Of a stretch of 64,000 nt of DNA, positions 1 through 64,000 are shown piece by piece. The notes under the pieces are model-generated. The model was not told where the DNA came from, searched no databases, and was given only the letters and a program-made list of their open reading frames with translations. The position numbers were made by a program, and so were the translations under genes. How positions within the stretch are numbered: the stretch's first letter is position 1; each line of letters starts with the position of its first letter. This stretch comes from Nitrososphaerota archaeon. Its GTDB lineage: Archaea; Thermoproteota; EX4484-205; JAAOZP01. Location: the NCBI GenBank assembly GCA_011605725.1, contig JAAOZP010000014.1, positions 62,001-126,000 of the forward strand. The letters run 5' to 3'.

Positions 1-495
1 GGCAGGTTCGCGGCTGAGGCTAACGCGATCACTGGTTATGATTATTCTTTGGAAACCGGTATTGTTGACATGAGCATTTTGAAAAAGGCTCTGCGCAAGC
101 ATGTTTCAAACAGCGTCGAAGAGGGTGTTCGCCTCCTGATAGATGGTCATTACGCGGCGGAGGTTTCTCCGGCAGAGTACGTTAACTACTGTCTTGTCCT
201 AAGATGTAGACCAGATGTTCTCTGGCGCAGGCTCCGCAGCGTCAAGGGGTATGGCGAGGAGAAGGCTAGGAGGAACGTTGAATCCGAGATTACGGACTAC
301 TGCTATCTGATGGCGAAGCTACATTTTAAACGGAAGAGAATCGTACAGCTGGACACGACCGGTGTTAGTGTTGGAAAAACCTACATCCGGTTTATGGAGT
401 GTTATAGAGAAGGCTTTAGGTGTAAGGGGGATGTGGTTGACTGGGTTGACTTCCTTCTAAGGAACCCTGGGAAAATGAGCTTTCTTTTTCGTTAA
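1..495 (+). CDS. Adenylate kinase 6/Fap7-like NTPase, partial (5' end outside window)
   Basis: The frame is open to the left edge, so the N-terminus with the P-loop is missing. The visible part matches the C-terminal half of the AK6/Fap7 family: a VLRCRPDVLWRRL strand-helix followed by a KGYGEEKARRNVESEI lid-like segment, where family members carry R-G-Y-x-x-x-K-x-x-E-N-x-x-x-E. These enzymes are small NMP kinases/ATPases acting in late small-subunit ribosome maturation. The last 80 bases overlap the 3' end of the convergent HerA-like gene. Family call is good; substrate is not visible. Confidence 0.75.
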   Translation, partial: GRFAAEANAITGYDYSLETGIVDMSILKKALRKHVSNSVEEGVRLLIDGHYAAEVSPAEYVNYCLVLRCRPDVLWRRLRSVKGYGEEKARRNVESEITDYCYLMAKLHFKRKRIVQLDTTGVSVGKTYIRFMECYREGFRCKGDVVDWVDFLLRNPGKMSFLFR

Positions 496-2275
496 GCCTT
501 ATGGTGAAAAGTACGGGTTTGGAAAAACCCTCTGCCGTTAAGAAGCCGTATCCAGGTGTCTGCTTCTTCAAAAGCTCATAGTCCCATGGGGAAAGACCCA
601 TTATGTCTGTCAGAACTCTTGACTCCTCTCCCTCGCATATCCTGTGGGCTATTTTCAGACTTGTTGACTTGACTATTTCCGGGGAGATTTGCGACGGAAA
701 CTGTGACACAAGTATAAGGCTCTCGTTAAACTTTCTCATCTCTAAGAAAAGTTTCTCAGCAATGCCAGGCGGAGAGTCGCGCCTCCTGTACGGCAAGATG
801 TTATGCGCCTCCTCAACGACAGTAAAATGACTCTTAACGCTCTTGTTTTTCACTCTGAACTCGTAGAGTTGCGCTAGGATAAAGAGTGAAACCAGCTTAC
901 GAATATCTACTTCAACAATGTCTCCCAGCTCGAAAACAACATTCCTATCTACAATGTCGCTGATCCTTACCAGCTTACTCGTGTTACAGAATATTTCCCT
1001 ACTCTGCCCAGTTATCAACGGCCTAAGTCTCCTTAGAAGCGCGAACTTTGTCTCGTTCTCGTAGAACGATTTGATGCTCCATCTCTCTAAGGTTTCTACA
1101 AGCTCGCTAAGAGAGTTTGAAGCAGGTATTCCAAGCTCTTTCTCTGCAAGTGTTTGCAGAAGCACTTCTCTAAACATGTATGATTGAGAAGGAGTGAAGC
1201 TGTATATTTGGTCGAAAATATCTGTAACTATTGCCACGTGTTCAGACAGGCTGCTGGCTTCAACCGGGTTAAGTATGTCTAAGGAGAAAGAGCCGAGTTT
1301 GAAAACAATGCCGTTAAGCTCCTCAGCCAGATGCCCATACTCGTTATGCCAGTCTAAAACCATAAAGGGATATTTAAGTTCCGCGAGCCCTCTTAAAACA
1401 TGTTTCACAGTCGTCGTCTTACCGGATCCTGTTGAACCATAGACAGCCATATGCTTCTTAAACTTGTCTACATCGAGCCTGAACGGAATGATGCTTGAAC
1501 CGTTAAAAACTATCCACCCTAGGTCAATAGTCTCCCTGTTTTCAACAGCATCAGCGGAGGGTCTGTATGAAGATGGGAGAAAACAGAGCTCGTCGTCAGG
1601 CATGTGCGGTGTAAGAAGCCTAATGGAGTTGCTTGCGTCAACCCGCTGAGCAACGGAATCATCCACCAGGATTCTTCTCAAGTATTTAACCAGCTCTTTC
1701 CCCGTCAGTCTGACGAGTTTTAACTCTGGGAAAACCGTGTTGTATACAGACCTTATTTTTTCAAAATCTGTTCTAAGCATCTTCACCGCCTCATCAACTC
1801 CTTCGCGACCTATTTCTCTGCTGACTACGAGCAGCTGGGCGAGAAGAACATCCTCGTCACGGTTTCCAGAGGGAAGCATATGGGTCACAAACGTTGTTGA
1901 GACTCCTGCTTTAAGAAGCCCGTTGACAAGGCCTCTGGTTTTTAAATAGAAATCCTCCTCTCCAGTCCCGGTTCCGCCTGTCCCCTCCTCCGGAAATATT
2001 GAAACAGCTCCAACTACGAACTCTGATGAACCCGTTTTCGCAATAAAGTAATCCTCGTTTTCTCTAAAAGAAAATTTTTCAACCAGGCTCGGCCGCTTGT
2101 AAAGCAGGAGAAGAACTATGGGGAGTAGAAGAATCGTTAAGAGTAGAGTGCTCCCTAAGGAGGGAAGGTTTGGGAAAAACTGGAGGTTTGAAAGGTTTTT
2201 CACAATGCTTATGAGTATTGTGATGATTACCGCTACATAGGTCGGGTCAGGCTTTATATTCTTGCCGTCAGCCAT
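416..2275 (-). CDS. HerA/VirB4-like membrane-anchored ATPase of the pilus locus
   Basis: This 619-aa protein begins with two hydrophobic segments (about residues 13-30 and 41-60), a roughly 200-residue middle region, then a HerA/FtsK-type ATPase core. Walker A GSTGSGKTT lies at about 280-288, VLDWHNEYG follows, and Walker B VVEEAHN comes late in the domain, typical of HerA (DUF87). HerA and VirB4 relatives are hexameric motors for DNA or substrate translocation. It is the last gene of the minus-strand pilus operon, 3 nt after the pilin. A HerA-type motor is not a usual Tad component. CedB of the crenarchaeal DNA-import system is a precedent for a membrane-linked HerA/VirB4 ATPase. DNA transport is inference. 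Confidence 0.8.
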   Translation of the reverse strand: MADGKNIKPDPTYVAVIITILISIVKNLSNLQFFPNLPSLGSTLLLTILLLPIVLLLLYKRPSLVEKFSFRENEDYFIAKTGSSEFVVGAVSIFPEEGTGGTGTGEEDFYLKTRGLVNGLLKAGVSTTFVTHMLPSGNRDEDVLLAQLLVVSREIGREGVDEAVKMLRTDFEKIRSVYNTVFPELKLVRLTGKELVKYLRRILVDDSVAQRVDASNSIRLLTPHMPDDELCFLPSSYRPSADAVENRETIDLGWIVFNGSSIIPFRLDVDKFKKHMAVYGSTGSGKTTTVKHVLRGLAELKYPFMVLDWHNEYGHLAEELNGIVFKLGSFSLDILNPVEASSLSEHVAIVTDIFDQIYSFTPSQSYMFREVLLQTLAEKELGIPASNSLSELVETLERWSIKSFYENETKFALLRRLRPLITGQSREIFCNTSKLVRISDIVDRNVVFELGDIVEVDIRKLVSLFILAQLYEFRVKNKSVKSHFTVVEEAHNILPYRRRDSPPGIAEKLFLEMRKFNESLILVSQFPSQISPEIVKSTSLKIAHRICEGEESRVLTDIMGLSPWDYELLKKQTPGYGFLTAEGFSKPVLFTIRLNEKESSFSQGSLEGSQPSQPHPPYT

Positions 2276-2278
2276 TAT

Positions 2279-2518
2279 TTATGGCAGCATCCAACCGAAT
2301 AGGCTTTCGCCCAGTTTACCCACTTCCCCTATTAGAGAGTTGAAGAAGCCCGATATGTTGTCTACGACTTGTTTCGAAACTCCGAAGACGGCTCCCAGCA
2401 TGACTAGTGCCAACACTATCAGCAGACCCTCTTCTATGAGTTGCGACCCTTTCAACTTTGTTTTCAAGATTCTTTTCAACCCACTATTAACACGAGTCTT
2501 AGATAATTTAAGCACCAA
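2279..2518 (-). CDS. Flp/Tad-like type IV pilin precursor
   Basis: A 79-aa protein with a basic leader of about 24 residues ending K-G, then SQLIEEGLLIVLALVML. This fits a prepilin-peptidase site: cleavage after Gly24, Glu at +5, then one hydrophobic helix. A short amphipathic tail ends in WMLP. It sits between the platform protein and the HerA-like ATPase with almost no spacing. The size and Glu+5 fit Flp pilins of Tad systems and archaeal class III signal peptides. It is the best candidate for the major subunit. No prepilin peptidase gene is in the window. Confidence 0.7.
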   Translation of the reverse strand: MVLKLSKTRVNSGLKRILKTKLKGSQLIEEGLLIVLALVMLGAVFGVSKQVVDNISGFFNSLIGEVGKLGESLFGWMLP

Positions 2519-2523
2519 TGATT

Positions 2524-3324
2524 CTATCCGCTGATTCGCATAGTGAAGCTGCTGATAATATTGTTGAAAACCAGGAATGATGCTGCGAAGCTTAAAGCTG
2601 AGTAAAGTATTGTTTTCACAAGTGTTCTGAATGCTAGGGAGCGGTGAACAAGTATAGAGACGCTTAATACGTATAGGAAAAGGGAAATAAGCTGGGAAAA
2701 ATCCCCCTGTAAAACGGATGTTGCTGAAAAATCTGAGAATGCGTTGAGAATGGGGGTTGCAGCAGAGAGGAAACCAATTAGAGAGGAGCTTACTACAAGC
2801 ATTATCATGGCTCTAAACCTGGCTTCTGAAAAAAGAGTCCTCCTCTCATTCTTCAAAGCCTCGTTTTCCCTAAGCAGAACCACATAGCTCTTCAGAATTT
2901 TTTTAGCAGAGACAGCATCCTTAACGAAAAGGCTTGAAGCAAGCCTGATTAAGAGCCTGCCTGTTCGGCTAAGCCCACTCGAATAGGATGTTAAAGTTTT
3001 CTCCATCGGATACCCGTTTATACTGTTGCGCATAGCTTTTTCGAAAAGACCACGGTAATCGGTTTTCAAATCTGGATCCGACAAAGTTTTGAAAACGGAA
3101 CCCTCAAGATTCAGGTTTTCAGGACTATCCGCTAACCTATCTACTAGTGTTAGGTCAACGGTCTCTGAAAGGTTTTCAGCATTGTTTTCCTTATTCCGAG
3201 TCATCATAAGCGTGTAGACTAGAAGCTGAATTGAGAATGCAACATACGGCTTAAGCTTTAAAACAGGCATTAAAAAGGCAAGTGTTCCAAGCCCTGTTAC
3301 TAGGAAAAAGCGTGTTTTACTCAA
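2524..3324 (-). CDS. T2SF/TadC-like pilus assembly membrane protein
   Basis: The 266-aa protein has two N-terminal hydrophobic segments, a cytoplasmic helical region (about 60-165) rich in charged residues, and further membrane segments near the C-terminus (about 172-195, 205-225, 235-255). This is the layout of type II secretion F/TadC inner-membrane platform proteins. Its start overlaps the previous gene by 4 nt, so the two platform proteins are translationally coupled, like TadB-TadC. Sequence identity to the family is low by eye; the call rests on topology and context. Confidence 0.6.
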   Translation of the reverse strand: MSKTRFFLVTGLGTLAFLMPVLKLKPYVAFSIQLLVYTLMMTRNKENNAENLSETVDLTLVDRLADSPENLNLEGSVFKTLSDPDLKTDYRGLFEKAMRNSINGYPMEKTLTSYSSGLSRTGRLLIRLASSLFVKDAVSAKKILKSYVVLLRENEALKNERRTLFSEARFRAMIMLVVSSSLIGFLSAATPILNAFSDFSATSVLQGDFSQLISLFLYVLSVSILVHRSLAFRTLVKTILYSALSFAASFLVFNNIISSFTMRISG

Positions 3325-3887
3325 CCCAGCAGAACACTCCTAATCCTTCCGATCTTGTCGAAGAAGATGCGGAACACTATCATGCTTATGATGAAGAATG
3401 CTGAGAAGAGTATTGTCGAGGTTTCTGGTGAAAACCCGGAGACCAATATTATTGGTATTGGAACAAGAAAAACGTAGAAGAAGAATAGTGAAACTATGGA
3501 GTTAAGTTTCAACGTGTACTCATGATACTTCATTCTGGCTTTCGACTCAAGGATTCTGAATAGCACTAACGTCTCCTCAGGATCAGCTCTCTGCTTAGAA
3601 GTGTTCTGAACCACGTGAGTAATCGCGTTCAGTAGATCCGGATATTTTCTGAGAGCCTTGTTTAACGCTTTCTGAATATCTACACCATTCAGATCTTTTT
3701 TAAGACATTGATTTAAGACTGTGTAAAACTCTTCATATTTTTTACTTGAAACGTCGCAAATAGTTCTATAAAGGTTGTTGTATGCAGATTGAGCTATTAT
3801 TATTTCAGCTACAATTGGAGTTATTACCTCGTAAGCATGCTTATCATCATCTTTAAATATTCTTCTTAAAAACGTTTTCAATGTCAC
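3321..3887 (-). CDS. T2SF/TadB-like pilus assembly membrane protein (short)
   Basis: The 188-aa protein has a helical cytoplasmic N-terminal domain (about 1-125) including a segment KDLNGVDIQKALNKALRKYPD that resembles the T2SF helical bundle, followed by two hydrophobic segments (about 127-147 and 155-173). It overlaps the secretion ATPase by 4 nt upstream and the next platform protein by 4 nt downstream. It is short for TadB and looks like one half of a split platform. Confidence 0.6.
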   Translation of the reverse strand: MTLKTFLRRIFKDDDKHAYEVITPIVAEIIIAQSAYNNLYRTICDVSSKKYEEFYTVLNQCLKKDLNGVDIQKALNKALRKYPDLLNAITHVVQNTSKQRADPEETLVLFRILESKARMKYHEYTLKLNSIVSLFFFYVFLVPIPIILVSGFSPETSTILFSAFFIISMIVFRIFFDKIGRIRSVLLG

Positions 3888-5749
3888 TTCTGAAAACCTC
3901 CTCCAGTCTTTCTAAGCATTTCCACGTGAATTTTTTGAACTAGAGCTTTAATGGTGAAATTGTCTGAAAAACGGTTCTCTAAAACCACTTTCAAGATGTC
4001 TTCATATTCTTCATAGAGGTTTTTCTCATCGATACAGCTTAAACCGGCTATTTTTCCGAAAAATCTTGAGGCTTCTAACCCAGTATAGCAGCGTAACTCG
4101 TCCGAAACAGTATGTCTCGAAAATATTTCATTAAGGCTCGAATCCTCGTCTATCAGAGCTATTTCCCAGACGAGCCGTTTAACAAAATTATTTGCCTCAA
4201 TCCTTCTCATAACTATTAGCAGATCAAGCTCTGAAACTAGGGCTCTAGGAACTCTGTAAACGTCTACAAGCCTTTTAAAGAAACCCTTGCCGGAAGCAGC
4301 GTGAGCAGTATGCATTATTCTTAAACCGGCTGAGACAGCGCGGAACATCGCTTTAACATGGCTTCCGGTTTGAACCTCTCCCAGAATCAGGTAGGAAGGA
4401 GTTCTGTGAAGAGCCTTAACTATTTCAAGCGTCTTATTATCGCTTCTTCCCCTGGTTTCGAATGGTTCAACCACATACACTATTCTATGCTGGTCGAAAA
4501 TCCTTGGGGGAAGTGTTTCAAGAGCGTCTTCAATATGCACTATGCGCCACCATGAGGGAGCAAAATAGCTTAGAAAGTTCAGGAGAGAGGTTTTCCCAGA
4601 ATTCGGCTCACCCAAGATAGAGATGTTTGCACGATTAAGAATTGCAAGGATTAGAAATGCTGCAGACTCGGGTGAAAAATACTCTGATTCTAAAAGATCC
4701 TTCAAGCGAAGCACGCCTACCATGTGTTTCCGAATGTCTAGCACGCCCTTCCCCAATGTTAGGGGAGGAATATCTATCGATACTCTTGTCAAAATCCTGT
4801 TGAACAAGATAGCGGTTTTAATCGAGGGGTTGGAGTAGTCCAGGCTCAGGCCTGATTCTCTTTTCACAAGCGACGTCAGGCTTTCAAAATCTCTTTCTTT
4901 AAACACAATATTCGTACGGAGCCTTCCGAAACGGGAATGGTCGACGTAAAGCCTTCTCCCTACATCGTCTAAGAAGAAACACTGAACATCACTGTCTTTC
5001 AATAATGGGTATATTTTCGACAAGCCTATGGAGGAGTATACTGCGTGTCTAACTATGGAGTTTGCCGGCTCCGTCTCACCTCGCGTTAACACTTTCAAAA
5101 ACCTTAAGCCGACTTTAAACCTGTAGCTAAATATGTCTTTAAGCCTACCGGTTTTAAGCATTCTCCTAGAGTAGGCTAGTCGCAGAATTTTCGAAAGCTC
5201 CTTCTCAATCCAGAAGTAATCGTCAGTCTTGAAAAAAACCCTGTAGAAACCGCTTTTAGAATCCACGCAGTACAGCAGGTGGCCAAGCACGTAGCTGTGT
5301 TCAGCCTGCCAAGTGTTGTGGAAAACCCTTTCGAATTCCTGGAAGCTGCACTCGGAAAAAAGTTTGATTGATGCGGGAAACCGTAATAATGGCTTAGAAT
5401 ATATGCTTCCATAGAATGGCCTGATGGAAAGCATTCCTCGGGAAGTATCAAGGTCAAGACTATTCTCCAGAAGTTTTTTGTAAAGCTCTTCCTTCTCCTT
5501 CTCAGCCTCCCGTGAGAGATTCTTTAATAATCCAACATATTGTTTCTGAACTTCAAGCAAACGATCATCAACATGAACCAGTATTCTCTCTGGCTTGAAA
5601 TACATGAGTTTATGCATGATATCGCAGAGAAGCCAAGGATCGGTTTTTGAGGAACCTGAATACGACAGGTATAAAGCCCTATTCCTATAATCCCAGGCCC
5701 ATTTTCTTTCAAAGCCGGTATGAAGGAAATTCTGTTCAACGCTGCTCAT
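3884..5749 (-). CDS. T2SE-type secretion/pilus ATPase (TadA/CpaF-like)
   Basis: The 621-aa protein has a family-specific N-terminal half and a GspE/CpaF ATPase core: Walker A GEPNSGKTS, an Asp box HIEDALE, Walker B ILGEVQT and a His box HTAHAAS, in the standard order. It would power pilin assembly or retraction at the cytoplasmic membrane, working with the two T2SF proteins encoded next. Its ATG overlaps the TGA of the upstream 49-aa gene (ATGA), and its own end overlaps the next start. The long divergent N-terminal half is unusual. Confidence 0.88.
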   Translation of the reverse strand: MSSVEQNFLHTGFERKWAWDYRNRALYLSYSGSSKTDPWLLCDIMHKLMYFKPERILVHVDDRLLEVQKQYVGLLKNLSREAEKEKEELYKKLLENSLDLDTSRGMLSIRPFYGSIYSKPLLRFPASIKLFSECSFQEFERVFHNTWQAEHSYVLGHLLYCVDSKSGFYRVFFKTDDYFWIEKELSKILRLAYSRRMLKTGRLKDIFSYRFKVGLRFLKVLTRGETEPANSIVRHAVYSSIGLSKIYPLLKDSDVQCFFLDDVGRRLYVDHSRFGRLRTNIVFKERDFESLTSLVKRESGLSLDYSNPSIKTAILFNRILTRVSIDIPPLTLGKGVLDIRKHMVGVLRLKDLLESEYFSPESAAFLILAILNRANISILGEPNSGKTSLLNFLSYFAPSWWRIVHIEDALETLPPRIFDQHRIVYVVEPFETRGRSDNKTLEIVKALHRTPSYLILGEVQTGSHVKAMFRAVSAGLRIMHTAHAASGKGFFKRLVDVYRVPRALVSELDLLIVMRRIEANNFVKRLVWEIALIDEDSSLNEIFSRHTVSDELRCYTGLEASRFFGKIAGLSCIDEKNLYEEYEDILKVVLENRFSDNFTIKALVQKIHVEMLRKTGGGFQK

Positions 5750-5895
5750 TTCGGAGCAACCTTTAGGAGTTCGCTTAACTCCCGATACTTCTTCTCGAGG
5801 TTTAAAATTCTAGTGTTCAACTTCCCTATATGCACCTTCAAATCCTCTATCTCCTGAAGTATTGCGTTAACCATCATGTCATCTTGGAAGATCAT
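5746..5895 (-). CDS. 49-aa coiled-coil peptide, first gene of the pilus operon
   Basis: Reading from ATG at 5895 to TGA at 5748-5746 gives a 49-residue charged peptide with leucine/isoleucine heptad spacing (ILQEIEDLKVHIGKLNTRI, then LEKKYRELSELL), so a short coiled coil is likely. Its stop shares an ATGA with the start of the secretion ATPase, which argues for real, coupled translation. A TATA-like element lies about 25-30 nt upstream. No family is recognised; a structural or adaptor role for the ATPase is inference. Confidence 0.6.
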   Translation of the reverse strand: MIFQDDMMVNAILQEIEDLKVHIGKLNTRILNLEKKYRELSELLKVAPK

Positions 5896-5917
5896 CTTCA
5901 AACCAGAATGGTGAGAA

Positions 5918-5928
5918 ACCTATTTATT
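5918..5928 (-). promoter_or_regulatory. TATA box of the minus-strand pilus operon
   Basis: On the minus strand GAATAAATAGG is centred about 28 nt before the ATG at 5895, the spacing expected for a nearly leaderless archaeal transcript. It is one side of the divergent control region of the pilus locus. Confidence 0.45.
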
Positions 5929-5948
5929 CACCAATACTGACCCGTTGG

Positions 5949-5958
5949 CGGTTATAAG
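5949..5958 (+). promoter_or_regulatory. TATA-like box for the plus-strand pilus genes
   Basis: GGTTATAAGG on the plus strand predicts a start near 5978, about 50 nt before the ATG at 6030. A 30-codon reading frame (TTG 5945 to TAA 6037) overlaps it and the next gene start; I could not decide whether that frame is translated. Confidence 0.35.
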
Positions 5959-6029
5959 GCTTAGACACTGGTATGATTCTGGGTTGAAAAAGCACATGGA
6001 AGCCGTATGGCTTAAGAGGATGATCATCC

Positions 6030-6173
6030 ATGAGTAACCTGCTTGAGAAAACCCTGGTAATACTGCTTTCCATAATCCTCTTTGGACTGGGTTTAGAATA
6101 CTTATCGGAGCGAGTAATACCTATGATTAAGCAGATTTGTGAAAGCGTGGCTAAGCTGCTTGCCGCAGGCTAG
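6030..6173 (+). CDS. 47-aa single-pass membrane peptide of the pilus locus
   Basis: ATG at 6030 to TAG at 6171-6173. The peptide has a short polar start, one hydrophobic helix (about residues 8-22, LVILLSIILFGLGLE) and an amphipathic tail, much like a mature Flp pilin without a leader. It is followed after 11 nt by the next gene of the plus operon. A minor pilin or an assembly peptide are the options; no family is recognised. Confidence 0.5.
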   Translation: MSNLLEKTLVILLSIILFGLGLEYLSERVIPMIKQICESVAKLLAAG

Positions 6174-6184
6174 GGTGAAACAGT

Positions 6185-6564
6185 TTGAACGAAATCCTTG
6201 AGGAGCATTTGAAGGACGCTCTCTGGATAACTTTGACGCTCACAGTAAGCTTTACACTTCTTCGTGCTGCGAACACTGTTATAACGGTTTTTTCAACAAA
6301 GGTTTTTAACAGTATCCTGTTTTTGATAGGGAAATATGCTGATCTCTCAGCGGAATACGGAGGAGAGTTCACCATATCTATGCCGGGAAACTCCTACTTG
6401 ATTATTCAATCCTGCTTAAGAATAATGAGTATTCTATTGTGATTCATGGGATTCGAGTCTTCTACGGGACTTGGAAATACAGGTTTAACAGCGTGTCTTT
6501 AGAGCCAGGTGGAACATACTCTTTGAAGAAAACAGAGAATGGATTTGTTTTAACCAAACGATGA
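6185..6564 (+). CDS. Small TadE/minor-pilin-like protein, reading frame broken by -1 shift
   Basis: The TTG-started frame encodes an N-terminal amphipathic/hydrophobic segment and runs to a stop at 6440-6442. The -1 frame, open from 6343, continues with protein-like sequence (NNEYSIVIHGIRVFYGTW, then SVSLEPGGTYSL) to TGA at 6562-6564, which overlaps the ATG of the next gene as ATGA. That coupling shows the second frame holds the true 3' end. The shift lies between about 6343 and 6442. It may be an assembly error, a real mutation or programmed frameshifting; I see no classical slippery heptamer. Confidence 0.55.
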
Positions 6565-6692
6565 GCGACAAGCTTCTAGATTTCCTAGAATCATCATTCC
6601 TGATTTTTCTGCTAGTCTTAGAACTAGCGTTGGCTGTTCTTCTCACCTTAAGCAATGTTTCCACTCTAACTCGGCTTGCTGAGCAAGTGTGA
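6561..6692 (+). CDS. 43-aa single-pass membrane peptide of the pilus locus
   Basis: ATG at 6561 overlaps the stop of the upstream gene by 4 nt and the frame ends at TGA 6690-6692. Residues about 12-30 form one hydrophobic helix (SFLIFLLVLELALAVLL) and the tail is short and polar. It lies 6 nt before the next gene. No family is recognised; context suggests a small pilus subunit or assembly factor. Confidence 0.5.
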   Translation: MSDKLLDFLESSFLIFLLVLELALAVLLTLSNVSTLTRLAEQV

Positions 6693-6698
6693 GTAGGG

Positions 6699-7082
6699 AT
6701 GCAGTTTTTAGAGGGAACCATCGCAATCGTCCTGAGCACTCTCCTATTAATACCGATAATAACTGTCTCGCAAAGTATCAGAAACACGTTTGAAAGAATA
6801 GAAGCAATAGGAATAGATTTGGTTTTGGAGAGAAGCCTTGCAGGAATCCCTCAGCAGAACCTAGCTGACTCTGAAACCCTGCTCAGCGAAGTTGCCAGGA
6901 TCCTGGATTCTAACGGGCTTGAGTGGAGTAGAATAGAGCTTCTGAGCAGGAAGAATGGAAGAACAGTGGTGGAGGGCAAACAGGTCTCAAAAAATCTTGA
7001 TGAACAACATACTAGGCTAATTAGAATAGTCAGAGTAAGTAGTGAAGACATTGTGTGCATAGTGGTGAGTTTTAGAAAATGA
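6699..7082 (+). CDS. Minor-pilin-like protein with N-terminal membrane helix (127 aa)
   Basis: The protein starts with a hydrophobic helix (residues about 7-26, TIAIVLSTLLLIPIITV) followed directly by a soluble domain. This is the pilin-like or TadE/F-like layout, but no G|xxxxE cleavage site is clear. Its end overlaps the next gene by 4 nt. Partner of the following 155-aa protein; an exact family is not recognised. Confidence 0.55.
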   Translation: MQFLEGTIAIVLSTLLLIPIITVSQSIRNTFERIEAIGIDLVLERSLAGIPQQNLADSETLLSEVARILDSNGLEWSRIELLSRKNGRTVVEGKQVSKNLDEQHTRLIRIVRVSSEDIVCIVVSFRK

Positions 7083-7546
7083 TTAAAACATGGATGATGC
7101 CTATAGTTGCCTCGACAGCCATCATGGTTTTGCTTTTGACAGTGAACCTAATGGTCCAGTCTGGAAGCATTCTTCTAGAAGGCTTTTTGAAGCAGAGAGA
7201 AAAACTAGTTTTAGCCGACTCTCTAGTAAACGATGTTTTCAACAGTGTGGAGGACATTGCAGAAACAAGCATGAGTTCTTCACAGGGTAATTTCTCTGAG
7301 TTTAGGAAAATCCTAGTGGATAGGATAGAACGCTTCAAATCTGAGAATCTTTATGGGGAATTTTTCAAAGAGTGTGGGATTATTGCGCAGTTTAACTACA
7401 CCATTGAAACCCGTGAGGAGGAGCTTTTAATAGAGGTTACGTGCAGGATTCGCGTGAGTGATCCTGAAGGCTTATTCGAATACGAACGTGTTTACAAGAC
7501 GGTTAAACGGCAGGGTTCTGCTCTGTATGATGGTTCAACGGGTTGA
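7079..7546 (+). CDS. Minor-pilin-like protein with N-terminal membrane helix (155 aa)
   Basis: Residues about 7-28 are hydrophobic (MPIVASTAIMVLLLTVNLMV) and the rest is a soluble domain with alternating hydrophobic strands near the C-terminus (LLIEVTCRIRV). The layout matches the previous protein and TadE/F-like minor pilins. It is the last gene of the plus-strand pilus operon and overlaps the 3' end of the convergent TFB gene by 55 nt. Confidence 0.55.
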   Translation: MIKTWMMPIVASTAIMVLLLTVNLMVQSGSILLEGFLKQREKLVLADSLVNDVFNSVEDIAETSMSSSQGNFSEFRKILVDRIERFKSENLYGEFFKECGIIAQFNYTIETREEELLIEVTCRIRVSDPEGLFEYERVYKTVKRQGSALYDGSTG

Positions 7547-8436
7547 GATGTTTTCCCGAAGAACTCTTCATATGTTTCTCTAACGCTGTACTCTGCATAC
7601 CCCACGTATCCAGCCAGCTCCCTCTGAGTCACAGGGTTCTTAATCTTTAACATGGCCGAAGCCTCCTTTGATGCTGCATAAATTGCTGCTGCTAAACATA
7701 TCATGGGGTTTTTACCATGAAAATAATAGTGTTTAGATTTTAAATCATTAAAGAGCCTGATGGACATCGGCCTAAGAATGTTTAGAAAAGTTTCTCTTTC
7801 AGCAAGAGATTGAAGCTTACGGTTATTTCTTATTATCAGAGATATTATCTCGTTGATCGTTTTAACTGCATCGTATTTCGCTTCTGCAATCCCGATTTCC
7901 CTCGCAATAGAGATCACGTTGAACAGGTCTCTCGGCCGGATTTTAAAACCTATGCTACGCAGGTACGCCTGTATCTTCTTATAGTGCGGAGCAATGTTTA
8001 AACTACAGGATCTTGCTGTGCTAACTACGGAGTATGCTGCAACCGCCGCCAAACTAATCTTTCTATTTTTAGAGCTGCGCAGCAATGTTAAACCAATACT
8101 GAGAGAAAACAGTCTTACTGAATGCCCAAGATGGAAATTGCTACAGACTTTGTCTATTATCCATTTCAGCTCATTCTCCTTCCTAGTAGCAGAGTAGAAA
8201 ATGCTCTTCTGAAGTCTAGAAACATTGTTTTTAAAACCGTGCTCCGCCATGAGGCTTCCGTAGCAGGAGTCTCCGTGAGCCGTGTGATCCTGATCATAGG
8301 ATGCGACATACTTATCTATGAAGTCAACCACTAAGCCGCACCTGCTGCAAACAAGCTCGTTATCTGAGTTAACAAGTGGCGAATTGCAATCTGGGCATTT
8401 GAGGAGAACAGGTGGTTGAACTGTTTCCTGTTCCAT
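7492..8436 (-). CDS. tfb: Transcription initiation factor B (TFB)
   Basis: A 314-aa TFIIB-family protein: N-terminal zinc ribbon (CPDC...CSRC) and two cyclin-like repeats. It recruits RNA polymerase to TBP-bound promoters. I chose ATG at 8436 instead of the GTG at 8475: the extra 13 codons encode hydrophobic residues and coincide with a TATA-like CTATTTTTATT about 27 nt before the ATG, implying a leaderless mRNA. Family membership is clear. The B-reader region is divergent (SCYGSLMAEHGF), so this may be a specialised TFB paralogue. It converges on the pilus genes. Confidence 0.88.
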   Translation of the reverse strand: MEQETVQPPVLLKCPDCNSPLVNSDNELVCSRCGLVVDFIDKYVASYDQDHTAHGDSCYGSLMAEHGFKNNVSRLQKSIFYSATRKENELKWIIDKVCSNFHLGHSVRLFSLSIGLTLLRSSKNRKISLAAVAAYSVVSTARSCSLNIAPHYKKIQAYLRSIGFKIRPRDLFNVISIAREIGIAEAKYDAVKTINEIISLIIRNNRKLQSLAERETFLNILRPMSIRLFNDLKSKHYYFHGKNPMICLAAAIYAASKEASAMLKIKNPVTQRELAGYVGYAEYSVRETYEEFFGKTSQPVEPSYRAEPCRLTVL

Positions 8437-8557
8437 TTCTAAAAGTACCATTAGCAGAACAATAAAAATAGCCACGAAAAAAAGCTATGTTTTAGGATAA
8501 GCTCCTTACTTCAGAAAGTATTAAAAACAGGGAGTGTACTGTAAAAGTGATGTTGAA

Positions 8558-8983
8558 ATGATGAGAACAGGGTTCACGACAGAGGTTAATCGTTTAATAG
8601 GTAAGAAGGTTGCAGTGGTTACTCAAAGCGGTGAGGAGCTTCAGGGTGTTTTAGCCTCGCTGGATGTTGATACTTTTTCAGTGATTTTGAACGATGTTGA
8701 GTTGAAAGGAGGCAGGAAGATTCCTAAGGTGATACTCAACGGGAGTGACGTTAGGAGAATAGAGGTGAGGGCAGCAATCCTGGATTTAAGGAAACTTGCT
8801 GAGAGGATAGAGAGAGTCTTTCCGAAAATGGTTCAGTATAACGAGGAGGCTGGTGTCATAATAGTGATGAACAGGATAAGGGTTACTGAGAATGGAGTTA
8901 TCGAAGGAAGTGGGCTGGCAGCTGAAAAAGTGAGTGAAATATATAACGATTTTATTAAAGAGAGCTCCGCGGAAAAAGAATAA
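8558..8983 (+). CDS. Sm/Lsm-like archaeal protein (SmAP3-type)
   Basis: The N-terminal 70 residues form an Sm fold pattern (GKKVAVVTQSGEELQGVLASLD, then a VILN...VRRIEV strand pair). A C-terminal domain of about 70 residues follows, as in two-domain SmAP3 proteins. Sm-like proteins form RNA-binding rings. I chose ATG 8558 because GTGAT, complementary to the 16S 3' end, lies about 7 nt upstream; the GTG at 8534 has no such support. Confidence 0.65.
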   Translation: MMRTGFTTEVNRLIGKKVAVVTQSGEELQGVLASLDVDTFSVILNDVELKGGRKIPKVILNGSDVRRIEVRAAILDLRKLAERIERVFPKMVQYNEEAGVIIVMNRIRVTENGVIEGSGLAAEKVSEIYNDFIKESSAEKE

Positions 8984-8991
8984 TTACTCTG

Positions 8992-9627
8992 TCAATCCTT
9001 TGAAAAATATTTTTTAAGAAAGCTGATGACACTATTCTGAGCTGTTTTAGCGGCAGCAAGGTCCGGACTTTCTCCATTGGTCTCAATAAGGATGCATGCG
9101 CTGTCAAAACCATGAAGGCTTGCGAGCCCAGGAATTAGGCCTGCAGCTCCCACGACTGTACCCCTTAAAGGCAGGAACCCGAGGGAGGCACCAAGCATCG
9201 AGATCCTCCAATTAGTAGAGGAAATATAGACCCTTCTTTTCTCACCAACCCGTGTTATAGCATACCCGCCTATGCCTATGATGATCCTTATTCCAGATTC
9301 CTCCGCAACCTCTATCAGTCTCCTGGCTAACTCATACTGGTTAAATTGAGTAGTAGGCTGGGAGACGCCTCTGACTATAGTGATGCCCTTAAACTCTCCT
9401 GTGCTGATTTTGTTGATAGTTATTTTCGGAGGAGTTATCAGGCCCTCTCTAGAGGTTACTGATACGTAGAGGAGAGACTCAGGGTAAAGCTCCAGAATCG
9501 GAATGTTTTCAACAGCAGACTCCATGAGCAGCTCGCCTGTTAACGAGCCTACGAGACCGATACCCGGGAGGCATATCAGCATACAGTCTGCAGTCCAAGC
9601 CTCTTTTCTAAGAACTTTCTCCAGCAA
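8992..9627 (-). CDS. PAC2-family protein (proteasome-assembly-chaperone-like)
   Basis: 211 aa with the PAC2 layout: an N-terminal strand CMLICLPGIGLVGSLTGELL, a YPESLLYVSVTSR segment, a glycine-rich IIIGIGGYAI strand and GTVVGAAGLIPGLA near residues 160-175. Archaeal PAC2 homologues resemble the eukaryotic proteasome assembly chaperone 2; their partners are mostly unproven. It is convergent with the Sm-like gene. Confidence 0.8.
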   Translation of the reverse strand: MLEKVLRKEAWTADCMLICLPGIGLVGSLTGELLMESAVENIPILELYPESLLYVSVTSREGLITPPKITINKISTGEFKGITIVRGVSQPTTQFNQYELARRLIEVAEESGIRIIIGIGGYAITRVGEKRRVYISSTNWRISMLGASLGFLPLRGTVVGAAGLIPGLASLHGFDSACILIETNGESPDLAAAKTAQNSVISFLKKYFSKD

Positions 9628-9820
9628 TCCTTTTACCCCCTGGAAAGCCCCGGGTCCTATTAAAGCTTTTTAATTAAACTCGGTTGCGATACTACTTCCA
9701 CCAACCCCCATTCTTCAAGTGCTAGGTTCCAGCAAGAGGGTTTAGAGGTAGAAGCGGGTTGGATGCTAGAGTCTTGTTGCAGCACGCGGTGCCCAAGTAA
9801 AAAGGGGAAAGATTTCTTAG

Positions 9821-10060
9821 TCACGTTTTAATCATGTATTCGGAGTATGGGTCATACCAGTAGAAGTCACTCGACTTAGCAAGCCTCCTAGCAGATCTGA
9901 TTAGAGTGAAGGGCCACGCATGTATTTCATGCCTGAGCTGCCTCACGGGACAGTGATAAGCATGAAGAAGTAGGCTGAAATATATGCTGTAGCAATATGG
10001 TAGATCCTTAGTAAGGAGATTATGGGAGTTTAAAAGGAACTCCAGGGGAGAGTTAAAACT
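9821..10060 (-). pseudogene. Probable gene remnant without a start codon
   Basis: Between the PAC2 gene and the beta-CASP RNase lie about 470 nt. The minus frame ending at TGA 9823-9821 is open to about 10060 and reads as plausible protein, with segments such as HEIHAWPFTLIRSARRLAK and DFYWYDPYSEYM, but has no usable ATG, GTG or TTG before residue 45 or so. The family is not recognised. I read it as the 3' remnant of a lost gene. The rest of this gap shows nothing I can support. Confidence 0.35.
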
Positions 10061-10070
10061 TTAAATAAAG
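10061..10070 (+). promoter_or_regulatory. TATA box of the beta-CASP RNase gene
   Basis: TTTAAATAAA lies about 35-40 nt before the ATG at 10102, which places the start near 10090. Confidence 0.45.
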
Positions 10071-10101
10071 ACCTGGAGAAAGCGTTGAAGAGGATTAAAA
10101 C

Positions 10102-11358
10102 ATGCTTATAAAATTTCTAGGCGGAGTACGCGAAGTAGGGAGGTCAGCCATTTACTTGGCGGGTCGGGAGAAACGCCTCCTGCTAGACGCTGGAGTAATG
10201 CTCTCCGGGAGGCAGGTTAAATACCCCATGCACATCCCGCCAAGAGAAGTAGACGGCATAATCATAACTCACGCTCATCTTGATCATGTTGGAGCTGCAC
10301 CCATATTCTTCATAAGTGGAGGGAGAGAATCCTTCCTAACGAGTTTAACAGCACCACTTGCTAAACTTATATTGCTGGACTTCATCCGGGTGTCGAAGGA
10401 AACCGTTCCATTCGAAGTTCTTGAAGTAGACAAGTTTGTAAGCAGGTCGAGAAAGCTCAGTTACCAAGAGGAGTACTCTAGAGACGGCTTTAAACTCGTC
10501 TTCCTGTCAGCAGGCCATACTCCTGGAGGAGGACAGGTTTTACTCGAGCTTGACGGGAGAAGGGTGCTCTACACGGGGGACATTAACACTGTTGAAACAA
10601 CTCTGCTTAAAGGCGCTTATACTGATTATCCTCCGGTTGACGTAGCGGTTGTTGAAAGCACTTACGCAAATAAGAATCACCCGCCTAGGGAGGAGGTTGA
10701 GGCGAAGTTCGTTAGAAAACTCGGCGAAACCGTTGAAAGAGGCGGTATAGCGCTTGTCCCAGCCTTCGGCCTAGGAAGGTCTCAGGAAGTAATAACGATA
10801 CTTGCTAAACACGGTTTTCCCCATGACGTTTATTATGACGGCATGGCTAGGACTGTGACCGAGATACTTTTTGATTTCCCAGAATGGCTGTCTCACCCCG
10901 ACCTTCTTGAGAAAGCAGCTAGGCAAGTTATATGGATAACCACGCAAAGACAGAGGGAGGAAGCCTTAAAGAGGCCCGGAGTGATCGTTACGCCAGCCGG
11001 GATGCTTCAAGGAGGCCCTGTCAACTTCTACCTTAAAGAGGTTGGGAAGTCTGACAGGAACCTGATAGCGTTCGTCAGCTATCAGGTTGAAGGGACTCCG
11101 GGAAGGCTTCTCTTGGAGAAGAAAATAGTATCAGTGGATGGGAAACTGGCTAAGGTCAAGGCGGAGGTGAAGCATTTCGAGCTTTCTTCGCACAGCGGGA
11201 AGGATCAGCTTGAGGAATTGGTAAGTAGGATTAAGGCGGAGAAAACCTTCATAGTTCACGGTGATTCGGATAACTGTGAGAAGCTGGCGGAATACGCTAG
11301 GAAGCGTCTTGGTCTTGACGCAGTAGCACCGGAGCTCGGAGAGAGCTATTCCATCTAG
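10102..11358 (+). CDS. beta-CASP metallo-beta-lactamase ribonuclease (aCPSF2-like)
   Basis: 418 aa with the MBL motif HAHLDH near residue 57, a second histidine motif SAGHTPGGGQ, the YTGDIN aspartate motif, the beta-CASP region, and C-terminal SSHSGKDQL and FIVHGD motifs (RMMBL). No N-terminal KH domains are present, so it is aCPSF2-like rather than aCPSF1, which carries KH domains. Such enzymes process or degrade RNA 3' and 5' ends. Confidence 0.85.
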   Translation: MLIKFLGGVREVGRSAIYLAGREKRLLLDAGVMLSGRQVKYPMHIPPREVDGIIITHAHLDHVGAAPIFFISGGRESFLTSLTAPLAKLILLDFIRVSKETVPFEVLEVDKFVSRSRKLSYQEEYSRDGFKLVFLSAGHTPGGGQVLLELDGRRVLYTGDINTVETTLLKGAYTDYPPVDVAVVESTYANKNHPPREEVEAKFVRKLGETVERGGIALVPAFGLGRSQEVITILAKHGFPHDVYYDGMARTVTEILFDFPEWLSHPDLLEKAARQVIWITTQRQREEALKRPGVIVTPAGMLQGGPVNFYLKEVGKSDRNLIAFVSYQVEGTPGRLLLEKKIVSVDGKLAKVKAEVKHFELSSHSGKDQLEELVSRIKAEKTFIVHGDSDNCEKLAEYARKRLGLDAVAPELGESYSI

Positions 11359-11376
11359 CGGAAACCATGAGGAGAA

Positions 11377-11469
11377 TGGGCCGGGCCGGATTTCCGATTA
11401 ATCCTTGTTTTCGAACCGGCGACCTCCGCTGTGTGAGAGCGGCGTCCTAACCATCTGAACGACCGGCCC
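11377..11469 (-). tRNA. tRNA-Val(CAC) with an intron in the T-loop
   Basis: Acceptor stem GGGCCGG (11469-11463) pairs with CCGGCCC (11384-11378); discriminator A is at 11377; the anticodon stem is CCGCT/AGCGG with loop CTCACAC, giving anticodon CAC (Val). The T-stem GCCGG/CCGGC is intact but the loop has 26 nt. Removing 19 nt (11391-11409) restores a standard TTCGAAT loop. CCA is not encoded. Confidence 0.88.
11391..11409 (-). other. 19-nt tRNA intron between positions 59 and 60 of the T-loop
   Basis: A four-pair helix TTCG/CGGA (one G-U) joins the 5' exon to the intron. It is flanked by three-nt bulges AAA on the 5' side and AAT on the 3' side. Cutting each bulge after its second base, as the archaeal splicing endonuclease does, gives TTCGAA + T. 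The inner helix of a full bulge-helix-bulge is weak, so this is a relaxed motif. Confidence 0.75.
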
Positions 11470-11514
11470 GTTTAAAAGGTTCAACGCCTGTTTTATATTC
11501 TTTTCTATGCGACC

Positions 11515-11682
11515 CTATTTCTTGGCTCTCCTCTCAGTCCTTTTAGGCCTAAGGTTCTTACTGTGGCATTTTCTACACTTCTTCGCATCAATAGCATTCC
11601 TAGCGCCGCAGTTCCTACATATCATGAACCGCAGCCTCCGGTTCTTAACTATCTCGATCAACACCGGGTCGCTTATCTTCAT
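11515..11682 (-). CDS. rpl40e: Large ribosomal subunit protein eL40
   Basis: A 55-aa minus-strand frame (ATG at 11682, TAG at 11517-11515) reads as eL40: a basic N-terminal half, zinc motif CRNCGARN...CRKCHSKN, then LRPKRTERRAKK. It binds the large ribosomal subunit. GTGAT is 10 nt upstream of the ATG and a TATA box (minus strand, 11717-11708) lies about 30 nt upstream. Archaeal eL40 is about 50 residues, so the length is normal. Confidence 0.92.
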   Translation of the reverse strand: MKISDPVLIEIVKNRRLRFMICRNCGARNAIDAKKCRKCHSKNLRPKRTERRAKK

Positions 11683-11707
11683 GCTGTTGAATCACGTTTC
11701 AGATTAG

Positions 11708-11717
11708 TATTTAAAAG
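11708..11717 (-). promoter_or_regulatory. TATA box of rpl40e
   Basis: CTTTTAAATA on the minus strand about 30 nt upstream of the rpl40e ATG fits an archaeal TATA box. Confidence 0.5.
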
Positions 11718-11779
11718 GTTTACGCAGCCTTCGGAAATAGGGAAGATTTAAAAAGAGTTCAATAGCCCACAAGACATAA

Positions 11780-12277
11780 ATGAAAATACCTTTCTGCGAT
11801 TTCTGCGTGAAAAGCGGAATCCTATGCCAGAAATGCAGAGAACTCATAGACAGTGGGAGGAATAGTAGTTTGGATTTAACATTGTCAAGGATCCTGCTTG
11901 AGGAAGCCAGCAGGATTCGTGAGCTCGAGAAAGTCGAGTTTAAGAAGGCTCACGTGGAGGACGGTTTTCTACTCATTTTAAGCAATAATGATGGGGTGAG
12001 GATTCTCAGGGATAGTAAGGAGGTTGCTGAGAGAATCAGAAGGGATATTGGCGTTGAGAAAATAACGGTTGTGGATTACAGGAAGGATCAGAAGAGGAAG
12101 CTAGAGGAACTCGTATACCCGTTTAGAATAGTTGGCTTAAGCAAGGTGTGGCTTCCAGGCAATATTACTGAGTTTAAAATCGTAGTTGAGGGGAGAGAGC
12201 TGGATGAGAAGCAGGTTGAGACGCTTGAGAAGCTCGCTAAAAAACTAGGTATTAACGTTAGGATTCAAGCCTTATGA
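11780..12277 (+). CDS. NusA-like KH-domain protein
   Basis: 165 aa. An N-terminal four-cysteine motif (CDFCVKSGILCQKC) is followed by two KH-like folds (about 55-105 and 110-165). This is the archaeal NusA-related protein commonly found near aspS or RNA-polymerase genes. A TATA box GATTTAAAAAG (11745-11755) lies about 30 nt upstream, so the mRNA is probably leaderless. Transcript-elongation function is by family only. aspS follows after 12 nt, in the same operon. Confidence 0.78.
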   Translation: MKIPFCDFCVKSGILCQKCRELIDSGRNSSLDLTLSRILLEEASRIRELEKVEFKKAHVEDGFLLILSNNDGVRILRDSKEVAERIRRDIGVEKITVVDYRKDQKRKLEELVYPFRIVGLSKVWLPGNITEFKIVVEGRELDEKQVETLEKLAKKLGINVRIQAL

Positions 12278-12289
12278 AGATGATGGGAA

Positions 12290-13582
12290 ATGTTTGGAGA
12301 GAGGAAAAGAAGCATTGATATAACGTTTGAAGACGAGGGTAAGACTGTTAGAGTCTACGGTTGGGCGCTTGACAGGAGGGACCTAGGCGGAGTCAAGTTC
12401 ATAGTTTTAGCAGACCGGTGGGGCAGGATACAGATAACATGGGTTAGGGGTAAATCCAATCCCAGTGTTGAGGGCACGCTTGACAGTATAAAGCTTAACG
12501 ACGTGATAGAAGTGAGCGGGAGAGTAAGAAGAACCCCGCAGGCTCCAAGGGGGGTTGAAATAGATCCTGTTGAAATAAGGGTTTTAAATACTTCTGAACA
12601 TCCGTTGCCACTGGACCCTACTGACAGGATTAAGAGTAGCCTTGACGTTAGGCTGGACGCGCGGCCCCTGGATGTTTTCAGGCCAAGGGTTAGAAGCATC
12701 TTCATAATTAAGAGCGCTCTTCTACAGGTTTTGAGAGACTTCTTCCATGAAAACGATTTCGTCGAAATAATTACCCCCAGGATAATAGCTTCTGCAACAG
12801 AGGGGGGAGCAGCCCTATTCCCCTTGCCTTACTTTGACAAGATAGCTTACTTGGCTCAGAGCCCTCAGCTTTTCAAGGAGCAAATGGTAATAGGCTTTGA
12901 AAGAGTTTTTGAAATAGGCCCGTTTTTCAGGGCTGAGCCCTTCAACACGACTAAGCATCTGAACGAGTTTACCTCAGTAGATGTTGAGGTTGCTTTCGCA
13001 GACATGGAGGACGTTATGGTTATCTGCGAGAAAATGATAAAGTATGTTCATGAGAAGATAGCTGAAAAATGCAGGAGCGAGTTTGACAACTTAGGTTTAA
13101 AGATAAGAGTGCCTGAAATCCCGCTGAAAAGATTCAAGTATAGCGAGGTTATTTCAATGCTTAAAGAAAAGGGGGTTCAAGTAGGTTTCGGAGATGATGT
13201 TGGAAGCGAGGAGCTTAGGAGCCTTGAGGAGCTGAGGGAAGAGTATTACTTCATAACTCACTGGCCGAGTAAAATCAAGCCTTTCTACATTAAGGTTAAT
13301 CCAGACGGTACTTCGCAATCGTTTGACTTGAACTACGGCCCGTTGGAGCTGGGCTCCGGCGGAACCAGGGAGGAGAATAAGGAGAGGCTTGTAAGCCAGT
13401 TGATAGAGAAAAACCTGAACCCAAGCGACTTTTCATACCATTTGAAGGCTTTCGGATACGGTATGCCTCCTCACGCAGGATGGGCAATAGGTCTTGAAAG
13501 GCTTTTAATGAGCATCCTTAAGCTTGACAACATTAGGGAGGCAACACTATATCCTAGGGACAGGTTTAGACTAGAGCCTTAG
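12290..13582 (+). CDS. aspS: Aspartyl-tRNA synthetase, archaeal type
   Basis: 430 aa, the usual archaeal length without the bacterial insertion. It has an N-terminal OB-fold anticodon-binding domain (about 1-110) and a class II core with FIEIITPRI-like motif 1 (here FVEIITPRI), motif 2 around FEIGPFFRAEPFNTTKHLNEFTS and motif 3 GWAIGLERL. It charges tRNA-Asp. Whether it also charges tRNA-Asn cannot be decided here. Its 3' end overlaps radA by 4 nt. Confidence 0.95.
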   Translation: MFGERKRSIDITFEDEGKTVRVYGWALDRRDLGGVKFIVLADRWGRIQITWVRGKSNPSVEGTLDSIKLNDVIEVSGRVRRTPQAPRGVEIDPVEIRVLNTSEHPLPLDPTDRIKSSLDVRLDARPLDVFRPRVRSIFIIKSALLQVLRDFFHENDFVEIITPRIIASATEGGAALFPLPYFDKIAYLAQSPQLFKEQMVIGFERVFEIGPFFRAEPFNTTKHLNEFTSVDVEVAFADMEDVMVICEKMIKYVHEKIAEKCRSEFDNLGLKIRVPEIPLKRFKYSEVISMLKEKGVQVGFGDDVGSEELRSLEELREEYYFITHWPSKIKPFYIKVNPDGTSQSFDLNYGPLELGSGGTREENKERLVSQLIEKNLNPSDFSYHLKAFGYGMPPHAGWAIGLERLLMSILKLDNIREATLYPRDRFRLEP

Positions 13583-14598
13583 CCTTCTTCAGCATATGCT
13601 TCTTCCTCAACGTCAGTTATTCCGTTCTCAGTGATTTTGAACAGGCATTCTCCTTCAGGCCTGTCTAGGCTGACAATTAGGCGGGCAACCCTTAAACCCT
13701 GCTCACCCCTGGCTTTACGAAGATATATTCTCGTGTGGCTCCTGTGTGCAAGAATGTGGCCACCCACAGGGTAGGCGCCCATTCCGAATATCTCGTCAGG
13801 CTTAGCCATAACTTGGTTAGTAACGACAATAACAAGGTTGAAAGCCTTGGAAAGACGCTCGAGCCTGTGGAGATGCGCGTTCAGCTTCTGCTGTCTTTTA
13901 ACAAGGCTCTCTCTACCCAGGTATTCGCTTCTGAAATGGGTTGTCAAGGAATCAACTATGACGAGCTTCACCTTCTTACTCTTAATTATCTCGTCGAGAC
14001 GCTCAACTATGAGTATCTGGTGGTCAGAGTTAAAGGCTTCCGCGACAGTAATGTTTTCAACAGTCTTAATCGGGTCCAGCTTCAAATACTTAGCCATCGC
14101 AACAATACGTTCAGGCCTGAAACTGTTTTCAGTATCGATGTAGACAACGTTCCCATTTAAACCCCCTCTCTCCTCAGGCAGCTGAACGTTAACCGCAAGC
14201 TGATGGCTTATCTGTGATTTTCCTGTTCCATACTCCCCGAAGAACTCGGTTATCGTCATAGTCTCCAGTCCTCCCCCTAGGAGGGCATCCAGCTTCTTAC
14301 TTCCAGTAGTAAGCTTCTGAATATGCTCCCGCTGCTTCAGAATGTCTAGGGCTGAGACAAATTTAACCTCAATGCTGCTTCTCGCCAGCGATATTATCTT
14401 GGCGGCAGTCTTATCAGGAATGCCTCCGCTTACAAGCTCGTTTACAGTGGCTGTCGCCAATGCTTCAACAGTAGTGTAACCAAGCTCCTTAAGCTTAGCA
14501 GCAGTAGATGGACCTATGCCTGGAATATCCTCTATTGATTCAAAAACCTCTACTCGCTCAGATTCATCCTCTTCCTCCTCAGTTTTTCTCCTACCCAT
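13579..14598 (-). CDS. radA: DNA repair and recombination protein RadA
   Basis: 339 aa from ATG at 14598: an N-terminal helix-hairpin-helix domain (IEDIPGIGPSTAAKLKELG), polymerisation motif FVSALD, Walker A GEYGTGKSQ, Walker B LVIVDSLT and a C-terminal L2 region. It is the archaeal RecA/Rad51 recombinase. A 28-residue upstream extension in frame is rejected because it contains the TATA box (ATTTATAAGC, minus strand, about 14650-14641) and because MGRRKTEEEE is a normal RadA start. Confidence 0.95.
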   Translation of the reverse strand: MGRRKTEEEEDESERVEVFESIEDIPGIGPSTAAKLKELGYTTVEALATATVNELVSGGIPDKTAAKIISLARSSIEVKFVSALDILKQREHIQKLTTGSKKLDALLGGGLETMTITEFFGEYGTGKSQISHQLAVNVQLPEERGGLNGNVVYIDTENSFRPERIVAMAKYLKLDPIKTVENITVAEAFNSDHQILIVERLDEIIKSKKVKLVIVDSLTTHFRSEYLGRESLVKRQQKLNAHLHRLERLSKAFNLVIVVTNQVMAKPDEIFGMGAYPVGGHILAHRSHTRIYLRKARGEQGLRVARLIVSLDRPEGECLFKITENGITDVEEEAYAEEG

Positions 14599-14713
14599 GA
14601 TTTTTTCCTTCTGCTTAACCAGTAGATTCTTAGAACGGTAGCTTATAAATGTGAAACCGATTCCCCGTAAAGGGGTTTTCAAGCTTATAACTTCAGCACG
14701 GCTGAAACTTCAG

Positions 14714-15406
14714 ATGGCTAGGGATTACCGTGAAGAGGTCCGTAGGCTTTACGACACCATATCTGAGGAGTTTGACAGAACAAGGATTAAGCCAGACCCT
14801 TTTCTTGAAACGCTGGTTAAAAGAGGTTTTTCAAGAAGAACCCGCTTAATACTTGATAATGGTTGCGGAAACTGTAGGAACCTGAAAGCGTTTGACAAGG
14901 AATGCATCATGATTGCAGGAGACTTTTCCAGAAGCATGCTTAAACAATGTGTGAAAAACGTTTCTGCAAGAGAGGTTCACTACGTGCAGTATGACTTAAC
15001 ACGTCTCCCTTTTAGAAACAGGGTTTTCGACAGTATAATATGTGTTTCAGCAATACATCATTTGAAGGAGGAGGATGTTGAAAAGGCTTTTAGAGAAATG
15101 GGAAGGGTTCTGAGCAACAGGGGATGGATGCTTGCCTCCTCATGGTCAGTAAAGATGACTAGGGATAATAGGTTTCTGCGCAGAGCTAGAAAGATCAGCG
15201 GGAACTATTTCATGGTCAACTGGGGTCCGTACGAGAGGTTTTACTTTCTCATGGATGCTAAAACCCTCGGCGCGATATGCAGGAAGGCAGGCTTCAGGGA
15301 TGCGGTTACTCTAGAATATGGGATGAATAATTACAGTCTAGTGGATAGGAGAACCAGGGAAGCCGGGGCACGTGGAGAGGCTTCAGCCGATGAAAACACT
15401 GGTTAA
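14714..15406 (+). CDS. SAM-dependent methyltransferase (Trm9/ABH8-like class I)
   Basis: 230 aa. The N-terminal Y-D-T-I-S-E-E-F-D motif is followed by SAM-binding LDNGCGNCRNL, acidic loop GDFSRSML, and a post-motif SAIHHL typical of the Trm9 group that modifies wobble uridine in tRNA. I chose ATG 14714, which has a TATA-like CTTATAACT about 26 nt upstream; the ATG at 14651 overlaps the radA promoter. Substrate is inferred from family resemblance. Confidence 0.7.
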   Translation: MARDYREEVRRLYDTISEEFDRTRIKPDPFLETLVKRGFSRRTRLILDNGCGNCRNLKAFDKECIMIAGDFSRSMLKQCVKNVSAREVHYVQYDLTRLPFRNRVFDSIICVSAIHHLKEEDVEKAFREMGRVLSNRGWMLASSWSVKMTRDNRFLRRARKISGNYFMVNWGPYERFYFLMDAKTLGAICRKAGFRDAVTLEYGMNNYSLVDRRTREAGARGEASADENTG

Positions 15407-15460
15407 GCGGGAAAAAGGGGAATAAAACTTTTATAACCACCGTCAACTATTAAGGGGATG

Positions 15461-15535
15461 GCGGCGCTGGTCTAGCCTGGTTATGACACCAGCCTTCCAA
15501 GCTGGGAATCCCGGGTTCAAATCCCGGGCGCCGCA
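15461..15535 (+). tRNA. tRNA-Gly(TCC)
   Basis: Acceptor stem GCGGCGC/GCGCCGC, anticodon stem CCAGC/GCTGG with loop CTTCCAA (anticodon TCC), T-stem CCGGG/CCCGG with loop TTCAAAT, discriminator A. CCA is not encoded. A TATA-like CTTTTATAACC lies about 30 nt upstream. No intron. Confidence 0.96.
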
Positions 15536-15577
15536 TAAACCATAATAACCTTCAAGTGTTTTTCCATAAGCGTTTAA

Positions 15578-15943
15578 ATGGGTAAGAGGATGGTGATGAA
15601 TATCGCAAGGGAGAGGATAGACATACTGCTTAGGCTTGCGCTGGAAACTGCGGAATCCGACTTGAGCAGGGCTGAATCATATGCCAAGCTTGCCTGGAGG
15701 ATTGCTGAGAAATACAACCTTAGGAGGAAGACCGTGTTGAGAAGATACTTTAGATGTAGTAAGTGTAAGAGCCCAGTGATACCTGGTCGTAGCCTTAAGA
15801 TTAGGGTTTTGAAAGACAAGGGAGTGGGGCTCATCTGTTTGAAGTGTGGAAGCGTCAAGCTTATTCCAGTTTTCCGCGAAAAAGATAAGAATCCTGGTGT
15901 TGAAGCATATTCGACCAGGTTTGAGTCTAGAGCTTACGGCTGA
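15578..15943 (+). CDS. rnp4: Ribonuclease P protein component 4 (Rpp21/Rpr2)
   Basis: 121 aa. Two long N-terminal helices with the Rpr2 sequence pattern (RIDILLRLALE, then ESYAKLAWRIAEKYNLR) are followed by a four-cysteine zinc ribbon (CSKCKSP and CLKCGSV). The protein binds RNase P RNA with Rpp29. The length is typical. A MarC gene follows after 4 nt. Confidence 0.9.
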   Translation: MGKRMVMNIARERIDILLRLALETAESDLSRAESYAKLAWRIAEKYNLRRKTVLRRYFRCSKCKSPVIPGRSLKIRVLKDKGVGLICLKCGSVKLIPVFREKDKNPGVEAYSTRFESRAYG

Positions 15944-15947
15944 AGTG

Positions 15948-16538
15948 GAGCGTTTCACGAAAGCATTCATATTGCTGTTCGTCATACTCGATTCTGTTGG
16001 AAACATTCCTGTTTTCCACGCTTTTCTAGAGTCCTTCTCAAGCGAGAGGAGGAGGAAGATAATAAGGGAGTCTGTCGTCGCCGCGACAGCAGTGCTAGTG
16101 TTCTTCGCCATGCTTGGAAACATAATGTTCAGCTTCCTCGGGATAAGGCTATATGACTTCTACGTTGCTTCAGGAATGGTTCTTGTAGCAATATCCTTAA
16201 AATACATACTTGTGGGTGAGGAGAGCGAGCTGAGAGGGGAAAAGGCTGAGGAGATCTCTGTCTTCCCCCTGGCTACGCCGCTTCTCGCAGGTCCGGGAAG
16301 TATTTCCACAGTCATAATAATATCTAACCCTCCATATAACATTCTGATTTGCATACTAGTAATACTGCTGAACGCGGTTTTAGCATACGTGATCCTTGTT
16401 AACGGTGAGAGGATTATGGCGAGCATAGGCAGAACTCCTTCGAAGCTTATTGCGAAAATATTCAACTTGATAATAGTGGCTTTCGGGATAGTTATGATTA
16501 GAAACGGTTTAGAAGGATTTCTACAGTTACCCGGGTAG
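15948..16538 (+). CDS. MarC-family integral membrane protein
   Basis: From GTG at 15948 the protein has about 196 residues, the usual MarC length, with six hydrophobic segments and the family strings DSVGNIPVF, PLATPLLAGPGS and IVMIRNGLEGF. Starting at the upstream ATG 15846 would overlap the RNase P gene by about 100 nt and add non-membrane residues unlike the family. Function of MarC proteins is not established. Confidence 0.85.
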   Translation, partial: ERFTKAFILLFVILDSVGNIPVFHAFLESFSSERRRKIIRESVVAATAVLVFFAMLGNIMFSFLGIRLYDFYVASGMVLVAISLKYILVGEESELRGEKAEEISVFPLATPLLAGPGSISTVIIISNPPYNILICILVILLNAVLAYVILVNGERIMASIGRTPSKLIAKIFNLIIVAFGIVMIRNGLEGFLQLPG

Positions 16539-16553
16539 CTTTAGAAGAAAAAG

Positions 16554-16562
16554 TTAATATAG
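16554..16562 (+). promoter_or_regulatory. TATA box of the leu operon
   Basis: TTAATATAG is the same nine bases found at the ilvB promoter. It predicts transcription from about 16581-16584, exactly at the leader Shine-Dalgarno AGGAGGTG. Confidence 0.6.
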
Positions 16563-16582
16563 TAGTGGAGCGGTCTCCGCTG

Positions 16583-16590
16583 AGGAGGTG
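16583..16590 (+). promoter_or_regulatory. Strong Shine-Dalgarno of the leu leader peptide
   Basis: AGGAGGTG matches the complement of the archaeal 16S 3' end almost perfectly and lies 4 nt before GTG 16595 and 10 nt before ATG 16601. GAGGTGT (16585-16591) can pair with ACACCTC (16653-16659) inside the leader frame, which would hide it. Confidence 0.65.
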
Positions 16591-16594
16591 TATA

Positions 16595-16675
16595 GTGCAC
16601 ATGGCCAGCAACGCCCAAAGGGGGCGAGACTACCTGCGTTGCAGAGACAGCGACACCTCTATCGGAGTCTGCTGA
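16595..16675 (+). CDS. Candidate leu-operon leader peptide (26 aa, A-x-R-G-R-D motif)
   Basis: GTG 16595 to TGA 16673-16675, preceded by a strong Shine-Dalgarno. Residues 7-12 are A-Q-R-G-R-D. The ilvB leader frame has A-P-R-G-R-D at exactly the same residues; of the three base differences in these six codons, two are silent third-position changes (GCC/GCT, CGA/CGG), which supports selection on the peptide. The C-terminal end contains T-S-I-G-V-C. A hairpin (16676-16691) follows the stop, and leuA begins 41 nt after it. Function as a leader peptide is inference; ATG 16601 in the same frame is an alternative start. Confidence 0.6.
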   Translation: MHMASNAQRGRDYLRCRDSDTSIGVC

Positions 16676-16691
16676 AAAACAATATTGTTTT
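16676..16691 (+). promoter_or_regulatory. Hairpin directly after the leu leader frame
   Basis: AAAACA-ATAT-TGTTTT is a perfect inverted repeat immediately after the leader stop codon. The ilvB leader has a comparable hairpin in the same place. It could act as an attenuator or stalling-sensitive element; its A/T-rich stem is weak on its own. Confidence 0.4.
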
Positions 16692-16716
16692 AAACCTGTT
16701 TTAGGAGGGTTTCGTA

Positions 16717-18252
16717 ATGGTTTGGAGAGGATATATTGCTGAGGCTGAAATACCTGGCAGGGTGATTCTTTTCGACACTACTTTAAGAGATGGTGAACAG
16801 ACTCCTGGAGTCGCGCTTACGCCCGAGGACAAGCTTAAGATAGCGAGACAGCTGGACTTGCTTGGAGTACCCGTATTGGAAGCAGGCTTTCCAGCAGCGT
16901 CGCGCGGCGAGGAGGAGGCTATTAAGCAGATAGCTAGAGAAGGGTTGAACGCGGAGGTCGCTGCCTTATCCAGATGCGTGAAGGAGGATGTTGAGAAGAC
17001 TGCTTCAACCGGTGCACGGAGAATACATCTTTTCATAGCAACCTCAGACATACATTTGAATAAGAAGCTGCAGATAAGCAGGGATGAAGCTGTATGCAGA
17101 GCGGTTGAATCCATAGACCTTGCTAAATCCTACGGTATGAAAATAGAGTTTTCAGCTGAGGATGCGACTCGGACGAGCATCGATTTCCTAGTGGAGTTTT
17201 ACAGGAGGGTTGAAGAGGCGGGAGCAAGCATAGTCGACATTCCTGATACTGTTGGTGTTGCAACACCCTTTGCTATGAGGGAGATTGTTAAGAGGGTTCG
17301 CAAAGCCCTGAGGATCCCGGTTGCAGTGCACTGTCACAACGACATGGGTCTAGCAGTTGCGAACACGCTTGCAGGCATTGAGGGCGGAGCCTCTGAGGCG
17401 CATGTAACAATTAATGGACTTGGGGAGAGAGCAGGCAACGCGAGCCTAGAGGAGGTGGCGGTTTCCCTGAAAGTATTGTATGGTGTTGAAACAGGCTTAA
17501 AGTTTAAAGAGATATACAACACTTGCAGGCTTGTCTCACTGATAACTGGCGTAGCAATACCTGTGAATAAGCCTATAGTTGGAGAAAACGCTTTCTCCCA
17601 TGAGAGCGGTATCCATACTCACGGCATACTGGCGTCTCCAGAGACTTACGAGCCTATAGACCCTGGGTTTGTTGGAGCTAGGAGAAAGCTGGTAGCTGGA
17701 AAGCACGCCGGTGTCCACGGGATTTCAGCGCAGCTTGAAGAAATGGGGTACAGGCTTAGTGAGGAGGAGTTGAAACAGGTTCTTAAAATAGTTAAGGATA
17801 TTGGCGACAAGGGTAAGAAGGTTACTGACGCGGAACTCGCCTCGATAGCTGAAAGCGTTATAGGGTACGGGGTCGGTGAGAAGGATCGCATCGAGCTTGA
17901 AGAGCTTCTGGTGGTCACTGGGTTAAACACGACGCCGACAGCAGCAATAAAGATAAGAAGGGGTGAACAGGCTTGGAGAGGAGCGGAGTTCGGAGTGGGG
18001 CCGATAGATGCTTCGATGAAGGCAGTCAGCAAGCTTCTTGGAGACCTGGTTAAGATTAAGCTTGAAAGCTTCAGGTTGGAGGCAATCACGGGAGGCACGG
18101 ATGCGCTTGCAGAAGTTACGGTCAGGGTTTCAGATGAAGAAGGGAGGAGTGTGACTGCGAAGGGATTCAGCGAGGACATTGTGCTAGCAGGGGTTTACGC
18201 GATATTAAACGGGGCTAACAGGCTTCTGCAGATTAAGAGGGCTGGTAGATGA
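16717..18252 (+). CDS. leuA: 2-isopropylmalate synthase (LeuA family)
   Basis: 511 aa. TIM-barrel HMGL-like domain with TTLRDGEQTPG at about residue 21, the HCHNDMGLA metal motif and the GLGERAGNA loop, followed by a C-terminal LeuA regulatory (allosteric) domain from about residue 390. It condenses 2-oxoisovalerate with acetyl-CoA to start leucine synthesis. A citramalate or homocitrate synthase could look similar, but the adjoining leuC and leuD support leucine. AGGAGGG lies 8 nt before the ATG. The end overlaps leuC by 4 nt. Confidence 0.88.
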   Translation: MVWRGYIAEAEIPGRVILFDTTLRDGEQTPGVALTPEDKLKIARQLDLLGVPVLEAGFPAASRGEEEAIKQIAREGLNAEVAALSRCVKEDVEKTASTGARRIHLFIATSDIHLNKKLQISRDEAVCRAVESIDLAKSYGMKIEFSAEDATRTSIDFLVEFYRRVEEAGASIVDIPDTVGVATPFAMREIVKRVRKALRIPVAVHCHNDMGLAVANTLAGIEGGASEAHVTINGLGERAGNASLEEVAVSLKVLYGVETGLKFKEIYNTCRLVSLITGVAIPVNKPIVGENAFSHESGIHTHGILASPETYEPIDPGFVGARRKLVAGKHAGVHGISAQLEEMGYRLSEEELKQVLKIVKDIGDKGKKVTDAELASIAESVIGYGVGEKDRIELEELLVVTGLNTTPTAAIKIRRGEQAWRGAEFGVGPIDASMKAVSKLLGDLVKIKLESFRLEAITGGTDALAEVTVRVSDEEGRSVTAKGFSEDIVLAGVYAILNGANRLLQIKRAGR

Positions 18253-19514
18253 CGGGTTTAACAGCAGTACAGAAGGTGCTTTCCAGGAAAACAGGCAGGC
18301 CTCGTGTGGAACCTGGTGAAATAGTTGAGGCTAAGGTGGATTTCCTAATGTTGCACGAGGTAACTGGGCCACTGGCTGTCGAAGAGTTTGAAAAAATCTC
18401 TGGAAAAGTCTGGGACCCAAGTAGGGTGATAGTGGTTTTCGACCATGATGTTCCGCCGAGCACGATAGACTTAGCCAACCAGATGAGAAGGATGAGAAGC
18501 TTCGTTAAGAAACACGGGGTAAACAATTTTTTCGAGATAGGCAGGGGAGGTATTGCTCATCAAGTTCTCTTCGAAGAAGGCTTCGACATGCCTGGCTTCC
18601 TGATAGTCGGCGCGGACAGTCATACTTGCACAGCTGGGGCGACTGGCGCAGTTGGAATAGGGGTCGGCTCTACTGATGCTGCTGTTGTCCTAGCAACCGG
18701 AGAGATATGGTTGAGGGTTCCTGAAACACTGTTGGTTGAGGTCAAAGGCAGGCTTAGGAAAGGCGTTTTCGCGAAGGATGTTGCTTTAAGTATCGTTGGG
18801 AGAATTGGCAGCAATGGAGCAACCTATAAGGCTCTGGAGTATTCAGGTGAAACAGTAAGCATGATGTCTCTTTCTGAACGCCTTACTCTTGCAAACCTCT
18901 CCGTGGAGACTGGCGCTAAAACCGGGATTGTTCAGACAGATTCTAAAAGCATTGAGTATGCTGAGAACTCTGGAAGACGCAGCGAGCTACTGGATGTTAG
19001 GAGCGACCCCGACGCGTGCCTGGAGAAAATCGAGATTGATGTTTCAAACTTGGAGCCTGTTGTAAGCCTGCCGCATAGCGTGGATAATGTTAAGCCCGTT
19101 GCAGAAGTTGAAGGCCTTGAGATAGACCAGGCTTTCCTAGGTTCCTGCACGAACGGGAGGCTGGACGATCTTCTCGTAGCCTTCAAGATACTTAAGGGGA
19201 GAAGGGTCGCGCCGAGCGTGAGGCTGGTGGTTAGCCCGGCTTCAGTCAAGGTGTATGCGGAGGCTTTGAGAGCAGGAGTCGTCGAGGAGATTGTGCGGGC
19301 AGGAGGAATAGTGACAAGCCCAACATGTGGTCCCTGCCTCGGAATGTCGAGGGGAGTTCTTGCTGAAGGAGAGGTTGCAGTTTCAAGCAGCAACAGGAAC
19401 TTTATAGGCAGAATGGGTGATAAGAGGAGTAAAGTGTTCCTCGCTTCCCCGGCGACAGTGGTTGCGTCAGCGGTAGAGGGAAGAATAGCTGATCCAAGGA
19501 GGTTTCTGCCTTGA
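18249..19514 (+). CDS. leuC: 3-isopropylmalate dehydratase large subunit
   Basis: 421 aa aconitase-family protein with the iron-sulfur ligands in GSCTNGR (about residue 297) and CGPCLGMS (about residue 359), and ADSHTCTAGA upstream. With LeuD it isomerises 2- to 3-isopropylmalate. It overlaps leuA and leuD by 4 nt each, so the three are one operon. Archaeal LeuC can double as homoaconitase or citraconate hydratase; the operon favours leucine. Confidence 0.92.
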   Translation: MTGLTAVQKVLSRKTGRPRVEPGEIVEAKVDFLMLHEVTGPLAVEEFEKISGKVWDPSRVIVVFDHDVPPSTIDLANQMRRMRSFVKKHGVNNFFEIGRGGIAHQVLFEEGFDMPGFLIVGADSHTCTAGATGAVGIGVGSTDAAVVLATGEIWLRVPETLLVEVKGRLRKGVFAKDVALSIVGRIGSNGATYKALEYSGETVSMMSLSERLTLANLSVETGAKTGIVQTDSKSIEYAENSGRRSELLDVRSDPDACLEKIEIDVSNLEPVVSLPHSVDNVKPVAEVEGLEIDQAFLGSCTNGRLDDLLVAFKILKGRRVAPSVRLVVSPASVKVYAEALRAGVVEEIVRAGGIVTSPTCGPCLGMSRGVLAEGEVAVSSSNRNFIGRMGDKRSKVFLASPATVVASAVEGRIADPRRFLP

Positions 19515-20008
19515 AGATACGCGGTAGGATTATTAGGCTTGGAGACAACGTGGATACTGACGTGATAATACCTGCAAGATACTTGGTGACTCACGATGCG
19601 GAGGTTCTTGCGAAACATGTTTTCGAAGACTATTATCCTGAATTCAGGGCAAAGGCTTCTGGTGGAGCGATAATAGTTGCCGGAGAGGACTTCGGGCTGG
19701 GGAGCTCAAGAGAGCATGCAGTAATAGCTTTGAAACACTCCGGTGTGAAAGCGATAGTAGCTAAGTCTTTTGCAAGAATCTTCTACAGGAATTCTATCAA
19801 CCTGGGTCTTCCCGCGCTCGTCTTAAGAAGTAATGAGGGTTTTGACAAGCTTAAGGATGGGGATGAGGCTGAGCTTGATGTCTCCAACGGGGTTTTGACG
19901 ATTATCAGAACCGGGGAGAAGTTTTCCTGCGATAAAATGCCTGAATTCATGATGAAAATAATAGAAGCAGGAGGCTTAATAAACTATTTTTTGAAGAAAC
20001 ACGGATGA
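19511..20008 (+). CDS. leuD: 3-isopropylmalate dehydratase small subunit
   Basis: 165 aa with the swivel-domain pattern: GDNVDTDVIIPARYL at the N-terminus, GEDFGLGSSREHAV in the middle and FARIFYRNSINLGLP. It is the partner of LeuC, coupled by a 4-nt overlap. It ends the operon; leuB is not in this window. Confidence 0.93.
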   Translation: MKIRGRIIRLGDNVDTDVIIPARYLVTHDAEVLAKHVFEDYYPEFRAKASGGAIIVAGEDFGLGSSREHAVIALKHSGVKAIVAKSFARIFYRNSINLGLPALVLRSNEGFDKLKDGDEAELDVSNGVLTIIRTGEKFSCDKMPEFMMKIIEAGGLINYFLKKHG

Positions 20009-20056
20009 AACCCGCTGGAAAACAGGGCCCGATAACTATTTATAAACCGGCTCAGC

Positions 20057-20917
20057 ATGAAACTATTACTGTTGCAGCGGAGAGAAGCAGTTAGAAGGGA
20101 GGCTGTTGGCAGTTATTCCTGCGAGCAGTGTGGGCGTCCACTGAGCCCTGAATACAAGTTCTGCCCAGCCTGCGGAACCCCGCGGAGAGGAGTCTCCTAC
20201 GTTAGGAGGGTTTCAACAGGCAACCCGGCTATAGACGAGATTCTGGAGGGTGGTTTCGAAGTGGGTAAAACATATCTGCTCGCCGGGGAGGCTGGAACCG
20301 GTAAGACGATTTTCAGCTTACAATACCTCTTACACGGGGCTAAGAATAATGAGCCCGGAATATATGTTACGATAGACGAGAGGCCGGAGATGCTTGTTAG
20401 AGACGTGAGGAACTTCGGCTGGGATCTTCAGCCGCTCATAGAGACAAAGAAGCTTGCGATACTCCCGGTTAGGAGATACTTCACCTCCAAGATGTGGGGG
20501 AGGGAAATGGACACTATAGTTAACAACATAATAGAGGAGCTTGACAGGAGGAGGAGGGAGATAGGGGCTAAGAGGCTTGTCATAGATCCTATAGCCCCGT
20601 TGGTAACTACTTATTCGAACGAGGTTGCATGGGTTAGAGAATACATCAGGAGCCTCATATTCTCTATTGAGGAGAAGCTCGGTGTAACCACGGTTATAAC
20701 GTCAGAAGTCCCTACTGGGGAGAACATGATGAGCAGGTATGGTGTTGAAGAGTTTCTGGCGAGCGGCGTAATATTACTATCCCTGTCTAGAGTTGGGAAC
20801 TCCATAATAAGGACGATGTTTATAAGGAAGATGCGCTGGACTGCTGTGAACCCAACGATCTACAGGTTTGAAATAGAAAGGGGTCGTGGAATAGTTCTTA
20901 AAGAACCGTTAAGCTAA
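20057..20917 (+). CDS. KaiC-like RecA-superfamily ATPase with N-terminal zinc ribbon
   Basis: 286 aa. A zinc ribbon (CEQCGRPL...CPACGTP, about residues 22-41) precedes a single KaiC/RadA-type domain with Walker A GEAGTGKTIF and Walker B LVIDPIAPL. Single-domain archaeal KaiC proteins act in signalling and motility control. A TATA box (TATTTATAAACC, about 20036-20047) lies close upstream, so the exact start is uncertain. It converges on the PRC-barrel gene with a 4-nt overlap; both proteins carry a similar zinc ribbon. Confidence 0.78.
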   Translation: MKLLLLQRREAVRREAVGSYSCEQCGRPLSPEYKFCPACGTPRRGVSYVRRVSTGNPAIDEILEGGFEVGKTYLLAGEAGTGKTIFSLQYLLHGAKNNEPGIYVTIDERPEMLVRDVRNFGWDLQPLIETKKLAILPVRRYFTSKMWGREMDTIVNNIIEELDRRRREIGAKRLVIDPIAPLVTTYSNEVAWVREYIRSLIFSIEEKLGVTTVITSEVPTGENMMSRYGVEEFLASGVILLSLSRVGNSIIRTMFIRKMRWTAVNPTIYRFEIERGRGIVLKEPLS

Positions 20918-21480
20918 GTCGGCAGCCTGGTTCCACATCTGAAGCAGAATTTGTAGCGCGCATTGTTTATTGCCCCACACTTTGGACAGGTTTTAGTGCC
21001 TGCACTACCAGCCGTCTCCTCGGAAGCAGGCCGCGACGCAACGGTGACGGTTTCAACATGCTCCGGTTCCGCCGCCTCATATTCAGCAGGCTCCTTGAAA
21101 GAGGGCTGGGCCTCAGGAGCCTCCGCTGCACTACTGCTTGGCGCAACCTGGACCTCAGGCTCCTTCGGCACGTACGTGGAGGGTTTTGCTGAAACCTGCT
21201 CCCTAACCTGGGTCTTCGGCTCTTCACGCGTTTCGACAGCCGGCTTCGCCGGCGCAGGGGGTGCAGCTGGAACAGTAACCTCTTTCTTCAATATCACTAT
21301 GTCTTCAGCAGCGTCAACCTCGCTCCAGATGAACTCCATCTCCCTATTGTCTCTCCCGACAACAACTATTCCAACTAGGTTCTCGCCTAAGACAAACCCT
21401 ATGTCTTTAACAGTGCCGACGTATCGGCCCCTCTTATCGTAAACCTGGAGGCCTATTATCTTGTCTTTTCTAATTAGCAA
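20914..21480 (-). CDS. PRC-barrel protein with disordered linker and C-terminal zinc ribbon
   Basis: 188 aa. Residues 1-70 form a PRC barrel (KIIGLQVYDKRGRYVGTVKDIGF). A long Pro/Ala/Glu linker (about 70-160) follows, then a zinc ribbon CPKCGAINNARYKFCFRCG. Such proteins are usually adaptors; the linker and ribbon suggest tethering. It is convergent with the KaiC-like gene. Confidence 0.72.
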   Translation of the reverse strand: MLIRKDKIIGLQVYDKRGRYVGTVKDIGFVLGENLVGIVVVGRDNREMEFIWSEVDAAEDIVILKKEVTVPAAPPAPAKPAVETREEPKTQVREQVSAKPSTYVPKEPEVQVAPSSSAAEAPEAQPSFKEPAEYEAAEPEHVETVTVASRPASEETAGSAGTKTCPKCGAINNARYKFCFRCGTRLPT

Positions 21481-21601
21481 CCCGTAGGGAAATTCTCCCG
21501 GGGTGACTTTTATTCTTTATCTTCATATTAGTACACAATGCTAACGGTTTAGATGCTGTGTCAAACAGGCAATGAAACAGTTTAAAGGCATTAGAGGGCC
21601 T

Positions 21602-23134
21602 CTAAGGGCATTTTTCAACCGTGGAGAAGGAGAAGCCCTTGACAAGCCTGCTTACAGCGTTTTCCAGAAGCATCCTAGCCTCCGTGTCTTTCTGAAGCAT
21701 CAGGCTAAGCTTTGAGAAACACTCTTTTAAAACGTTCTCCCTGTCTGCGAGCATCATTTTATCAGCCTCGGGAGAGCCTGCGCCTAAGGATACTCGCTTC
21801 GAAGCGACAGCACTCGCGTCAGCCTCTTTCAGTATTTTCATCAGTAGACCGCTAACGTCTCTGCCTAACACGTTCAGGGAAACACTTTTTAAATCCTCCT
21901 CGTTGAGACTATTCATCTTCCTGCCGGTTTTAACGCTGAGCTTAACAATCTCCCCCACCAACCTGTGGGCAAGCCTGAATGGAACCCTGGCTTCCTCAAC
22001 TATTCTTTCAGCAACATCCAAGGCAATAATGTTTGGCTCAGTTAAAGACCTTATTCTCTCACGGTTCTCCTTAAGATTCTCAAGAACAATTCTAACGATT
22101 CTAACTGCTTCCCTGCTTGTTTCAATAGCCTCGATCAACGGGGGCTTGGTTTCCTGAAGATCTCTAACATAGCCGCTGGGCACTGCCTTGCAAACCATCG
22201 AGAGCTGAGCTAGACTTGAGAAAACCCTTCCTGTTCTCGCACGGGTCAGCTCAAGTATGCAAGGATTCTTCTTATGTGGCATCGCGCTCGATGGGAAAGC
22301 CAGCTCGTCTGGAAGCGTGAAGAAACCGTATTCTGAGGAAAGCCAGATTATAAGGTCCTCCATAATCCTGCTCAGGTTAAGCATGAGAATGTTGAGGTTT
22401 GAAACAACCTCCAGCGCGAAGTCTCTTGACGAAACAGCGTCGAACGAGTTCTCCACAACACCGTCGAACCCTAGGAGCCTCGTAGTGAGACTCCTGTCTA
22501 TCTTAAGCGAGGAGCCGACTATAGCAACGCTCCCTAAAGGATTCTGGTTAACCCTTTTAAAGGATTCTGAGAGTCGGTTAAAGTCTCTCAGAAACACGTC
22601 GAAATACCCTAGGAAATAGTGTGAAAGAGGAGCAACCTGAGCCTGTTGCAGATGAGTGTAGAACGGGAAAACTACGTCAAGAGTCTCTCCAGCCTTCTTT
22701 AGAAGAGTTGCCTCAAGCTTAAGCAGCTCTCCCATAATGCTTAAGACTTCTCTCCTCGTCTTAAGCCTCACCGCCGTGACAACCTGATCATTCCTGGAGC
22801 GAGCCGTGTGAACAAGGCCTCCTACCTCCATCCCAGCCTGCTTAACTACATAAGACTCTATGAGTTCATGAACATCCTCGTACTTTTCAAGGTCGAGCTG
22901 ACTCAAACCTTCCTCTCTAAGCCTTTTAAGAGCCTCAAGAATCTGTTTAAGCTGCTCCTCAGTAATATAGCCCTGTTTCATAAGCATGAGGTCGTGCGCA
23001 ACCGTGCATTCAATATCCTCGTTAAATATCCAAGCGTCTTCCCTAATGCTGGACACGTATCTCGTGGCCTCTGAGGAAACCGGTCCAAGCCTGCTCCTAT
23101 ATATGCCTCCGGAAGCATCCTGCTCCATTGACAA
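21602..23134 (-). CDS. argH: Argininosuccinate lyase
   Basis: 510 aa fumarase/ArgH-superfamily protein with the signature SSAMPHKKNP near residue 285, VHTARSRNDQV near 105 and a helical core. It releases arginine and fumarate from argininosuccinate in the last arginine-synthesis step. argG is not adjacent. A small Arg-rich frame lies in the 280-nt region upstream. Confidence 0.93.
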   Translation of the reverse strand: MSMEQDASGGIYRSRLGPVSSEATRYVSSIREDAWIFNEDIECTVAHDLMLMKQGYITEEQLKQILEALKRLREEGLSQLDLEKYEDVHELIESYVVKQAGMEVGGLVHTARSRNDQVVTAVRLKTRREVLSIMGELLKLEATLLKKAGETLDVVFPFYTHLQQAQVAPLSHYFLGYFDVFLRDFNRLSESFKRVNQNPLGSVAIVGSSLKIDRSLTTRLLGFDGVVENSFDAVSSRDFALEVVSNLNILMLNLSRIMEDLIIWLSSEYGFFTLPDELAFPSSAMPHKKNPCILELTRARTGRVFSSLAQLSMVCKAVPSGYVRDLQETKPPLIEAIETSREAVRIVRIVLENLKENRERIRSLTEPNIIALDVAERIVEEARVPFRLAHRLVGEIVKLSVKTGRKMNSLNEEDLKSVSLNVLGRDVSGLLMKILKEADASAVASKRVSLGAGSPEADKMMLADRENVLKECFSKLSLMLQKDTEARMLLENAVSRLVKGFSFSTVEKCP

Positions 23135-23218
23135 CCCTAAGCCGGATGAACCTGCAGAAACATGCTAATAAGGGTTACATGAAAAACGGTTTGAAACATT
23201 CTGAAGGCTTAAAAGCGA

Positions 23219-23305
23219 TCAGCATTTTACGGGTTTCCCTAGAGACAAGTGGTGGCGAGCTAAGATTCTACAAGGGTTGAGACGCCTCCGGTAGTCCAGA
23301 AGCAT
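23219..23305 (-). CDS. Possible arginine-rich leader peptide upstream of argH
   Basis: ATG at 23305 to TGA at 23221-23219 encodes 28 residues with five arginines (Y-R-R-R-L, then C-R-I-L-A-R-H-H). GTGAT lies 5 nt before the ATG and a TATA-like CTTTTAAG (minus strand, near 23380) is further upstream. It ends 84 nt before argH. A second TATA-like GCTTTTAAGCC (about 23217-23207) could instead start an mRNA that lacks it. Speculative. The rest of 23135-23412 shows nothing else I can support. Confidence 0.3.
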   Translation of the reverse strand: MLLDYRRRLNPCRILARHHLSLGKPVKC

Positions 23306-23412
23306 GTGAATCACACTCCACGGAAAGCCTTTCCCCCGGTTTTCTACGCGCGCAAAAAGCAGCGGGCAAAACTTAAAAGGCTCAAAAACAAGTATTTCAA
23401 GAGGAACTCGTC

Positions 23413-24538
23413 ATGCTTATAGAGGAGAAGCTGGATCTCGGAAGACTCGTCACATTCGTGCCCAACAAGCATATTCCAATACATAATTGGTTTTTTCTAT
23501 AAAGAAGGGTTTTCCCGCGACTTCGTAGTTCTTGTGAGTAGACGGCTGGGGCTTGGCGAAGACTCGTGGATGCTGGACCCGTTCTGCGGCGTCGGAACAA
23601 CCCAGTTAACTGGAAAGGAGCTTGGGATAAATACTGTTGGCGTCGACGTGGCTGAGCTTCCTGTTTTCGTCTCCAGGGTTAAGACTGCCGACTATGATGT
23701 TGAGCAGCTCAGGAAGGTTTCTGAAAAAGTTTTCTCGGAAAAATTTAGAAGACCCAGCCTAGGTGGTTTAAGCAGGCTTGTTAGAAGAGCTTTTCCCAAG
23801 CATGTTTTAGAGGACATATTGTTCTTCAGAGAGATTGTTGAAAACATTGAGGATGAGACTGTGAGAAACTTCTTCAAACTCGGTTTAATAAGTGCTGCTA
23901 TGAAAGCATCCTACGTCGTGAAGGACGGCGGCCTCCTTAGAATAGTTAAGGAGAGGAACATCCCGCCTTTCAGAAAGTTTTACAAGAACAGGATTAAGAG
24001 GATGATTAAGGATGTTGAAGCCTCCAGAATGCTTAACCCTAAGGTGTCAACTTTTAAGGCTGACTCGAGAAACCTATGGTTCTTGGAGGATGAAACGTTC
24101 GACGCGGTCGTTACTTCACCACCCTACTTGAACAAGATAGAGTACACCAGGGTTTACAGGGTTGAAAACGAGCTTTTCTTCAAGGGTTCCGAGCCCATGC
24201 TACGCTCATACATAGGTGACGCCGTTAGGCTGACGGAGGATTCTGAAAACACCGGAAACACCCCGGCGATAGTTGAAGCCTATTTCCGAGACCTCCGCAG
24301 GGTTCTGTCCGAGCTTCACCGTGTTCTTAAAAAGAACGGGATGGGTGTTTTCGTCATAGCTCAAGGAGTCTTTCCGACGGGCGTTGTAGAAACAGAGAGA
24401 ATATTCGTTGAAATAGCTGGGGAAACCGGTTTTGAAACCGAGAGGCTCTGGCTAGTCAACAGGAGGGTTGCAACCAGAGACCGTGTCGTCAAGATTGGTT
24501 ATGCAGACGAGTATGTTGTTTTCACACGTAAACTCTGA
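23413..24538 (+). CDS. DNA methyltransferase (N4-cytosine/SPPY type), frameshifted in a T run
   Basis: The frame from ATG 23413 encodes a normal N-terminus but stops just after a run of six T (23491-23496). With five T it continues without a break (H-N-W-F-F-Y-K-E-G-F-S-R) into the frame that starts at 23534 and ends at 24538. The joined protein has a SAM motif LDPFCGVGTTQL and the catalytic TSPPYL, the order of amino-methyltransferases acting on cytosine N4. No restriction enzyme is next to it. An assembly indel is the simplest explanation. Confidence 0.7.
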
Positions 24539-24544
24539 AAAACT

Positions 24545-25558
24545 TTAAAGCCTGAAACTGGCCTCAATGCTTGGACGTATCGGTTGAGAATCGTAGCCCA
24601 GCCTCCTAAGCTCCCTTGAAAACTCTTCCGGGAAACCGTGGACTGTGAAAACCTTCTCCGGACAGGTTTTCCTAACGATTTCCACCAGGCCGTTGAAATC
24701 AGCATGATCGCTCAACGGGAAAGCCTTGTCAACGCCCAGCGCCTCGCTATACCAGTCGAAAATCGACCTGCCTGAGAAGCTTATGAAGACAGCACCATAC
24801 TTCCTTTTAACAAGCTGCATGAAAGCATTTCTACCGGAGACATTAGGATAGTATAGGGCCCAGGATCCCTCAGGCAGCTCTGGAGACTGGGGTGTGAAAA
24901 CCTTCTTCCCACTTATCCCCATTGAGAAAAGCCTGTAAACATTGTTATACTCTGCTATAGATGGTGAAACATATGTTTCAACAACATCCTGGAGAACAGG
25001 GTCTAAAACCATTTGAACATGTTGAGACTTGCCAAGCGGGTATCCCATTAGAACTATGGGTCTGCCTCTTCTCACTGTTTCACTAACGTAGTCGACAATC
25101 TCGCCTATCAGCTGTCTTCTCGAGGGGAAAACCAGGCCGGGGCGACCATAGTTAGACTCTATTATGAGAGTATGAACCCTTGGGAAGCACGGTTCAGGTA
25201 TGCCCTCAACCGGTGAAGTGTTAACATCTCCCGTGTAAAGAATCCCTCCCCTATCGGTTTCAACAAGCAGGGCTTTAGACCCTAAAATATGGCCTGAGTC
25301 CAGAAGGGTGAAAGGATTGTTCTCAACACGCTTAACTTCAAGCCCCCTGAGCGTGGAAAGAAGCAGAGTCTCCTCCGAGCATACTGCTGAGGCTTTCTTC
25401 GCGTCAGACCTGCCTAAATGGTCGAAGTGCGCGTGAGATATGAAAAGATAGTTGAAAGACTCGTCTGAGCCTGTTTTCAGAAAAGCCTCTCCCCCTTTGA
25501 AGCAGAGGGTTGCGAAACGGTCAAGCTTAACTGAAAAACCCTTGAACGCTGCGGACAT
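24545..25558 (-). CDS. Metallo-beta-lactamase-fold nuclease (exonuclease-like)
   Basis: 337 aa. HAHFDHLG (about residue 43), SGHILGS, YTGDVN, IESNYG and a C-terminal LSDHADFNGL plus FTVHGF give the MBL nuclease motif order, as in SNM1/CPSF-like exonucleases. It is distinct from the beta-CASP gene at 10102. It ends 6 nt from the convergent methyltransferase gene and follows ilvD by 3 nt. Confidence 0.75.
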   Translation of the reverse strand: MSAAFKGFSVKLDRFATLCFKGGEAFLKTGSDESFNYLFISHAHFDHLGRSDAKKASAVCSEETLLLSTLRGLEVKRVENNPFTLLDSGHILGSKALLVETDRGGILYTGDVNTSPVEGIPEPCFPRVHTLIIESNYGRPGLVFPSRRQLIGEIVDYVSETVRRGRPIVLMGYPLGKSQHVQMVLDPVLQDVVETYVSPSIAEYNNVYRLFSMGISGKKVFTPQSPELPEGSWALYYPNVSGRNAFMQLVKRKYGAVFISFSGRSIFDWYSEALGVDKAFPLSDHADFNGLVEIVRKTCPEKVFTVHGFPEEFSRELRRLGYDSQPIRPSIEASFRL

Positions 25559-25561
25559 TGG

Positions 25562-27196
25562 CTAGGTGAAAAACCTGTTTTCCCTCAGCTTAGCTAAAAA
25601 CCGGCTTTCAAGCCTCTTAGCCGGCGGAACCCATTTCCTCCTTCTCTCCTCAAGCTCGTCTCTATCGACAAGCAGGTCCAGCCTTCTTTCCGGCACGTCT
25701 ACAAGTATCTCGTCACCGTCCTCCACGAGCGCTATAGGTCCCCCCAAGTAGGCCTCTGGGGAAACATGGCCTATGGCAATTCCCTTCGTGCCCCCTGAGA
25801 ATCTTCCGTCAGTAACCAGCGCAACCCTTTCAACAAGGTTCCTGCCAACTATTAGCGAGGTCGGCATCAGCATTTCACGCATACCGGGGCCGCCTAGAAG
25901 CCCCTCGTAGCGCACGACAACTACAGTGTCCACAGTGAAATCCTCTTTCTCAAGCGCTTCAACAGCCTCCTCCTCAGAGTTGAAAACCCTAGCCCTGCCT
26001 CTGAACGTTCTAAGCTGAACAGGTGTTCCAGCAAGCTTAATCACAGCGCCCTCCGGCGCCAAGGACCCCCATAGCACCGCTATGCCTCCTTCACCTCTAT
26101 ACGGGTTATCCGGAGAACGTATAAGCATGCCCCTTGGATCTGGAAACTCTTCAACAAGCTCCCGGAGACGCCTACCGGTAACAGTTAAAACATCCAGGTT
26201 AAGATATTTTTTAAGAGTCTTCATGAGCGAGGGGACTCCGCCCGCGTTGTAGAAGTCGATCATGAAGCTCTCGCCGGACGGCCTTATTAGAGCCAGCGTA
26301 GGTATCCTTCTGCTCAGCTCGTCGAAGGTCTTTAGAGGAAGCTCGTACCCAGCCTCCTTGGCTAGAGCGCTCAAGTGGAGAACAGTGTTGGTGGAGCCTC
26401 CGAGAGCATTATCAACAATTATAGCGTTAACAATGCTTTCAGGCTTAACAATATCCTTAAACCTTAAACCCTCCTTCCAGAGTTCCACTATTCGCCTTCC
26501 AGACTCGTATGCAAGAGTCTTCTTACCCTCGTCCTCAGCGTGAGTAGCAGCCATGCCGGGAAGCGATATGCCCATCGCCTCAACCAGGCAAGCCATAGTG
26601 TTAGCAGTGAAAAGGCCGGCGCAGCTTCCGGCGCCGGGGCAAGCAGCCTGTTCAAACTCCCTCAGTTCTTCAAGCGTAATCCTTCCCTCACGGTATTCCC
26701 CGAGCGCTTCGAAGACTGAAACCAAGTCAACCCTCCTGCCTTTGAACAACCCCGGATACATGGGTCCGCCTGTAACGAATATCGACGGAAGATTCAGCCT
26801 GGCTGCTGCCAGCAGGTGGCCGGGAACAATCTTGTCGCATGAAGATATGAAAACCAGGGCGTCGAACACGTGTGCTGAAACCATTATTTCAACCGAGTCG
26901 GCTATGACTTCTCTGCTTGGGAGCGAGAACCTCATTCCATCATGGTTCATCGCAATACCGTCGCAGACAGCGATCGTGTTGAAGATGAAAGGCACCCCGC
27001 CGCTGTCTCTAACACCCTTGGAAACGTTTTCCGCAAGCACGTTGAGGTGAACATGTCCTGGGACAACGTTAGTGAAGGAGTTGACTACACCTATGAAAGG
27101 CTTTTCGAAGTCCTGGTTTCTCAAGCCTATGGCGTGAAGCAGAGACCTGTGCGGAGCCCTGTCCACACCTTTTTTTACAGCGTCGCTCCTCATCAA
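25562..27196 (-). CDS. ilvD: Dihydroxy-acid dehydratase
   Basis: 544 aa IlvD/Edd protein with iron-sulfur cysteines in SSCDKIVPG and CPGAGSCAGLFTANTM and a C-terminal TDGRFSGGTKG. It makes the 2-oxo acids for valine and isoleucine. It follows ilvC by 7 nt in the ilvB-ilvN-ilvC-ilvD operon. Confidence 0.95.
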   Translation of the reverse strand: MMRSDAVKKGVDRAPHRSLLHAIGLRNQDFEKPFIGVVNSFTNVVPGHVHLNVLAENVSKGVRDSGGVPFIFNTIAVCDGIAMNHDGMRFSLPSREVIADSVEIMVSAHVFDALVFISSCDKIVPGHLLAAARLNLPSIFVTGGPMYPGLFKGRRVDLVSVFEALGEYREGRITLEELREFEQAACPGAGSCAGLFTANTMACLVEAMGISLPGMAATHAEDEGKKTLAYESGRRIVELWKEGLRFKDIVKPESIVNAIIVDNALGGSTNTVLHLSALAKEAGYELPLKTFDELSRRIPTLALIRPSGESFMIDFYNAGGVPSLMKTLKKYLNLDVLTVTGRRLRELVEEFPDPRGMLIRSPDNPYRGEGGIAVLWGSLAPEGAVIKLAGTPVQLRTFRGRARVFNSEEEAVEALEKEDFTVDTVVVVRYEGLLGGPGMREMLMPTSLIVGRNLVERVALVTDGRFSGGTKGIAIGHVSPEAYLGGPIALVEDGDEILVDVPERRLDLLVDRDELEERRRKWVPPAKRLESRFLAKLRENRFFT

Positions 27197-27203
27197 GTCT
27201 TTT

Positions 27204-28187
27204 TCAACCGTACACCATCGACCTTATTTTCCTTCCAACAGTCTCTATCAAGTGGTTTCTCTCTCTTTCAACGAGAGTCTTCAGAACAACCTGGTTCGAA
27301 CTGTTTTCAAGTATCCACTCTCTTGCGAAAACACCTGTCTGAACATCTTCAAGAAGCTTCCTCATCTTCCTCTTAACATCCTCATCTATAAGATAGGGGC
27401 CGCGCGTAAGACCGCCGTACTTAGCAGTATCGCTGACAGCCTGCCACATGCCGGATAAGCCTTTAGACCAGATCAGGTCGACGATAAGCTTAAGCTCGTT
27501 TAAAACTTCGAAGTAAGCCACCTCAGGCTGGTATCCTGCTTCCACAAGGATTTCGAAGCCGCTTTTAATAAGCGACGAGACTCCGCCGCATAGCACAGCC
27601 TGCTCTCCGAAAAGATCTGTCTCAACCTCCTCCTTGAACGAGGTTTCTATCAAGCCGATCCTGCTTAGCCCCACAGCCTTCCCCAGCTCCCTGACTATTC
27701 TTGAAGCATTACCCGTGTAATCCTGGTGGACAGCTATTAAGCCGGGGACCCCGGTTCCGCGAACATATGCTTCTCTTAAAGCAGGACCAGGCGCCTTGGG
27801 AGCCACGAGGACAACGTCGAGCCAGGGAGAAGGAACTATCTGCCTGTAGTGAATGTTGAAAGCATGCGCGAAAACAAGTGTTGAACCCTTAGAGATGTTC
27901 GGCTCAACATGATCCCTGTAGACAGCCGGTTGAGCAGGATCAGGAATAAGCATTAGAATAATGCTGCTTTTTCTAACTGCCTCACTTATCTCGTAGACTT
28001 CGAAGCCGTCTTCAGAAGCCCTTCTCCAAGACGAGCCTTCTCTTCTCAAGCCTATTATCGTGTTAACACCGCTGTCTCTAATGTTCTTAGCCTGAGCCTC
28101 ACCCTGGGAGCCATAGCCTATCACGGCGACAGTCTTATTCTTAATCAGCTCGATGCTTATTTCATCATCCCTTATTATCCTAGCCAT
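27204..28187 (-). CDS. ilvC: Ketol-acid reductoisomerase (NADP)
   Basis: 327 aa, class I length. Rossmann motif GYGSQGEAQAKN lies near residue 24, then RREGSSWRRA in the cofactor-phosphate loop, APKAPGPALREAYVRGTGVPGLIAVHQD and the metal residues in DLFGEQAVLCGG. It converts acetolactate to dihydroxyisovalerate. Confidence 0.95.
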   Translation of the reverse strand: MARIIRDDEISIELIKNKTVAVIGYGSQGEAQAKNIRDSGVNTIIGLRREGSSWRRASEDGFEVYEISEAVRKSSIILMLIPDPAQPAVYRDHVEPNISKGSTLVFAHAFNIHYRQIVPSPWLDVVLVAPKAPGPALREAYVRGTGVPGLIAVHQDYTGNASRIVRELGKAVGLSRIGLIETSFKEEVETDLFGEQAVLCGGVSSLIKSGFEILVEAGYQPEVAYFEVLNELKLIVDLIWSKGLSGMWQAVSDTAKYGGLTRGPYLIDEDVKRKMRKLLEDVQTGVFAREWILENSSNQVVLKTLVERERNHLIETVGRKIRSMVYG

Positions 28188-28231
28188 CCTCAGTCACCCC
28201 TACTCCACGGCTACGTTTTCTTTTAAGCTTT

Positions 28232-28720
28232 TTACTTTCTGAAACGGTTCAAAGTGTGAATCATCACACCGCTCCTCGAGAAGCTTTCAACACGATCTTT
28301 AAACTCCTCCTTAAAGTCGTCGACAACCCTAGGGTCGGCGAGGAGCTCGACGAGAAGCCTGGAGCCGCTCAGCAAGGTTGTTCTAGCCCTATACCTGACC
28401 CTGATATAGTCGCTCACACTAGTGTCACAATCCTTCAGCACAGCTACGAAAGCCTCCCTTATCACATCGTACTCGAGAGAACCTATCTTAACCTCGAAGA
28501 CACATGGGTTTTTCTCAAGAACCTTAACTATGTTTTCAAATTTCTCCTGAGGCAGGCTGAAGGTTAGAGATATCTCCGAGGTCTTCCCGTTCACCATGCC
28601 GACAGTTATCGTGTCAATGTTTATTGCTCTCCTCGCGAATATTGAGGCTATTCTCTCCATCACCCCAGGCATGTTGAGAACCCTGAGCACAACGAACCTC
28701 TTATTCTCGTCTGAAGCCAT
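28232..28720 (-). CDS. ilvN: Acetolactate synthase small (regulatory) subunit
   Basis: 162 aa. An N-terminal ACT domain (LRVLNMPGVMERIASIFARRAINIDTITV) is followed by the ACT-like C-terminal half. It regulates IlvB and mediates valine feedback. It lies 8 nt after ilvB. Confidence 0.92.
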   Translation of the reverse strand: MASDENKRFVVLRVLNMPGVMERIASIFARRAINIDTITVGMVNGKTSEISLTFSLPQEKFENIVKVLEKNPCVFEVKIGSLEYDVIREAFVAVLKDCDTSVSDYIRVRYRARTTLLSGSRLLVELLADPRVVDDFKEEFKDRVESFSRSGVMIHTLNRFRK

Positions 28721-28728
28721 TTTCCACC

Positions 28729-30402
28729 CTACCTCCTTACGATGACTCTGTCAAGCGGGGCAGCCGGGGGAACCATTGGGAAAACATTATCCTCTCTCGC
28801 GACAATCACGTCTAACACAGTTGTCTCATCCTGCTTTAAAGCGGTTTCAAGAGCGTTTTTAAGCTCGCTTATCCTCGTCACTTTAAACCCTTTAGCGCCG
28901 AAACCCTCTGAAACCCTAGCTATGTCAGCTCTGCCCTTCAAATCCACAGCCATATACCTCCTGCCGTAGAAAAGCTCCTGCCACTGTCTAACCATGCCCA
29001 GGAAATAATTGTTAAGAACCAAGACTATGATCGGCAGGTTATAGTCTACTGAAACCGGAAGCTGGTTACAAGTCATGAAGAAGCTACCGTCTCCAGCTAT
29101 GTCGAAAACACGGCTCTCCGGGAAGGCTGCTTTAACCCCGATCGCAGCCGGAAGCCCGAAGCCCATTGTGCCAAGTCCGCCGGAGGATATGAATTGTCTC
29201 GGACGCTTAGCTGTAAAGTGGAGTGAAGCATACATCTGGCACTGGCCTACCTCCGTCGTCACAAAGTCTTCAGCCTTAACATAGTCGTTCAGAACCCTTA
29301 CGGCAGTACTTGGATCAACCGGAACAGCATCGTAATCGTAAAGGAACTCAGATTCCTTCTTGAGCTGTTTAACTCTTTCACCCCACGTAGCAGCCTTGCC
29401 CTTCTTGAAAAGCCTGAGAATCGTTTCGCGAATCCTGATTAAAACCTGCTTAGCGTCACCGGCGACGCCAAGGTCGGGCTTAAGCAGCTTCCCGATTTCA
29501 GACCTATCTATGTCAACATGTATCTTCCTCGCTCCCGGGGCGAAGCCGCTTAACTTACCAGTAGTCCTGTCGCTAAACCTCATGCCTACTGCAAGAATCA
29601 GGTCGCTCTCCTGAACAGCCTTGATCGCGCCTAGCTTCCCATGCATTCCAACCATGCCTAGGGACAACGGATGGTCTTCAGGAATGCTTCCCTTGCCCAT
29701 TAGAGTCGTCGCTACGGGAGCGTTTAGAAGCTCAGCAAGGGCGATAAGCTCGCTGGACGCGCCTGATATTATTACTCCGCCTCCAGCTATGATCACAGGC
29801 CTCTCAGCCTCAACCAGCATCTTTGAGACTGTTAGAATCTCCTCGTCGGAGGGAGAGGGAGGAGTATAAGAGTAGATGTAGAAATCGTCATCAGGCTCGC
29901 CCTCCATCAGCTGAACATCCCTAGGGACGTCGATGTGAACAGGCCCAGGTCTTCCGGATAAGGCTATTTTAAAAGCGTTCTCAAGCGCAGAGTTAAGCTC
30001 GTTTAAGTCTCTAGGTAGAAAGTTCATCTTCGTCAACCCTATCATCATCGAGAAAACATTAGCCTCCTGAAAACCGTCGTAACCTATGAGAGGCGTCGCA
30101 ACCTGGCCGGCTATGCTTAAAACCGGCGAGGAATCCAAGTAGGCGTTGGCAATTCCTGTTGCAAGATTAGTGGCGCCAGGGCCGGATGTGGCGACGACAA
30201 CGCCAATCCTGCCGGTTGCCCTAGCATACCCGTCAGCCATGTGGGCAGCACCCTGCTCATGCCTCGCGAGAATGAACTCTATGTCGCCAGCCTTATAAAG
30301 CTCGTCTAGAAACGGGAGCACAGCCCCACCGGGTACTCCGAAGATGGTTTTAACCCCGTTCTCCCTCAGCTTCTCAACTAGTAGTCTAGACCCTGAAACC
30401 AT
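28729..30402 (-). CDS. ilvB: Acetolactate synthase large (catalytic) subunit
   Basis: 557 aa thiamine-diphosphate enzyme: catalytic Glu in RHEQGAAHMADGYARATG, FAD/quinone-like middle domain, and the ThDP motif GDGSFFMTCNQLPVSVDYNLPIIVLVLNN. It makes acetolactate or acetohydroxybutyrate. I chose ATG 30402, preceded by GAGGTG at 6-nt spacing; the in-frame TTG at 30420 lies over that site. First structural gene of the operon. Confidence 0.95.
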   Translation of the reverse strand: MVSGSRLLVEKLRENGVKTIFGVPGGAVLPFLDELYKAGDIEFILARHEQGAAHMADGYARATGRIGVVVATSGPGATNLATGIANAYLDSSPVLSIAGQVATPLIGYDGFQEANVFSMMIGLTKMNFLPRDLNELNSALENAFKIALSGRPGPVHIDVPRDVQLMEGEPDDDFYIYSYTPPSPSDEEILTVSKMLVEAERPVIIAGGGVIISGASSELIALAELLNAPVATTLMGKGSIPEDHPLSLGMVGMHGKLGAIKAVQESDLILAVGMRFSDRTTGKLSGFAPGARKIHVDIDRSEIGKLLKPDLGVAGDAKQVLIRIRETILRLFKKGKAATWGERVKQLKKESEFLYDYDAVPVDPSTAVRVLNDYVKAEDFVTTEVGQCQMYASLHFTAKRPRQFISSGGLGTMGFGLPAAIGVKAAFPESRVFDIAGDGSFFMTCNQLPVSVDYNLPIIVLVLNNYFLGMVRQWQELFYGRRYMAVDLKGRADIARVSEGFGAKGFKVTRISELKNALETALKQDETTVLDVIVAREDNVFPMVPPAAPLDRVIVRR

Positions 30403-30430
30403 TTGAAACACCTCTTGCAAACGGCTTTTT

Positions 30431-30446
30431 GAAAACCACTGTTTTC
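30431..30446 (-). promoter_or_regulatory. Hairpin directly after the ilv leader frame
   Basis: On the minus strand GAAAAC-AGTG-GTTTTC forms a 6-bp stem 1 nt after the leader stop codon, followed by five A. The leu leader has an equally placed 6-bp hairpin with a 4-nt loop. Confidence 0.4.
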
Positions 30447-30447
30447 T

Positions 30448-30531
30448 CTAGCGGAGGCTGGGTTTGCAGCGGGACTCCTGCAGTTGGTGGACGGTGTCCC
30501 GCCCCCTTGGAGCGTGAATATTATGGTACAC
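30448..30531 (-). CDS. Candidate ilv-operon leader peptide (27 aa, A-x-R-G-R-D motif)
   Basis: GTG at 30531 to TAG at 30450-30448, 6 nt after the Shine-Dalgarno AGGAGGTG (30545-30538). Residues 7-12 are A-P-R-G-R-D, aligned without gaps from the start codon with A-Q-R-G-R-D of the leu leader peptide. The bases around the motif form a possible hairpin CGCTCC-AAG-GGGGCG, also present in the leu leader (CGCCC/GGGCG). GGAGG of the Shine-Dalgarno can pair with CCTCC (minus strand, 30457-30453) in the last codons. Function is inference. Confidence 0.6.
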   Translation of the reverse strand: MYHNIHAPRGRDTVHQLQESRCKPSLR

Positions 30532-30537
30532 TCAGCG

Positions 30538-30545
30538 CACCTCCT
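30538..30545 (-). promoter_or_regulatory. Strong Shine-Dalgarno of the ilv leader peptide
   Basis: AGGAGGTG, identical to the leu leader element, sits at the predicted 5' end of the transcript and 6 nt before GTG 30531. Confidence 0.6.
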
Positions 30546-30568
30546 AAGCAGTGTGCCCATTGAGAGGC

Positions 30569-30577
30569 CTATATTAA
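30569..30577 (-). promoter_or_regulatory. TATA box of the ilv operon
   Basis: TTAATATAG on the minus strand, identical to the leu-operon box, predicts transcription from about 30549. Confidence 0.6.
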
Positions 30578-30596
30578 TCTTTCCCCCCTAAGCTGG

Positions 30597-31298
30597 CTAA
30601 ATACCGTCGATACGAATATTCCTGGTTTCTACCGAGCAGGCATACAAGGCTAAGACGTAGAGCGGCAGGGAAACAAGCAGAACAACCAGTATCAATATAC
30701 TGCGAAATCCAACAGTAAACTCTTTAAGAAAGAGCTGTTGACCCTGCGGCTGGCTCGCCTCCTGGGTTATTAAGAAAGGAGATATCGTTACGCTGAAGAT
30801 TATCACGCAGAGAAAAATGGCTGTAGTGTTCGCGAGCTTTCTTAAAACCTCCTTAGAAAGACCATATCCGACGGCTAGTGAGAAAAGCCAGTAACCATGC
30901 GTTGCCAATAGGAAATGAATCAAACCGTTAAAATCATTGAAGATAAGGGGAGATCGTAACACAGGTATTAAAACTATAAGTGTTTTAAGCTCTAGCAGGA
31001 TGAGGGAAACAAGAGAATGCGCTAAAAACGGTATGTACTCAGACATGGCTGTGTAAATCTTTAGCTTAAAACCCTTGTTTAAAAATTCCATGCGCCAAAT
31101 CTCAAGCTCAGAAAGGGTTGAGCAGAGAATTATAACTAACCATACTGCTGGGAGTAAAGCGCGCACGCTAACAATAGGTTCGAAGGAACCAGGGCATAGT
31201 AGTGTATAGGCGGCTAATGCTACTGGGGCAAACTCCAGGGTCATGAAGAGCGGTGAAGTGAAGAAGAGCTTCAGCTCCCGGTCAACAAGGTTAGCCAA
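30597..31298 (-). CDS. ABC-2-like membrane permease subunit
   Basis: 233 aa with about six hydrophobic segments and no large soluble domain, in the layout of an ABC-2/CcmB-like permease. It starts 6 nt after the ABC-like ATPase gene and is its presumed partner. No substrate can be inferred. Confidence 0.6.
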   Translation of the reverse strand: MANLVDRELKLFFTSPLFMTLEFAPVALAAYTLLCPGSFEPIVSVRALLPAVWLVIILCSTLSELEIWRMEFLNKGFKLKIYTAMSEYIPFLAHSLVSLILLELKTLIVLIPVLRSPLIFNDFNGLIHFLLATHGYWLFSLAVGYGLSKEVLRKLANTTAIFLCVIIFSVTISPFLITQEASQPQGQQLFLKEFTVGFRSILILVVLLVSLPLYVLALYACSVETRNIRIDGI

Positions 31299-31304
31299 AA
31301 CTCG

Positions 31305-32246
31305 TCACTCCTCCATAAACCTGTGGGCGGACTCAAGCAGGTGCTGCCTGCTGCTTACAATCTTGTTGATGGAAGCATTGTTCTTAACAAGGAACTCCAG
31401 AGTCCTCTGGATTTTCTCAGGAGTATTGTCAAACTCTATTATTGCCTCCTTCTCACCGGTTGCGTACCAGCTTACACCGATTTTCTCAAGCATTTCAATA
31501 TTGCTTTCAACGCTGAAGCCTGAAACATGTATGGAAAGCATGCCGGGGCCGCTGACTCCGGTGATGAAGCTCTCCGTATGGTCTAACACGGCCTGCTGCC
31601 CATTGTGGAATATGGTTATCCTGTCGCAAACATCGTCCAGGAGCATGGGTATTGTTGAAAACACGACTATAGACTTACCCAAGTCCGTCGAAGTCTTTAT
31701 GAAGTTACGCATGAAGGAGGCTACGTCGTAAGTTGCCCCCCTGAAAGGATCGTAGAGAAGCACCACTGCCGGATCATGGATGAATGTTGAGGCGAAGCAT
31801 AGCTTCCTCCTGATGGAGAGGGAAAGCTTGGACCATTTAACCCTTGAAACGTTAGCCGCTTCGAAAAGGGAAAGCAGCTCCTCAACTCTTTTAACAGCCT
31901 TATCCCTAGGCACTTTGTGCAAAGAGGCTGCTAGAAGAAAGTTTTCCATGACCGTCAAGTCTTCAACCAGGTTCATGGTGCACGAGTAAAAACCAACCCT
32001 CCTGCTGAAATCCCTCCTGCTGAACCTCGGGTTGTTAAAGTAGATTATGCTGCCTGAGGAAGGCCTGTCTAGGAGAAGCAGGAGTTTGAAAAGGCATTCA
32101 ACCGGCTCAGTCCTGTTTGAAACAATCCCGAGTATTTCAGCATTATCCAGGACGAAGCTTACTTTCGAAAGCAACATATGCCCGTTTTTCTTGAAGGAGA
32201 CGTCTGAAACCTTCAACGGGGCACCAACGGGCTCTGCGAGACTCAA
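31305..32246 (-). CDS. Degenerate ABC-transporter ATPase-like protein
   Basis: 313 aa with an ABC fold pattern. The Walker A position reads GIVSNRTEPVECLFKLL, where a normal protein has GPNGAGKTT; the catalytic Lys and Thr/Ser are absent. The signature is LSLSIRRKLCFA rather than LSGGQ, and the Walker B position is VVLLYDPF, lacking the catalytic Glu. It probably cannot hydrolyse ATP. Start is TTG at 32246 with GAGGAGG about 12 nt upstream. The 340 nt between this gene and the tRNA hold nothing else I can support. Confidence 0.65.
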   Translation of the reverse strand: MSLAEPVGAPLKVSDVSFKKNGHMLLSKVSFVLDNAEILGIVSNRTEPVECLFKLLLLLDRPSSGSIIYFNNPRFSRRDFSRRVGFYSCTMNLVEDLTVMENFLLAASLHKVPRDKAVKRVEELLSLFEAANVSRVKWSKLSLSIRRKLCFASTFIHDPAVVLLYDPFRGATYDVASFMRNFIKTSTDLGKSIVVFSTIPMLLDDVCDRITIFHNGQQAVLDHTESFITGVSGPGMLSIHVSGFSVESNIEMLEKIGVSWYATGEKEAIIEFDNTPEKIQRTLEFLVKNNASINKIVSSRQHLLESAHRFMEE

Positions 32247-32589
32247 CCTTAAACATCCTCCTCACGGTGGAAGCTCATAACTCAAGATCACGAGCACACG
32301 GCTCAAAGGCCAGAGAATTCATCGTCTTCCACCGCGTTAAGAGTATCCGAAAACAGGAGCTTTTAAGCTTTCCGCAAAGGCTTGTAGAATAAAAAAGAAC
32401 CTGTTCCCAGCATGAGACTACACGTTTTACCTGCCCTGAAGAATACGGGCGTGAGAGAAAACAGAGCCTGGGAAATGAGCATGCAGAGGCCTATTAATAA
32501 CCCGGGTAAAAACGAGCATTGAGAAGGAACTGTTTAGGATGGTTTAGGTTTAAAACTTTTATTAACCACCACCATCCATTGGTGAGACA

Positions 32590-32664
32590 GCGGCGCTGGT
32601 CTAACCTGGTTATGACACCAGCCCCCCAAGCTGGGAACTCCGGGTTCAAATCCCGGGCGCCGCA
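32590..32664 (+). tRNA. tRNA-Gly(CCC), with C at position 33
   Basis: Same body as tRNA-Gly(TCC) at 15461: GCGGCGC/GCGCCGC, anticodon stem CCAGC/GCTGG, T-stem CCGGG/CCCGG. The anticodon loop is CCCCCAA, so the anticodon is CCC and position 33, nearly always U, is C. CTTTTATTAACC about 25-30 nt upstream fits a TATA box. Confidence 0.93.
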
Positions 32665-32795
32665 TTTCAAAACGTTAAGCAGAATCAAGAGTCTTGAGCG
32701 CGCGTGGCTGAGGCCGTTAAGAATGTTGAAAAGCCTGGCTGGAATGTTTCCTTAGAAAAATAAGAAAAAAGAAAAAAAAGCTTGGTTTAAGTGTC

Positions 32796-34454
32796 TTAGT
32801 CTAGTTCTCCAGCACCGCCTTCCTCAGACGGTGGCTTCGGAGTCTTCTCCTTCTCTTTAAGCTTGCCCGCGGCAATCACGTCGTCAATCCTCAGGATCAT
32901 GCTTGCAGCCTCGCTTGCAGACTTCACTATCTGCTCTTTCACGAGCAATGGTTCAAGAATATTGTTAGCCCAGCTGTCAGCAGTCTTCTTAGACACAATG
33001 TCTACGCCGTGCCATTTGTTTCCAGACTCATGTTGCTTCCTGAGCTCAGCTATGATATCTATCGGATCCATTCCAGCGTTCTCAGCAAGCGCTGAGGGTA
33101 TTGACTCCAGCGCGTCTGCAAACCTTAATACTGCAAGCTGCTCCTTGCCAGCTATAGTCTCCGCCTTCTTCCTTATTCTCATCGCAACCTCTATCTCAGG
33201 AGCTCCCGCGCCGGCGACGATATACGGGTATGTGACAACATCCTTCACAACGCAGAGAGCATCGTGGAGAGCCCTGTCAGCCTCGTCAACCATCTTCTCA
33301 GTTCCACCCCTTATCAGGATGGTTACAGACCTCGGATCCTTGCACTGCTCTATGAAGACCCACTTGTCTTCACCGACCTTCCTCTCCTCAACTAGGCCGG
33401 CGTAGCCAAGGTCGTCCTTAGTAAGCTCGTTCACGCTGGTAACTATTCTGGCGCCGGTTGCCTTAGAGGCCTTCTCAATATCAGACTCCTTGACTCTTCT
33501 CACAGCGATCACCCCAGCCTTAGCCAAGTAGTGTTGAGCAATGTCGTCAATACCCTTCTGGCAGAGAACCACGTTTGCACCAGCTTCAACGATCTTGTCA
33601 ACCATCTCCTTCAGAATCCTCTGCTCCTCCTCCAGGAATGCTTTAATCTGCTCAGGCCTTTCAATGTTTATCTTAGCGTCGAACTCAGTCTTCTCGATCT
33701 CAAGCGGGCTGTTGAGAATAGCTATCTTAGCATTAACAATCCTCCTCGGCATCCCAGAGTGAACAATCTCCTTATCCAGCACGATGCCGTTTATCAGCTT
33801 GGTCTCCATCACTGAGCCGCCGGCCTTCTTCTCAACCTTAACATCGTCAAGCCTAATGTTAAACTTCCCGTTCTCCTCCCTCGCCACCTTCAGAATAGCG
33901 TCGACAGCGATCTCCGCAAGCTGGTCACTATACTCCCTGACAACCTTGCTCCTCAGAGCAGTCATGGCTATCAGCTTGAGAACCTCCCTGTCCGTCGGCT
34001 TAACCTCTTGAGCAATCTCCTTAAGGAACTGGAGCGCCATGGTTGTGGCCCTCTTATAGCCGTCGACTATGATCGTCGGATGAACATCCATGTCTAGAAG
34101 CTCTTCAGCCTTCTTCAAAAGCTCCCCGGCGAGGACTACCGCTGAAGTGGTTCCGTCGCCAGCCTCAACGTCAGTGCTCTTAGCGACTTCAACCATCATC
34201 TTCGCAGCCGGGTGCTCAATCTCCATCTCCTTCAGAATAGTTGCACCATCATTGGTTATCGTCACGTCGCCAAGCGAGTCGACAAGCATCTTGTCCATAC
34301 CTCTAGGACCGAGTGATGAACGGACTATTTCTGCGAGAGTTATTGCAGCGTTAAGATTGTTCCTCTGGGCTTCCCTGCCCCTCGTCCTAGTGCTTCCCTC
34401 TTTAAGGATTAATACTGGTGTTCCACCTACTGTTGCAGGTATAGCAGTAGCCAT
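32796..34454 (-). CDS. thsA: Thermosome subunit (group II chaperonin)
   Basis: 552 aa. ATP-site motifs DGATILKEM and [17 protein letters not shown] in the equatorial domain, apical domain in the middle, and [18 protein letters not shown] near the end; the tail is acidic and not Gly/Met-rich. It forms the archaeal folding chamber. GAGGTGAG is 8 nt before the ATG and a TATA box (minus strand, 34501-34491) lies upstream. Confidence 0.96.
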
Positions 34455-34562
34455 TTCAATCTCACCTCAGAACCCCGATTAATAAAGAGGGGTATAAAAA
34501 CTTTATTTCAAGCCTTGAAAAAGGTAAAAACTTAAGTCTAACCTTCTTCTAAAATATTGGAA

Positions 34563-34889
34563 ATGAGCCCAGAGTTAATCTGTCCCTGCGGCAGGATTAT
34601 TAAGGACGCCTCCGAGTTTAAACTCCTATATCTTAAGAAAGAGCTTAACGAGATAGATATTCTGTGTCCAAACGACAACTGTTACCTTAGGGAAGTAGGA
34701 TACATAAAGTTTGAAATAGTCGACGGTAAGCCGAAGTTTAAGGAAGCAAGCTTCTACCCTCCGTTCGTAACCTGGAACGCAAGCCAAATGGGGAGAGAAG
34801 CCGCGTTAGCAGAGTTGAAAAACACTCTCAAGAAGCTTGTTGAAAGAATAGACTGGAGCATGATAAAGCCTGTTGAAGCGAAGACTTAG
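34563..34889 (+). CDS. Uncharacterised cysteine-containing archaeal protein
   Basis: About 108 aa with CPCGR near the start and CPNDNCY near residue 40, a probable zinc site. The rest has charged strands and a C-terminal helix. ATG at 34563 is chosen over the TTG at 34557. It is divergent from the thermosome gene and convergent with EF-2 (5-nt gap). I do not recognise a functional family. Confidence 0.55.
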   Translation: MSPELICPCGRIIKDASEFKLLYLKKELNEIDILCPNDNCYLREVGYIKFEIVDGKPKFKEASFYPPFVTWNASQMGREAALAELKNTLKKLVERIDWSMIKPVEAKT

Positions 34890-34894
34890 AAACC

Positions 34895-37081
34895 CTATTC
34901 TATAAGGTCATCCACCTTAGGAACCTCAGCCGGAAGACCCTTCCTCCTCCTTATTTCAGCGATAACGTTGCCTAAAAGCTGGCTTGGAACAGGCTCCCAT
35001 CTGGCGAAGCTAGTGTCCCAGAAAACCCTGCCTCCGGTTGCACTCCTCAAAACCTCTGAAAGGTCGAAGCTTTCAGCAGCAGGAAGCTCTCCAACAATAT
35101 AGGTCATCAAACCCTTCTGCTCAATGCTTAAAACCTTGCCTCTCGCACGGCTGATAACCCTGGTCACGTTTCCAACCTGATCCATACCGGTTCTAACATC
35201 CAGCCTGAGAATAGGCTCGAGAATAACAGGGTCAGCCAGAAGAATAGAGGCGTGCGTAGCCCTTCTCACAGCCGGAATAATCTGCGCAGGACCATGGTGA
35301 GCAGGATCCTCGTGAATAGTCGCGTCGAGAAGCTTAACCTTCACACCTCTAACCGGCTCCCTAGCCAGAATACCCTCGTTCATAGCCTCGATGAAACCCA
35401 TCCTAATGCTTCCGGAAACCTGCTCAAGCCTCTGAACACCCTTAGTGGCGTCAACCAGAACACTGAAGCTCTCGCTAACCGCTTCAACACCACGAGCCTC
35501 GTCAGCAGGCCAGCCGCACTCCCTAAGCATCCTAGCAACCTCCTTCCTGTCAGTAAACTCCCCAATCTTACCGGTTGCAATAAGCTCTATAACCTTAGGC
35601 TCAAGAGGCTCAACCTCAATCATAATCTTATTATGGCCATTCGGAGACCTCACCATCACCGGCCCACCCTTCCTACGGATACTCTCACGGTAAATGACGA
35701 TTGGACGCGAGGTAACGATCTGAATACCCGCCTCCTGAATAAAGGTCGTAGCAACCTCAAGATGAAGCTGCCCCATTCCAGATAAAAGATACTCCCCGGT
35801 CTGCTCGTTAATAGTCACCTTAAGATTAGGATCCTCAATACTAAGCTTATGCATCGCGCTGATAAGCTCGGGAAGCTGAGCAGGATTCCGAGGCTCAACA
35901 GCAATCGTCATAACAGGCTCAGAAACATACCTGATGCTTTCAAACGGAACAAGATCCTGAACAGTAGTAATAGTCTCCCCCGCCCTCGCAGCGTCCAAAC
36001 CCAGCAGCGCAGGAATATTGCCGGCAGACATAGAGCCAACAACCTCCCTGTGCGGACCCATGTAGATGCAAACCTGCTGAACCCTACCCTTAGCCCTAGA
36101 GTTAACAAGATAAACCTCCTGACCCTCGTAAACCGTCCCAGAGAAAAGCCTGCCGGTAGCAACAACACCAGCCTGAGGATCAACACGAATATGCGAAGCA
36201 GCCATCACAATAGGCCCATTCGGATCACACTTCAACATCGCCCTCCCAACCTCACTATCCAAATCACCCTTCCAAATCCTCGGAATCCTATACGCCTGAG
36301 CAACAACAGGAGGAGGATGAAACCTGACAACCATGCTTAAAACAGCCTCATGCAATGGAAGAAGCTTAGAAAGCTCAGCCTGCCTACCCTTCTCGTAAGC
36401 AGAAACAATATCACTAAACTTCAACCCAGCCTTCTGCATCATAGGAATAGTGAAGCCCCACCGGTCCTTAGCACTCCCGAAAGCAACCATACCCTTCAAA
36501 GCATCAACACGCCACTCAGACTTAAACTCCTCAGGACCATAAAGATCAATAAGCCTGTTGAAATCAGCAATAATACGAAGCAAAGTCTTCTCAACCTCCT
36601 GCGGAGAAAGCTTAAGCTCACGAATCAAACGGTCAACCTTATTGATAAACAACACGGGACGAACATACTCCTCTAAAGCTTGACGAGTAACAGTCTCAGT
36701 CTGAACCAAAACACCCTCAACACTATCCACAACAATAACAGCACCATCAATAGCACGCAAACTACGAGTCACATTCCCCGTAAAGTCGATATGCCCGGGC
36801 GTATCGATGAGATTAATTATATAAGGATTTTTATCTATTTCATGATATAATGATACGTTTGCAGCCTTGTATGTGAACTGCCTCTCCTGCTCTATCTTCA
36901 AGTAGTCTAGTGCTAGTGCTTCACCGGCCACTGTTGGCGATAAGAGCCCTGAGGCGGCGAGCAGGGAATCTGATAGCGTGGTCTTTCCGTGATCCACATG
37001 AGCACATATAGAAATATTTCTAATGTTTTCTAGACTTTTCGAAAGCTTCAACACTTCCTCCGTTGTCTTGTACCTTGGCAA
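34895..37081 (-). CDS. fusA: Elongation factor 2 (EF-2)
   Basis: 728 aa translocation GTPase. G1 AHVDHGKTTLSD, G3 DTPGHIDF, G4 NKVDRL, and the domain IV loop HEDPAHHGPAQIIPA carrying the histidine expected to be modified to diphthamide. Note HHG where HRG is usual. Start is TTG at 37081; the N-terminal sequence fits other archaeal EF-2 proteins. Confidence 0.96.
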   Translation of the reverse strand: MPRYKTTEEVLKLSKSLENIRNISICAHVDHGKTTLSDSLLAASGLLSPTVAGEALALDYLKIEQERQFTYKAANVSLYHEIDKNPYIINLIDTPGHIDFTGNVTRSLRAIDGAVIVVDSVEGVLVQTETVTRQALEEYVRPVLFINKVDRLIRELKLSPQEVEKTLLRIIADFNRLIDLYGPEEFKSEWRVDALKGMVAFGSAKDRWGFTIPMMQKAGLKFSDIVSAYEKGRQAELSKLLPLHEAVLSMVVRFHPPPVVAQAYRIPRIWKGDLDSEVGRAMLKCDPNGPIVMAASHIRVDPQAGVVATGRLFSGTVYEGQEVYLVNSRAKGRVQQVCIYMGPHREVVGSMSAGNIPALLGLDAARAGETITTVQDLVPFESIRYVSEPVMTIAVEPRNPAQLPELISAMHKLSIEDPNLKVTINEQTGEYLLSGMGQLHLEVATTFIQEAGIQIVTSRPIVIYRESIRRKGGPVMVRSPNGHNKIMIEVEPLEPKVIELIATGKIGEFTDRKEVARMLRECGWPADEARGVEAVSESFSVLVDATKGVQRLEQVSGSIRMGFIEAMNEGILAREPVRGVKVKLLDATIHEDPAHHGPAQIIPAVRRATHASILLADPVILEPILRLDVRTGMDQVGNVTRVISRARGKVLSIEQKGLMTYIVGELPAAESFDLSEVLRSATGGRVFWDTSFARWEPVPSQLLGNVIAEIRRRKGLPAEVPKVDDLIE

Positions 37082-37241
37082 GTCCTATTGACACCTTTAG
37101 TTGACGAAGGTTCCCTTGAAAACGGGTTATTAAGCCTTTCCTCTCCGACGGTATATTTGTCTTTTATGCTTCTCGCATGGAGATTTAAATACCGTTGAAG
37201 CGTATTCTAATGCGGGAGAAAGTAAGCATAGAATAAGGGTT

Positions 37242-37340
37242 TTGAAGCGCGACCTTAATAGAAAGTATGTGGATGTCGAGCTGGATGGGGAGAGGGTTAG
37301 GGTTGAGGAGCTTTCTGAAGAGGAAGTAAGGGTGGAATAA
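37242..37340 (+). CDS. Possible 32-aa peptide
   Basis: TTG 37242 to TAA 37338-37340 gives a charged peptide with DVELDGERVRVEELSEEEV, which reads as genuine protein. The frame is open further upstream, but without a better start. A TATA-like GATTTAAATACC lies at about 37171-37182, and the ATG at 37210 is in another frame that stops after eight codons; a -1 shift there would join the two. Low confidence. Confidence 0.35.
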   Translation: MKRDLNRKYVDVELDGERVRVEELSEEEVRVE

Positions 37341-37354
37341 GCATCTAGACACCG

Positions 37355-37759
37355 GTGGAGTTTACTATTTTAACCATACGGGCAGGTTGGATAGACTTCG
37401 ATTATGGCTCGACAAGCCTGTTCTATAGGGAGGCTTGTGAAAGGGCGTGGAGAGAGCTTTGCTGGCGTAAGGCATTAGCGGTTTACAGACTCATATGGTA
37501 CTTCCCGCCTTTCCAGTTCTCTAGTGGCGGCGAAGAATCCTCCTGCATGTTCACGTTGAAGTATAAGGGATACGTCTTCAAGGTAGAAGATATATTTGGT
37601 GAGCACATGAGGGTTAATTTTCTTCACTTAGTCACAGAAGAAGAGTTCCGCAAGCTGGAGACAACAGAACGGAGGAGGCGAGAGGAGTATGCCCCCTTCC
37701 GAGGAAACTGGGTGGAGGAGATCGTGAGCATGATAGAATACTTGACGGAAACTCTGTGA
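37355..37759 (+). CDS. Hypothetical protein (134 aa)
   Basis: An acidic/aromatic-rich protein with FTLKYKGYVFKVEDIFGEHMRVNFL in the middle, which alternates like beta strands, and a helical end. I do not recognise a family. It begins 14 nt after the preceding small frame and ends at the edge of an accessory region. Confidence 0.5.
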   Translation: MEFTILTIRAGWIDFDYGSTSLFYREACERAWRELCWRKALAVYRLIWYFPPFQFSSGGEESSCMFTLKYKGYVFKVEDIFGEHMRVNFLHLVTEEEFRKLETTERRRREEYAPFRGNWVEEIVSMIEYLTETL

Positions 37760-37910
37760 TGGTATATACCGATGCTGGCTCAGCACAAATCTAGCCCAAG
37801 CACTACTTCCCGTATTTCGTTTCCATGTGTTAACACGTGCTACTTGATGCTTGCTTCTTATAATCGCTCAACTTTTTCTAATAATAAAAGACCTCTGTAT
37901 GGAACAATAA

Positions 37911-38498
37911 CTACATATTAGGGTACTTCTTATAGATTTCCAAGATTTTCAGGAAGAAATCGGCAATTTCTCTCACACTCTTATTCATCTTCTCTATTAC
38001 TGCATCTATTTTCTCATCATGGTGCACATCGTTCAAATCTAATAAGCCGCCTCCTAAACCGAGTTTCTTAGCTATCATCCTATCTTCGGGAACCTCCTTA
38101 GACAATAGGGGCTTAGCTACAAGCTGGTTTATTTCATCCCTAACCTCCTTTAGGTCTAAGACTTTAATTGGCCATTTCGCATACTCCTTCCTAAACTCTC
38201 TCGTCGCTATCTTAACATCTACCTTCCGTTTTAGCAACTCGAATGCCCTATTAATCTCCTCTAGGCACAGGGACGGTAGTCCAACTTCATAGTCGAGAAA
38301 CGGTTTACTGTACTTGGAGGAGTCGGATGATATGAAGTTCCCGGTGTAGATAATTGCAGGTATGTACTTTAATCCCTTTAGTTGCATGAGCTCGATGCTG
38401 GTCCAAAGGAATTGGGGGACCACGACCTTATTTAACTCGCTGAGAGCACTCCACGGGGTCATGAACGAAAGCCTTATCGTAACAGAGTGCCAAGACAT
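37911..38498 (-). CDS. Hypothetical protein (195 aa)
   Basis: No family recognised. The N-terminal 70 residues are hydrophobic/aromatic without a clear membrane helix; the C-terminal half is charged and helical. It lies 31 nt downstream of the TPR gene on the same strand, so they may be co-transcribed. Confidence 0.5.
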   Translation of the reverse strand: MSWHSVTIRLSFMTPWSALSELNKVVVPQFLWTSIELMQLKGLKYIPAIIYTGNFISSDSSKYSKPFLDYEVGLPSLCLEEINRAFELLKRKVDVKIATREFRKEYAKWPIKVLDLKEVRDEINQLVAKPLLSKEVPEDRMIAKKLGLGGGLLDLNDVHHDEKIDAVIEKMNKSVREIADFFLKILEIYKKYPNM

Positions 38499-38529
38499 CT
38501 TTTAACACCTGAAATTTAATAACTCCTCC

Positions 38530-39654
38530 TTAGGATCTCGCCTCCGTATTAGCTTCACTGCCAATCCCTGGACGGGTGGCCTTCTTGCTCTTAACCCTTT
38601 TAACGAGCATAATCATGTAATTGGCAACACGTTTATCCTTATCGAGCTCCAAGGACTTCTTGAATTCCTCGAGTGCCTCGTCATATCTTCCGAGTTTGTA
38701 GAACACCATCCCTTTCTTATGGTAGAAATAGTGGTTGCTCGGGTCTATGGCAATGGCTTCATCGAGTTCTTTCATAGCCTCTCCGTACCTTTCCATCTCG
38801 TAAAGCACGAAGCCTTTATTGTAACGGTAATAGGGATTGTATGGATCTAGCTTAACAGCTTTCTCTAAATCGCTGAGAATCGCTTCAAGCATTTTCTCAG
38901 CGTCTATCTCAACATTTTTAAGCTCATCGGTTCTTTCTTTAAATATGATTAAGCTCAGCGATGCCAAGGCCCTGTTATTGTAATACGCGGGGTTATTTGG
39001 ATTGAGGATTATCGCCTCATTTAACTCCTCAAGGGCTTTCTGAACCTTGTAGGCATACATATCCCATGCTCCAAGCATGTAATGAGTTACCCCCAAGTTG
39101 TTGTAGCAATCCGGATCCCTTGGATATCTCTCTAAATAATCTTTAAAGGCCCATTCAATATCATTAAGCTTACTATACGAGTATATCTCAAAAGTCCCAC
39201 CATCCGCATCTACTGCGAAGCCGCTGGCGTAAATGGAAGGCGGACCGATAGCGTGAAAGCAGGCCCACATGTCCAGCTCTCTGAACATACTTGCCTCGAT
39301 GCTCCAATCTGGCAGATACATGAACTCTCCGACGATCTCGCTTCTAATGAGGTGGAAGAAATCGACCTCAGGATCCAGCTCAATCGCTGTATCTATCTCT
39401 GCAAGTGCATCCTTACATCTTTTCACGTAAAGACTATCAGGTCCTTCAAACCTTCTAAGCTCGTAAAGGATATCTGCCTTCCAACAATGTAGATAGGGAT
39501 TCTCTGGGTTGGACCTTAGTAGCTCATCACACCTCTTTACAGCCTCCTCATAGTACTCCTTAGCTTCGCTAGAAGCTTTAGATTTCAAGGATCTCGCTTT
39601 CTGAACGCATTCGTTTAAGAATTCGTCATCAGCCTCGTTTTTTCTTCTGATCAT
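38530..39654 (-). CDS. Tetratricopeptide-repeat protein (374 aa)
   Basis: Several TPR units with the typical pattern (NPYYRYNKGFVLYEMERYGEA, SNHYFYHKKGMVFYKLGRYDEA) and two more near residues 180-230, with an unusual insert at about 110-165. TPR arrays bind proteins. The basic tail (VKRVKSKKATRP) is probably disordered. No signal peptide. First gene of a small minus-strand unit. Confidence 0.72.
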   Translation of the reverse strand: MIRRKNEADDEFLNECVQKARSLKSKASSEAKEYYEEAVKRCDELLRSNPENPYLHCWKADILYELRRFEGPDSLYVKRCKDALAEIDTAIELDPEVDFFHLIRSEIVGEFMYLPDWSIEASMFRELDMWACFHAIGPPSIYASGFAVDADGGTFEIYSYSKLNDIEWAFKDYLERYPRDPDCYNNLGVTHYMLGAWDMYAYKVQKALEELNEAIILNPNNPAYYNNRALASLSLIIFKERTDELKNVEIDAEKMLEAILSDLEKAVKLDPYNPYYRYNKGFVLYEMERYGEAMKELDEAIAIDPSNHYFYHKKGMVFYKLGRYDEALEEFKKSLELDKDKRVANYMIMLVKRVKSKKATRPGIGSEANTEARS

Positions 39655-39727
39655 CCGACGTACTCCTCTCTATAACCTTCTGTATACCTTTTTAACAGAG
39701 AGTTTTTAAACGTTCTAGCGTGCAACA

Positions 39728-40848
39728 TTATCCTCCATATCTCGTTTTCATGTATTGCTGCAACGCATCCCATCCGTTTAGCAGTACAAGCCATTCGCTC
39801 GTATCTCCGAATTCTTTCTCGACTATGCTCTTCAAAAGGTTCTAGCTGTCTTCCGGGAGCTTTTTAAACGCGTACACAGCTTTTCTCCCAGTCTTCTTCC
39901 AAGCCTCTCTATATCCATACATTTGTTCTAGGAATTCATCCACCTCCGTTGGAATCTGAAGAAAAGTTGGCTCACGGTACTTCACATCCAAATTATCATG
40001 CTCATATACGAAGTCTATGACGATATGCTTCTCAGTGCCGCTCTTATCTTTATACTCGAAATCCTTTTGGTACGCTATCGGCTCAGCATAATCTATGGTT
40101 TTATCGAAGGCTATGAACTCTGCCAACTTGCCTTTGCAACCTGTGTCGGTTAATGTGTCCAAGTCTTTTTCTGGCAAGGTCATTACCTCGGCCAATCTTC
40201 CCGCAAGGTCTTCGATAAGCTTCTCGTTGCTAAGCAGATACTGGTTTCTAAGGACATCCTCAGCCTGCTCTATGCTCAGCCCCTCATGTTGTTCGAAGCT
40301 GAATTTGCATACTACAATCTCATTTGGTTTCGCTATGCCGCCGATCCTTGTCCTGACGATCTCCTGTTCATGAGGCTTCAGCAGGATTAGCCTTTCGCAC
40401 TCCTCCCCATCCTTCGTAGCCCTTACCCTCAAGACCCTATGGTCCTCGTCCAGATTCTCCCAGTTCAGCACGTAGCCCCTCTCCGTATGGATGAGGTACT
40501 TCTCCCTCCACTCCGCATTCTTGTGGAGGAATCTTTCAAGCCACTCGGTCAACGCTATTTTTCCTCCTTCCTCCTCTTCAACCCTGACGGGCATGATTAC
40601 CCTAGCGTTCTCCGGCACGGCTTCCGTGAACAGGATTAGCCCGGTTTCCCCCGGCAGGTACCCAATCTCCTTAAGGTATGCTTGGGCGTCGTGAGGAACC
40701 GATACGATGTACGATTCTTTATCAGGTTTTTCTTCATCAACTATCCTCGTCGCGATCACTGGAATGCATATTTTCTCGCCATCCTTATCAACCATGATGT
40801 AGTTGACCTCCTCCGGCGTGTTAGCGTGCGATAAAACCCTATTCTTAA
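39728..40848 (-). pseudogene. Truncated gene with an in-frame amber codon
   Basis: The longest uninterrupted frame runs from ATG 40795 to TAG 39844-39842 (317 aa). Coding-like sequence continues on both sides in the same frame: upstream to 40848 (V-L-S-H-A-N-T-P-E-E-V-N-Y-I) with no start codon, and downstream of the TAG (S-I-V-E-K-E-F-G-D-T-S-E-W-L-V-L-L) to TAA 39730-39728. The 5' part appears lost where the nucleotidyltransferase gene ends. No family recognised. Confidence 0.5.
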
Positions 40849-40849
40849 T

Positions 40850-41335
40850 TCAGCATGTTTTTTCTCCTGCTCTTATTGGCCATGCCCATCCGTAGCTGGT
40901 TCTCTCCACTCCTTTTTCCATTAGTTCTCTTAGAAGCTTCTCCTTTGAGTTTTGCAGGAAGCTTTTAGGGTCATGAAGGATTATGCCGTCTATCAGTGCG
41001 TCGATGATCCAGCCGCTTTTAGATTTAGTATGGGTTTCGAATTCCTCAGGGGTCATGTATATGGCTTGAACTATGCTCGGCAGCTTTAGCTCTGCAATAA
41101 GCTTTGAAGCCATTAGTATCCTCTCCTGGAGCTTCGGCAGTCCTTCTACCACAAGTATTAAATCGATATCGCTCTCCGCTGAGGAAAACGGTTTAGCTTT
41201 TCCCTTTGCCACCGAGCCGAATAATAAGATGCCCACTATTTTCTCTTTGAAAAGCTTTGAAATTTTCTCTATGTATTGCTCTACGAGTTCTCGATACTCC
41301 GAATCCCTAATCTTATCCAAGTTTTCCAGATGCAT
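40850..41335 (-). CDS. MNT-type nucleotidyltransferase antitoxin
   Basis: 161 aa with the MNT core FGSVAKGKA...SDIDLIL (residues about 39-60), the minimal nucleotidyltransferase motif GSxxxG-SDxD. In HEPN-MNT pairs the MNT protein neutralises the HEPN RNase, in some cases by adding AMP to it. It overlaps the HEPN gene by 23 nt, which supports co-translation. Confidence 0.82.
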   Translation of the reverse strand: MHLENLDKIRDSEYRELVEQYIEKISKLFKEKIVGILLFGSVAKGKAKPFSSAESDIDLILVVEGLPKLQERILMASKLIAELKLPSIVQAIYMTPEEFETHTKSKSGWIIDALIDGIILHDPKSFLQNSKEKLLRELMEKGVERTSYGWAWPIRAGEKTC

Positions 41336-41840
41336 CGTCCACCAGGCTTCTTAACTGGCTAATCATGCCTGAGAGGTCTGGCGGCAAGTTCTTAAACTCG
41401 TTGAAGAATTTTACCACGCTGCTTAAGCCTTCCAATGTTGACCTTAAAAGCTCCTTAGCCACGTTCTCTACGTAGACCTCTGAGGGCATTATGATCCTCT
41501 CCTCCGTCTCCCAACCGTATCTCGGCATCGAACCCTGTGATTCAAGAGCCGAAGCATGGGAGACTGTGAGCGTCAGATGGGTTATTTGCTCCCTGCTTAG
41601 ATTAAGCTTTTTCATCCTCTCCTTGTCTGAAACAAGCCTTCCTATCAGGACGCTGGGGAAATGCGTTTTTTCAAACTCTATGCCCAAGAAGCTTAAGATC
41701 GATTTGCAAGCGTTTTCAACCGATAACTGGAATCTGAAAACAGCGTCCGGATAGTCACCCTCCAAGTATCTTGCTAAGCCTCTTCTTAGATCCTCTAGGC
41801 TCATTTTCAACCTGTCCCTAGCCTTGCTATAATTGTCCAA
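41313..41840 (-). CDS. HEPN-domain toxin
   Basis: 175-aa helical protein with the HEPN-like start (ARDRLKMSLEDL, then FRFQLSVENACKSILSFLG) and an R-x4-H motif, REQITH at residues 83-88, that could be the RNase site. It precedes the MNT gene in a toxin-antitoxin operon. Confidence 0.75.
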   Translation of the reverse strand: MDNYSKARDRLKMSLEDLRRGLARYLEGDYPDAVFRFQLSVENACKSILSFLGIEFEKTHFPSVLIGRLVSDKERMKKLNLSREQITHLTLTVSHASALESQGSMPRYGWETEERIIMPSEVYVENVAKELLRSTLEGLSSVVKFFNEFKNLPPDLSGMISQLRSLVDDASGKLG

Positions 41841-41890
41841 CGAGGTGAGTGAAGCATAAAGAAGAATATAAAGTTTATGAAAAAAATTCC

Positions 41891-41995
41891 ATGAGCACTA
41901 TATTCAGTAGGGTGGAGGAACTTGGCATCTCAGTCATCGACGCATTGAAGACAGATATGAGCAGCATGATAGATTTCACTACTCCAAGAAAATGA
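41891..41995 (+). CDS. Possible 34-aa peptide
   Basis: ATG 41891 to TGA 41993-41995, with an AT-rich TATA-like stretch (ATATAAAG) about 25 nt before. Includes FSRVEELGISVIDALKTDM. No family recognised; may be a gene remnant. The rest of 41996-42265 shows nothing I can support. Confidence 0.3.
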   Translation: MSTIFSRVEELGISVIDALKTDMSSMIDFTTPRK

Positions 41996-42265
41996 AGAAA
42001 ATCTGTAAGCGTGCACCATATACTGATTAACCTAAGATAATCAGGTTCATTTATACCTTAACAGTTAAGATGAAGGTGCATCCTTCTAGACAGGGTATCT
42101 TTATCGCGCTTTTTAATTCCTTCGACTAACAATAACGATTACTGTCTCCACCATCCCGTCTGTGCAATCATTTGAAAAACTAAGTTTGAATTCAACTTAT
42201 CTTTTCCTGATGTAAAAATTTACCGTATATGCTTAAAAGCCTCATGATGCCTACTTCTTAAGAGG

Positions 42266-42784
42266 TTGGTTAAGAAGAAGATAGTGGTGAAAGGCGAGAA
42301 GGTTCAGGATGTTGGCTACAGGCTTTTCCTTTTGGAAGCCGCAGAGTCCTTCGGCTTGAAGGGTTCTCAAGCTAGGAACATTGAAGACTATGTTGAGTTT
42401 CTCGTTGAGGGTACTGAAGACAGGGTTGCGGAATTCGTAGAGTATGCGAAGGCCAACTACCCGGAGCACGCTGTGGTTAGAGAAGTTGTTGTGGAGAGTT
42501 ATGGGGGGAGCGTCATGCCTATTGAAGTTTTCCACAGGGGCTTTGACACGAGTCAGCTGGTAAAGATTGTAGATGTTGGAGTAAGTATGCTGGAAAAGCA
42601 GAATAAGATGTTAGAGAAACAAGATTCCATGTTGGAAAAACAGGATTTGATGCTGGAGAAACAGGAGACCCTAATAGGCGAGGTTAGAAATCTTAGAGAG
42701 GATCTTAAAACCTACATGGATGAAAGGTTTCGAAAACTTGAGACGGAGGTAGCGAGGATAAAGGAGAAGATTGGAATAGTCTGA
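42266..42784 (+). CDS. Acylphosphatase-like domain fused to heptad-repeat coiled coil
   Basis: 172 aa. Residues 1-90 resemble acylphosphatase, with VQDVGYRLFLLEAAESFGL holding the phosphate-loop pattern V-x-x-V-G-[YF]-R. Residues about 105-135 contain four heptads built on M-L-E-K-Q-[DN]-x, followed by a further helix. A paralogue with 17 heptads is at 61624. Start is TTG with AAGAGG just before. It stands beside the HEPN-MNT operon. Confidence 0.65.
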   Translation: MVKKKIVVKGEKVQDVGYRLFLLEAAESFGLKGSQARNIEDYVEFLVEGTEDRVAEFVEYAKANYPEHAVVREVVVESYGGSVMPIEVFHRGFDTSQLVKIVDVGVSMLEKQNKMLEKQDSMLEKQDLMLEKQETLIGEVRNLREDLKTYMDERFRKLETEVARIKEKIGIV

Positions 42785-42899
42785 TCCGATTCCTTAAACA
42801 CGTATTTTCAAGTTTTAGAATAATGAGGCCAAAGGGCAGGGTAGATTATAGCGCGCGCCATGCTCTTCAAGGCCTCTATCTTCGCCTCATAAAACAATA

Positions 42900-43973
42900 A
42901 TGTCCGAACATACATCATTGTTGGATCTTAGGGCGGCTGCAAGCCATTATTCAAAAGCTCTGGAATCAGTTGCTCAAGCCAAGAAAAAGCTCGCGGAAGT
43001 CGTGATCAAGTACATCATAGCCAATGGGATAGACCTCGGGAAATGCACAGAACTCTCTATATCTGAGAATCTTGGTCTCCCCAGAAGCACGGTTCGGAGC
43101 ATCCTGCTCGACCTTGTTGAGGAGAAAGTACTGAAGGTCAGCGAATATGGTAATACTAAGCCCTACATGCTGAGCGAGATAGGGATTGGGATTGCCCTAG
43201 ACTGGATGGGCTTGAGTTTCACGAGGGCCGAAGTGAATGCACTCTTGGCTTCTAAGGAGGCAGAGGAGCTTAAAGGCATGCTGGTGGGTTCCCCGCTGAT
43301 ATTTAGCGAGGTCAATGGGAAGAGGATCGCTAGGTACCGGGGATTAGCAGCAGATCAGTGTCTTGGAACACTCATCGGAAGATTCTTTGAATACGTGGAA
43401 GAAGGTTTTTATGAGAAGCTCAGAAAGGCTTTCGGCGAAAAGACCCTGAGGGAATTGGAGCTCCTGAATCCTGAACTAATTGCCTTTGAAAGGCTCGTGG
43501 CTCCTCCCCCTATCGGCGAGTGGGCACGTGAAAAGCTTCAAGAATTAGATGATAATGCTTCTCCTGAAGATATCAGAAAAATCATCGTCGAATCATACGA
43601 GAAGAACCTGGAACACGTTATCCGGGAACTTGAAAAATTTGCCGCTGTCTTGGAAGAAATGGGCTATGAAAGGCTTCATAAACATTTCAAAGGAAAAGCA
43701 CCGTCTCGCGAGGTCCTGATTAAGGGGAAATCAGTGCCGGAGTACAGGTTTCACGACGAGTATCTCTGGGCCACAACTTTAGCACTTAGGGAAGGGTGTA
43801 AAATAGGGCAGAAGATAGGCGCGAATTCTGAACTCCTCAAGGAAGCATTGTTATTGGCTGGCGTTCTGGATATGGCCCTTGAGAATAGATACAGGGGAGC
43901 TGAAGCTGAAGGGCTTAGTCTAATGGAGTTGGGCACTAGGCAGTTGTCTCGGGAAACTAGTTCTTCTCCCTAG
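42900..43973 (+). CDS. Winged-helix DNA-binding domain protein (357 aa)
   Basis: Residues about 30-95 form a winged helix (LSISENLGLPRSTVRSILLDLVEEKVLKV). The rest is helical and does not match a family I know. It may be a local transcription regulator. It is transcribed away from the HEPN-MNT pair and after the acylphosphatase-like gene. Confidence 0.6.
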   Translation: MSEHTSLLDLRAAASHYSKALESVAQAKKKLAEVVIKYIIANGIDLGKCTELSISENLGLPRSTVRSILLDLVEEKVLKVSEYGNTKPYMLSEIGIGIALDWMGLSFTRAEVNALLASKEAEELKGMLVGSPLIFSEVNGKRIARYRGLAADQCLGTLIGRFFEYVEEGFYEKLRKAFGEKTLRELELLNPELIAFERLVAPPPIGEWAREKLQELDDNASPEDIRKIIVESYEKNLEHVIRELEKFAAVLEEMGYERLHKHFKGKAPSREVLIKGKSVPEYRFHDEYLWATTLALREGCKIGQKIGANSELLKEALLLAGVLDMALENRYRGAEAEGLSLMELGTRQLSRETSSSP

Positions 43974-44159
43974 ACGCCATGTTTGCAATAGAAGCCTCAG
44001 GGTTATCGCGCGCACTTCGAAGCAGAGGGTCATTCCTAGCAAGGAGATTAGCCAGGCATCATTGATGCCGCATATTAGTCGTGTTCAATAGCGCTCTCTT
44101 GCCACCACTGCCTTCCCGTCGGACTCGCTTTAATTGGCAGTATTACTTCGACAAGAGCT

Positions 44160-44381
44160 ATGGTACTGATAGGTTTATTAGGCGAAGCCAGATTAGCTTT
44201 TACAGGCTGGTTTAAAGTGTCTGCGGCAGAGGAGTTTGTCGAGAAGTTTCTAAAGGATGCTGCCGGTTTCAAGAATCTGGATTACGTTTCGAAAATGATG
44301 TTTCTCTCCTTATTCATAACGCGTAAGGATGATCGTAGCCGCAGGGGGAGAAAGAGGAGGAATATGTTGAGAAAGGGTTAA
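44160..44381 (+). CDS. Possible small protein, perhaps a remnant (73 aa)
   Basis: A coding-like frame (AAEEFVEKFLKDAAGFKNLDYV) with a very basic tail (RRGRKRRNMLRKG). It has no recognised family and no clear ribosome site. The intergenic stretch 43974-44539 otherwise shows nothing I can support apart from a TATA-like element before 44540. Confidence 0.3.
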   Translation: MVLIGLLGEARLAFTGWFKVSAAEEFVEKFLKDAAGFKNLDYVSKMMFLSLFITRKDDRSRRGRKRRNMLRKG

Positions 44382-44539
44382 GCATAGGCTTAATTCTAAA
44401 CCTTAACGCTTATGGAGGAATGTTTCTTCTGCTTTGCGAATTCTACGAATATACTCGGCTTATAACGTATATGCTTCAGTCGGCTTCGCGTTAAGGATTT
44501 GAAGAATGCTTAAATGCGTATTGCATAACCAGTTTATCA

Positions 44540-45535
44540 ATGGGATTTGAAGAATTGTTGAAACTGATAAGGACGCCTAACAAGGTTTCGAAGCTTGTTC
44601 TTTCAGCCTCTTACAAGAAGGGCGAGTTTGACAGCCATCTTGTTGACTGTCCATTCGTTTTTAAGCATGAGGGATGCTTCTACATGACTTATGTTGGATG
44701 GGACTCTATAGGGTATAGAACTGGTTTAGCCTCGTCGAATGATCTTATTCATTGGAGAAAAGAGGGAATGATAATAGATCGTGGGCCGAAGGGTTCACCA
44801 ACCGAGTTCAACGTCGCCTTGACATGGATTCTCCGCGACAACGATCTTTTCGGTGAAGGTTGCTTGAAGAAGGTTAACGGGGTTTTTATTGGAACATACC
44901 ATGCGTACCCTAAACCCGGCTATGAAGCAGGCTCTGCTGTGATAGGCTTGGCTTACAGTAAGGACTTGCGGCACTGGGTTCTTGACAAGCCTGTTCTCTA
45001 CCCTGATGAGGGTGGCGACTGGGAACAAGGAGGGCTTTATAAGTCCTGCCTGCTCGAACACGAAGGAGTCTACTACATGTTCTATAATGCTAAGAATAGG
45101 CCGGAGTGGCCTTGGGTTGAGCAAATAGGCTTAGCCACATCCCTGGACTTGAAGAAGTGGAAACGCTTCGAGAAAAACCCTGTGTTAACCATTGGGCGAA
45201 AAGGCTCTTTCGACGATGTTTTCGCCAGTGACCCGTGTGTCCTGAAGCATAATGGGTTTTGGATAATGTTCTACTACGGGCTTTCTAGTGACGGGCATGC
45301 TAGGAACAGTGTAGCTTTTTCCCGTGACCTTTTTAAATGGGAGAAGTCGGGGGAGATTCTTATAGACGTCGGCCCTAGGGGTGCTGTTGACGAGCTTTAC
45401 GCTCATAAGCCAAGCGTCATTTTTCGGAATGGGAAACTGTATCATTTCTACTGCGCGGTGACTCCGGCGGAAAACAGGAGAATGGGCGAGATAGAGTATC
45501 ACGAGATCAGGGGGATAACAGTTGCAACATCATGA
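44540..45535 (+). CDS. Five-bladed beta-propeller glycosidase-like protein (GH43/GH32 superfamily)
   Basis: 331 aa made of repeated blades with the pattern [FY]-Y-M-x-Y-x-G...GLA-S-x-D-L-x-x-W, seen at about residues 50-75, 135-155, 180-210 and 235-265. This is the fold of families GH43, GH32, GH68 and GH130. It lacks a signal peptide. The family and substrate cannot be fixed by eye. It opens the carbohydrate region. Confidence 0.65.
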   Translation: MGFEELLKLIRTPNKVSKLVLSASYKKGEFDSHLVDCPFVFKHEGCFYMTYVGWDSIGYRTGLASSNDLIHWRKEGMIIDRGPKGSPTEFNVALTWILRDNDLFGEGCLKKVNGVFIGTYHAYPKPGYEAGSAVIGLAYSKDLRHWVLDKPVLYPDEGGDWEQGGLYKSCLLEHEGVYYMFYNAKNRPEWPWVEQIGLATSLDLKKWKRFEKNPVLTIGRKGSFDDVFASDPCVLKHNGFWIMFYYGLSSDGHARNSVAFSRDLFKWEKSGEILIDVGPRGAVDELYAHKPSVIFRNGKLYHFYCAVTPAENRRMGEIEYHEIRGITVATS

Positions 45536-45607
45536 AGTGTTTGAAGCCTAATGTTCTGCTAAACAGTTTAACAATAATCGTGAATACTGTTGAGAACCTG
45601 TTCTGTT

Positions 45608-46519
45608 TTACTTTTTCTTCAACACTGACCTGCATGCTGCAAGGGTTAGGACCCATCCTGCGAGCCCAGCTATTACGGCAAGCAGGCTAAGCGCCAGGCT
45701 TAGCAGAAGGTTTATAGTGAACATGGCTGCGGCCAGTGAAAAACCTGGTTTTTCAAGCTTTCTACCGAGTTTGAAAAGCCCGGACACCAGTCCTGTTTGC
45801 CCCACGGCTAGTAGAGCAACCCCAGTCCAGAACAGTATTACTGGGATCGTTGAAACGGGTTTCCTGCTTGAAACCTCCATGGCGAACATTGCTACGGCTA
45901 TCAGGAGAAACGCGGGTCCGGTGCAGCTGATTTCAACAAGCGTTGAGGAGGCTCTGAAAGACGCATCATGCCTCTTAAGATATTCGAACGCTGGGAGAAG
46001 AAGGCCGTATTCTAATGCAAGAATCAATAACCCTCCGCCGACAGCCAGCAGGAAGAGCATGAGTATTGGTGCCGCGAGCAGAGAGTATTCTCCGAGAATG
46101 GTTTGAAGCATGAACCAGAGGCTTAGAGCCATGGTTATAGACTCGCTGGAAACGTTGAAACCGATAAGGGTCGTGAAGCCGGCGACGGACATTAGGATTA
46201 CTGTGCCGGCAAGAGGGGAGCCGACGACGTAAAGAGGAAGCATCCAGCCAAGCCTCTTAAGACCATTAGTAAGGTTCTCGTCAAGAATACTTTCTCCAGG
46301 CCTCCTGGTAATGTTTGCTAGGAAGCTCTCCGCCGACTCTGCCGGCTTGCTCACTGGCCCCGGTGTTTCAAGCCTAGTTAGAATAGCCCTAGGCTTTTTA
46401 AGGGAGATGCAGTCATGCACCTCCGGATCCATATGTTTTTCGCAAAAAACCCACTCGCACAGTGGGCAGGGCTTGCAGTCCTCACCCATCCTGCCGCAGA
46501 CATGACAGCGTTGCGACAT
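45608..46519 (-). CDS. Zinc-finger membrane protein
   Basis: From ATG 46519 the protein has about 303 residues. An N-terminal AN1-like zinc finger (CHVCGRMGEDCKPCPLCEWVFCEKH) is followed by six or so hydrophobic segments. The TTG five codons earlier is a weaker start. The function is unknown. Confidence 0.6.
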   Translation of the reverse strand: MSQRCHVCGRMGEDCKPCPLCEWVFCEKHMDPEVHDCISLKKPRAILTRLETPGPVSKPAESAESFLANITRRPGESILDENLTNGLKRLGWMLPLYVVGSPLAGTVILMSVAGFTTLIGFNVSSESITMALSLWFMLQTILGEYSLLAAPILMLFLLAVGGGLLILALEYGLLLPAFEYLKRHDASFRASSTLVEISCTGPAFLLIAVAMFAMEVSSRKPVSTIPVILFWTGVALLAVGQTGLVSGLFKLGRKLEKPGFSLAAAMFTINLLLSLALSLLAVIAGLAGWVLTLAACRSVLKKK

Positions 46520-46736
46520 ATCCCATAATGGCAATGTTTCAGGATAAAAATGTTTTCTTATGGGGGAATTCTTGAATATTAGTGCGCTTAAAAATATATT
46601 AAACGAAGTGTTATGTGAAGCTTAACAAGGATGGTGAAGAAAGGTTTAACCGTCTTAACGTATCGACGGGAAAGGAGATAGGCGTTTCTTATTGGGTAGG
46701 GAATCCAGGAATAAAGAGTCGCGCGAAGTATTAAAA

Positions 46737-48146
46737 CTATAGTTCGGCAAACCGTATTTTTTCATAGCTTGCTGCACCCTCCGTTACGAAAAGGCCTGCT
46801 GGCTTATCGTGAAGCCCGTAGGCCCGGCAGGATAGTGCAACACGTCCACCGATGAAGGCTTCCACAATACTGTCGTCAACAAAAATTAGGAGTGACACTG
46901 GTTTACCGGGTGTTAGAAACAACGGGCACTCGGCGAGAGGCGGCGCGTCACCCGCTCTTGGGAAACGGTTGAACACTACCCTGTTCCCAGCGGGCTCAAG
47001 CTCCAGCATATATCCGGAGGAGAAGTCTAAACTGGTTCCGACGAGTAGTCCGAAGGAGCGGGTACCCGGTTTAAAGGAGAATACGCCTTCCAGCGCGAAA
47101 CTGTTTTTCAGGCAGGGTATGGTGGCGTAGGCAAACCCGTCTAACCGTTCCCCGTACGCATTGTTCCCGTGAAACCTCCATCCGCCAAGCCTGCCTAAGA
47201 CGTTTCCCCGAGCATCTAGGTCTTTAAACTGAAATGCGCTCACAACTTCCTCTGGACAATGCGCGGAGAGGCTTCCATCAGCTTCAGCTCTCAACTCATG
47301 GGGAACAGCCAGATGCCCACCCCACTGCCATTTACCCTCGTCGCTTTCATTCTCTCTGGTCGGGATCCATCCGAATAGGATTCTTCTCCCCCCGTTTCCA
47401 GCTGTCTTCGCAGCGTAGAAACGCTGCCCGTTGAAAACATCCGGCACCGTTACGCGCCAAGGACCCTTTAAATCGTCAGCCACACGGTAATGCGTTTGAA
47501 GCTTCTCAGTGAACTCTGAGAAAACCAGGTACCAGTGTCCATCCATCTTGAATAAGTCTGGACACTCCATGGGGCCGCAAATATTCGGCGCGTAGAAAGG
47601 CGGTTGACACTCCCATTCCTCCAGGTCGCGGGATTTGGCAAGCCCGATGCATCCCCGCTTCGCCGCAGGCCCTTCTCTAGTGGTTGCGCAAACAAGCATG
47701 AAGTATAGTTCCTCCTCAGGGTTCCAGAACACGAACGGGTCTCTCCAGTCAGCCTCCCCATACCAGCGTTCATCAGGCACTGAAACCGGGTTATGCTCGT
47801 CCTTAACCCATTTCACAAGGTCATTGCTGACAGCGTGGCAAATCGTCTGCGGGAAACGGTTGCTCGGGTTCCACCCGGTGTAAAACGCGTGGAAAACACC
47901 ATTCCTCTCCACCACGGATCCAGTCCAGCATCCCCCGCTGTCGGGAGCATCTTTCTCACCGGGCAGGATAGCGTCAGGCATCTCTATCCAATGCAATAAG
48001 TCTTTTGAAACAATGTGCGACCAGACGAGGCGGTCGCCAGTTTTCCGCGTCGTCTTCAGATAGAAAACATGATAGCTGTCCTTCCAGTAGAAGGGTATGG
48101 CGTCGCCGAAAAACCCGTCGGCAGGCTTATAGTGAACATGCTTCAT
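46737..48146 (-). CDS. GH32-family glycoside hydrolase (levanase/fructosidase-like)
   Basis: 469 aa from ATG 48146. The five-bladed propeller has GFFGDAIPFYW at the nucleophile region, ADWRDPFVFW (RDP motif) and ECPDLF (EC motif), then a C-terminal beta-sandwich with SIVEAFIGGR. It should cleave fructosyl bonds, though the first Asp motif departs from WMND. I prefer ATG 48146 because a TATA-like CTTATATGAG (minus strand, about 48187-48178) lies inside the longer frame starting at 48209. No signal peptide. Confidence 0.78.
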   Translation of the reverse strand: MKHVHYKPADGFFGDAIPFYWKDSYHVFYLKTTRKTGDRLVWSHIVSKDLLHWIEMPDAILPGEKDAPDSGGCWTGSVVERNGVFHAFYTGWNPSNRFPQTICHAVSNDLVKWVKDEHNPVSVPDERWYGEADWRDPFVFWNPEEELYFMLVCATTREGPAAKRGCIGLAKSRDLEEWECQPPFYAPNICGPMECPDLFKMDGHWYLVFSEFTEKLQTHYRVADDLKGPWRVTVPDVFNGQRFYAAKTAGNGGRRILFGWIPTRENESDEGKWQWGGHLAVPHELRAEADGSLSAHCPEEVVSAFQFKDLDARGNVLGRLGGWRFHGNNAYGERLDGFAYATIPCLKNSFALEGVFSFKPGTRSFGLLVGTSLDFSSGYMLELEPAGNRVVFNRFPRAGDAPPLAECPLFLTPGKPVSLLIFVDDSIVEAFIGGRVALSCRAYGLHDKPAGLFVTEGAASYEKIRFAEL

Positions 48147-48352
48147 ACTGCCGCCACCAGCCGTAGAAGAAACGTTTGACTCATATAAGTCTTGCAACAG
48201 GTCATCCAACTATCCTGACTCTTCTGAGAACCAGGGAGATTTTCAGGTCGATAAGACTATTCAAGACTGCGCGCGCAAACAGACATAGCTATAATAGAGA
48301 CAAATTTTTAGTCTGCTTCAATGCTTATATTCCGCTGCGAGGTTGCATCATC

Positions 48353-48886
48353 ATGGTTAGCGAAACAACCATAGTATGGTTGCTCAGAATCCTAACGATC
48401 ACGGTGGTTTTAATACCTATAGTTGTCAACTATTTCGCTTCAGAGTCGCTGCAGGATTTCATAGTGCCGGATTTAACCATTCCCTTAAGCTCAACTCTTA
48501 ACATTCCCCATTCTCTCCAAGTATACTCTATTGATTACAGCATTGCGGGGGACGAGTGTCTGTTAAACCTAGGATTATTCAATGCGGGAAGCATCGGAAT
48601 CGGTTTGAAAGAGCTTGACTGCAGGATAACAGTGGCCTCGATGAACATGAGTATTAGTGGGAGACTTGTGCTTCAATCACCGTTCATCGTGAAGCCAGCA
48701 GGCAGGGAAAGAGTAAGCCTCTCTCTGAGTGTGGAGAACGGTATTGTTGAGGATTTTCTCAGGCTACTCTCCCAAGAGTCTCAGGCAAGCCTCTTTGGAG
48801 AAGCCACTGTACTGCTGGATTCAGCTGAGCTTCCCATAAGCCTGGAGATAACAAGCCTTTCAACAGGCTTCCTTCCCCCAGGGTGA
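48353..48886 (+). CDS. Membrane-anchored extracytoplasmic protein (177 aa)
   Basis: One hydrophobic helix at residues about 7-26 (IVWLLRILTITVVLIPIVV) then a beta-rich soluble domain. ATG 48353 is chosen because a TATA-like GCTTATATTCC lies about 30 nt upstream. No family recognised. The next membrane protein follows after 6 nt. Confidence 0.55.
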   Translation: MVSETTIVWLLRILTITVVLIPIVVNYFASESLQDFIVPDLTIPLSSTLNIPHSLQVYSIDYSIAGDECLLNLGLFNAGSIGIGLKELDCRITVASMNMSISGRLVLQSPFIVKPAGRERVSLSLSVENGIVEDFLRLLSQESQASLFGEATVLLDSAELPISLEITSLSTGFLPPG

Positions 48887-48892
48887 TCATGC

Positions 48893-49630
48893 TTGGAGAA
48901 GTTTAGAATACTCTATTTTATCAGCGGCATCTTGTTTCTGGCGGTGTCTGCAGCCGGAGGCTCCTGGTGGGAGCTTGTCGCAGGAGAAGCCTCTAAACCA
49001 GTTCTATACGTTGGGCTCTCGCCTTTCGAATTTAGGGTTGAGCTTCTCGGAGCACGAGCTGTCAACCCGTCTCCACTCATGAATGCTTTTTTCACTTCAG
49101 AAAGACTCCTCGCCCTCCTTGGGTCGGCTACGGTGATCATTGGCTCACTGCTCCCGGGGAAACCCTGGTCCCGGAGGCTTCTTAACCTCAGGCCTTTAAC
49201 GATGCCCGTGTTCTTCGGAATCCTGACTATTGCTTTAACCACGGTCCTAGCAACCTTTGTCCAAAGCTTCGCACCCTCCGTAGCCCAGGCTCTTCCAAAC
49301 CTAGCCGAGGCTTTAACGCCTTATTCAGGCAAATACTTAACCATCAACCTGTATCCGTTTACTGGTGTCAACGGCTCTGTGAAAATCAGCACAGAATCTA
49401 GGTTCACTGTCCAGTTTTGGACTGCCCTGGTTTCAGGCGTATTCTGTCTAGCAGGCTGGGTACTGGGTGGGAAAAAAGACTTGAGCCAAGCCTTGCCTCC
49501 ACAGCCTGAGCCCAGCGGGGCTCCGAATAAAGTTGAAAACCCTTCTAGCCTGCCAGCCCAGGAGCGGGAGGCTATTAGAGTAAAGGTGGAAACGCAGTTA
49601 GCAAGCGTACGCGGCATTAAAAATCCTTAA
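48893..49630 (+). CDS. Membrane protein (245 aa)
   Basis: Four hydrophobic segments (about 7-25, 74-88, 103-125 and 175-190) with an extracytoplasmic loop, and a proline-rich cytoplasmic tail. Probably co-transcribed with the preceding gene. No family recognised. Confidence 0.55.
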   Translation: MEKFRILYFISGILFLAVSAAGGSWWELVAGEASKPVLYVGLSPFEFRVELLGARAVNPSPLMNAFFTSERLLALLGSATVIIGSLLPGKPWSRRLLNLRPLTMPVFFGILTIALTTVLATFVQSFAPSVAQALPNLAEALTPYSGKYLTINLYPFTGVNGSVKISTESRFTVQFWTALVSGVFCLAGWVLGGKKDLSQALPPQPEPSGAPNKVENPSSLPAQEREAIRVKVETQLASVRGIKNP

Positions 49631-49663
49631 AGCTTTTAAAACTCTTTTTAATCGTTAAGCCGA

Positions 49664-50143
49664 ATGTCTTTGAGACTAGACCCTGATAGTGCCCTCAACT
49701 GTTTGCCGCAGCCCCTTGTAATAGTTACTGCAGGAGACTTTGAGAAACCGGGTCAGAGAGGAGGAATGACTGCAGCATGGGTCAGCAGGGTGTCAATGAG
49801 CCCCCCGTTAATAATGGTTTCAATCGCCCCGTCAAGATACACTTTAGAGCTAATAAGGAGAAACGGGGAGTTCGCAGTCAACATTGTCGGGGAAACGCTT
49901 GAGAAGACTGCTTACGGCATATTCGGCTCCAGGACCGGCAGGGGGATAGATAAGATTGCTGAAAGCAGGGTTAAAGCTAGGAGAGGCGAGAAAACAGTGG
50001 TCCCGCTACTTGAGGAAGCAACCGTAGCGTTAGAGTGTAAGCTTGTGAAGACAGTGGAAGCAGGAGACCATGTTCTAGTAATAGGCGAGGTAGTGAACGC
50101 TTTAAAGTTCAGCGAGGAGCAGCCGATCGTCTTCACCCCCTAG
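49664..50143 (+). CDS. Flavin reductase-like FMN-binding split-barrel protein
   Basis: 159 aa with the family pattern: P-L-V-I-V-T-A...GGMTAAWVSRVSMSPPLIMVSIAPSRYTLELI, then EFAVNIVG and ECKLVKTVEAGDHVLVIGEV. It binds FMN and probably passes electrons to an unidentified oxidoreductase. Confidence 0.82.
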   Translation: MSLRLDPDSALNCLPQPLVIVTAGDFEKPGQRGGMTAAWVSRVSMSPPLIMVSIAPSRYTLELIRRNGEFAVNIVGETLEKTAYGIFGSRTGRGIDKIAESRVKARRGEKTVVPLLEEATVALECKLVKTVEAGDHVLVIGEVVNALKFSEEQPIVFTP

Positions 50144-50223
50144 TCTAAGCATGTGATAAGGCCTGTGTCAAAAGCTTTTTGAAGCACCCTAAATTTATAA
50201 GCGTGTTTCGCCTGCTGAACAGC

Positions 50224-50891
50224 GTGCTGAAAATAGGCCACAGGGGTGCGAAATTCTACGAGCCGGAGAACACGCTGCGAAGCTTCAGGAAAGCATTGGA
50301 GCTTGGCGCGAATGCTGTTGAACTGGACGTTAGAAGAACAAGGGAGGTGAACTAGTGGTCATTCATGATGCTGAGGTTGACAGGACTACGAACGGGAAGG
50401 GGCTGGTGAGCGGGCTCACGCTGGAAGAGATAAGGAGCCTCGACGCTGGGAAAGGGGAGAAGATACCTACTTTAGAGGAAGTGCTCGACTTCCTGGATAA
50501 TAGGGTGAAGATACTGATAGAGCTTAAGGAGGCCGGTGTCGAGGAGAAAGTGTTGAAGCTTGTTCATGAAAAAGGGTTGGAGAAAAACGTGATAATAATA
50601 TCTTTCCTGGAGGATGCGTTAAGAAGGGTTAGGGAGCTTGACAAGGATGTTGAAACCGGGTTTATTTTCGTGAAGCACAATGACCCGGTGAAAACCGCCG
50701 TGGAGTTGAAGGCGAACTACCTGTTGCCACTGTACCGTTTCACACATTCCGATTTAATCAGAAAGTCGCATGAAAACGGTTTGAAAGTGATAGTTTGGAC
50801 GGTGAATGACGAGAAGGAGGCTTCAGAGTATGCGGGGAAAAGAGTTGACGGCATAACTAGCGATAAACCTGACATTCTTAAAGCATTATAG
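50224..50891 (+). CDS. Glycerophosphodiester phosphodiesterase, frameshifted
   Basis: From GTG 50224 the frame gives the GDPD start K-I-G-H-R-G-A and PENTLRSF, then ELDVRRT, and hits TAG at about 50353. One base missing near 50340 (an A in ACAAGGG) would join it to the downstream frame VVIHDAEVDRTTNGKG, the standard continuation. The joined protein is about 222 aa. It hydrolyses glycerophosphodiesters. TATA-like AATTTATAAGC lies about 26 nt upstream of the GTG. A sequencing indel is likely. Confidence 0.75.
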
Positions 50892-50929
50892 GCGTCAGCG
50901 GAAGACTGGGTTTAGACAGGCTAGAGGGT

Positions 50930-51223
50930 TCATGCCTGACTAATGGGAAGAAGCTTCTCCACTCCCTCCACGAAACTGCTAGTCTCTATTCCAAACTCGT
51001 CAGCCATTTCTGAAACTATTAGCCTCTCTATGACTCTGGCTCCTGGACCATATATTTTCTCCAGGCCAGTGATGAATTCTCCCGGCTTATCAGGTATCTC
51101 CTCCCTCTTCAACCCTTGCTCGTTCTCAAGATACCAGTATAAGACTCGTTTAACAGTCTCCCCTAAACAGCGTAAACCATTATCCACGCATTTCAAAACC
51201 CTATCCCTAGGGGTTTCCATCAT
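50930..51223 (-). CDS. Small archaeal protein, possibly NitrOD5-like (97 aa)
   Basis: Helical protein with LGETVKRVLYWYLE, EEIPDKPGEFITGLEKIYG and VIERLIVSEMADEFG, which resembles the NitrOD5 sensory-output domain of archaea. The assignment is from memory of the pattern. Isolated; 190 nt without a gene separate it from the CPBP protease. Confidence 0.5.
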   Translation of the reverse strand: MMETPRDRVLKCVDNGLRCLGETVKRVLYWYLENEQGLKREEIPDKPGEFITGLEKIYGPGARVIERLIVSEMADEFGIETSSFVEGVEKLLPISQA

Positions 51224-51416
51224 TTTTCAAGCTCACCTCTAAACCGTTTAAGGGAGAAACTCCTGCAGCCCGGGCCTCCGTCGCCAACGGCTAAGCCTAA
51301 AGCTTTAAGGTGCTTTAAAACATTAACCCTCGAGTTGGATTCGGGAAATCTTCAACCATGCTTTCCAAAACCTGTCGATATTGAAGCCTCTCCGGCTTAG
51401 GAGGCTGGCGTGCGCT

Positions 51417-52091
51417 TCACCAGAAGCTTTTCTTCTTAGCCTGCATCTGCTCCATTATCCTTGCGACAAGACTGCTGAGAACATATGAGATGCCGAGGGC
51501 GAATCCGCCGAAATATGTTAATCCGGACCCGCCGAGCAGATTATCCTTATAGTTATTCCACCAGTTCCAGAACACGTGTAGAGACATGGGGAGAAAAATA
51601 TTCTTATAGCGAACCTGGCATAATGCTGCAACCACGCCGAACAAAAGGGGCCAGAGAAAGCCGCCGAGCCCGTAGTGGAAGAAGTGCGTTAGGGCAAAAA
51701 CTAGGCTGCTTACTGATATCGCCATGTGAGGATTTATCTCTGCCAGAGTGGAGAGGAGAAGCCCCCTGAAGAACCATTCTTCCAGAATTGGAAGGATAAG
51801 TATTCCGCAGGCGGGTGTGAAGGGGTCTAGGAGGAAAACCGTCGGTATGACGAAAAGCGCTGTAGCCAGGAACGTAAGCTGCTCCCCGCTCATGCTTCGC
51901 CGGAAACCGTTTAAATCCTTTACCTGGCTGCTCATTAGAAGAAGGGGGACTGCTGAAGAGAAGAGGATGATTAGCGTGAGCTCTAGGACTCGCTGCTCAA
52001 AATACTGGGTGACTCCGACAGTCTGCAGAATGAGAATCCAGAAAACGAACAGGTTGGTGACGCTGGCCAGAACCCTCCAGTGTTTGAACAC
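51417..52091 (-). CDS. CPBP-family intramembrane metalloprotease (Abi/CAAX type)
   Basis: 224 aa with multiple membrane helices and the three CPBP motifs: EEWFFRG, FALTHFFHYG and HVFWNWWNN. These supply the Glu/His catalytic residues. Substrate unknown. Confidence 0.8.
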   Translation of the reverse strand: MFKHWRVLASVTNLFVFWILILQTVGVTQYFEQRVLELTLIILFSSAVPLLLMSSQVKDLNGFRRSMSGEQLTFLATALFVIPTVFLLDPFTPACGILILPILEEWFFRGLLLSTLAEINPHMAISVSSLVFALTHFFHYGLGGFLWPLLFGVVAALCQVRYKNIFLPMSLHVFWNWWNNYKDNLLGGSGLTYFGGFALGISYVLSSLVARIMEQMQAKKKSFW

Positions 52092-52275
52092 CAGGGGTCA
52101 CAGGTAGTAAACCGCCTCCGAGTAATTATGCTTTGCTAAACCTGTTTTAACCCGGACTAGACTATGCTTCCCTAAGCATGTTTAGACACTGTTTTTAAGC
52201 AGCCGGGAAACCTGGTTCTCTGGGAAAGAGTACTGCAAGTATTTAAAAAGCAGTGCGTGTTTTCTCTACAAGGCT

Positions 52276-52602
52276 TTGAACGAGCAGAAGCCCCCGGTAT
52301 GGATAATGATCGTTTCACTCCTGATGCTTTTAATAAGCAGTGCTTGGACGATGGCAGCAGTATTTTCAGTCAGCATTAATAGAACCTTGGCCTCGATAAT
52401 GCTGGCTACAGCAACAGCCTCGAACATAAGCTTCCTTCTAGCAATGCTTACTGCAATACTGCTGTACTCCGGGTTGGAGAAAGGAGGAAGGCTTAGACTA
52501 ATCATGGTTAGCCTCTTCGCAATCGGAATAGTCAGCCTCGTCTACACAGTAGTGCTCTTCCTGCTCGCCTTCTTAACAAGGTATCCGCTGCTACCGGATT
52601 AG
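52276..52602 (+). CDS. Three-helix membrane protein (108 aa)
   Basis: Hydrophobic segments at about 8-30, 44-65 and 74-98. No family recognised. Convergent with the glycosidase-like gene (10-nt gap). Confidence 0.45.
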   Translation: MNEQKPPVWIMIVSLLMLLISSAWTMAAVFSVSINRTLASIMLATATASNISFLLAMLTAILLYSGLEKGGRLRLIMVSLFAIGIVSLVYTVVLFLLAFLTRYPLLPD

Positions 52603-52612
52603 CGTTACGCGA

Positions 52613-54599
52613 CTATTTCAGGTTCACAACCACCCATTCAACATCGTCGACAACCGAAATCTTCAAAACAACTCCGCTTCCGAAGGCTTCAACCTGAACA
52701 TCCGCCCCCCTGCAGGCCCTTGCAGAAACAATCTGCTCAACCGGTACTCTCAAATAAACCTCAACATCCCGGGCTGCAGAAGGATTGTAAAGAGTCGAAC
52801 CCTTCATAATGTTCACCAAGCATATTGAAACCTTTTTCCCACCTCCTCTAATCGTCAAGTCTAGAAAGTGGTCAGATTTAACGTATGCTAATGGTTCCTT
52901 CAGAACCCAGAGAGAAGCATTCTTATACAGCTTGCCATACTCATCCTTAAGATAACTGGTTCCCTCAGTCACCAGCCAAGAGAAATGTATAACCCTGCCC
53001 CTACCAGGCGTGTTAGCAGTTAGAAGAGCCTTCTCCGGGAAACTGGTCTTTATCAGGATGCTGGAGGAAAGGGGCTTAACGTTAGCCCTCATCTCCCCAA
53101 CAGGATAGGCCTCCTGCGAGACGGCTCGCCTGAACGCTTCCACTGCAGGATGGCTTGGCGTAACGATTCTGGCTGTTTCAACCAGCAGCGGCGGCTCCTC
53201 GTAAACGTTTCCAAGAATATTAGTCAGCAAGGGCATCTTTACACACTTGTTCCCCTCAGTTGCAGCGTAGAGTCCAGACTGGAAGAAAGCGAGGAGGCCT
53301 AACCCGTTTTCAGAAACCAGTTTCCCAATCTCCTCCGCCTCTTTCAGGGTTAAGGCTTCAAGGCCTGTGAGAACTATTCCCGACCCGCTTTCTCCAGGCA
53401 TCCCAACAGCTATCGGAACCCCTATCCCCATGAAGGTTTGAAACATTTCTCTGAAACTATCAGTATACTCCACGCCTTCCAGCAGGCCTCTTGTCCTCAC
53501 GGTGAGCATGGAATACGGGGCAACCAGGGGCTTAATCCTGGCTTCAGACAGGCTATGCTCCATTTTTTCAACGAATTCAAAGGCCTGGCTTAAAGCCGCC
53601 CAGTGATGCGGCCTATCATGGCTTTCAACACCGGGCGGAGAGCCTCCGAACTCTATCACCCCGTCAGCCCCATGGGCTAAAGCCTCGTACACGTTAAGCT
53701 TAAGCATCTGGCCTGTTCTAAGCCTGTAGCTGGCTAACCCAACCCAGATTTTAGCTCTTTTCGTCAAAGCCTTCATGTATTCGGCGACAACACCCGGCCA
53801 CGTGGAGCCGTAAAGCTCCGCGTAGTATGAACCTGGCATTATGAAGTCAACTATTTCAGAGAGTTTTTCAAAGTCCTGACCAAGGTTGAACAGGTTTACC
53901 TCCGGATAGGAATGGTTAACAGTGTAAACGCCAAGGAACGCCGGGGTTTATTTTCTTCACCTCGTCTCTCACTTCCCTAACTATTGAAGTTATCCTCTCA
54001 GCCCTCCAGAAAGTTATCATCTGCCTAACAGGGTTCTTCGGGTTCACCGTGTCCCTGAGGCTTAAGCCTTCCACGCTAATCCCGTCTCGAAGCATTTCTT
54101 TCCTGCAGTATTCACAATAACAGTAGCCCGGCCCTCCGTATCTTATGTAGTCCAGCATGATTCCGTGAACACCCAGCTCAGCAAGCTTACGACAGATCTC
54201 TACGAGTTTCCCACGTCTCTCAGGCCTGACTGGACACCACATGACGCTCTCGACTTCTCCGGTTAACGGGTTAACCCACTCGCTTCTACCACCCTCAATG
54301 TTCTCCTCAACATGATACTCCGGAAACGGAATCCCGATCTTCTCAACCGATTTCTCCCCTTCGAACGATACCACCATAACAACCATTTTTAGACCATTTT
54401 TTTCAAACACCCTTATCGACTCGCTCAGCCTATCCTGTGGAATGAAATCATTCACAACACAGGCGTTCAGAACACCGTTGCAGTGAGCATTCTTCATCGC
54501 ATTAGCCGCTTGGTTGAAGTCTTCAAGCGAGAGAAAGTCTTGAATATGCATCACGCCAAACCTGGCTTGAAACCCTTCCCACCAGTTGAAGCCGGGCAA
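52613..54599 (-). CDS. TIM-barrel glycosidase-like protein with trimerisation-type domain, frameshifted
   Basis: The first frame (54599 to 53916) holds a barrel start and a catalytic-region segment GIMLDYIRYGGPGYCYCEYC. It ends just after a run of four C near 53940. With one C less, the frame continues (N-P-A-F-L-G-V-Y-T-V-N-H-S) into the 408-aa frame ending at 52613. The joined protein has about 660 residues. The C-terminal part resembles a glutamine-amidotransferase-like domain followed by a beta-sandwich, as in some putative glycosidases. Substrate unknown. Confidence 0.6.
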
Positions 54600-54667
54600 A
54601 GAGTCGGAGCGTAAAGCCTAAGCAGCATTTAAGCGTTTCTAAAAAACCGGCATGCTCATCCAGTGTT

Positions 54668-55540
54668 TCACACAGGCAAGCCTGCTTCAACCCAGACTTT
54701 TTTCAAGGCTTCACCCGTTGTTTTCACAGCCTCCTCTGGGCTCAGCCTACTAACCTTCTCGCTGAACGGTTCAGGAGTAACCGGGCCGTCGTAACCAATG
54801 TTTTTCAAAGCCTTCAGAAAACCAGTCAGGTTGATTACACCCGTCTCGCCGGGTAGACACCTAACGTTGTCGAGAAGCCTGTCTAAAGACACGTTTACAG
54901 GAGCATCGTTAACATGCACGTAGACAACATCCCTTCCTCTAAGCCTCAAAACATCATCGATAGACCCACGGGAAGCATACCAGTGCCAACTGTCCAGAAG
55001 GACGCCGACATTCCCGTATTCCAGGGCTCTGCACAGGCTCATTATCCCGTTTAAATCATGGATGAAAACATGCTTACGGTTTACACGGAGCGACTCGGTG
55101 CCGATGAACTCCAGCCCAAGCATGCAGCCGTTGTCAGACAGGACTCTGGCTATTGGCTTAAGCCTGGAAACATGCCAATTAAAATTGTCTTCAAAAGGCT
55201 TATCGTCGGAGAAAGGCATTATGAAAGTGAAAGCCCTGGGACAGCCTATTTCAGCAGCCAGGGAAGCCAACCGGCTGAGACTCGTTAAACCCTTCTCGTA
55301 AACATTCTCTTCCCCACGCCAGTCGAAAGGCAGACCCCAGCCCCCGGGCCTTACCCCTGCTTTTTCAAACAGGCTTTTCACATAGCTCAACGACTTTTCG
55401 CCGACCAGCCTAGAGACCTCGCCCATATCCACTTCAACACCCTGAAAACCCCCTGTCTTAGCCAGCGTAATGTTTTCAGCCAGAGGCTTCTGAACACCTA
55501 TGGCTCCAGGACTCAGATTCCTAAACATGTTTCCACACAT
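54668..55540 (-). CDS. Sugar phosphate isomerase/epimerase (xylose isomerase-like TIM barrel)
   Basis: 290 aa AP-endonuclease-2-like barrel: GFQGVEVDMG, metal-binding GLEFIG, LLDSWHWY, VYVHVNDAP, and PVTPEPFSE give the Glu, Asp/His, His and Glu ligands in order. It follows the dehydrogenase gene with a gap of 46 nt, so they are probably in one sugar pathway. Confidence 0.78.
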   Translation of the reverse strand: MCGNMFRNLSPGAIGVQKPLAENITLAKTGGFQGVEVDMGEVSRLVGEKSLSYVKSLFEKAGVRPGGWGLPFDWRGEENVYEKGLTSLSRLASLAAEIGCPRAFTFIMPFSDDKPFEDNFNWHVSRLKPIARVLSDNGCMLGLEFIGTESLRVNRKHVFIHDLNGIMSLCRALEYGNVGVLLDSWHWYASRGSIDDVLRLRGRDVVYVHVNDAPVNVSLDRLLDNVRCLPGETGVINLTGFLKALKNIGYDGPVTPEPFSEKVSRLSPEEAVKTTGEALKKVWVEAGLPV

Positions 55541-55586
55541 GTTTCCAATCTTAAAAACTTTAAGCCGGCGGGGAAAAAATAAAACG

Positions 55587-56597
55587 TTAATCTATTCGAA
55601 TCCTTCCTCCTTTTCGAATGCTTTCAACAATCGCGTCGAGAGTTTTCAAAGCATAGTAAGCATCCTCAGCATCAGCATGAGGATGATCCCCTGAAGCAAC
55701 GCTTTGCGCAAATACTTCAAGCTCCTCAACATAACCGGGACGGGAAACACCCCGGTAATGACTCCCATGCTCGAAAACCAGAGTCTGAACAGCAGAAGGA
55801 TCCGTAGGCTCAATCCACCCCTTCTTGCCGGCATACCGCATTCTCTTAAACTGCTCAGCCTCCGCCCAGCCGCCGGTCCCCTGAACACCAACACGCTCGT
55901 AGAACACGGGTGAGCAGCCTCCGAGCGTGAACGAGCCCACGGCTCCTGAGGCAAACCTAAGGGAAGCCGAGACAGCGAGCTTCCTACCCTCCTCCGCAAC
56001 GCCCCAAGCCTCAGCCTCGATCACCCTTCCTCCGAGAAACTGGAGGCAGTCCATAGGGTGTATAGCCTGGTTAAGCATGAACCCCCATTCGAAAGAAAGC
56101 CCCCAGGCTCCACGCGTATCCGGCGCAAGGTAAGTGGCTTCTAAACGGAAAACCTCGCCGAAAACCTCCTTTTCAGAAAGCGTTTTAAGAGCCCTGTGAA
56201 CAGGCATGTGTCGCCAATGTGTCCCAACCATGCAGATCCTTCCAGAAGCCTTCATCGCCTCCATAAGCCTCTTAGCACCGTCCAAGGTTAAAGACGGAGG
56301 CTTCTCGACGAAAACATGCAGACCCTTCTTCAAACAATAGACACCGGCTTCCTCATGCAGCTGGGGAGGGCCTACGATTATGACGGCGTCAGGAGACTCC
56401 TCGTCAACCATTTCAACATAGTCAGTATACCATTTCCTGGCGCCGAACCGCCGAGTAGCCTCCATAGCCTTCTCCCCTACTAGGTCGCAGGCAGCAGTAT
56501 AGTTGAACAACGGTATGAGGGAGACAGCGGGTTGAAGACTCTCCGTAGAATGGTGGCCGCAGCCTATGAAGCAGACGCGAACCCTGGTTTCAGCCAT
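55587..56597 (-). CDS. Gfo/Idh/MocA-family oxidoreductase
   Basis: 336 aa from ATG 56597. Rossmann motif FIGCGHHS, dinucleotide-domain VEKPPSLT (the E-K-P signature) near residue 95, and a C-terminal alpha/beta domain. NAD(P)-dependent sugar or polyol dehydrogenase. The upstream extension to 56636 adds 13 residues without family similarity. Confidence 0.85.
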   Translation of the reverse strand: MAETRVRVCFIGCGHHSTESLQPAVSLIPLFNYTAACDLVGEKAMEATRRFGARKWYTDYVEMVDEESPDAVIIVGPPQLHEEAGVYCLKKGLHVFVEKPPSLTLDGAKRLMEAMKASGRICMVGTHWRHMPVHRALKTLSEKEVFGEVFRLEATYLAPDTRGAWGLSFEWGFMLNQAIHPMDCLQFLGGRVIEAEAWGVAEEGRKLAVSASLRFASGAVGSFTLGGCSPVFYERVGVQGTGGWAEAEQFKRMRYAGKKGWIEPTDPSAVQTLVFEHGSHYRGVSRPGYVEELEVFAQSVASGDHPHADAEDAYYALKTLDAIVESIRKGGRIRID

Positions 56598-56799
56598 ACT
56601 TGGAAACCCCTGGTGGAAAAACAATGGGAGAAGCATTTAAGCATTAACGTGCGTGCTACGACTAGTATAGGACACCGGTCTTAATCCTGACGCGCGCTAC
56701 CTTTGCTTCTAGTAGAATTCTTAAGAGCTTTAGAATCGGCTGCTGACGAGTGTGAAAACACCGCTGACTTCCTAAGAATAATGTCGTAAGCACATTCCA

Positions 56800-57036
56800 C
56801 TAGAACACGGAAACAAGTGAATAAATAGTTGCACAGATAAGCATCGTAATGAGAAAAGTAGTAACCCACGCGTAAATGATTTTCCTTATTTTCCCAATAT
56901 TCACCCAAACTCTCCTGGTCAACCCGACCCCTGTGACGGCCCCGATGAGGATGTGAGACGCCGATAAGGGAATTCTCAGTAACGTTCCGGCCATGAGGAT
57001 TAGCATGACGGAAACCTGTGCGGAGAGGGCTGCTAC
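56800..57036 (-). pseudogene. C-terminal remnant of a PiT-type phosphate transporter
   Basis: The minus frame ending at TAG 56802-56800 encodes a typical PiT C-terminus: L-L-R-I-P-L-S-A-S-H-I-L-I-G-A-V-T-G-V-G-L and a final membrane helix, about 78 residues. Upstream, the frame runs into a GCGCGCGC stretch and a stop at 57063. No N-terminal half is present. Confidence 0.6.
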
Positions 57037-57108
57037 AGGCGCGCGCGCCGCAGGCCACTGTTAAAAAATATTAATCCAGCTGGCAACGGTTTCTAAAGGC
57101 TTCCAGAA

Positions 57109-57549
57109 ATGGGGGAAGAGAGTGTAGAGCATACTGCGGATGGACGCGCCGAGGTCCGCTTCATAGGCTTCGTCGAGAGCGTTGAAAAGGATTGGGCGAA
57201 AATAAGGATCTACCCTGAGTACTGCAGCGGGCTTAAAGGCATAGAGGAGTTTTCACACCTGATAGTGCTCTACTGGCTCCACCTTTGCGGCGAGAAGGAG
57301 AGGCGAACCATGCTTGTATACCCGAGGAAGCATACGGTTAACGTGTTAACCGGGGTCTTCGCCTGCAGGAGCCCAGCCCGCCCAAACCCGGTTGGGCTAT
57401 GTGTCGTCGAACTCTTGGAAAAGAAGGGGAACACTCTGGTGGTTAAAGGGCTGGATGCTTTTGAAAAATCTCCGGTGATCGACATAAAACCCTATGTTCC
57501 GAAAACGGACTCTGTTGAGAAGGCGCAGACACCCGAGTGGGCACGCTAG
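57109..57549 (+). CDS. TrmO-like tRNA methyltransferase (TsaA/UPF0066 family)
   Basis: 146 aa with the single-domain TrmO pattern FIGFVES, LKGIEEFSHLIVLYWLH, GVFACRSPARPNPVGLCVVELL and DIKPYVPK. TrmO adds the N6-methyl group to t6A37 of tRNA-Thr using SAM. Confidence 0.85.
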   Translation: MGEESVEHTADGRAEVRFIGFVESVEKDWAKIRIYPEYCSGLKGIEEFSHLIVLYWLHLCGEKERRTMLVYPRKHTVNVLTGVFACRSPARPNPVGLCVVELLEKKGNTLVVKGLDAFEKSPVIDIKPYVPKTDSVEKAQTPEWAR

Positions 57550-57587
57550 AGTGAAACAGGTTAATAGTAGGGTTCAGCAGCCCCGCT

Positions 57588-58283
57588 TTAACGGGTTTTC
57601 CCAGACCAGTGTTTCCTCTGTTTAAGCAGCCACTTGTAGAGCCTAGGGTTATCGTAGGTGACTGTCCAAGAGTCGTGACCCAGGTCGGGGTAAATCGTGA
57701 GCCTCACTTTCCCACCGATCTTCTTAAGAGCCTCATAAAGCTGCTTCGAATTGTCAACGGGCACAAGCTCATCCTTAGCCCCGTGGAAAATCCAGATGGG
57801 AATATCTTTCAAAGCCCTGATCCTCTCTTGAAACTTGTCGTCGGGAAACATGCCTCCGCAAATCGGGACGACGGCGGCGAAGAGCTCAGGATAAGTGGAG
57901 GCCAGGTGCCAGGCTCCGAAACCACCCATGCTCAGCCCAGTCAGGTAGATGCGCGTCTCGTCGATACGGTAGCGTTTCAAAGCATCCAGCAGCAGGTCGC
58001 GAAGCTCATCCACCATCATCGGCCACATTGAGTACGACGGGCACTGCGGCGAAATAGCTATGAAAGGAAAGCTTCTCTTCTTCTCAACGATCTTCGGAAT
58101 CCCATGCTTCTTGACGAGCTCAAGATTATCACCCCTCTCACCCATTCCATGCAGGAAAAGGATGGCGGGCCACTTGACACTAGGCTTCCTGTCATAGTCC
58201 TTAGGAAGATAGAGCAAGTATTTGATGGAAACCTTCTTCACAACCTCTTCTTCAAACACCTGTGGAGTCTGACTCATAAACAT
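57588..58283 (-). CDS. Alpha/beta-hydrolase esterase (PHB-depolymerase-like)
   Basis: From ATG 58283 about 231 aa: LFLHGMGERG oxyanion segment, GLSMGGFGAW (catalytic Ser in G-x-S-x-G), FHGAKDELVPV (Asp) and LGHDSW (His). ATG 58283 or 58277 is preferred to 58376, because the TATA TTTATATAAAT (minus strand, about 58310-58300) lies inside the longer frame. Cytoplasmic, no signal peptide. Confidence 0.75.
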   Translation of the reverse strand: MFMSQTPQVFEEEVVKKVSIKYLLYLPKDYDRKPSVKWPAILFLHGMGERGDNLELVKKHGIPKIVEKKRSFPFIAISPQCPSYSMWPMMVDELRDLLLDALKRYRIDETRIYLTGLSMGGFGAWHLASTYPELFAAVVPICGGMFPDDKFQERIRALKDIPIWIFHGAKDELVPVDNSKQLYEALKKIGGKVRLTIYPDLGHDSWTVTYDNPRLYKWLLKQRKHWSGKTR

Positions 58284-58372
58284 CTGTCGCGAGCCGGATT
58301 TATATAAACATAGGGTTTTGAGAAACCGGACTCTACGCTTAAGCGCACGCTTAGGGTGGCGTAAGCCTCCTT

Positions 58373-58735
58373 TCACCGGGCGCGTCCAAAATACTTCTCC
58401 ACCGGGTATTTCTCCTCGTTCTTCTCAAGCTTTCTGAACACGGCTTCAGACACATCTATGCCTAGAGCATTAGCCATGCTTAAGCAGTAGATTAAAACAT
58501 CTGCCAACTCTTCTCTAATCCTCTCCATCTTCGAAGCGTCATTCCCCCAGGATGAAGCCTCTTCAACTGTGGACCACTGGAAGACTTCGAGAAGCTCCGC
58601 AGCCTCGACGCATACTGCTTCAGCAAGATCCTTAGGATTATGATACTTCTCCCAGCCTCTTCTAGAGACGAAGGCTTTAACACTGTTTTTCAAATCTTGA
58701 AGCGTCGCTTCAGAATCCGTCTTCCTTTCTTCCAA
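58373..58735 (-). CDS. MazG-like nucleotide pyrophosphohydrolase
   Basis: 120 aa all-alpha protein with the metal-binding EAAELLEVFQW and EELADVLIYCLSMANALG motifs (E-x-x-E and E-x-x-D). The size fits the dCTP/MazG-like RS21-C6 group that removes non-canonical dNTPs. About 270 nt upstream hold nothing I can support. Confidence 0.85.
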   Translation of the reverse strand: MEERKTDSEATLQDLKNSVKAFVSRRGWEKYHNPKDLAEAVCVEAAELLEVFQWSTVEEASSWGNDASKMERIREELADVLIYCLSMANALGIDVSEAVFRKLEKNEEKYPVEKYFGRAR

Positions 58736-59013
58736 ACCGGAGAATAGCCGTCAGCCCCGCATATAAGCTGTTCGCCGAGAACTTTTAGACTGAAACCCGG
58801 TGCTTTGGGAACCATGCTTCTAAGGCTGCAAGACGCTGGGTTTCACCCTCCTGCTCTTAAATCTTCCCTTCTCAACCTGTTTTCCCCCAGCAAGATGAAA
58901 AACTCTAATCAAAGCATAACTAGCCCTAGGTTTCTCCATCCATGACGCTCGTCGAAAGGGTTAACGCGAATTAGGTTTAACTTAATATAGTTCCTTTAAA
59001 CGGAGTGAACAGT

Positions 59014-60543
59014 ATGGTGGAGGCTAAGGAACAGGAAAAGTTTGAAATCTATTCGACAAGCATCTGCCCCGTCTGTCAAAGAAGGATTCCTATGAGGATC
59101 TATGAGGAAGACGGAGTTATTTATCTCGAGAAGACTTGCCCCGAGCATAAAGAGTTTGAAGACGTCTACTGGGGAGACGCTGAACTCTATAAATGGTTCT
59201 TCAAAAACTGGTATACAGCCAGATACGTGGGCGATGGGTTGGAGAATCCGCATACAGGAATTATGAAAGGCTGCCCGTATGATTGCGGCTTATGTCCTCA
59301 ACATAAAACCCATACTGTTCTCGGAATAATTGATGTTACGAACAGGTGTAACATGGCTTGTCCAATCTGTTTTGCGTACGCTGGAGCCTCAAACTATGTT
59401 TACGAGCCGTCGTACAGTCAAATAGTCGAGATGATTAGAAACCTTACTAGCAATAAACCTTGGGCTTGCAATTCTTTACAGTTTAGCGGGGGCGAACCCA
59501 CGTTGAGAAACGACCTGCCGGACCTGATAAGGGAAGCTAAGAAAGCAGGCATAAGGCATGTTGAAGTAAACAGCAACGGGCTCCGCCTGGCTGAAGACAA
59601 AGAATACTTCAGAACGCTGAAAAAAGCCGGAATGGACACGCTCTACCTCCAGTTTGACGGTTTGAGAGAGGAACCATGTAGGAAACTAAGGGGTAGAACG
59701 GATCTAGTTCCAATCAAGGAGAAGGTTATTGAAAACGCGAGGGAAATCGGTTTGAAATCCATAGTTTTGGTCGTAACCCTGGCGAAGAACGTGAATGATA
59801 AGGATTTAGGCAGCATAATTAACTACGCGGTTAAGAACAGGGATGTTGTCAGATGCGTTAATATTCAGCCGATTTCTATGGCTGGAAGAGCTAGGAAAGA
59901 AGAAATGAGGGAAATGCGCATCACCATACCTGACGCTATTAAACTTATAGAGGAGCAGACTCAGGGAGCAATCACCCGCTGGGACTGGAGGCCTGTCAAC
60001 TGGCCTGTTCCAGTCTCTAAGGGGATGGAGATTCTGAAGAGCAGAACATATCCGGAGTTCACTATGCACCCGATGTGCGGCGCCGCCACTTTCATAGTTG
60101 TGGAGGACGACGGCTCCTACAAGCCTATAACGAAAATTATTGACGTAGATAAATTCGCAAACACGTTCTGGGAAGTATACTATGCGGGTATCAGAGGGGA
60201 GAAGACGCTGGCTAAAACCAAGCTTCTAAACCTATTATCTCTAGCGAAATCAGACCTTATTCGAGGCTTGGTTAAGAATGTTGTGACTAAGGGTAGTTAT
60301 GAAGCCTTAGGTGAACTCATGTATAAGATGGTGATGATAGGAATAATGCACTTCCAAGACGTTTGGAACATGGATCTGGACAGAGTGCAGAAATGCGCGA
60401 TCCACTATGCTACTCCAGATGGGAAAATCAGATCCTTCTGCACGTATAACAGTCTGCACAGAAACGATGTTGAAAAACAGTTTGCAGTTTCAATCAGCGA
60501 ATGGACAAGCAAAACCGGGAGAAAAGTTAATGAGCCAGTATAA
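59014..60543 (+). CDS. Radical SAM protein, probable tetraether lipid synthase (Tes)
   Basis: 509 aa. N-terminal CPVC and CPEH, then CPYDCGLCPQH, precede the radical SAM motif CNMACPICF; SGGEPTL follows. This cysteine arrangement is that of the MJ0619/Tes family that joins archaeol chains into macrocyclic and GDGT lipids. ATG 59014 has GGAGTGA 6 nt upstream, so it is preferred to GTG 59005. A TATA-like TTAATATAG lies about 30 nt before. The Tes assignment is by pattern, not by search. Confidence 0.7.
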   Translation: MVEAKEQEKFEIYSTSICPVCQRRIPMRIYEEDGVIYLEKTCPEHKEFEDVYWGDAELYKWFFKNWYTARYVGDGLENPHTGIMKGCPYDCGLCPQHKTHTVLGIIDVTNRCNMACPICFAYAGASNYVYEPSYSQIVEMIRNLTSNKPWACNSLQFSGGEPTLRNDLPDLIREAKKAGIRHVEVNSNGLRLAEDKEYFRTLKKAGMDTLYLQFDGLREEPCRKLRGRTDLVPIKEKVIENAREIGLKSIVLVVTLAKNVNDKDLGSIINYAVKNRDVVRCVNIQPISMAGRARKEEMREMRITIPDAIKLIEEQTQGAITRWDWRPVNWPVPVSKGMEILKSRTYPEFTMHPMCGAATFIVVEDDGSYKPITKIIDVDKFANTFWEVYYAGIRGEKTLAKTKLLNLLSLAKSDLIRGLVKNVVTKGSYEALGELMYKMVMIGIMHFQDVWNMDLDRVQKCAIHYATPDGKIRSFCTYNSLHRNDVEKQFAVSISEWTSKTGRKVNEPV

Positions 60544-60673
60544 GCATACGCGTGTTTCCCCCAGACGGGTGTGCAGCAATTAAGAATCCAGGGTGCGCGC
60601 TAAATCCGTTTTGCAACGAGAGAAAAATAACACGGCCGCATTAAACAATTCCAGAGCCTCCCCGCCGCGTATC

Positions 60674-61063
60674 CTATTTAATCTCCTTCCACTCCTTCAT
60701 TATCTCCTTATCATAAGTGAAGACTGGAAGCCTCCTTGCTCTTGCAACTGAAACTATAAGTTTATCGTTAAACCTTTTGAAAGAAATATTTTCCTTCGAA
60801 ATAATATTGATGGAATCTAGGAAGTTTTGTCTTGTAATGGGGACGATCTCCGCTTTCTCATCGTGAAGAATCTCCAGCATTTTTCTCACGATGAAGCCTT
60901 TCTCCACTTTTAGCTGTAACAGGACTATTGCAAACTCCTCCAGTACAACCGTCGGTATAACCCATTTTTTCAGGGTGGAAAGCTTTTCTCTAGCGTCTTC
61001 ATGGAAAGCAGAATCTTCAATCGTGTCGTAAACCAAGACGTTCGTGTCTATTACGGCTTCCAT
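60674..61063 (-). CDS. vapC: VapC-type PIN-domain toxin
   Basis: 129 aa PIN domain: VIDTNVLVYD at the start, LEEFAIVLLQ and an F-N-D-K-L-I-V segment, then PVFTYDKEI near the end, giving the acidic metal-binding residues. Ribonuclease toxin. It overlaps vapB by 13 nt. Confidence 0.85.
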   Translation of the reverse strand: MEAVIDTNVLVYDTIEDSAFHEDAREKLSTLKKWVIPTVVLEEFAIVLLQLKVEKGFIVRKMLEILHDEKAEIVPITRQNFLDSINIISKENISFKRFNDKLIVSVARARRLPVFTYDKEIMKEWKEIK

Positions 61064-61296
61064 CTCACTATCTCCTTCCAGCCTTCTTCAATAAGTTTCT
61101 CAACATCCTCCGGTTTAAGGTTTCTTCCGATTTTCAATTTAAGCCTCTCCTTTCTACGCATCCCTTGAGTAACCCCGCCCCCTAGCTTCTCATTTATAAG
61201 TTGAGAAAGCTTCTTTGTCGTCCCGTATTTTTCCAAAGCCTCCTGAACAAGCTTTTTGTAAAGTTCATCGTCTAGAATTATGGTCGTTTTCACCAT
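61051..61296 (-). CDS. vapB: VapB-type antitoxin
   Basis: About 81 aa from ATG 61296: KTTIILDDELYKKLV is a ribbon-helix-helix strand and helix, followed by a basic tail. It binds its operator and the VapC toxin. The TATA TTTATATATTG (minus strand, about 61330-61320) lies about 26 nt upstream; the start at 61359 is rejected. About 330 nt to the next gene hold nothing I can support. Confidence 0.8.
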   Translation of the reverse strand: MVKTTIILDDELYKKLVQEALEKYGTTKKLSQLINEKLGGGVTQGMRRKERLKLKIGRNLKPEDVEKLIEEGWKEIVRWKP

Positions 61297-61623
61297 ACGG
61301 CATGCGTATCCCCTAGAAAACAATATATAAACTTTACGGTTATATGGTTTTATGGCCACCCGACAACATTGCTAGCACGTCTCAAGGCAGCGTTCAGCCT
61401 CAAGAGAACCAGGATGACTTTTCCTAACATCAAATTTCTGGGACGGATTAAGCCTCTTTGAAGAAATTAAGACGCAGGGTTATGCTAAGGTTGCTTGTTA
61501 AACACTTCAGCTGTAAGCATTATCCTTCCCAGGCGAAAACTGTTTTATCCAGAGAAACTAATTATTTAAGACGATTGTTTCATGGGCATTTAAGAACGTT
61601 TATAAGCTTAGTAAGGCTGAGAA

Positions 61624-62514
61624 ATGATAAAGCTCGGCATGAAGAGGATTGTAGCAGTGGCTAAGGGCGATGTTCAAAGAGTCGGCTACAGAGACGAGGT
61701 TGAGAAAGCCGCCAGAGAGCTGGGCCTGACGGGTTACGTTGAAAACGTGAAGCCCTACGACGTCAGGATCGTGGCTGAAGGCGATGAGGAGAAGCTGAAG
61801 CTGTTCATGGAACGCATAAAAATCCGGAAATACCCGATATTCGTTGAAAACATCGAGGTGAGCTGGCAGGAGGCAACAGGAGAATTCAGCTTTTTCGAGA
61901 TAAGGCGTGGCGAATGGACTGAAGAGCTTTTCGAAAGACTCGATACTGCTGGAAGACTTCTCTACAGGACTGTTGAGCTTGGAGAGAAAAGCGTTGAGCT
62001 CGGTGAAAAGAATGTTGCGCTCAGCGAGAAAGCCGTTAAGCTGGCGGAGAAGAACGTGGAGCTTGGAGAAAAGAACGTTAAGCTTACTGAAAAAGCTGTC
62101 AAGCTGGGTGAAAGGAATGTTGAGCTTACTGAGAAGGCTGTTGAGTTAAGCAAGAGGAACGTTGAGCTTACTGAAAAAGCTGTTGAGTTAAGCAAGAAGA
62201 ATGTTGAGCTTACTGAGAAGGCTGTCAAGCTGGGTGAAAGGAATGTTGAGCTTGCCGAGAAGGCTGTTGAGCTGAGTGGGAAAAGCGTTGGGCTTGGAGA
62301 GAAAGCCGTAAACATAGGGGAGGAGACGCTTAGAGCGATAAGAGAGGAGTCTGAGAAGACGAGGAGTGTGATAAAGGATGAATCTGAAAAAACCAGGGAG
62401 GAGATAAGGCTGCTCAGAATCGACTTGAGAGAATACATAGAGGAAAGTTTAAAAGAGATCCGTGTTAAAATCCTTGAAATAGAGAATGCTTTGAGAAAAG
62501 CTGGAATAATGTAG
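61624..62514 (+). CDS. Acylphosphatase-like domain fused to 17 tandem heptads
   Basis: 296 aa. Residues 1-95 resemble acylphosphatase (AKGDVQRVGYRDEVEKAARELGL). Residues 117-235 are 17 heptads with consensus V-[EK]-L-x-E-[KR]-[ANS] and then a further charged helix with EESEKTR and DESEKTR repeats. The paralogue at 42266 has the same layout with shorter repeats. A long amphipathic helix or coiled coil is expected. M1 or M6 could be the start. It stands beside VapBC. Confidence 0.7.
   Translation: MIKLGMKRIVAVAKGDVQRVGYRDEVEKAARELGLTGYVENVKPYDVRIVAEGDEEKLKLFMERIKIRKYPIFVENIEVSWQEATGEFSFFEIRRGEWTEELFERLDTAGRLLYRTVELGEKSVELGEKNVALSEKAVKLAEKNVELGEKNVKLTEKAVKLGERNVELTEKAVELSKRNVELTEKAVELSKKNVELTEKAVKLGERNVELAEKAVELSGKSVGLGEKAVNIGEETLRAIREESEKTRSVIKDESEKTREEIRLLRIDLREYIEESLKEIRVKILEIENALRKAGIM
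61972..62328 (+). repeat. Tandem 21-bp repeat block encoding heptads
   Basis: Seventeen imperfect 21-bp units (357 bp) inside the preceding gene. Forty-two-bp pairs of units, for example the stretches giving VELTEKAVELSK, are the most alike, which suggests growth by duplication. Confidence 0.75.
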
Positions 62515-62548
62515 CTATAAACCAGGACCAATGGTTTCTGCGCACACT

Positions 62549-62738
62549 TTAACGGTTTATGAACAAGCGTTCCTTGGTTTTCGAAACTATTTTTACGAAT
62601 AAAAGCATCGACGGGGCCTCCCACAGGGGGCCGACCACGGTTGCGAGAGCCGCCCCAGAATTGACGCCGAATACGAGCGTGGCTGTTGCTATTGCAACTT
62701 CAAACTGGCTTCGGTGCGTTAAGATACATACCTAGGAT
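62549..62738 (-). pseudogene. C-terminal remnant of an ACR3-type arsenite transporter
   Basis: The minus frame ending at TAA 62551-62549 encodes F-E-V-A-I-A-T-A and GVNSGAALATVVGPLWEAP, the typical ACR3 C-terminus. It is open for about 60 codons with no start or N-terminal helices. A perfect inverted repeat lies just beyond its 5' end. Confidence 0.6.
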
Positions 62739-62743
62739 TGTAG

Positions 62744-62769
62744 TATTACTTTTTCCATAAAAAGTAATA
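62744..62769. repeat. Perfect inverted repeat, 11-bp arms
   Basis: TATTACTTTTT (62744-62754) and AAAAAGTAATA (62759-62769) flank CCAT. It lies between the ACR3 remnant and the next promoter (TATA-like CTTATATACGG, about 62772-62782). It could be an operator or a terminator; the T5 run favours neither strand. Confidence 0.5.
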
Positions 62770-62810
62770 ACACTTATATACGGCTTCTACGGAGCCGTCC
62801 GCGATAAAAA

Positions 62811-63125
62811 ATGTGGCTGATAGTCACATGGTGGGCAGCCATAATGGCTACGATCGCGTATATCTTTACAAAGAATCCGGTGAACTATCGCTTGGACTGG
62901 CTTTGCCTGATGCTTTGGGGTCTAGCAATAATGGTTCTCGTAGATCATTCAATAGGATTTATAACGGAGGGGGGAGAATTCATAGAAATGACTACTGAAG
63001 GATATATTGAAAACGGGGCTCTACTCGGAGCAGTTATGCTGATACCCATATTCATAGTGTGGGAGATTGCAGTACTTGTTTCGAGGGCAAGAATAGCTGC
63101 TAGGGAAAACACGGAGGGGAGGTGA
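62811..63125 (+). CDS. Three-helix membrane protein, tandem paralogue 1 (104 aa)
   Basis: Hydrophobic segments at about 2-18, 30-46 and 66-90, with LDWLCLMLWGLAIMVLVDHSIGFI. The next gene encodes a similar arrangement (NLFLWGGALGLALEHLAH). A TATA-like element lies about 30-35 nt upstream. No family recognised. Confidence 0.5.
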   Translation: MWLIVTWWAAIMATIAYIFTKNPVNYRLDWLCLMLWGLAIMVLVDHSIGFITEGGEFIEMTTEGYIENGALLGAVMLIPIFIVWEIAVLVSRARIAARENTEGR

Positions 63126-63131
63126 ATAGCA

Positions 63132-63476
63132 GTGGCATGCTTTCTAGTACCCATGACTATCGCCATCATTACAAGCCTGTTGAGAAAACGTTGCCCGAAG
63201 GCTCTTAGAATAAACATTCTAAACCTATTTCTGTGGGGTGGTGCGCTAGGGCTTGCCCTTGAACACTTGGCGCATAAGGAAATCGTCCCGTATCCTCCGT
63301 TCCTGACAGCAGGCGTAGAACACGTGGTTCCTGAAATGCTTACCGTCGGCGTTCCGATGACGATGGCGGTTTCAGGAGTATGGGCTTTAATAATCTTGGT
63401 CGTAGAGAGGCCTTTAAGCAGGTTTTTCAGGCCGAGTAGACTTGGAGCAATCGAGGTTCATCCGGCACAGAGATGA
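63132..63476 (+). CDS. Three-helix membrane protein, tandem paralogue 2 (114 aa)
   Basis: GTG start, preceded by GGGGAGGTGA about 9 nt upstream. Hydrophobic segments at about 2-16, 30-48 and 70-95. The pairing of W-G-x-A-x-x-L-x-x-[DE]-H in this and the previous protein suggests a duplicated two-subunit membrane complex. Function unknown. Confidence 0.5.
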   Translation: MACFLVPMTIAIITSLLRKRCPKALRINILNLFLWGGALGLALEHLAHKEIVPYPPFLTAGVEHVVPEMLTVGVPMTMAVSGVWALIILVVERPLSRFFRPSRLGAIEVHPAQR

Positions 63477-63515
63477 AAGGCATGTAGAGAAATAGTTTTC
63501 TTTTTTCTCCATAGG

Positions 63516-64000
63516 CTATGGTGAAGACTTTAATAGCCATTGGAAATCAGGCGCGCAACTTCTTTTTTCAACTCTTTCAGCAAGAGCGTGAACAACAATC
63601 GGTAGAGCAATCGTGGCGTCACAGTAGCATACGACATTCCTTCCTGTGGGAGACTCTTTTCCCCAGCTTATCGCCTCTTCAAAAGTCGCGCCTGATAATC
63701 CTCCCCACTGAGGACTGTCGGTAGTAAATTGAATAGCGTATTTATGCGGACGATCCCTACCATTTACAAATTCTAGTGCAATAGCAATGAGCTGTATAAA
63801 ATCCTTCGGCACTCCTCCCCCAATATATATTACTCCTGTCTCCTTGCTTTCAACACCTATCTTCACGATTTCCTCAAAATCCTTCATCTGATCCAAAATT
63901 ATCTTTTTATTTTTCTTAAACCTGAGTATGATGTTAGCCATCCCGTAGCCACTGTCTACAAGACCAGGGCTAAACACTGGCACACCGCTCCTATAGGCTG
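63516..64000 (-). CDS. dys: Deoxyhypusine synthase, partial (5' end outside window)
   Basis: The frame is open to the right edge. The visible C-terminal part has GVPVFSPGLVDSGYG, YIGGGVPKDFIQ, QFTTDSPQWGGLSGATFEEAISWGK, with the catalytic lysine in S-W-G-K, and the family's final helix. The enzyme modifies aIF5A using spermidine and NAD. Confidence 0.9.
   Translation of the reverse strand, partial: AYRSGVPVFSPGLVDSGYGMANIILRFKKNKKIILDQMKDFEEIVKIGVESKETGVIYIGGGVPKDFIQLIAIALEFVNGRDRPHKYAIQFTTDSPQWGGLSGATFEEAISWGKESPTGRNVVCYCDATIALPIVVHALAERVEKRSCAPDFQWLLKSSP

Follow-up and report, generated by a model that had tools for sequence, protein, structure and literature searches.

Saccharolobus cannot import DNA without the ATPase CedD (PMC11868833). 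First described in 2025, CedD has been reported from Crenarchaeota only, and in Sulfolobales its gene lies two genes from tfb3, the gene of the DNA-damage TFB (SiRe_1715 is CedD and SiRe_1717 is tfb3); CedD is also found near tfb3 in L070/L071. The other described systems closest to the locus reported here are the Ups pili and Ced system of Sulfolobales, the type IV pilus 'subclade 4D' of Pyrobaculum and Thermoproteus, and transjugation in Thermus.

Composition of the locus

The locus, from a Brockarchaeota genome, consists of a pilus operon and a divergent operon. The pilus operon, on the minus strand, comprises the genes for a T2SE ATPase, a pair of T2SF-like proteins, a prepilin with a class III signal (Flp-like) and a HerA/VirB4-type ATPase with two transmembrane (TM) helices. 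Every gene in the initial annotation, which had been made from the sequence alone, was found where it had been placed, with T2SE, pilin and HerA in one operon; its list lacked the 51-amino-acid gene at 5746-5901 and the divergent TFB gene at 7492-8475. Coordinates below are those of the window, the whole stretch of 64,000 nucleotides that was analysed.

1..495, + strand: Fap7-like P-loop kinase (PF13238, 2e-9), flanking gene convergent with HerA; conserved locus boundary
416..2275, - strand: HerA/VirB4-superfamily ATPase, CedD-like, two N-terminal TM helices (DUF87, 8e-19; NF053655, 9e-54)
2279..2518, - strand: Flp-like class III prepilin (KG|SQLIEEGLL...), conserved prepilin motif
2524..3324, - strand: T2SF-like membrane protein 2, TadC-like topology; assigned from position and TM pattern, without a profile match
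3321..3887, - strand: T2SF-like membrane protein 1; homologue L113 matches PF00482
3884..5749, - strand: T2SE pilus-assembly ATPase of a distinct clade (PF00437, 2.9e-10; FlaI model NF058587, 1e-29)
5746..5901, - strand: 51-amino-acid coiled-coil-like protein, first gene of the operon; kept in all Brockarchaeota loci
5902..6029, no strand: divergent promoter region with two TTGGYGRWTAWA boxes, at 5923-5934(-) and 5945-5956(+), kept in six Brockarchaeota loci
6030..6173, + strand: s1, conserved 47-amino-acid one-TM protein
6185..6564, + strand: s2, one-TM pilin-like protein, split here by a frameshift (85 + 41 amino acids)
6561..6692, + strand: s4, conserved 43-amino-acid one-TM protein
6699..7082, + strand: s5, conserved one-TM minor-pilin-like protein
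7079..7546, + strand: s6, conserved one-TM minor-pilin-like protein
7492..8475, - strand: divergent TFB, Zn ribbon and cyclin folds (PF08271, 1.5e-6; PF00382, 1.5e-3)
8534..8983, + strand: Sm-like (LSm) protein, second conserved locus boundary (family g9, at the boundary in most relatives)

We take the kinase at 1..495 to be Fap7, and the family g9 protein is presumably Sm. In almost every relative, the Fap7-like gene adjoins HerA or Flp. Because six further Brockarchaeota loci keep the gene order, as do many lineages at a greater distance, the arrangement is not due to chance.

Pilus components

The profile matches of the T2SE identify it as the assembly ATPase of an archaeal type IV pilus. 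A tree that includes L165-L167 places it in a distinct archaeal type IV pilus clade together with Pyrobaculum 'subclade 4D' (support 100/100), so the earlier label 'Tad-like' was wrong in detail; as expected for subclade 4D, the TFB gene (7492-8475) lies in the same locus. Neither T2SF-like protein was recognised directly by Pfam. The first is confirmed as a platform protein through its relative L113, which matches PF00482 at 1.7e-5, exactly the gathering score. Comparing profiles with those of two Caldisphaera T2SFs yielded no match, and the second of the two small T2SF proteins proposed initially is assigned from position and topology.

The Flp-like prepilin (2279-2518) has no Pfam match and is 54–63% identical to L010/L011. 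Its identification as a class III pilin is upheld by the motif [KR][GA]xxL[IVL]EE[GA][LM]L, which is kept in about 25 relatives or lineages. A prepilin peptidase of family A24 is encoded inside the operon of L056 (PF01478, 1.3e-6), and the genome of the window has two prepilin peptidases, both outside the locus.

The divergent operon, 6030-7546(+), encodes five small proteins, each with one N-terminal TM helix. The count of five, as first given, holds because relatives carry 6185-6442 and 6439-6564 as a single 126-amino-acid open reading frame, which a one-base frameshift has split here. These proteins could be the substrates of a T2SS/T4SS-like device that secretes small proteins instead of moving DNA. 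We consider such a device very improbable, as there are no cargo-like genes and the best-matching ATPase family is a DNA-import factor.

Relationship of the HerA-like ATPase to CedD

The HerA protein (416-2275) matches the CedD model NF053655 with 183 bits (9e-54), compared with 53 bits for repair HerA; the CedD match covers the ATPase domain only and lies far below the curated cut-off of 600 bits. In trees, the pilus-linked HerAs form one clade (100/100) that is separate from CedB and from the HerA–NurA group (100/97 for the latter). The locus HerA thus belongs to a separate clade with good support, and CedD is the closest known relative of that clade. One clade of CedD and the pilus-linked HerAs is not rejected by the single-gene trees (p-AU 0.36), which do not establish it either.

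The N-terminal region of the locus HerA matches the CedD N terminus weakly (hhalign probability 65, E 6e-5) and the repair-HerA N terminus not at all (probability 0.04). The best match of the predicted structure is VirB4 (4ag5, Z 26.8), and full-length VirB4 TrwK also aligns across the N-terminal region of the model, at high rmsd; the list of structural matches is compatible with a HerA-like fold for this region as well. Because the model is of only middling quality (pLDDT 63.5), statements about the N-terminal region are weak.

The DUF87 domain and the matches to HerA models could also point to a repair HerA that happens to lie beside an unrelated pilus, but the trees refute this explanation, whose probability we regard as practically nil. 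HerA–NurA proteins stand apart from the locus HerA, which differs in its N-terminal region and carries two TM helices, and the genome encodes a HerA of its own besides (L013, which scores 127 bits with the HerA model).

The initial annotation had drawn a parallel with CedB. The link to the Ced system is closer than it had guessed, but the relative is CedD. The CedB model NF041017 matches all four CedD-only genomes (4/4), and at 1e-15 it has no match in the 11 pilus-HerA genomes, so that CedB, expected of a Ced system, was not found there. Several other candidates were rejected: L093 is not CedB, the CedB of its genome being L097; NF041016 is a model of ArnR and not of CedA; and the HerA paralogues of about 700 amino acids (L057, L078, L079 and L084) lie outside pilus loci. 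Among the genes recognised in the locus, none was identified as a channel of the CedA/TedA or ComEC type, which speaks against a role of the locus in DNA uptake.

Conservation and a shared chromosomal slot

The arrangement Tgt-Sm-[TFB-T2SE-T2SF-T2SF-Flp-HerA]-Fap7-thermosome is repeated across roughly 15 lineages of family level within the phylum, and the compact order T2SE-(T2SF)-Flp-HerA is seen in 13 or more. In relatives, HerA has stayed next to the pilus genes: it is on the same contig as T2SE in 37 of the 59 sampled genomes with the locus T2SE clade, and its placement is consistent with contig breaks in a further four. In the other 18 of the 59, which come from eight families that have kept the pilus, HerA is missing or unlinked; the pilus can therefore work without HerA, and these eight cases of loss or unlinking speak against a tight coupling of the two.

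Pilus and HerA are each found without the other, and HerA lies on other contigs in f52, f57 and f66, which would suit two independent functions in one neighbourhood, namely a TFB-controlled adhesive type IV pilus and a CedD-like DNA motor. We judge this distinctly unlikely in view of the compact order kept across so many families and the single clade of pilus-linked HerAs.

The slot between Sm and Fap7/thermosome also has reduced contents. In several lineages of crenarchaea CedD is its sole occupant (L072, L074, L076, L077, L080 and L081); in L110, L115 and L125 it contains the pilus and TFB without HerA, and in Pyrobaculum-like genomes only TFB-T2SE-T2SF, the last a short 4-TM protein. The common slot, Sm-[HerA]-Fap7/thermosome, makes the locus HerA and crenarchaeal CedD positional orthologues, and the evolutionary linkage is well supported. 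The reduced clusters kept at this spot in crenarchaea suggest an old DNA-uptake machine with CedD among its remnants.

Alternatively, the HerA/VirB4-like ATPase may serve pilus biogenesis and not DNA, either by extracting pilins from the membrane, as VirB4 does, or by powering retraction in a system without PilT, with the filament being adhesive or motile. HerA shares an operon with the pilin, their reading frames almost touching; VirB4 is its best structural match; and PilT is absent from archaea (PMC4858521). However, its closest relative, CedD, survives in the slot without any pilus genes and is required for DNA import, not export (PMC11868833), and L110, L115 and L125 have the pilus without HerA. 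We therefore regard a role in pilus biogenesis as rather unlikely.

The locus TFB

Besides the TFB at 7492-8475 the genome has a single TFB, a canonical one, and a TFB gene lies near T2SE across lineages. TFB3 aligns with the locus TFB over the Zn ribbon only, and sequence therefore does not establish orthology. We infer that TFB3 may descend from the locus TFB and, by analogy, that the locus may be under DNA-damage control.

Proposed mechanism and implications

We propose that the locus represents a pilus-linked apparatus for DNA uptake (DNA exchange) that is ancestral in Thermoproteota, has a TFB of its own and has eroded in different ways from lineage to lineage, and we place this proposal midway between doubt and acceptance. 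To the observed gene content, conservation, clade memberships and common chromosomal slot it adds DNA as the presumed substrate and import as the presumed direction; whether the locus imports DNA is likewise a roughly even call. The processed Flp-like pilin would be polymerised by T2SE and the T2SF platform, and the small pilin-like proteins of the divergent operon would prime or tip the filament. DNA would then be drawn through the membrane by the membrane-anchored, CedD-like hexameric ATPase. The dedicated TFB would turn on both operons, possibly after DNA damage, like TFB3 in Sulfolobales. Crenarchaeal CedD would be the positional descendant of the locus HerA, retained after the pilus genes were lost.

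More tentatively, and with a chance that we put somewhat short of even, an all-in-one DNA-uptake machine made up of a type IV pilus, a VirB4/CedD motor and a TFB may have occupied a fixed spot in the ancestor of Thermoproteota. If CedD, TFB3 and 4D are separate remnants of this one machine, then pilus, DNA import and TFB switch were once a single locus. Of the initial interpretation, the HerA neighbourhood and the Ced link survive, whereas 'Tad-like' and CedB do not.

The locus would supply an origin for CedD and a possible reason for the adjacency of cedD and tfb3 in Sulfolobales, and the puzzling pilin-less type IV pilus '4D' of Pyrobaculum would gain a place. It also predicts DNA uptake across many uncultured Thermoproteota and names candidate genes.

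Comparison with known systems

CedD of Sulfolobales (SiRe_1715; NF053655) shares with the locus HerA a HerA/VirB4-type ATPase domain, two N-terminal TM helices, a weakly matching N-terminal region and, in several crenarchaea, the Sm–Fap7/thermosome slot. The locus HerA differs in that it fits the CedD model in the ATPase domain only (183 of 600 bits) and is in an operon with the pilus, without CedB. The 'subclade 4D' pili of Pyrobaculum and Thermoproteus (Makarova 2016, PMC4858521) have in common with the locus the T2SE clade (100/100), an adjacent TFB, a short 4-TM protein and the same slot (Sm-...-thermosome), but they lack pilins, the second T2SF and HerA, and the T2SE of the window is longer at its C terminus.

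According to what PMC11868833 reports of Thermus transjugation, type IV pili and the HerA-like DNA motor TdtA take part in DNA exchange there, although that system is bacterial and its HerA-like proteins act in export. In the Ups pili and Ced system of Sulfolobales, a type IV pilus and a CedD-type motor serve one process under the control of a TFB paralogue (PMC11868833, PMC9905601). There, in contrast to the locus described here, the parts are spread over several loci, the CedB/CedD motor pair works with CedA channels, and the sampled T2SEs fall outside the locus T2SE clade.

A conserved pilus locus with a HerA-like ATPase

The locus lies on contig C11 of a Brockarchaeota-like genome, whose closest named relatives are Brockarchaeota MAGs, and comprises two divergent operons and a TFB gene:

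5901 to 416, minus strand: pilus/HerA operon encoding a 51-aa protein, T2SE, T2SF-like 1, T2SF-like 2, a Flp-like prepilin and a HerA-like ATPase
6030-7546, divergent operon: five small proteins, each with one N-terminal hydrophobic segment
7492-8475, divergent TFB: next after the small-protein operon and convergent with it

Neighbouring genes of the pilus/HerA operon overlap or almost abut. The small-protein operon has a one-base frameshift in its second gene (6185-6564), possibly an assembly error or a young pseudogene, which splits the 126-aa ORF of relatives into two pieces.

We searched 398 genomes of the phylum with a HerA profile and, in the same sample, for the T2SE (59 genomes at a threshold of 1e-45), and fetched the neighbourhoods. 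A single order recurs: Tgt, Sm / TFB, T2SE, T2SF, T2SF, Flp, HerA / Fap7-like kinase, thermosome. By our own count from the neighbourhood tables, HerA is close to T2SE on the same contig in 37/59 genomes; the two are separated in a manner compatible with contig breaks in 4/59, and HerA is missing or located elsewhere in 18/59 (families f27, f33, f47, f51, f52, f57, f60 and f66). The combination of pilus genes and HerA proposed in the initial annotation is real: it forms one operon, and the arrangement recurs across the phylum. TFB adjoins or is near T2SE in every fetched stretch that reaches far enough.

Two genomes of one lineage have the HerA ORF in two pieces (L056 8481-10315 and L058 8733-10558), possibly through decay, an intervening sequence or recoding. 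Separately, a HerA/CedD-like paralogue of 685-743 aa, preceded by a multi-TM protein (L079 6605-9674; L057 9958-12867), recurs in Brockarchaeota and genome G193, away from pilus loci.

Pilus components and promoter

The T2SE matches PF00437 (2.9e-10) and the FlaI model (1e-29). T2SF-1 has no direct profile match in the window, and its homologue in L113 matches PF00482 (1.7e-5); T2SF-2 is a candidate T2SF-like protein, judged from position and topology. The prepilin cleavage motif of the Flp-like pilin is kept in ~25 relatives. An A24 peptidase occurs inside the operon of L056 (1.3e-6), and on contig C7 of the window's genome two A24 copies adjoin another T2SE; these C7 peptidases may process the Flp-like pilin. 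This C7 region (~227.6-232.8 kb; stretches L001, L102 and L103) is a second, ordinary archaeal T4P locus.

The association of TFB with archaeal T4P is already known in general (PMC4858521). The window's genome encodes one canonical TFB in addition to the locus TFB. Two TTGGYGRWTAWA boxes in opposite orientation, kept in Brockarchaeota, lie in the divergent promoter (5923-5956), 22 bp apart and overlapping the presumed TATA boxes of both operons; the locus TFB may recognise them. Exact matches number only four in the whole genome, but because the pattern was defined from the very promoter sites with which it was then counted, and a reversed control likewise gives four, this count is a lead rather than a test.

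Identity of the HerA-like ATPase

The ATPase matches DUF87 (8e-19), and its best curated family is CedD (NF053655), the HerA/VirB4-type ATPase of Sulfolobales DNA import (9e-54). This match covers the ATPase domain only and, at 183 bits, falls short of the cut-off of 600; the repair HerA model scores 53 bits. Its N-terminal region weakly matches that of CedD (prob 65, E 6e-5) and has no match to the repair-HerA N-terminus (prob 0.04). Sequence motifs, among them E[VIL]RK and a KNT..KI.H stretch, are common to locus HerA and CedD and different in repair HerA. The structure closest to the AlphaFold model (pLDDT 63.5) is VirB4 (Z 26.8, rmsd 3.4, 328 residues), with SsoHerA at Z 22.9; full-length VirB4 chains can be aligned from residue 63 onward, at high rmsd. 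A VirB4-like motor could act in pilus assembly or retraction, which is the main alternative to a role in DNA uptake.

Pilus-linked HerAs group with three unlinked relatives in a single clade (100/100), outside which fall HerA-NurA (100/97) and CedB (100/100), in agreement with the earlier view that this HerA is not the repair helicase. The tree leaves the placement of CedD lineages between these three groups without resolution; a joint clade of CedD and pilus-linked HerA is neither rejected nor demonstrated (p-AU 0.36). The model of CedB (NF041017), the partner motor to which the initial annotation had pointed instead of CedD, has matches in 0/11 genomes carrying the pilus-HerA locus and in 4/4 genomes with CedD only; of these four matches, one exceeds the cut-off and three do not reach it.

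Reduced loci and comparison with known systems

In several crenarchaeal lineages, the slot between Sm and the kinase/thermosome holds HerA (here CedD) alone (L072, L074, L076, L077, L080 and L081; the kinase flank is missing in L074, L076, L080 and L081). L110, L115 and L125 have pilus and TFB genes in the slot, without HerA. Three f13 genomes, which we take to be Pyrobaculum, have the order Sm, RPB8-like gene, 157-aa TFB, 342-aa T2SE with cysteines at its N-terminus, 4-TM protein, thermosome. These slot genes are the T4P 'subclade 4D' of Makarova et al. 2016, who termed it the most unusual since it lacks pilins and has TFIIB (PMC4858521). The subclade 4D T2SE and those of the locus form one clade against 16 other archaeal T2SEs (100/100), so the previous 'Tad-like' label is inaccurate in detail. 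Because crenarchaea hold remnants of both halves, loss from a complete ancestral locus would be a simpler origin for the reduced slots than insertion.

In the reading that fits best, the locus encodes a DNA-uptake machine linked to a pilus, with a TFB of its own and with CedD as a descendant; we infer DNA as the substrate, import as the direction and control of the locus by damage. In the literature searched, which misses many journals, we found no paper that ties a type IV pilus locus to HerA/CedD. DNA import in Saccharolobus requires CedD (PMC11868833). In Sulfolobales, the region is rearranged, with the order CedD, thermosome, TFB3, ORF, HisS, PsmB, Sm, Tgt; the S. islandicus genes are SiRe_1715 for CedD and SiRe_1717 for Tfb3.

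Follow-up and report, generated by a model that had tools for sequence, protein, structure and literature searches.

Two operons of branched-chain amino acid synthesis in one archaeal genome, those of leuA and ilvB, are each preceded by a short open frame that spells A-x-R-G-R-D. Is this peptide what selection keeps in the two leaders, or is it the RNA, or a site on the DNA, and what might the conserved sequence do? The locus lies in a 64,000-nucleotide stretch of contig JAAOZP010000014.1, here called the window, from a genome of 2.23 Mb whose closest named relatives include hot-spring Brockarchaeota assemblies, most of them from springs at about 56-70 C (PMC8065059). The original prediction placed a near-perfect Shine-Dalgarno sequence (SD) at the predicted transcript start, followed by a GTG-started frame of 26 codons, ahead of leuA. 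Both were found there and the coordinates proved correct; the SD is fully complementary to GGATCACCTCCT, the 3' end of the 16S rRNA of the same genome. The parts of the leuA leader, all on the + strand, are as follows (clades A and B are defined below).

16554-16561, + strand: TATA box, TTAATATA, common to all leaders, with AAAG BRE-like bases just 5'; the predicted transcript start is about 25 nt 3' of it
16583-16590, + strand: leader SD (SD1), AGGAGGTG, complementary to the genome's own 16S 3' end; clade A and clade B have the same SD1 sequence in their leuA leaders
16584-16591, + strand: 5' strand of pairing P1, overlapping SD1
16588-16600, + strand: possible hairpin H1, GTGTA (16588-16592) with TGCAC (16596-16600)
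16595-16675, + strand: leader frame, GTG (16595-16597) to TGA (16673-16675), 26 codons, with AQRGRD as residues 7-12; an alternative start, ATG at 16601-16603, is the start conserved in clade A
16612-16626, + strand: hairpin S, CGCCC (16612-16616) with GGGCG (16622-16626)
16618-16630, + strand: conserved core, AAGGGGGCGAGAC (consensus AAGGRGGCGRGAY), SD-like
16653-16660, + strand: anti-SD segment, ACACCTCT, the 3' strand of P1
16703-16709, + strand: SD of leuA itself (SD2), AGGAGGG
16717-18252, + strand: leuA, 2-isopropylmalate synthase (NF002085, above cut-off)

A MarC/NAAT-family transporter gene (TIGR00427, 15846-16538) ends 16 bp 5' of the TATA box, and the end of the same gene also precedes the leuA leader in the other genomes of the genus. 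A pair of tRNA-Gly genes, with anticodons TCC and CCC, lies at 15461-15535 and 32590-32664. Their closeness to leuA (about 1 kb upstream) and to ilvB (about 2 kb upstream), respectively, is probably a coincidence. Genome G000 encodes three further paralogs resembling isopropylmalate, citramalate or homocitrate synthases (G000:C19:97399, G000:C4:128481 and G000:C4:107445), with 31-35% identity to leuA; the core motif was not found near any of them.

The leader of ilvB, which is followed by ilvN, ilvC and another ORF at 25562-27196 in a minus-strand operon, has the same arrangement of TATA box, SD and short frame, between 30577 and 30400.

30570-30577, - strand: TATA box, TTAATATA
30538-30545, - strand: leader SD, AGGAGGTG
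30448-30531, - strand: leader frame, GTG (30531-30529) to TAG (30450-30448), 27 codons, with APRGRD as the counterpart of AQRGRD
30496-30508, - strand: conserved core, AAGGGGGCGGGAC
30481-30512, - strand: long conserved block, the GCTCCAAGGGGGCGGGACACCGTCCACCAACTG region, which contains hairpin P3 and is kept in G009, a genome of another family in the same order
30506-30500 with 30493-30489 and 30487-30486, - strand: hairpin P3, with a one-base bulge
30453-30458, - strand: anti-SD segment, GCCTCC, making 6 bp with SD1
28729-30402, - strand: ilvB, acetolactate synthase large subunit, starting at ATG 30402-30400

As had been noticed originally, the six motif codons of the two frames differ at three bases, two of the differences being silent.

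The leader was then followed into relatives. The genus sample comprises eight genomes, the window's own and seven others, which fall into clade A (G000 and G003-G006) and clade B (G001, G002 and G007) and provide 15 leaders, seven of them from leuA. With one mismatch allowed, the degenerate core motif matches the window twice against 0.06 matches expected, and an 18-base pattern of the core, again with one mismatch, is found before both leuA and ilvB in seven of the eight genomes. The eighth, G001 (a 70% complete assembly), has the ilvB leader and a second match elsewhere, its leuA ortholog not having been recovered, so that the core precedes leuA or ilvB in every genus genome where those genes were recovered. 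Conservation in relatives is thus borne out: the motif stands before both genes genus-wide, G009 has it ahead of ilvB, and the frame is open in all leaders. In G009 the element before ilvB, AAGGGGGCGATACCCCGTCTACCAA, scores 41.9 bits with model R2, and no leader element was seen upstream of leuA. The ilvB gene of G009 (L138, G009:C76:25569-26971) is itself split in two, and its first piece contains a TAG; this is either an assembly error or a real break.

Beyond the order the trail ends. Model R1, run over 398 Thermoproteota genomes, retrieved no leaders but the 15 of the genus, which score 58-71 bits; three further matches, ranked below them at 30.5, 27.3 and 23.7 bits, fall within long ORFs and were put down to chance. 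The roughly 390 other Thermoproteota genomes contained no credible occurrence, their matches being at chance level; four one-mismatch matches to the ilvB pattern occur in distant genomes. A third copy of the full leader was not seen in 12 genomes of the order, where a looser pattern gave extra matches; the weak R2 matches that were opened, in G000 and G005, lie inside long ORFs, and there is another at G009:C8. RGR-like codons before leuA in distant archaea are scattered, with no leader-like arrangement. Since the genus and G009 carry the element and wider matches do not rise above chance, it was probably ancestral in the order, at least for ilvB, and is now narrowly distributed.

The original prediction took the conserved unit to be a leader or arrest peptide, and a codon substitution test set beforehand goes against this. 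At four-fold silent sites the main leuA and ilvB genes are only 36-38% identical between clades, which is to say saturated, and 22% identical between G000 and G009. By comparison, the four-fold codons of the leader core are identical between clades at all four comparable positions in leuA and at five of six in ilvB, and at four of four between G007 and G009. On a back-of-envelope calculation that treats sites as independent, identity of this extent at a neutral rate of about 0.37 has a chance of roughly 0.02-0.03 per gene. The encoded residues, meanwhile, do change (Q/L/I, Y/N, T/P, G to R, D to Y), and one codon encodes H, R, P or Y while its first and third bases barely vary. There is no codon periodicity, identity by codon position being.60/.52/.61 in leuA and.80/.80/.78 in ilvB. 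The second Arg of the motif is always CGA or CGG, which make up 7% of Arg codons in the window. The GTG start of the leuA frame is replaced by ATA or ACA in four of the seven leaders (G003-G006), in which the ATG two codons on takes over; the motif accordingly sits at residues 7-12 in the two frames of the window, as claimed, but not in these four. Finally, Ile, Leu and Val account for 14.3% of leader residues, in runs of two at most, against 25.8% in the proteins of the window. Because silent sites are mostly frozen while residues change, periodicity is absent, the second Arg never departs from CGR, four leuA leaders have lost the GTG start and branched-chain residues are depleted, it is on the bases that selection acts, A-x-R-G-R-D being mostly what those bases happen to spell. 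An arrest or attenuator peptide as the conserved unit was rejected on the substitution pattern, the loss of the start codon and the depletion of Ile, Leu and Val. The case also illustrates that a conserved motif in a short ORF can arise as a by-product of constraint at the base level.

Might the nascent A-x-R-G-R-D nevertheless, alone or with a ligand, stall the ribosome and thereby control the downstream gene? An in-frame RGR is present in every leader, that of G009 (which reads TRGRY) included, except the ilvB leader of G001, which reads APRRRD; a strong leader SD with an in-frame start, in one of three start arrangements, is present in every genus leader; and the leuA leader stop is a single position occupied by three different codons, TGA, TAG and TAA. 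These points favour a translated peptide. However, the amino acid changes are radical and no peptide sequence is kept beyond the core in any of the leaders compared, which, with the silent-site and start-codon evidence above, leads us to consider such stalling very improbable.

Translation of the frame is another matter. The SD at the 5' end, the in-frame starts, the stops and the base at core position 8 are each weak arguments alone, but the frame is probably translated. The last of these concerns pairing between the core and the 16S 3' end, which would gain 3.9 kcal/mol if C8 were U, a change that creates an in-frame UGA. The predicted translated frame may take part in the mechanism. One form this could take is a ribosome pause, in which the SD-like core holds the translating ribosome with a marked codon at the decoding site 9 nt downstream, and tRNA charging or pausing there sets the folding of the anti-SD. 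Two codons after the motif's Asp (Tyr in G009) there is indeed CTG (Leu) in 7/7 leuA leaders and GTC (Val) in 9/9 ilvB leaders. Pairing of the core with the genome's own 16S 3' end is worth -11.0 to -13.5 kcal/mol (SD1 reaches -14.3), whereas about 1% of 13-mers in the window reach -11; the variable purines at core positions 5 and 10 lie opposite U, so pairing is kept, and C8, whose repair would make the stop, is the sole mismatch. Yet a G-rich core pairs easily with an anti-SD (shuffle p 0.001-0.14), one Leu or Val codon offers little basis for attenuation in a frame depleted of such codons overall, and frozen bases outside the core, GCY on its 5' side and CCGTC and CCAACTG on its 3' side in ilvB, are left unexplained. 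The CTG/GTC codon might serve a pause-based attenuator as its sensing codon, or it might be a by-product of stems that contain those bases. We regard the pause as unlikely overall.

If bases are what is kept, they may be kept in DNA or in RNA. Between clades, the spacer from TATA box to SD is conserved at 0.29 in leuA and 0.34 in ilvB, which is background. The SD then stands at 1.00 and 0.96, the interval from SD to core at 0.39 and 0.65, and the core at 0.96 and 0.85, conservation thus setting in at the predicted transcript start. The distance from SD to core is 29 nt in 14 of the 15 leaders and 27 in the leuA leader of G000. Considered as a possible DNA operator, the site is base-conserved, asymmetric, confined to transcribed sequence and at a fixed distance from the SD. 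With conservation that jumps at the SD and a fixed spacing to the core, the pattern fits a transcribed element better than an operator. A regulatory protein could still repress both operons from a site on the DNA 3' of the promoter, or on the nascent RNA, the frame being incidental: each genome has two sites, one at each target operon, the motif is directional and conserved by base, and a GCCC..GGGC inverted repeat is present in most leaders. Such a protein would not account for an SD as well conserved as the core, nor for conservation that begins at the transcript start rather than at the promoter. G009, moreover, has no inverted repeat, the ilvB repeat differs from a DNA palindrome in its one-base bulge and in a G-T mismatch that never varies, and no regulator gene was identified. 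We therefore think a protein site doubtful.

Structural support for a leader RNA is moderate and comes from predicted pairings. The leader SD of leuA had been proposed to pair with 16653-16659; the ACACCTC found there is indeed complementary to it, and SD/anti-SD complementarity extends to all 15 leaders of the genus. In the seven leuA leaders this pairing, P1, consists of eight contiguous pairs out of eight, at a constant offset from the stop, and in the ilvB leaders of six or seven. Its shuffle p is 0.02-0.08 per leuA leader and 0.02-0.06 in two clade B ilvB leaders; in the ilvB leaders of clade A and of G001 it is not significant by shuffling. H1 (GUGYR/YRYRC, at the SD) is paired in all 11 distinct aligned leaders with two compensatory pairs, and 3 of 3000 column shuffles were as good, but in most leaders it is marginal or unstable at 65 C, and such matches are inflated by its alternation of purines and pyrimidines. 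In hairpin S (YGCYC/GGGCG) 93% of cells pair and changes are one-sided, so that it has no support beyond pairing. In P3 (GGRGGCG-loop-CGTCC-N-CC) 97% of cells pair, most substitutions affect the loop, the bulge or pair 7-22, and the ilvB leaders show no covariation.

Two compensatory pairs between G007 and G002 were seen in a leuA hairpin after ACC, and a covariation scan within the leuA set or the ilvB set alone did not exceed column shuffles. The hairpin expected after the leuA leader stop (AAAACAATATTGTTTT) is there in the window but is not conserved in clade B. Single-sequence folding z-scores are modest: the genus average is about -1.4, and G001 and G009 have positive values. In the leuA leaders of G007 and G002 (L102 and L103) the lowest-energy fold forms a four-way junction whose 7-nt loop contains AAG, which bears a superficial resemblance to a tRNA-Leu cloverleaf. 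A tRNA-like cloverleaf was rejected because clade A, the ilvB leaders and G009 do not share its arms and the tRNA model gives no score. A T-box was likewise rejected: Rfam has no match, and a UGG bulge was not seen in the core. No one fold fits all leaders, and for that reason a switch is proposed here rather than claimed.

Constraint on nucleotides, specificity for two operons, confinement to transcribed sequence and conserved complementarity are all observed. The reading we prefer, tentatively and at somewhat less than an even chance, is that the leuA and ilvB operons share a cis-acting regulatory leader whose RNA sequence, rather than the peptide it encodes, is what selection keeps. We infer a switch, its input and its direction as follows. 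Transcription would start at or just 5' of the perfect SD. The core, AAGGRGGCGRGAY, at a fixed 29 nt downstream, would sit in small hairpins, S in leuA and P3 in ilvB, and a segment complementary to the leader SD would come near the end of the frame. This anti-SD could have one of three partners: the leader SD (P1), the SD of the gene itself, or a ribosome that covers it while finishing the leader frame. The last is conceivable because the anti-SD lies, across leaders, from 20 nt before to 8 nt after the leader stop. The state of branched-chain amino acids would be read by the core via a ligand, a protein or the ribosome, and this reading would shift the anti-SD between its partners and so set the output of LeuA and IlvB. 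Being common to both leaders, the core is likely to be the sensing part. Since the anti-SD makes only 5 bp with the SD of leuA (-5.3 kcal/mol), repression through the gene's SD may need help; control of leader loading or of mRNA stability would be alternatives. The fuller proposal is a good deal more speculative and, we think, rather unlikely as it stands. In it the leader would belong to a new class of cis-regulatory RNAs in archaea, responding to a branched-chain amino acid or to the state of its synthesis; exclusive SD/anti-SD pairings, linked to translation of the short frame within the RNA, would then control leuA and ilvB. If true, it would make the leader an amino-acid-responsive RNA switch in archaea, where RNA-level tuning of amino acid synthesis is almost unknown and very few such gene-control elements are known. 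Two leaders on two operons of one pathway in one genome also amount to a natural experiment, in which the common part is the likely sensor and the differing part the platform.

How does the leader compare with known systems? Translational attenuators of the ermC type have the order leader SD, short frame, anti-SD and gene SD, with exclusive pairings. The same order and exclusive pairings are proposed here, but the leader has no conserved arrest peptide, and for its anti-SD the leader SD is a better partner than the gene SD is. Escherichia coli prfB has an internal SD, AGGGGG, 3 nt from its marked codon; an SD-like AGGRGG lies inside the frame here too, although the spacing is 9 nt and no frameshift site was seen.

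Rfam covariance models, that of the T-box included, gave no family matching the leader, and the literature searched, which was confined to open-licence papers so that absence is not proof, held no archaeal amino acid leader. As far as these searches go, the novelty originally suggested for archaea stands for the leader, specific to two branched-chain amino acid operons, but not for the peptide as a conserved unit. Of the closest systems met in that literature, one group is bacterial: the ilvB uORF motifs, ilvB-II and other leader-peptide attenuators of branched-chain amino acid genes, and ilvBNC of Corynebacterium (PMC10272879). Their peptides are rich in branched-chain codons and act by transcription attenuation, whereas here such codons are depleted and the constraint is on bases. 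Of the start and stop that with an SD mark such attenuators, the SD and stop are kept here and the leuA start moves from GTG to ATG; no conserved terminator hairpin of the bacterial form was seen, archaeal terminators being different. In archaea, the fluoride riboswitch of Thermococcus kodakarensis was named in a 2021 paper as the only natural riboswitch shown by experiment (PMC8241225). It differs from the present leader in sequence and target genes but resembles it as a cis-acting leader RNA of a thermophilic archaeon with presumed translational action. Beside it, the leuA and ilvB leader would be an undescribed gene-control element, an orphan cis-regulatory RNA, and, if confirmed, would allow feedback at the RNA level to be tested in archaea of hot springs.

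Follow-up and report, generated by a model that had tools for sequence, protein, structure and literature searches.

The window, by which we mean the whole stretch of 64,000 nucleotides that was analyzed, contains two short leader regions that precede genes for branched-chain amino acid synthesis, one upstream of ilvB (minus strand, 30577-30400) and one upstream of leuA (plus strand, 16554-16716). Their parts are listed in Table 1. The ilvB leader open reading frame (ORF) extends from a GTG at 30531 to a TAG at 30450-30448 and encodes VYHNIHAPRGRDTVHQLQESRCKPSLR, a peptide whose residues 7-12 read A-P-R-G-R-D; a repeat, GAAAAC...GTTTTC, lies 3' of the stop codon. The leuA leader (VHMASNAQRGRDYLRCRDSDTSIGVC) has the same layout, and the Val codon (30492) of the one leader and the Leu codon (16634) of the other are equidistant from the AGGGGG run. 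The ORF located past ilvD is an exonuclease-like gene and not leuB. An initial annotation had described matching leaders in front of the two genes, and these are real, as the box, the Shine-Dalgarno (SD) sequence, the short ORF, the A-P-R-G-R-D sequence and the post-stop repeat were each recovered in place. It had further pointed to a shared box and to a shared sequence at a predicted transcript start; both elements are present, but TTAATATAG fits the archaeal TATA consensus and is a TATA box of the usual kind, and AGGAGGTG (four copies in the window, 2.1 expected) is an SD rather than a transcript start. A third copy of TTAATATAG occurs at 58982-58990, just 5' of an ORF at 59005; it is a plain TATA box, and the gene behind it is probably leaderless.

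Table 1. Coordinates of the leader features and main genes in the window.
Feature	Position	Strand	Remark
TATA box, leuA leader promoter	16554..16562	+	
SD of leuA leader ORF	16583..16590	+	
leuA leader ORF, frame 0	16595..16675	+	26 codons + stop
Internal SD-like run AGGGGGCGA, leuA leader	16619..16627	+	
Proposed Leu sensor codon CTG, preceded by TAC	16634..16636	+	CTG in 7/7 genus loci
+1 frame of leuA leader, open from Leu codon to TGA 16740-16742	16635..16742	+	
leuA	16717..18252	+	Followed by leuC, leuD
ilvB	28729..30402	-	Followed by ilvN, ilvC, ilvD; no leu gene
+1 frame of ilvB leader, open from Val codon to TAG 30380-30378	30378..30491	-	
SD of ilvB (GAGGTG)	30409..30414	-	ATG at 30402-30400
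ilvB leader ORF, frame 0	30448..30531	-	27 codons + stop
Proposed Val sensor codon GTC, preceded by ACC	30490..30492	-	GTC in 8/8 genus loci; also in G009, a genome of the same order
Internal SD-like run AGGGGGCGG (codons RGR), ilvB leader	30499..30507	-	Compare prfB stimulator AGGGGG
SD AGGAGGTG of ilvB leader ORF	30538..30545	-	GGAGGTG conserved in 8/8 genus loci
TATA box TTAATATAG, ilvB leader promoter	30569..30577	-	Promoter role suggested by position

Among the eight genomes of the window's genus, the leader is present before ilvB at 8/8 loci and before leuA at 7/7 (one genome yielded no full leuA locus), which agrees with the earlier judgement that chance is an unlikely cause. Four of these leuA leaders begin at an ATG located two codons later, for which reason they fail an automatic SD-distance rule and were added by hand. 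The initial annotation had allowed that the similarity might disappear in close relatives or belong to a dispersed repeat; both leaders recur in the genus and do not belong to a dispersed repeat, and a DNA pattern for the core matched 17 places in the eight genomes, 15 of which are exactly at ilvB or leuA leaders. As the backward control of this pattern likewise gave 17 matches, it is the places of the matches that count and not their number. An exact DNA pattern run against 300 genomes gave 10 matches, five of them ilvB leaders. Within the window's genus, no such leader stands before the genus's own trpE or leuS.

The distribution in the phylum was followed by family, numbered from f1, the family of the window. 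The sequence 5' of ilvB in 81 genome/gene pairs and of leuA in 61 was scanned for short ORFs that have an SD and encode an R-D-x-x-L-like core. This gave ilvB leaders in f1 (8/8), f5 (18/20), f14 (18/18), f22 (1/1) and f30 (2/9), and leuA leaders in f1 (3/7, or 7/7 by eye), f20 (2/2) and f32 (1/2, or 2/2 by eye). The same scan gave no ilvB leader in f4, f7, f8, f11, f12, f16, f18, f20, f23 or f29, and no leuA leader in f3, f5, f7, f11, f12, f14, f16, f18, f22, f23, f30, f34, f35, f37-f39 or f41-f44. Three of its misses were recovered later, namely G124 (f5), by a covariance model, and both f29 genomes, which carry a version with an Ile codon. The covariance model R1 matched 56 of 398 phylum genomes at E<=0.01, and besides ilvB its matches include leaders of leuS, leuC and one trpE: in f31 and f28 the leucyl-tRNA synthetase gene is preceded by leaders of the MRDRFLNRN type (with two more from the scan of leuS loci described below), in f30 leuC is preceded by LRDRFLHR, and in G035 trpE is preceded by MRDRVWAFLH. 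Among 20 further regions with R1 matches, several of the weak matches (E about 1e-4 to 1e-2) are false and fall within long ORFs. In a separate set of 20 fetched regions the element is present in nine, including five f5 genomes outside the 81/61-pair scan. In G009, a genome of the window's order, VRCTRGRYPVYQILCVL precedes ilvB and contains a window-like core, AGGGGGCGATACCCCGTC. When 800 kb of G415 was scanned, six candidates outside long ORFs had AGG or GGG as codon 2, a looser scan returned 26 rows, and a convincing full layout was seen at ilvB and trpE only. A search with IlvB in named organisms retrieved bacterial and other archaeal proteins of 40-50% identity, and no leader of the narrower motif was seen in those organisms. 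Rfam, its T-box family included, gave no match around the window leaders at E up to 10, and none at the leaders in 10 loci.

Across families the leaders share a scaffold, a short ORF with its own SD, within which stand an SD-like run and a single sensor codon that matches the product. The start codon, preceded by its SD, is nearly always ATG or GTG and is followed shortly downstream by an AGGG or GGGG run; the matching codon is single and occupies a fixed place relative to this G-run, with no run of regulatory codons. Which amino acid the codon specifies varies with the gene. Leucine codons are found in leuA leaders (CTG in f1; CTT in both f20 loci; CTC and CTT in f32), in leuC and leuS leaders, and in the ilvB leaders of f5, f14, f22 and f30, where the operons that were looked at (f14 and f22) carry leu genes too. 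A valine codon is found in the ilvB leaders of the window genus and of G009, and both here and in the G009 region the operon of the window genus finds its match in having ilvC and ilvD, but no leu genes, next to ilvB. Isoleucine codons (ATC and ATT) occupy the position in f29 ilvB leaders, whose operon includes leuC and leuD, and tryptophan is specified in trpE leaders. These identities qualify the proposal, made from the window alone, that the two leaders place valine, leucine and isoleucine synthesis under joint control: a single, conserved type of cis-leader does serve branched-chain amino acid synthesis, but control is not strictly joint, as the aligned sensor codon is CTG (Leu) in one leader and GTC (Val) in the other.

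The main feature of the leaders is their +1 reading frame, which is absent from the initial annotation. In the window, the +1-frame TAG of the ilvB leader is positioned 22 nt beyond the first base of the ilvB ATG, and the +1-frame TGA of the leuA leader 23 nt beyond that of the leuA ATG (16717-16719). The relation was counted in a set of 59 leaders (53 automatic, six by hand), 49 of which had a main start identifiable by the SD rule and 10 of which were left out; for each, the first +1 stop past the last Leu of the core was located and its distance to the main start recorded. In all 49 ilvB and leuA leaders, which are related to each other, the +1 frame remains open until it meets a stop at -9 to +23 nt relative to the main start, as compared to none for frame 0, nine for frame +2 and an expectation of 8.2 open in +1 after dinucleotide shuffling of the spacer. 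The +1 stop overlaps the main start as ATGA (stop at +1) in 10 of the 49, and the +1 frame of leuC leaders in three related genomes likewise ends as ATGA. Other SD-led short ORFs before genes were +1-open in 4/19 cases in G415 and in 6/19 rows of a second region set (six rows that represent four distinct ORFs, one being the G009 ilvB leader itself), so a single case proves nothing and it is unanimity across families that carries the evidence.

The frame relation takes a more direct form before trpE and leuS, for which 27 trpE loci (in 26 genomes) and 30 leuS loci were obtained from a sample of 42 chosen genomes. A leader of the form M-[RGS]-[DNY]-x-[VILF]-Trp, with Trp as codon 6, precedes 21 of the 27 trpE loci; none was found at the other six (G000, G002, G007, both loci of G064, and G028). 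In 21/21 cases trpE lies in the +1 frame of the leader ORF, that frame is free of stops from the Trp codon to the gene, and codon 5 is NUU, giving a putative shift site NUU-UGG. Six of these trpE genes (G049, G410, G103, G418, G097 and G121) have no ATG, GTG or TTG upstream in their frame, and in G064, which is without the Trp leader, trpE has an ordinary in-frame ATG at the corresponding place. Leaders precede leuS at seven of the 30 scanned loci (those without one include f1, f14, f20 and most of f5) and in G090, which was found separately; in all eight, leuS lies in the +1 frame, in which no stop occurs from the leader's fourth base to the gene. The leucyl-tRNA synthetases of three phylum genomes are of the archaeal type (TIGR00395).

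The conserved layout, the identity of the sensor codon, the frame relations and the start codons missing from some trpE genes form the observed basis on which, judging from sequence, we consider it likely that the leaders act as amino acid sensors by way of programmed +1 ribosomal frameshifting. A ribosome would initiate on the short SD-led ORF and soon meet the single sensor codon. With charged tRNA plentiful, the codon would be read, frame 0 kept, and translation ended at a stop a few codons on, well before the main gene; with charged tRNA scarce, the empty A site together with the upstream SD-like run would favor a slip of one base forward. The shifted ribosome would then either reach the +1 stop at the main start codon and turn the gene on by translational coupling (ilvB, leuA and leuC), or continue straight into the main gene in the +1 frame (trpE and leuS). 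The position of the shift at the sensor codon, its dependence on scarce charged tRNA and the activation of the gene by coupling or fusion are predictions of this scheme. A point against it is that, where the main gene has a good SD of its own, translation could begin there without help. Taken over the phylum, the leaders are likely to represent a modular archaeal system in which one scaffold would convert a lack of charged tRNA into a +1 shift onto genes that relieve it, including that for leucyl-tRNA synthetase, and in which a codon swap would re-target the switch among Leu, Ile, Val and Trp.

The sequences around the predicted shift site can be compared with known frameshifting systems. In the leaders examined, an SD-like AGGG, GGGG or AGGGGG lies a few nt 5' of the P-site codon, this run being weaker in a few trpE leaders (e.g. 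G149 and G025). Bacterial prfB, which encodes release factor 2 (RF2), uses +1 programmed frameshifting at the shift site CUU-UGA with the stimulator AGGGGG. The trpE leaders (GGGGUAUCNNCUUUGG) closely resemble this region, and the likeness extends to an upstream SD-like run and to NUU in the P site ahead of a codon that would be read slowly, as well as to the predicted +1 shift and feedback by the decoding factor. However, prfB senses RF2 at a stop codon, whereas the archaeal leaders would sense an amino acid at a sense codon, stand before biosynthesis and tRNA-charging genes, and often would act via coupling to a separate gene. The shift region of the Leu and Val leaders is NNY-CUN or NCC-GUC, where re-pairing in the P-site after a +1 shift is often poor (for instance CAC to ACC, or UAC to ACC), which counts against the scheme, since for these leaders an out-of-frame A-site mechanism must be assumed. 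Such a case is known from the Ty3-type +1 frameshifting of a yeast retrotransposon, which works at a fixed ratio with a slow A-site codon and no good P-site re-pairing, as CAC-CUC would need. Bacterial trp, leu and ilv attenuators have a short leader ORF with several regulatory codons matching the product and alternative terminator hairpins; where these use several codons and terminators, the archaeal leaders have one codon and would use a change of frame.

Published precedents cover parts of this scheme. Under telithromycin, frameshifting in the ermC leader ORF lets ribosomes enter the spacer and opens the main gene (PMC5009743); a gene can thus be opened by a frameshift in its leader, although this case is drug-induced, bacterial and without an amino acid sensor codon (PMC5009743). 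Frameshifting in the E. coli pheL leader resembles the present case in taking place within an amino acid leader ORF, but it occurs at the last codon before the stop and was judged incidental (PMC5009743). Programmed frameshifting in an archaeon is described for Saccharolobus solfataricus fucA (PMC8037382); as described there, it is a -1 event within one enzyme gene and involves neither a leader nor an amino acid sensor. According to the same source (PMC8037382), the unequivocal cases of archaeal recoding were, as of 2021, confined to selenocysteine, pyrrolysine and a single -1 frameshift. Our literature search found no archaeal leader-ORF attenuator for amino acids. If the scheme is true, cells have a means of amino acid sensing that is new, in which hungry-codon frameshifting, long studied as error, would be a designed signal. 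Gene callers will misplace or miss the starts of trpE and leuS in these genomes, and the leader parts are tiny and suited to reporter testing.

A classical leader-peptide attenuator, in which a ribosome stalled at the sensor codon alters RNA pairing between anti-SD stretches and the leader or main SD without any frameshift, is an improbable alternative, although it shares with programmed frameshifting a single sensor codon that matches the product. CCUC or ACCUCC stretches could pair with the leader SD or the main SD in several leaders, and a hairpin spans the Leu core, where it is conserved and shows changes on both strands of the stem. This hairpin (AGG:CCU) joins the Arg codon to bases around the Leu codon; among 39 distinct cores, 96.4% of cells are paired as compared to 57-77% in slid controls, and 18 cells changed on both sides, a number reached in 0/500 shuffles, these paired changes resting on few independent lineages. 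The conserved hairpin has no role in the frameshifting scheme. As a common scaffold it is well supported in the Leu leaders, but its absence from most trpE leaders and its disruption by the Ile codon of f29, where the rest is retained, mean that the leaders do not share it as their mechanism. Folding of single leaders suggested that the main SD is sequestered, but the shuffle control disagreed: in 28 of the 49 leaders the main SD was predicted to be unpaired at 0.27 as compared to 0.31 in shuffles, so that pairing is no stronger than in shuffled sequence. Alignments of f5 and f14 gave no conserved structure 3' of the leader core, terminator/antiterminator hairpins included. Attenuation also leaves unexplained the +1 frame that stays open as far as the main start in 49/49 leaders, the placement of trpE and leuS in this very frame, and the trpE genes that are without a start codon.

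It is even less probable that RGRD or RDx[YFH]L is an active motif through which the leaders work by nascent-peptide arrest or as a metabolite-binding RNA. The sequence R-D-x-aromatic-L does recur before ilvB, leuA, leuC and leuS in several families, and the core nucleotides are strongly conserved, with nearly invariant third codon positions. However, constraint at the amino acid level is weak in f1 and f14: pN/pS of the leader ORF is 0.89 (ilvB) and 1.01 (leuA) in f1 and 0.89 in f14, as compared to 0.41-0.61 in f5. Overlapping reading frames would also explain why codon periodicity is missing. Conservation is confined to the SD, start, G-run and sensor region. Elsewhere RD is replaced by RN, RS, RA, GY, GN or SD, and with values of about 0.9-1.0 within the genus the RGRD peptide emphasized by the initial annotation is not supported as the common active part. 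Moreover, Rfam holds no match, and the sensor residue tracks the gene rather than a fixed ligand. Least likely of all is that overlapping signals produce the short ORFs as a mere side effect, with trpE and leuS using unusual starts or downstream promoters and the +1 openness before ilvB due to chance, since a TATA-like stretch directly 5' of the leuS ATG and a rate of roughly 20-30% for +1-open short ORFs by chance are outweighed by frame counts of 49/49, 21/21 and 8/8, by conservation limited to the signal elements named above, and by a sensor identity that tracks the gene.

Several further observations were made at these loci. At leuS loci L364-L369, AAAACNTTTAATA is conserved between the leader and the leuS ATG; it is not in L387. 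It reads KTFN in the +1 frame and also resembles a BRE/TATA promoter, and it could be a promoter. G002, a genome of the window genus, carries two nearly full-length leucyl-tRNA synthetase genes (C30 and C5); G007 shows three partial ones. A submotif, GGGAUNNNCGGGUAY, lies 5' of the core in f14 ilvB leaders but 3' of the core in those of f5, which looks like an exchange of order between two units. In G009 (L160, about 9573-10963), ilvB is seemingly split by a stop or frame change near 10181-10205. Finally, in G010 (L161) an SD-led short ORF at 14892 on the minus strand, encoding MRRRDMSLRRR, precedes a 505-codon ORF, and its +1 frame ends at the start of that gene.
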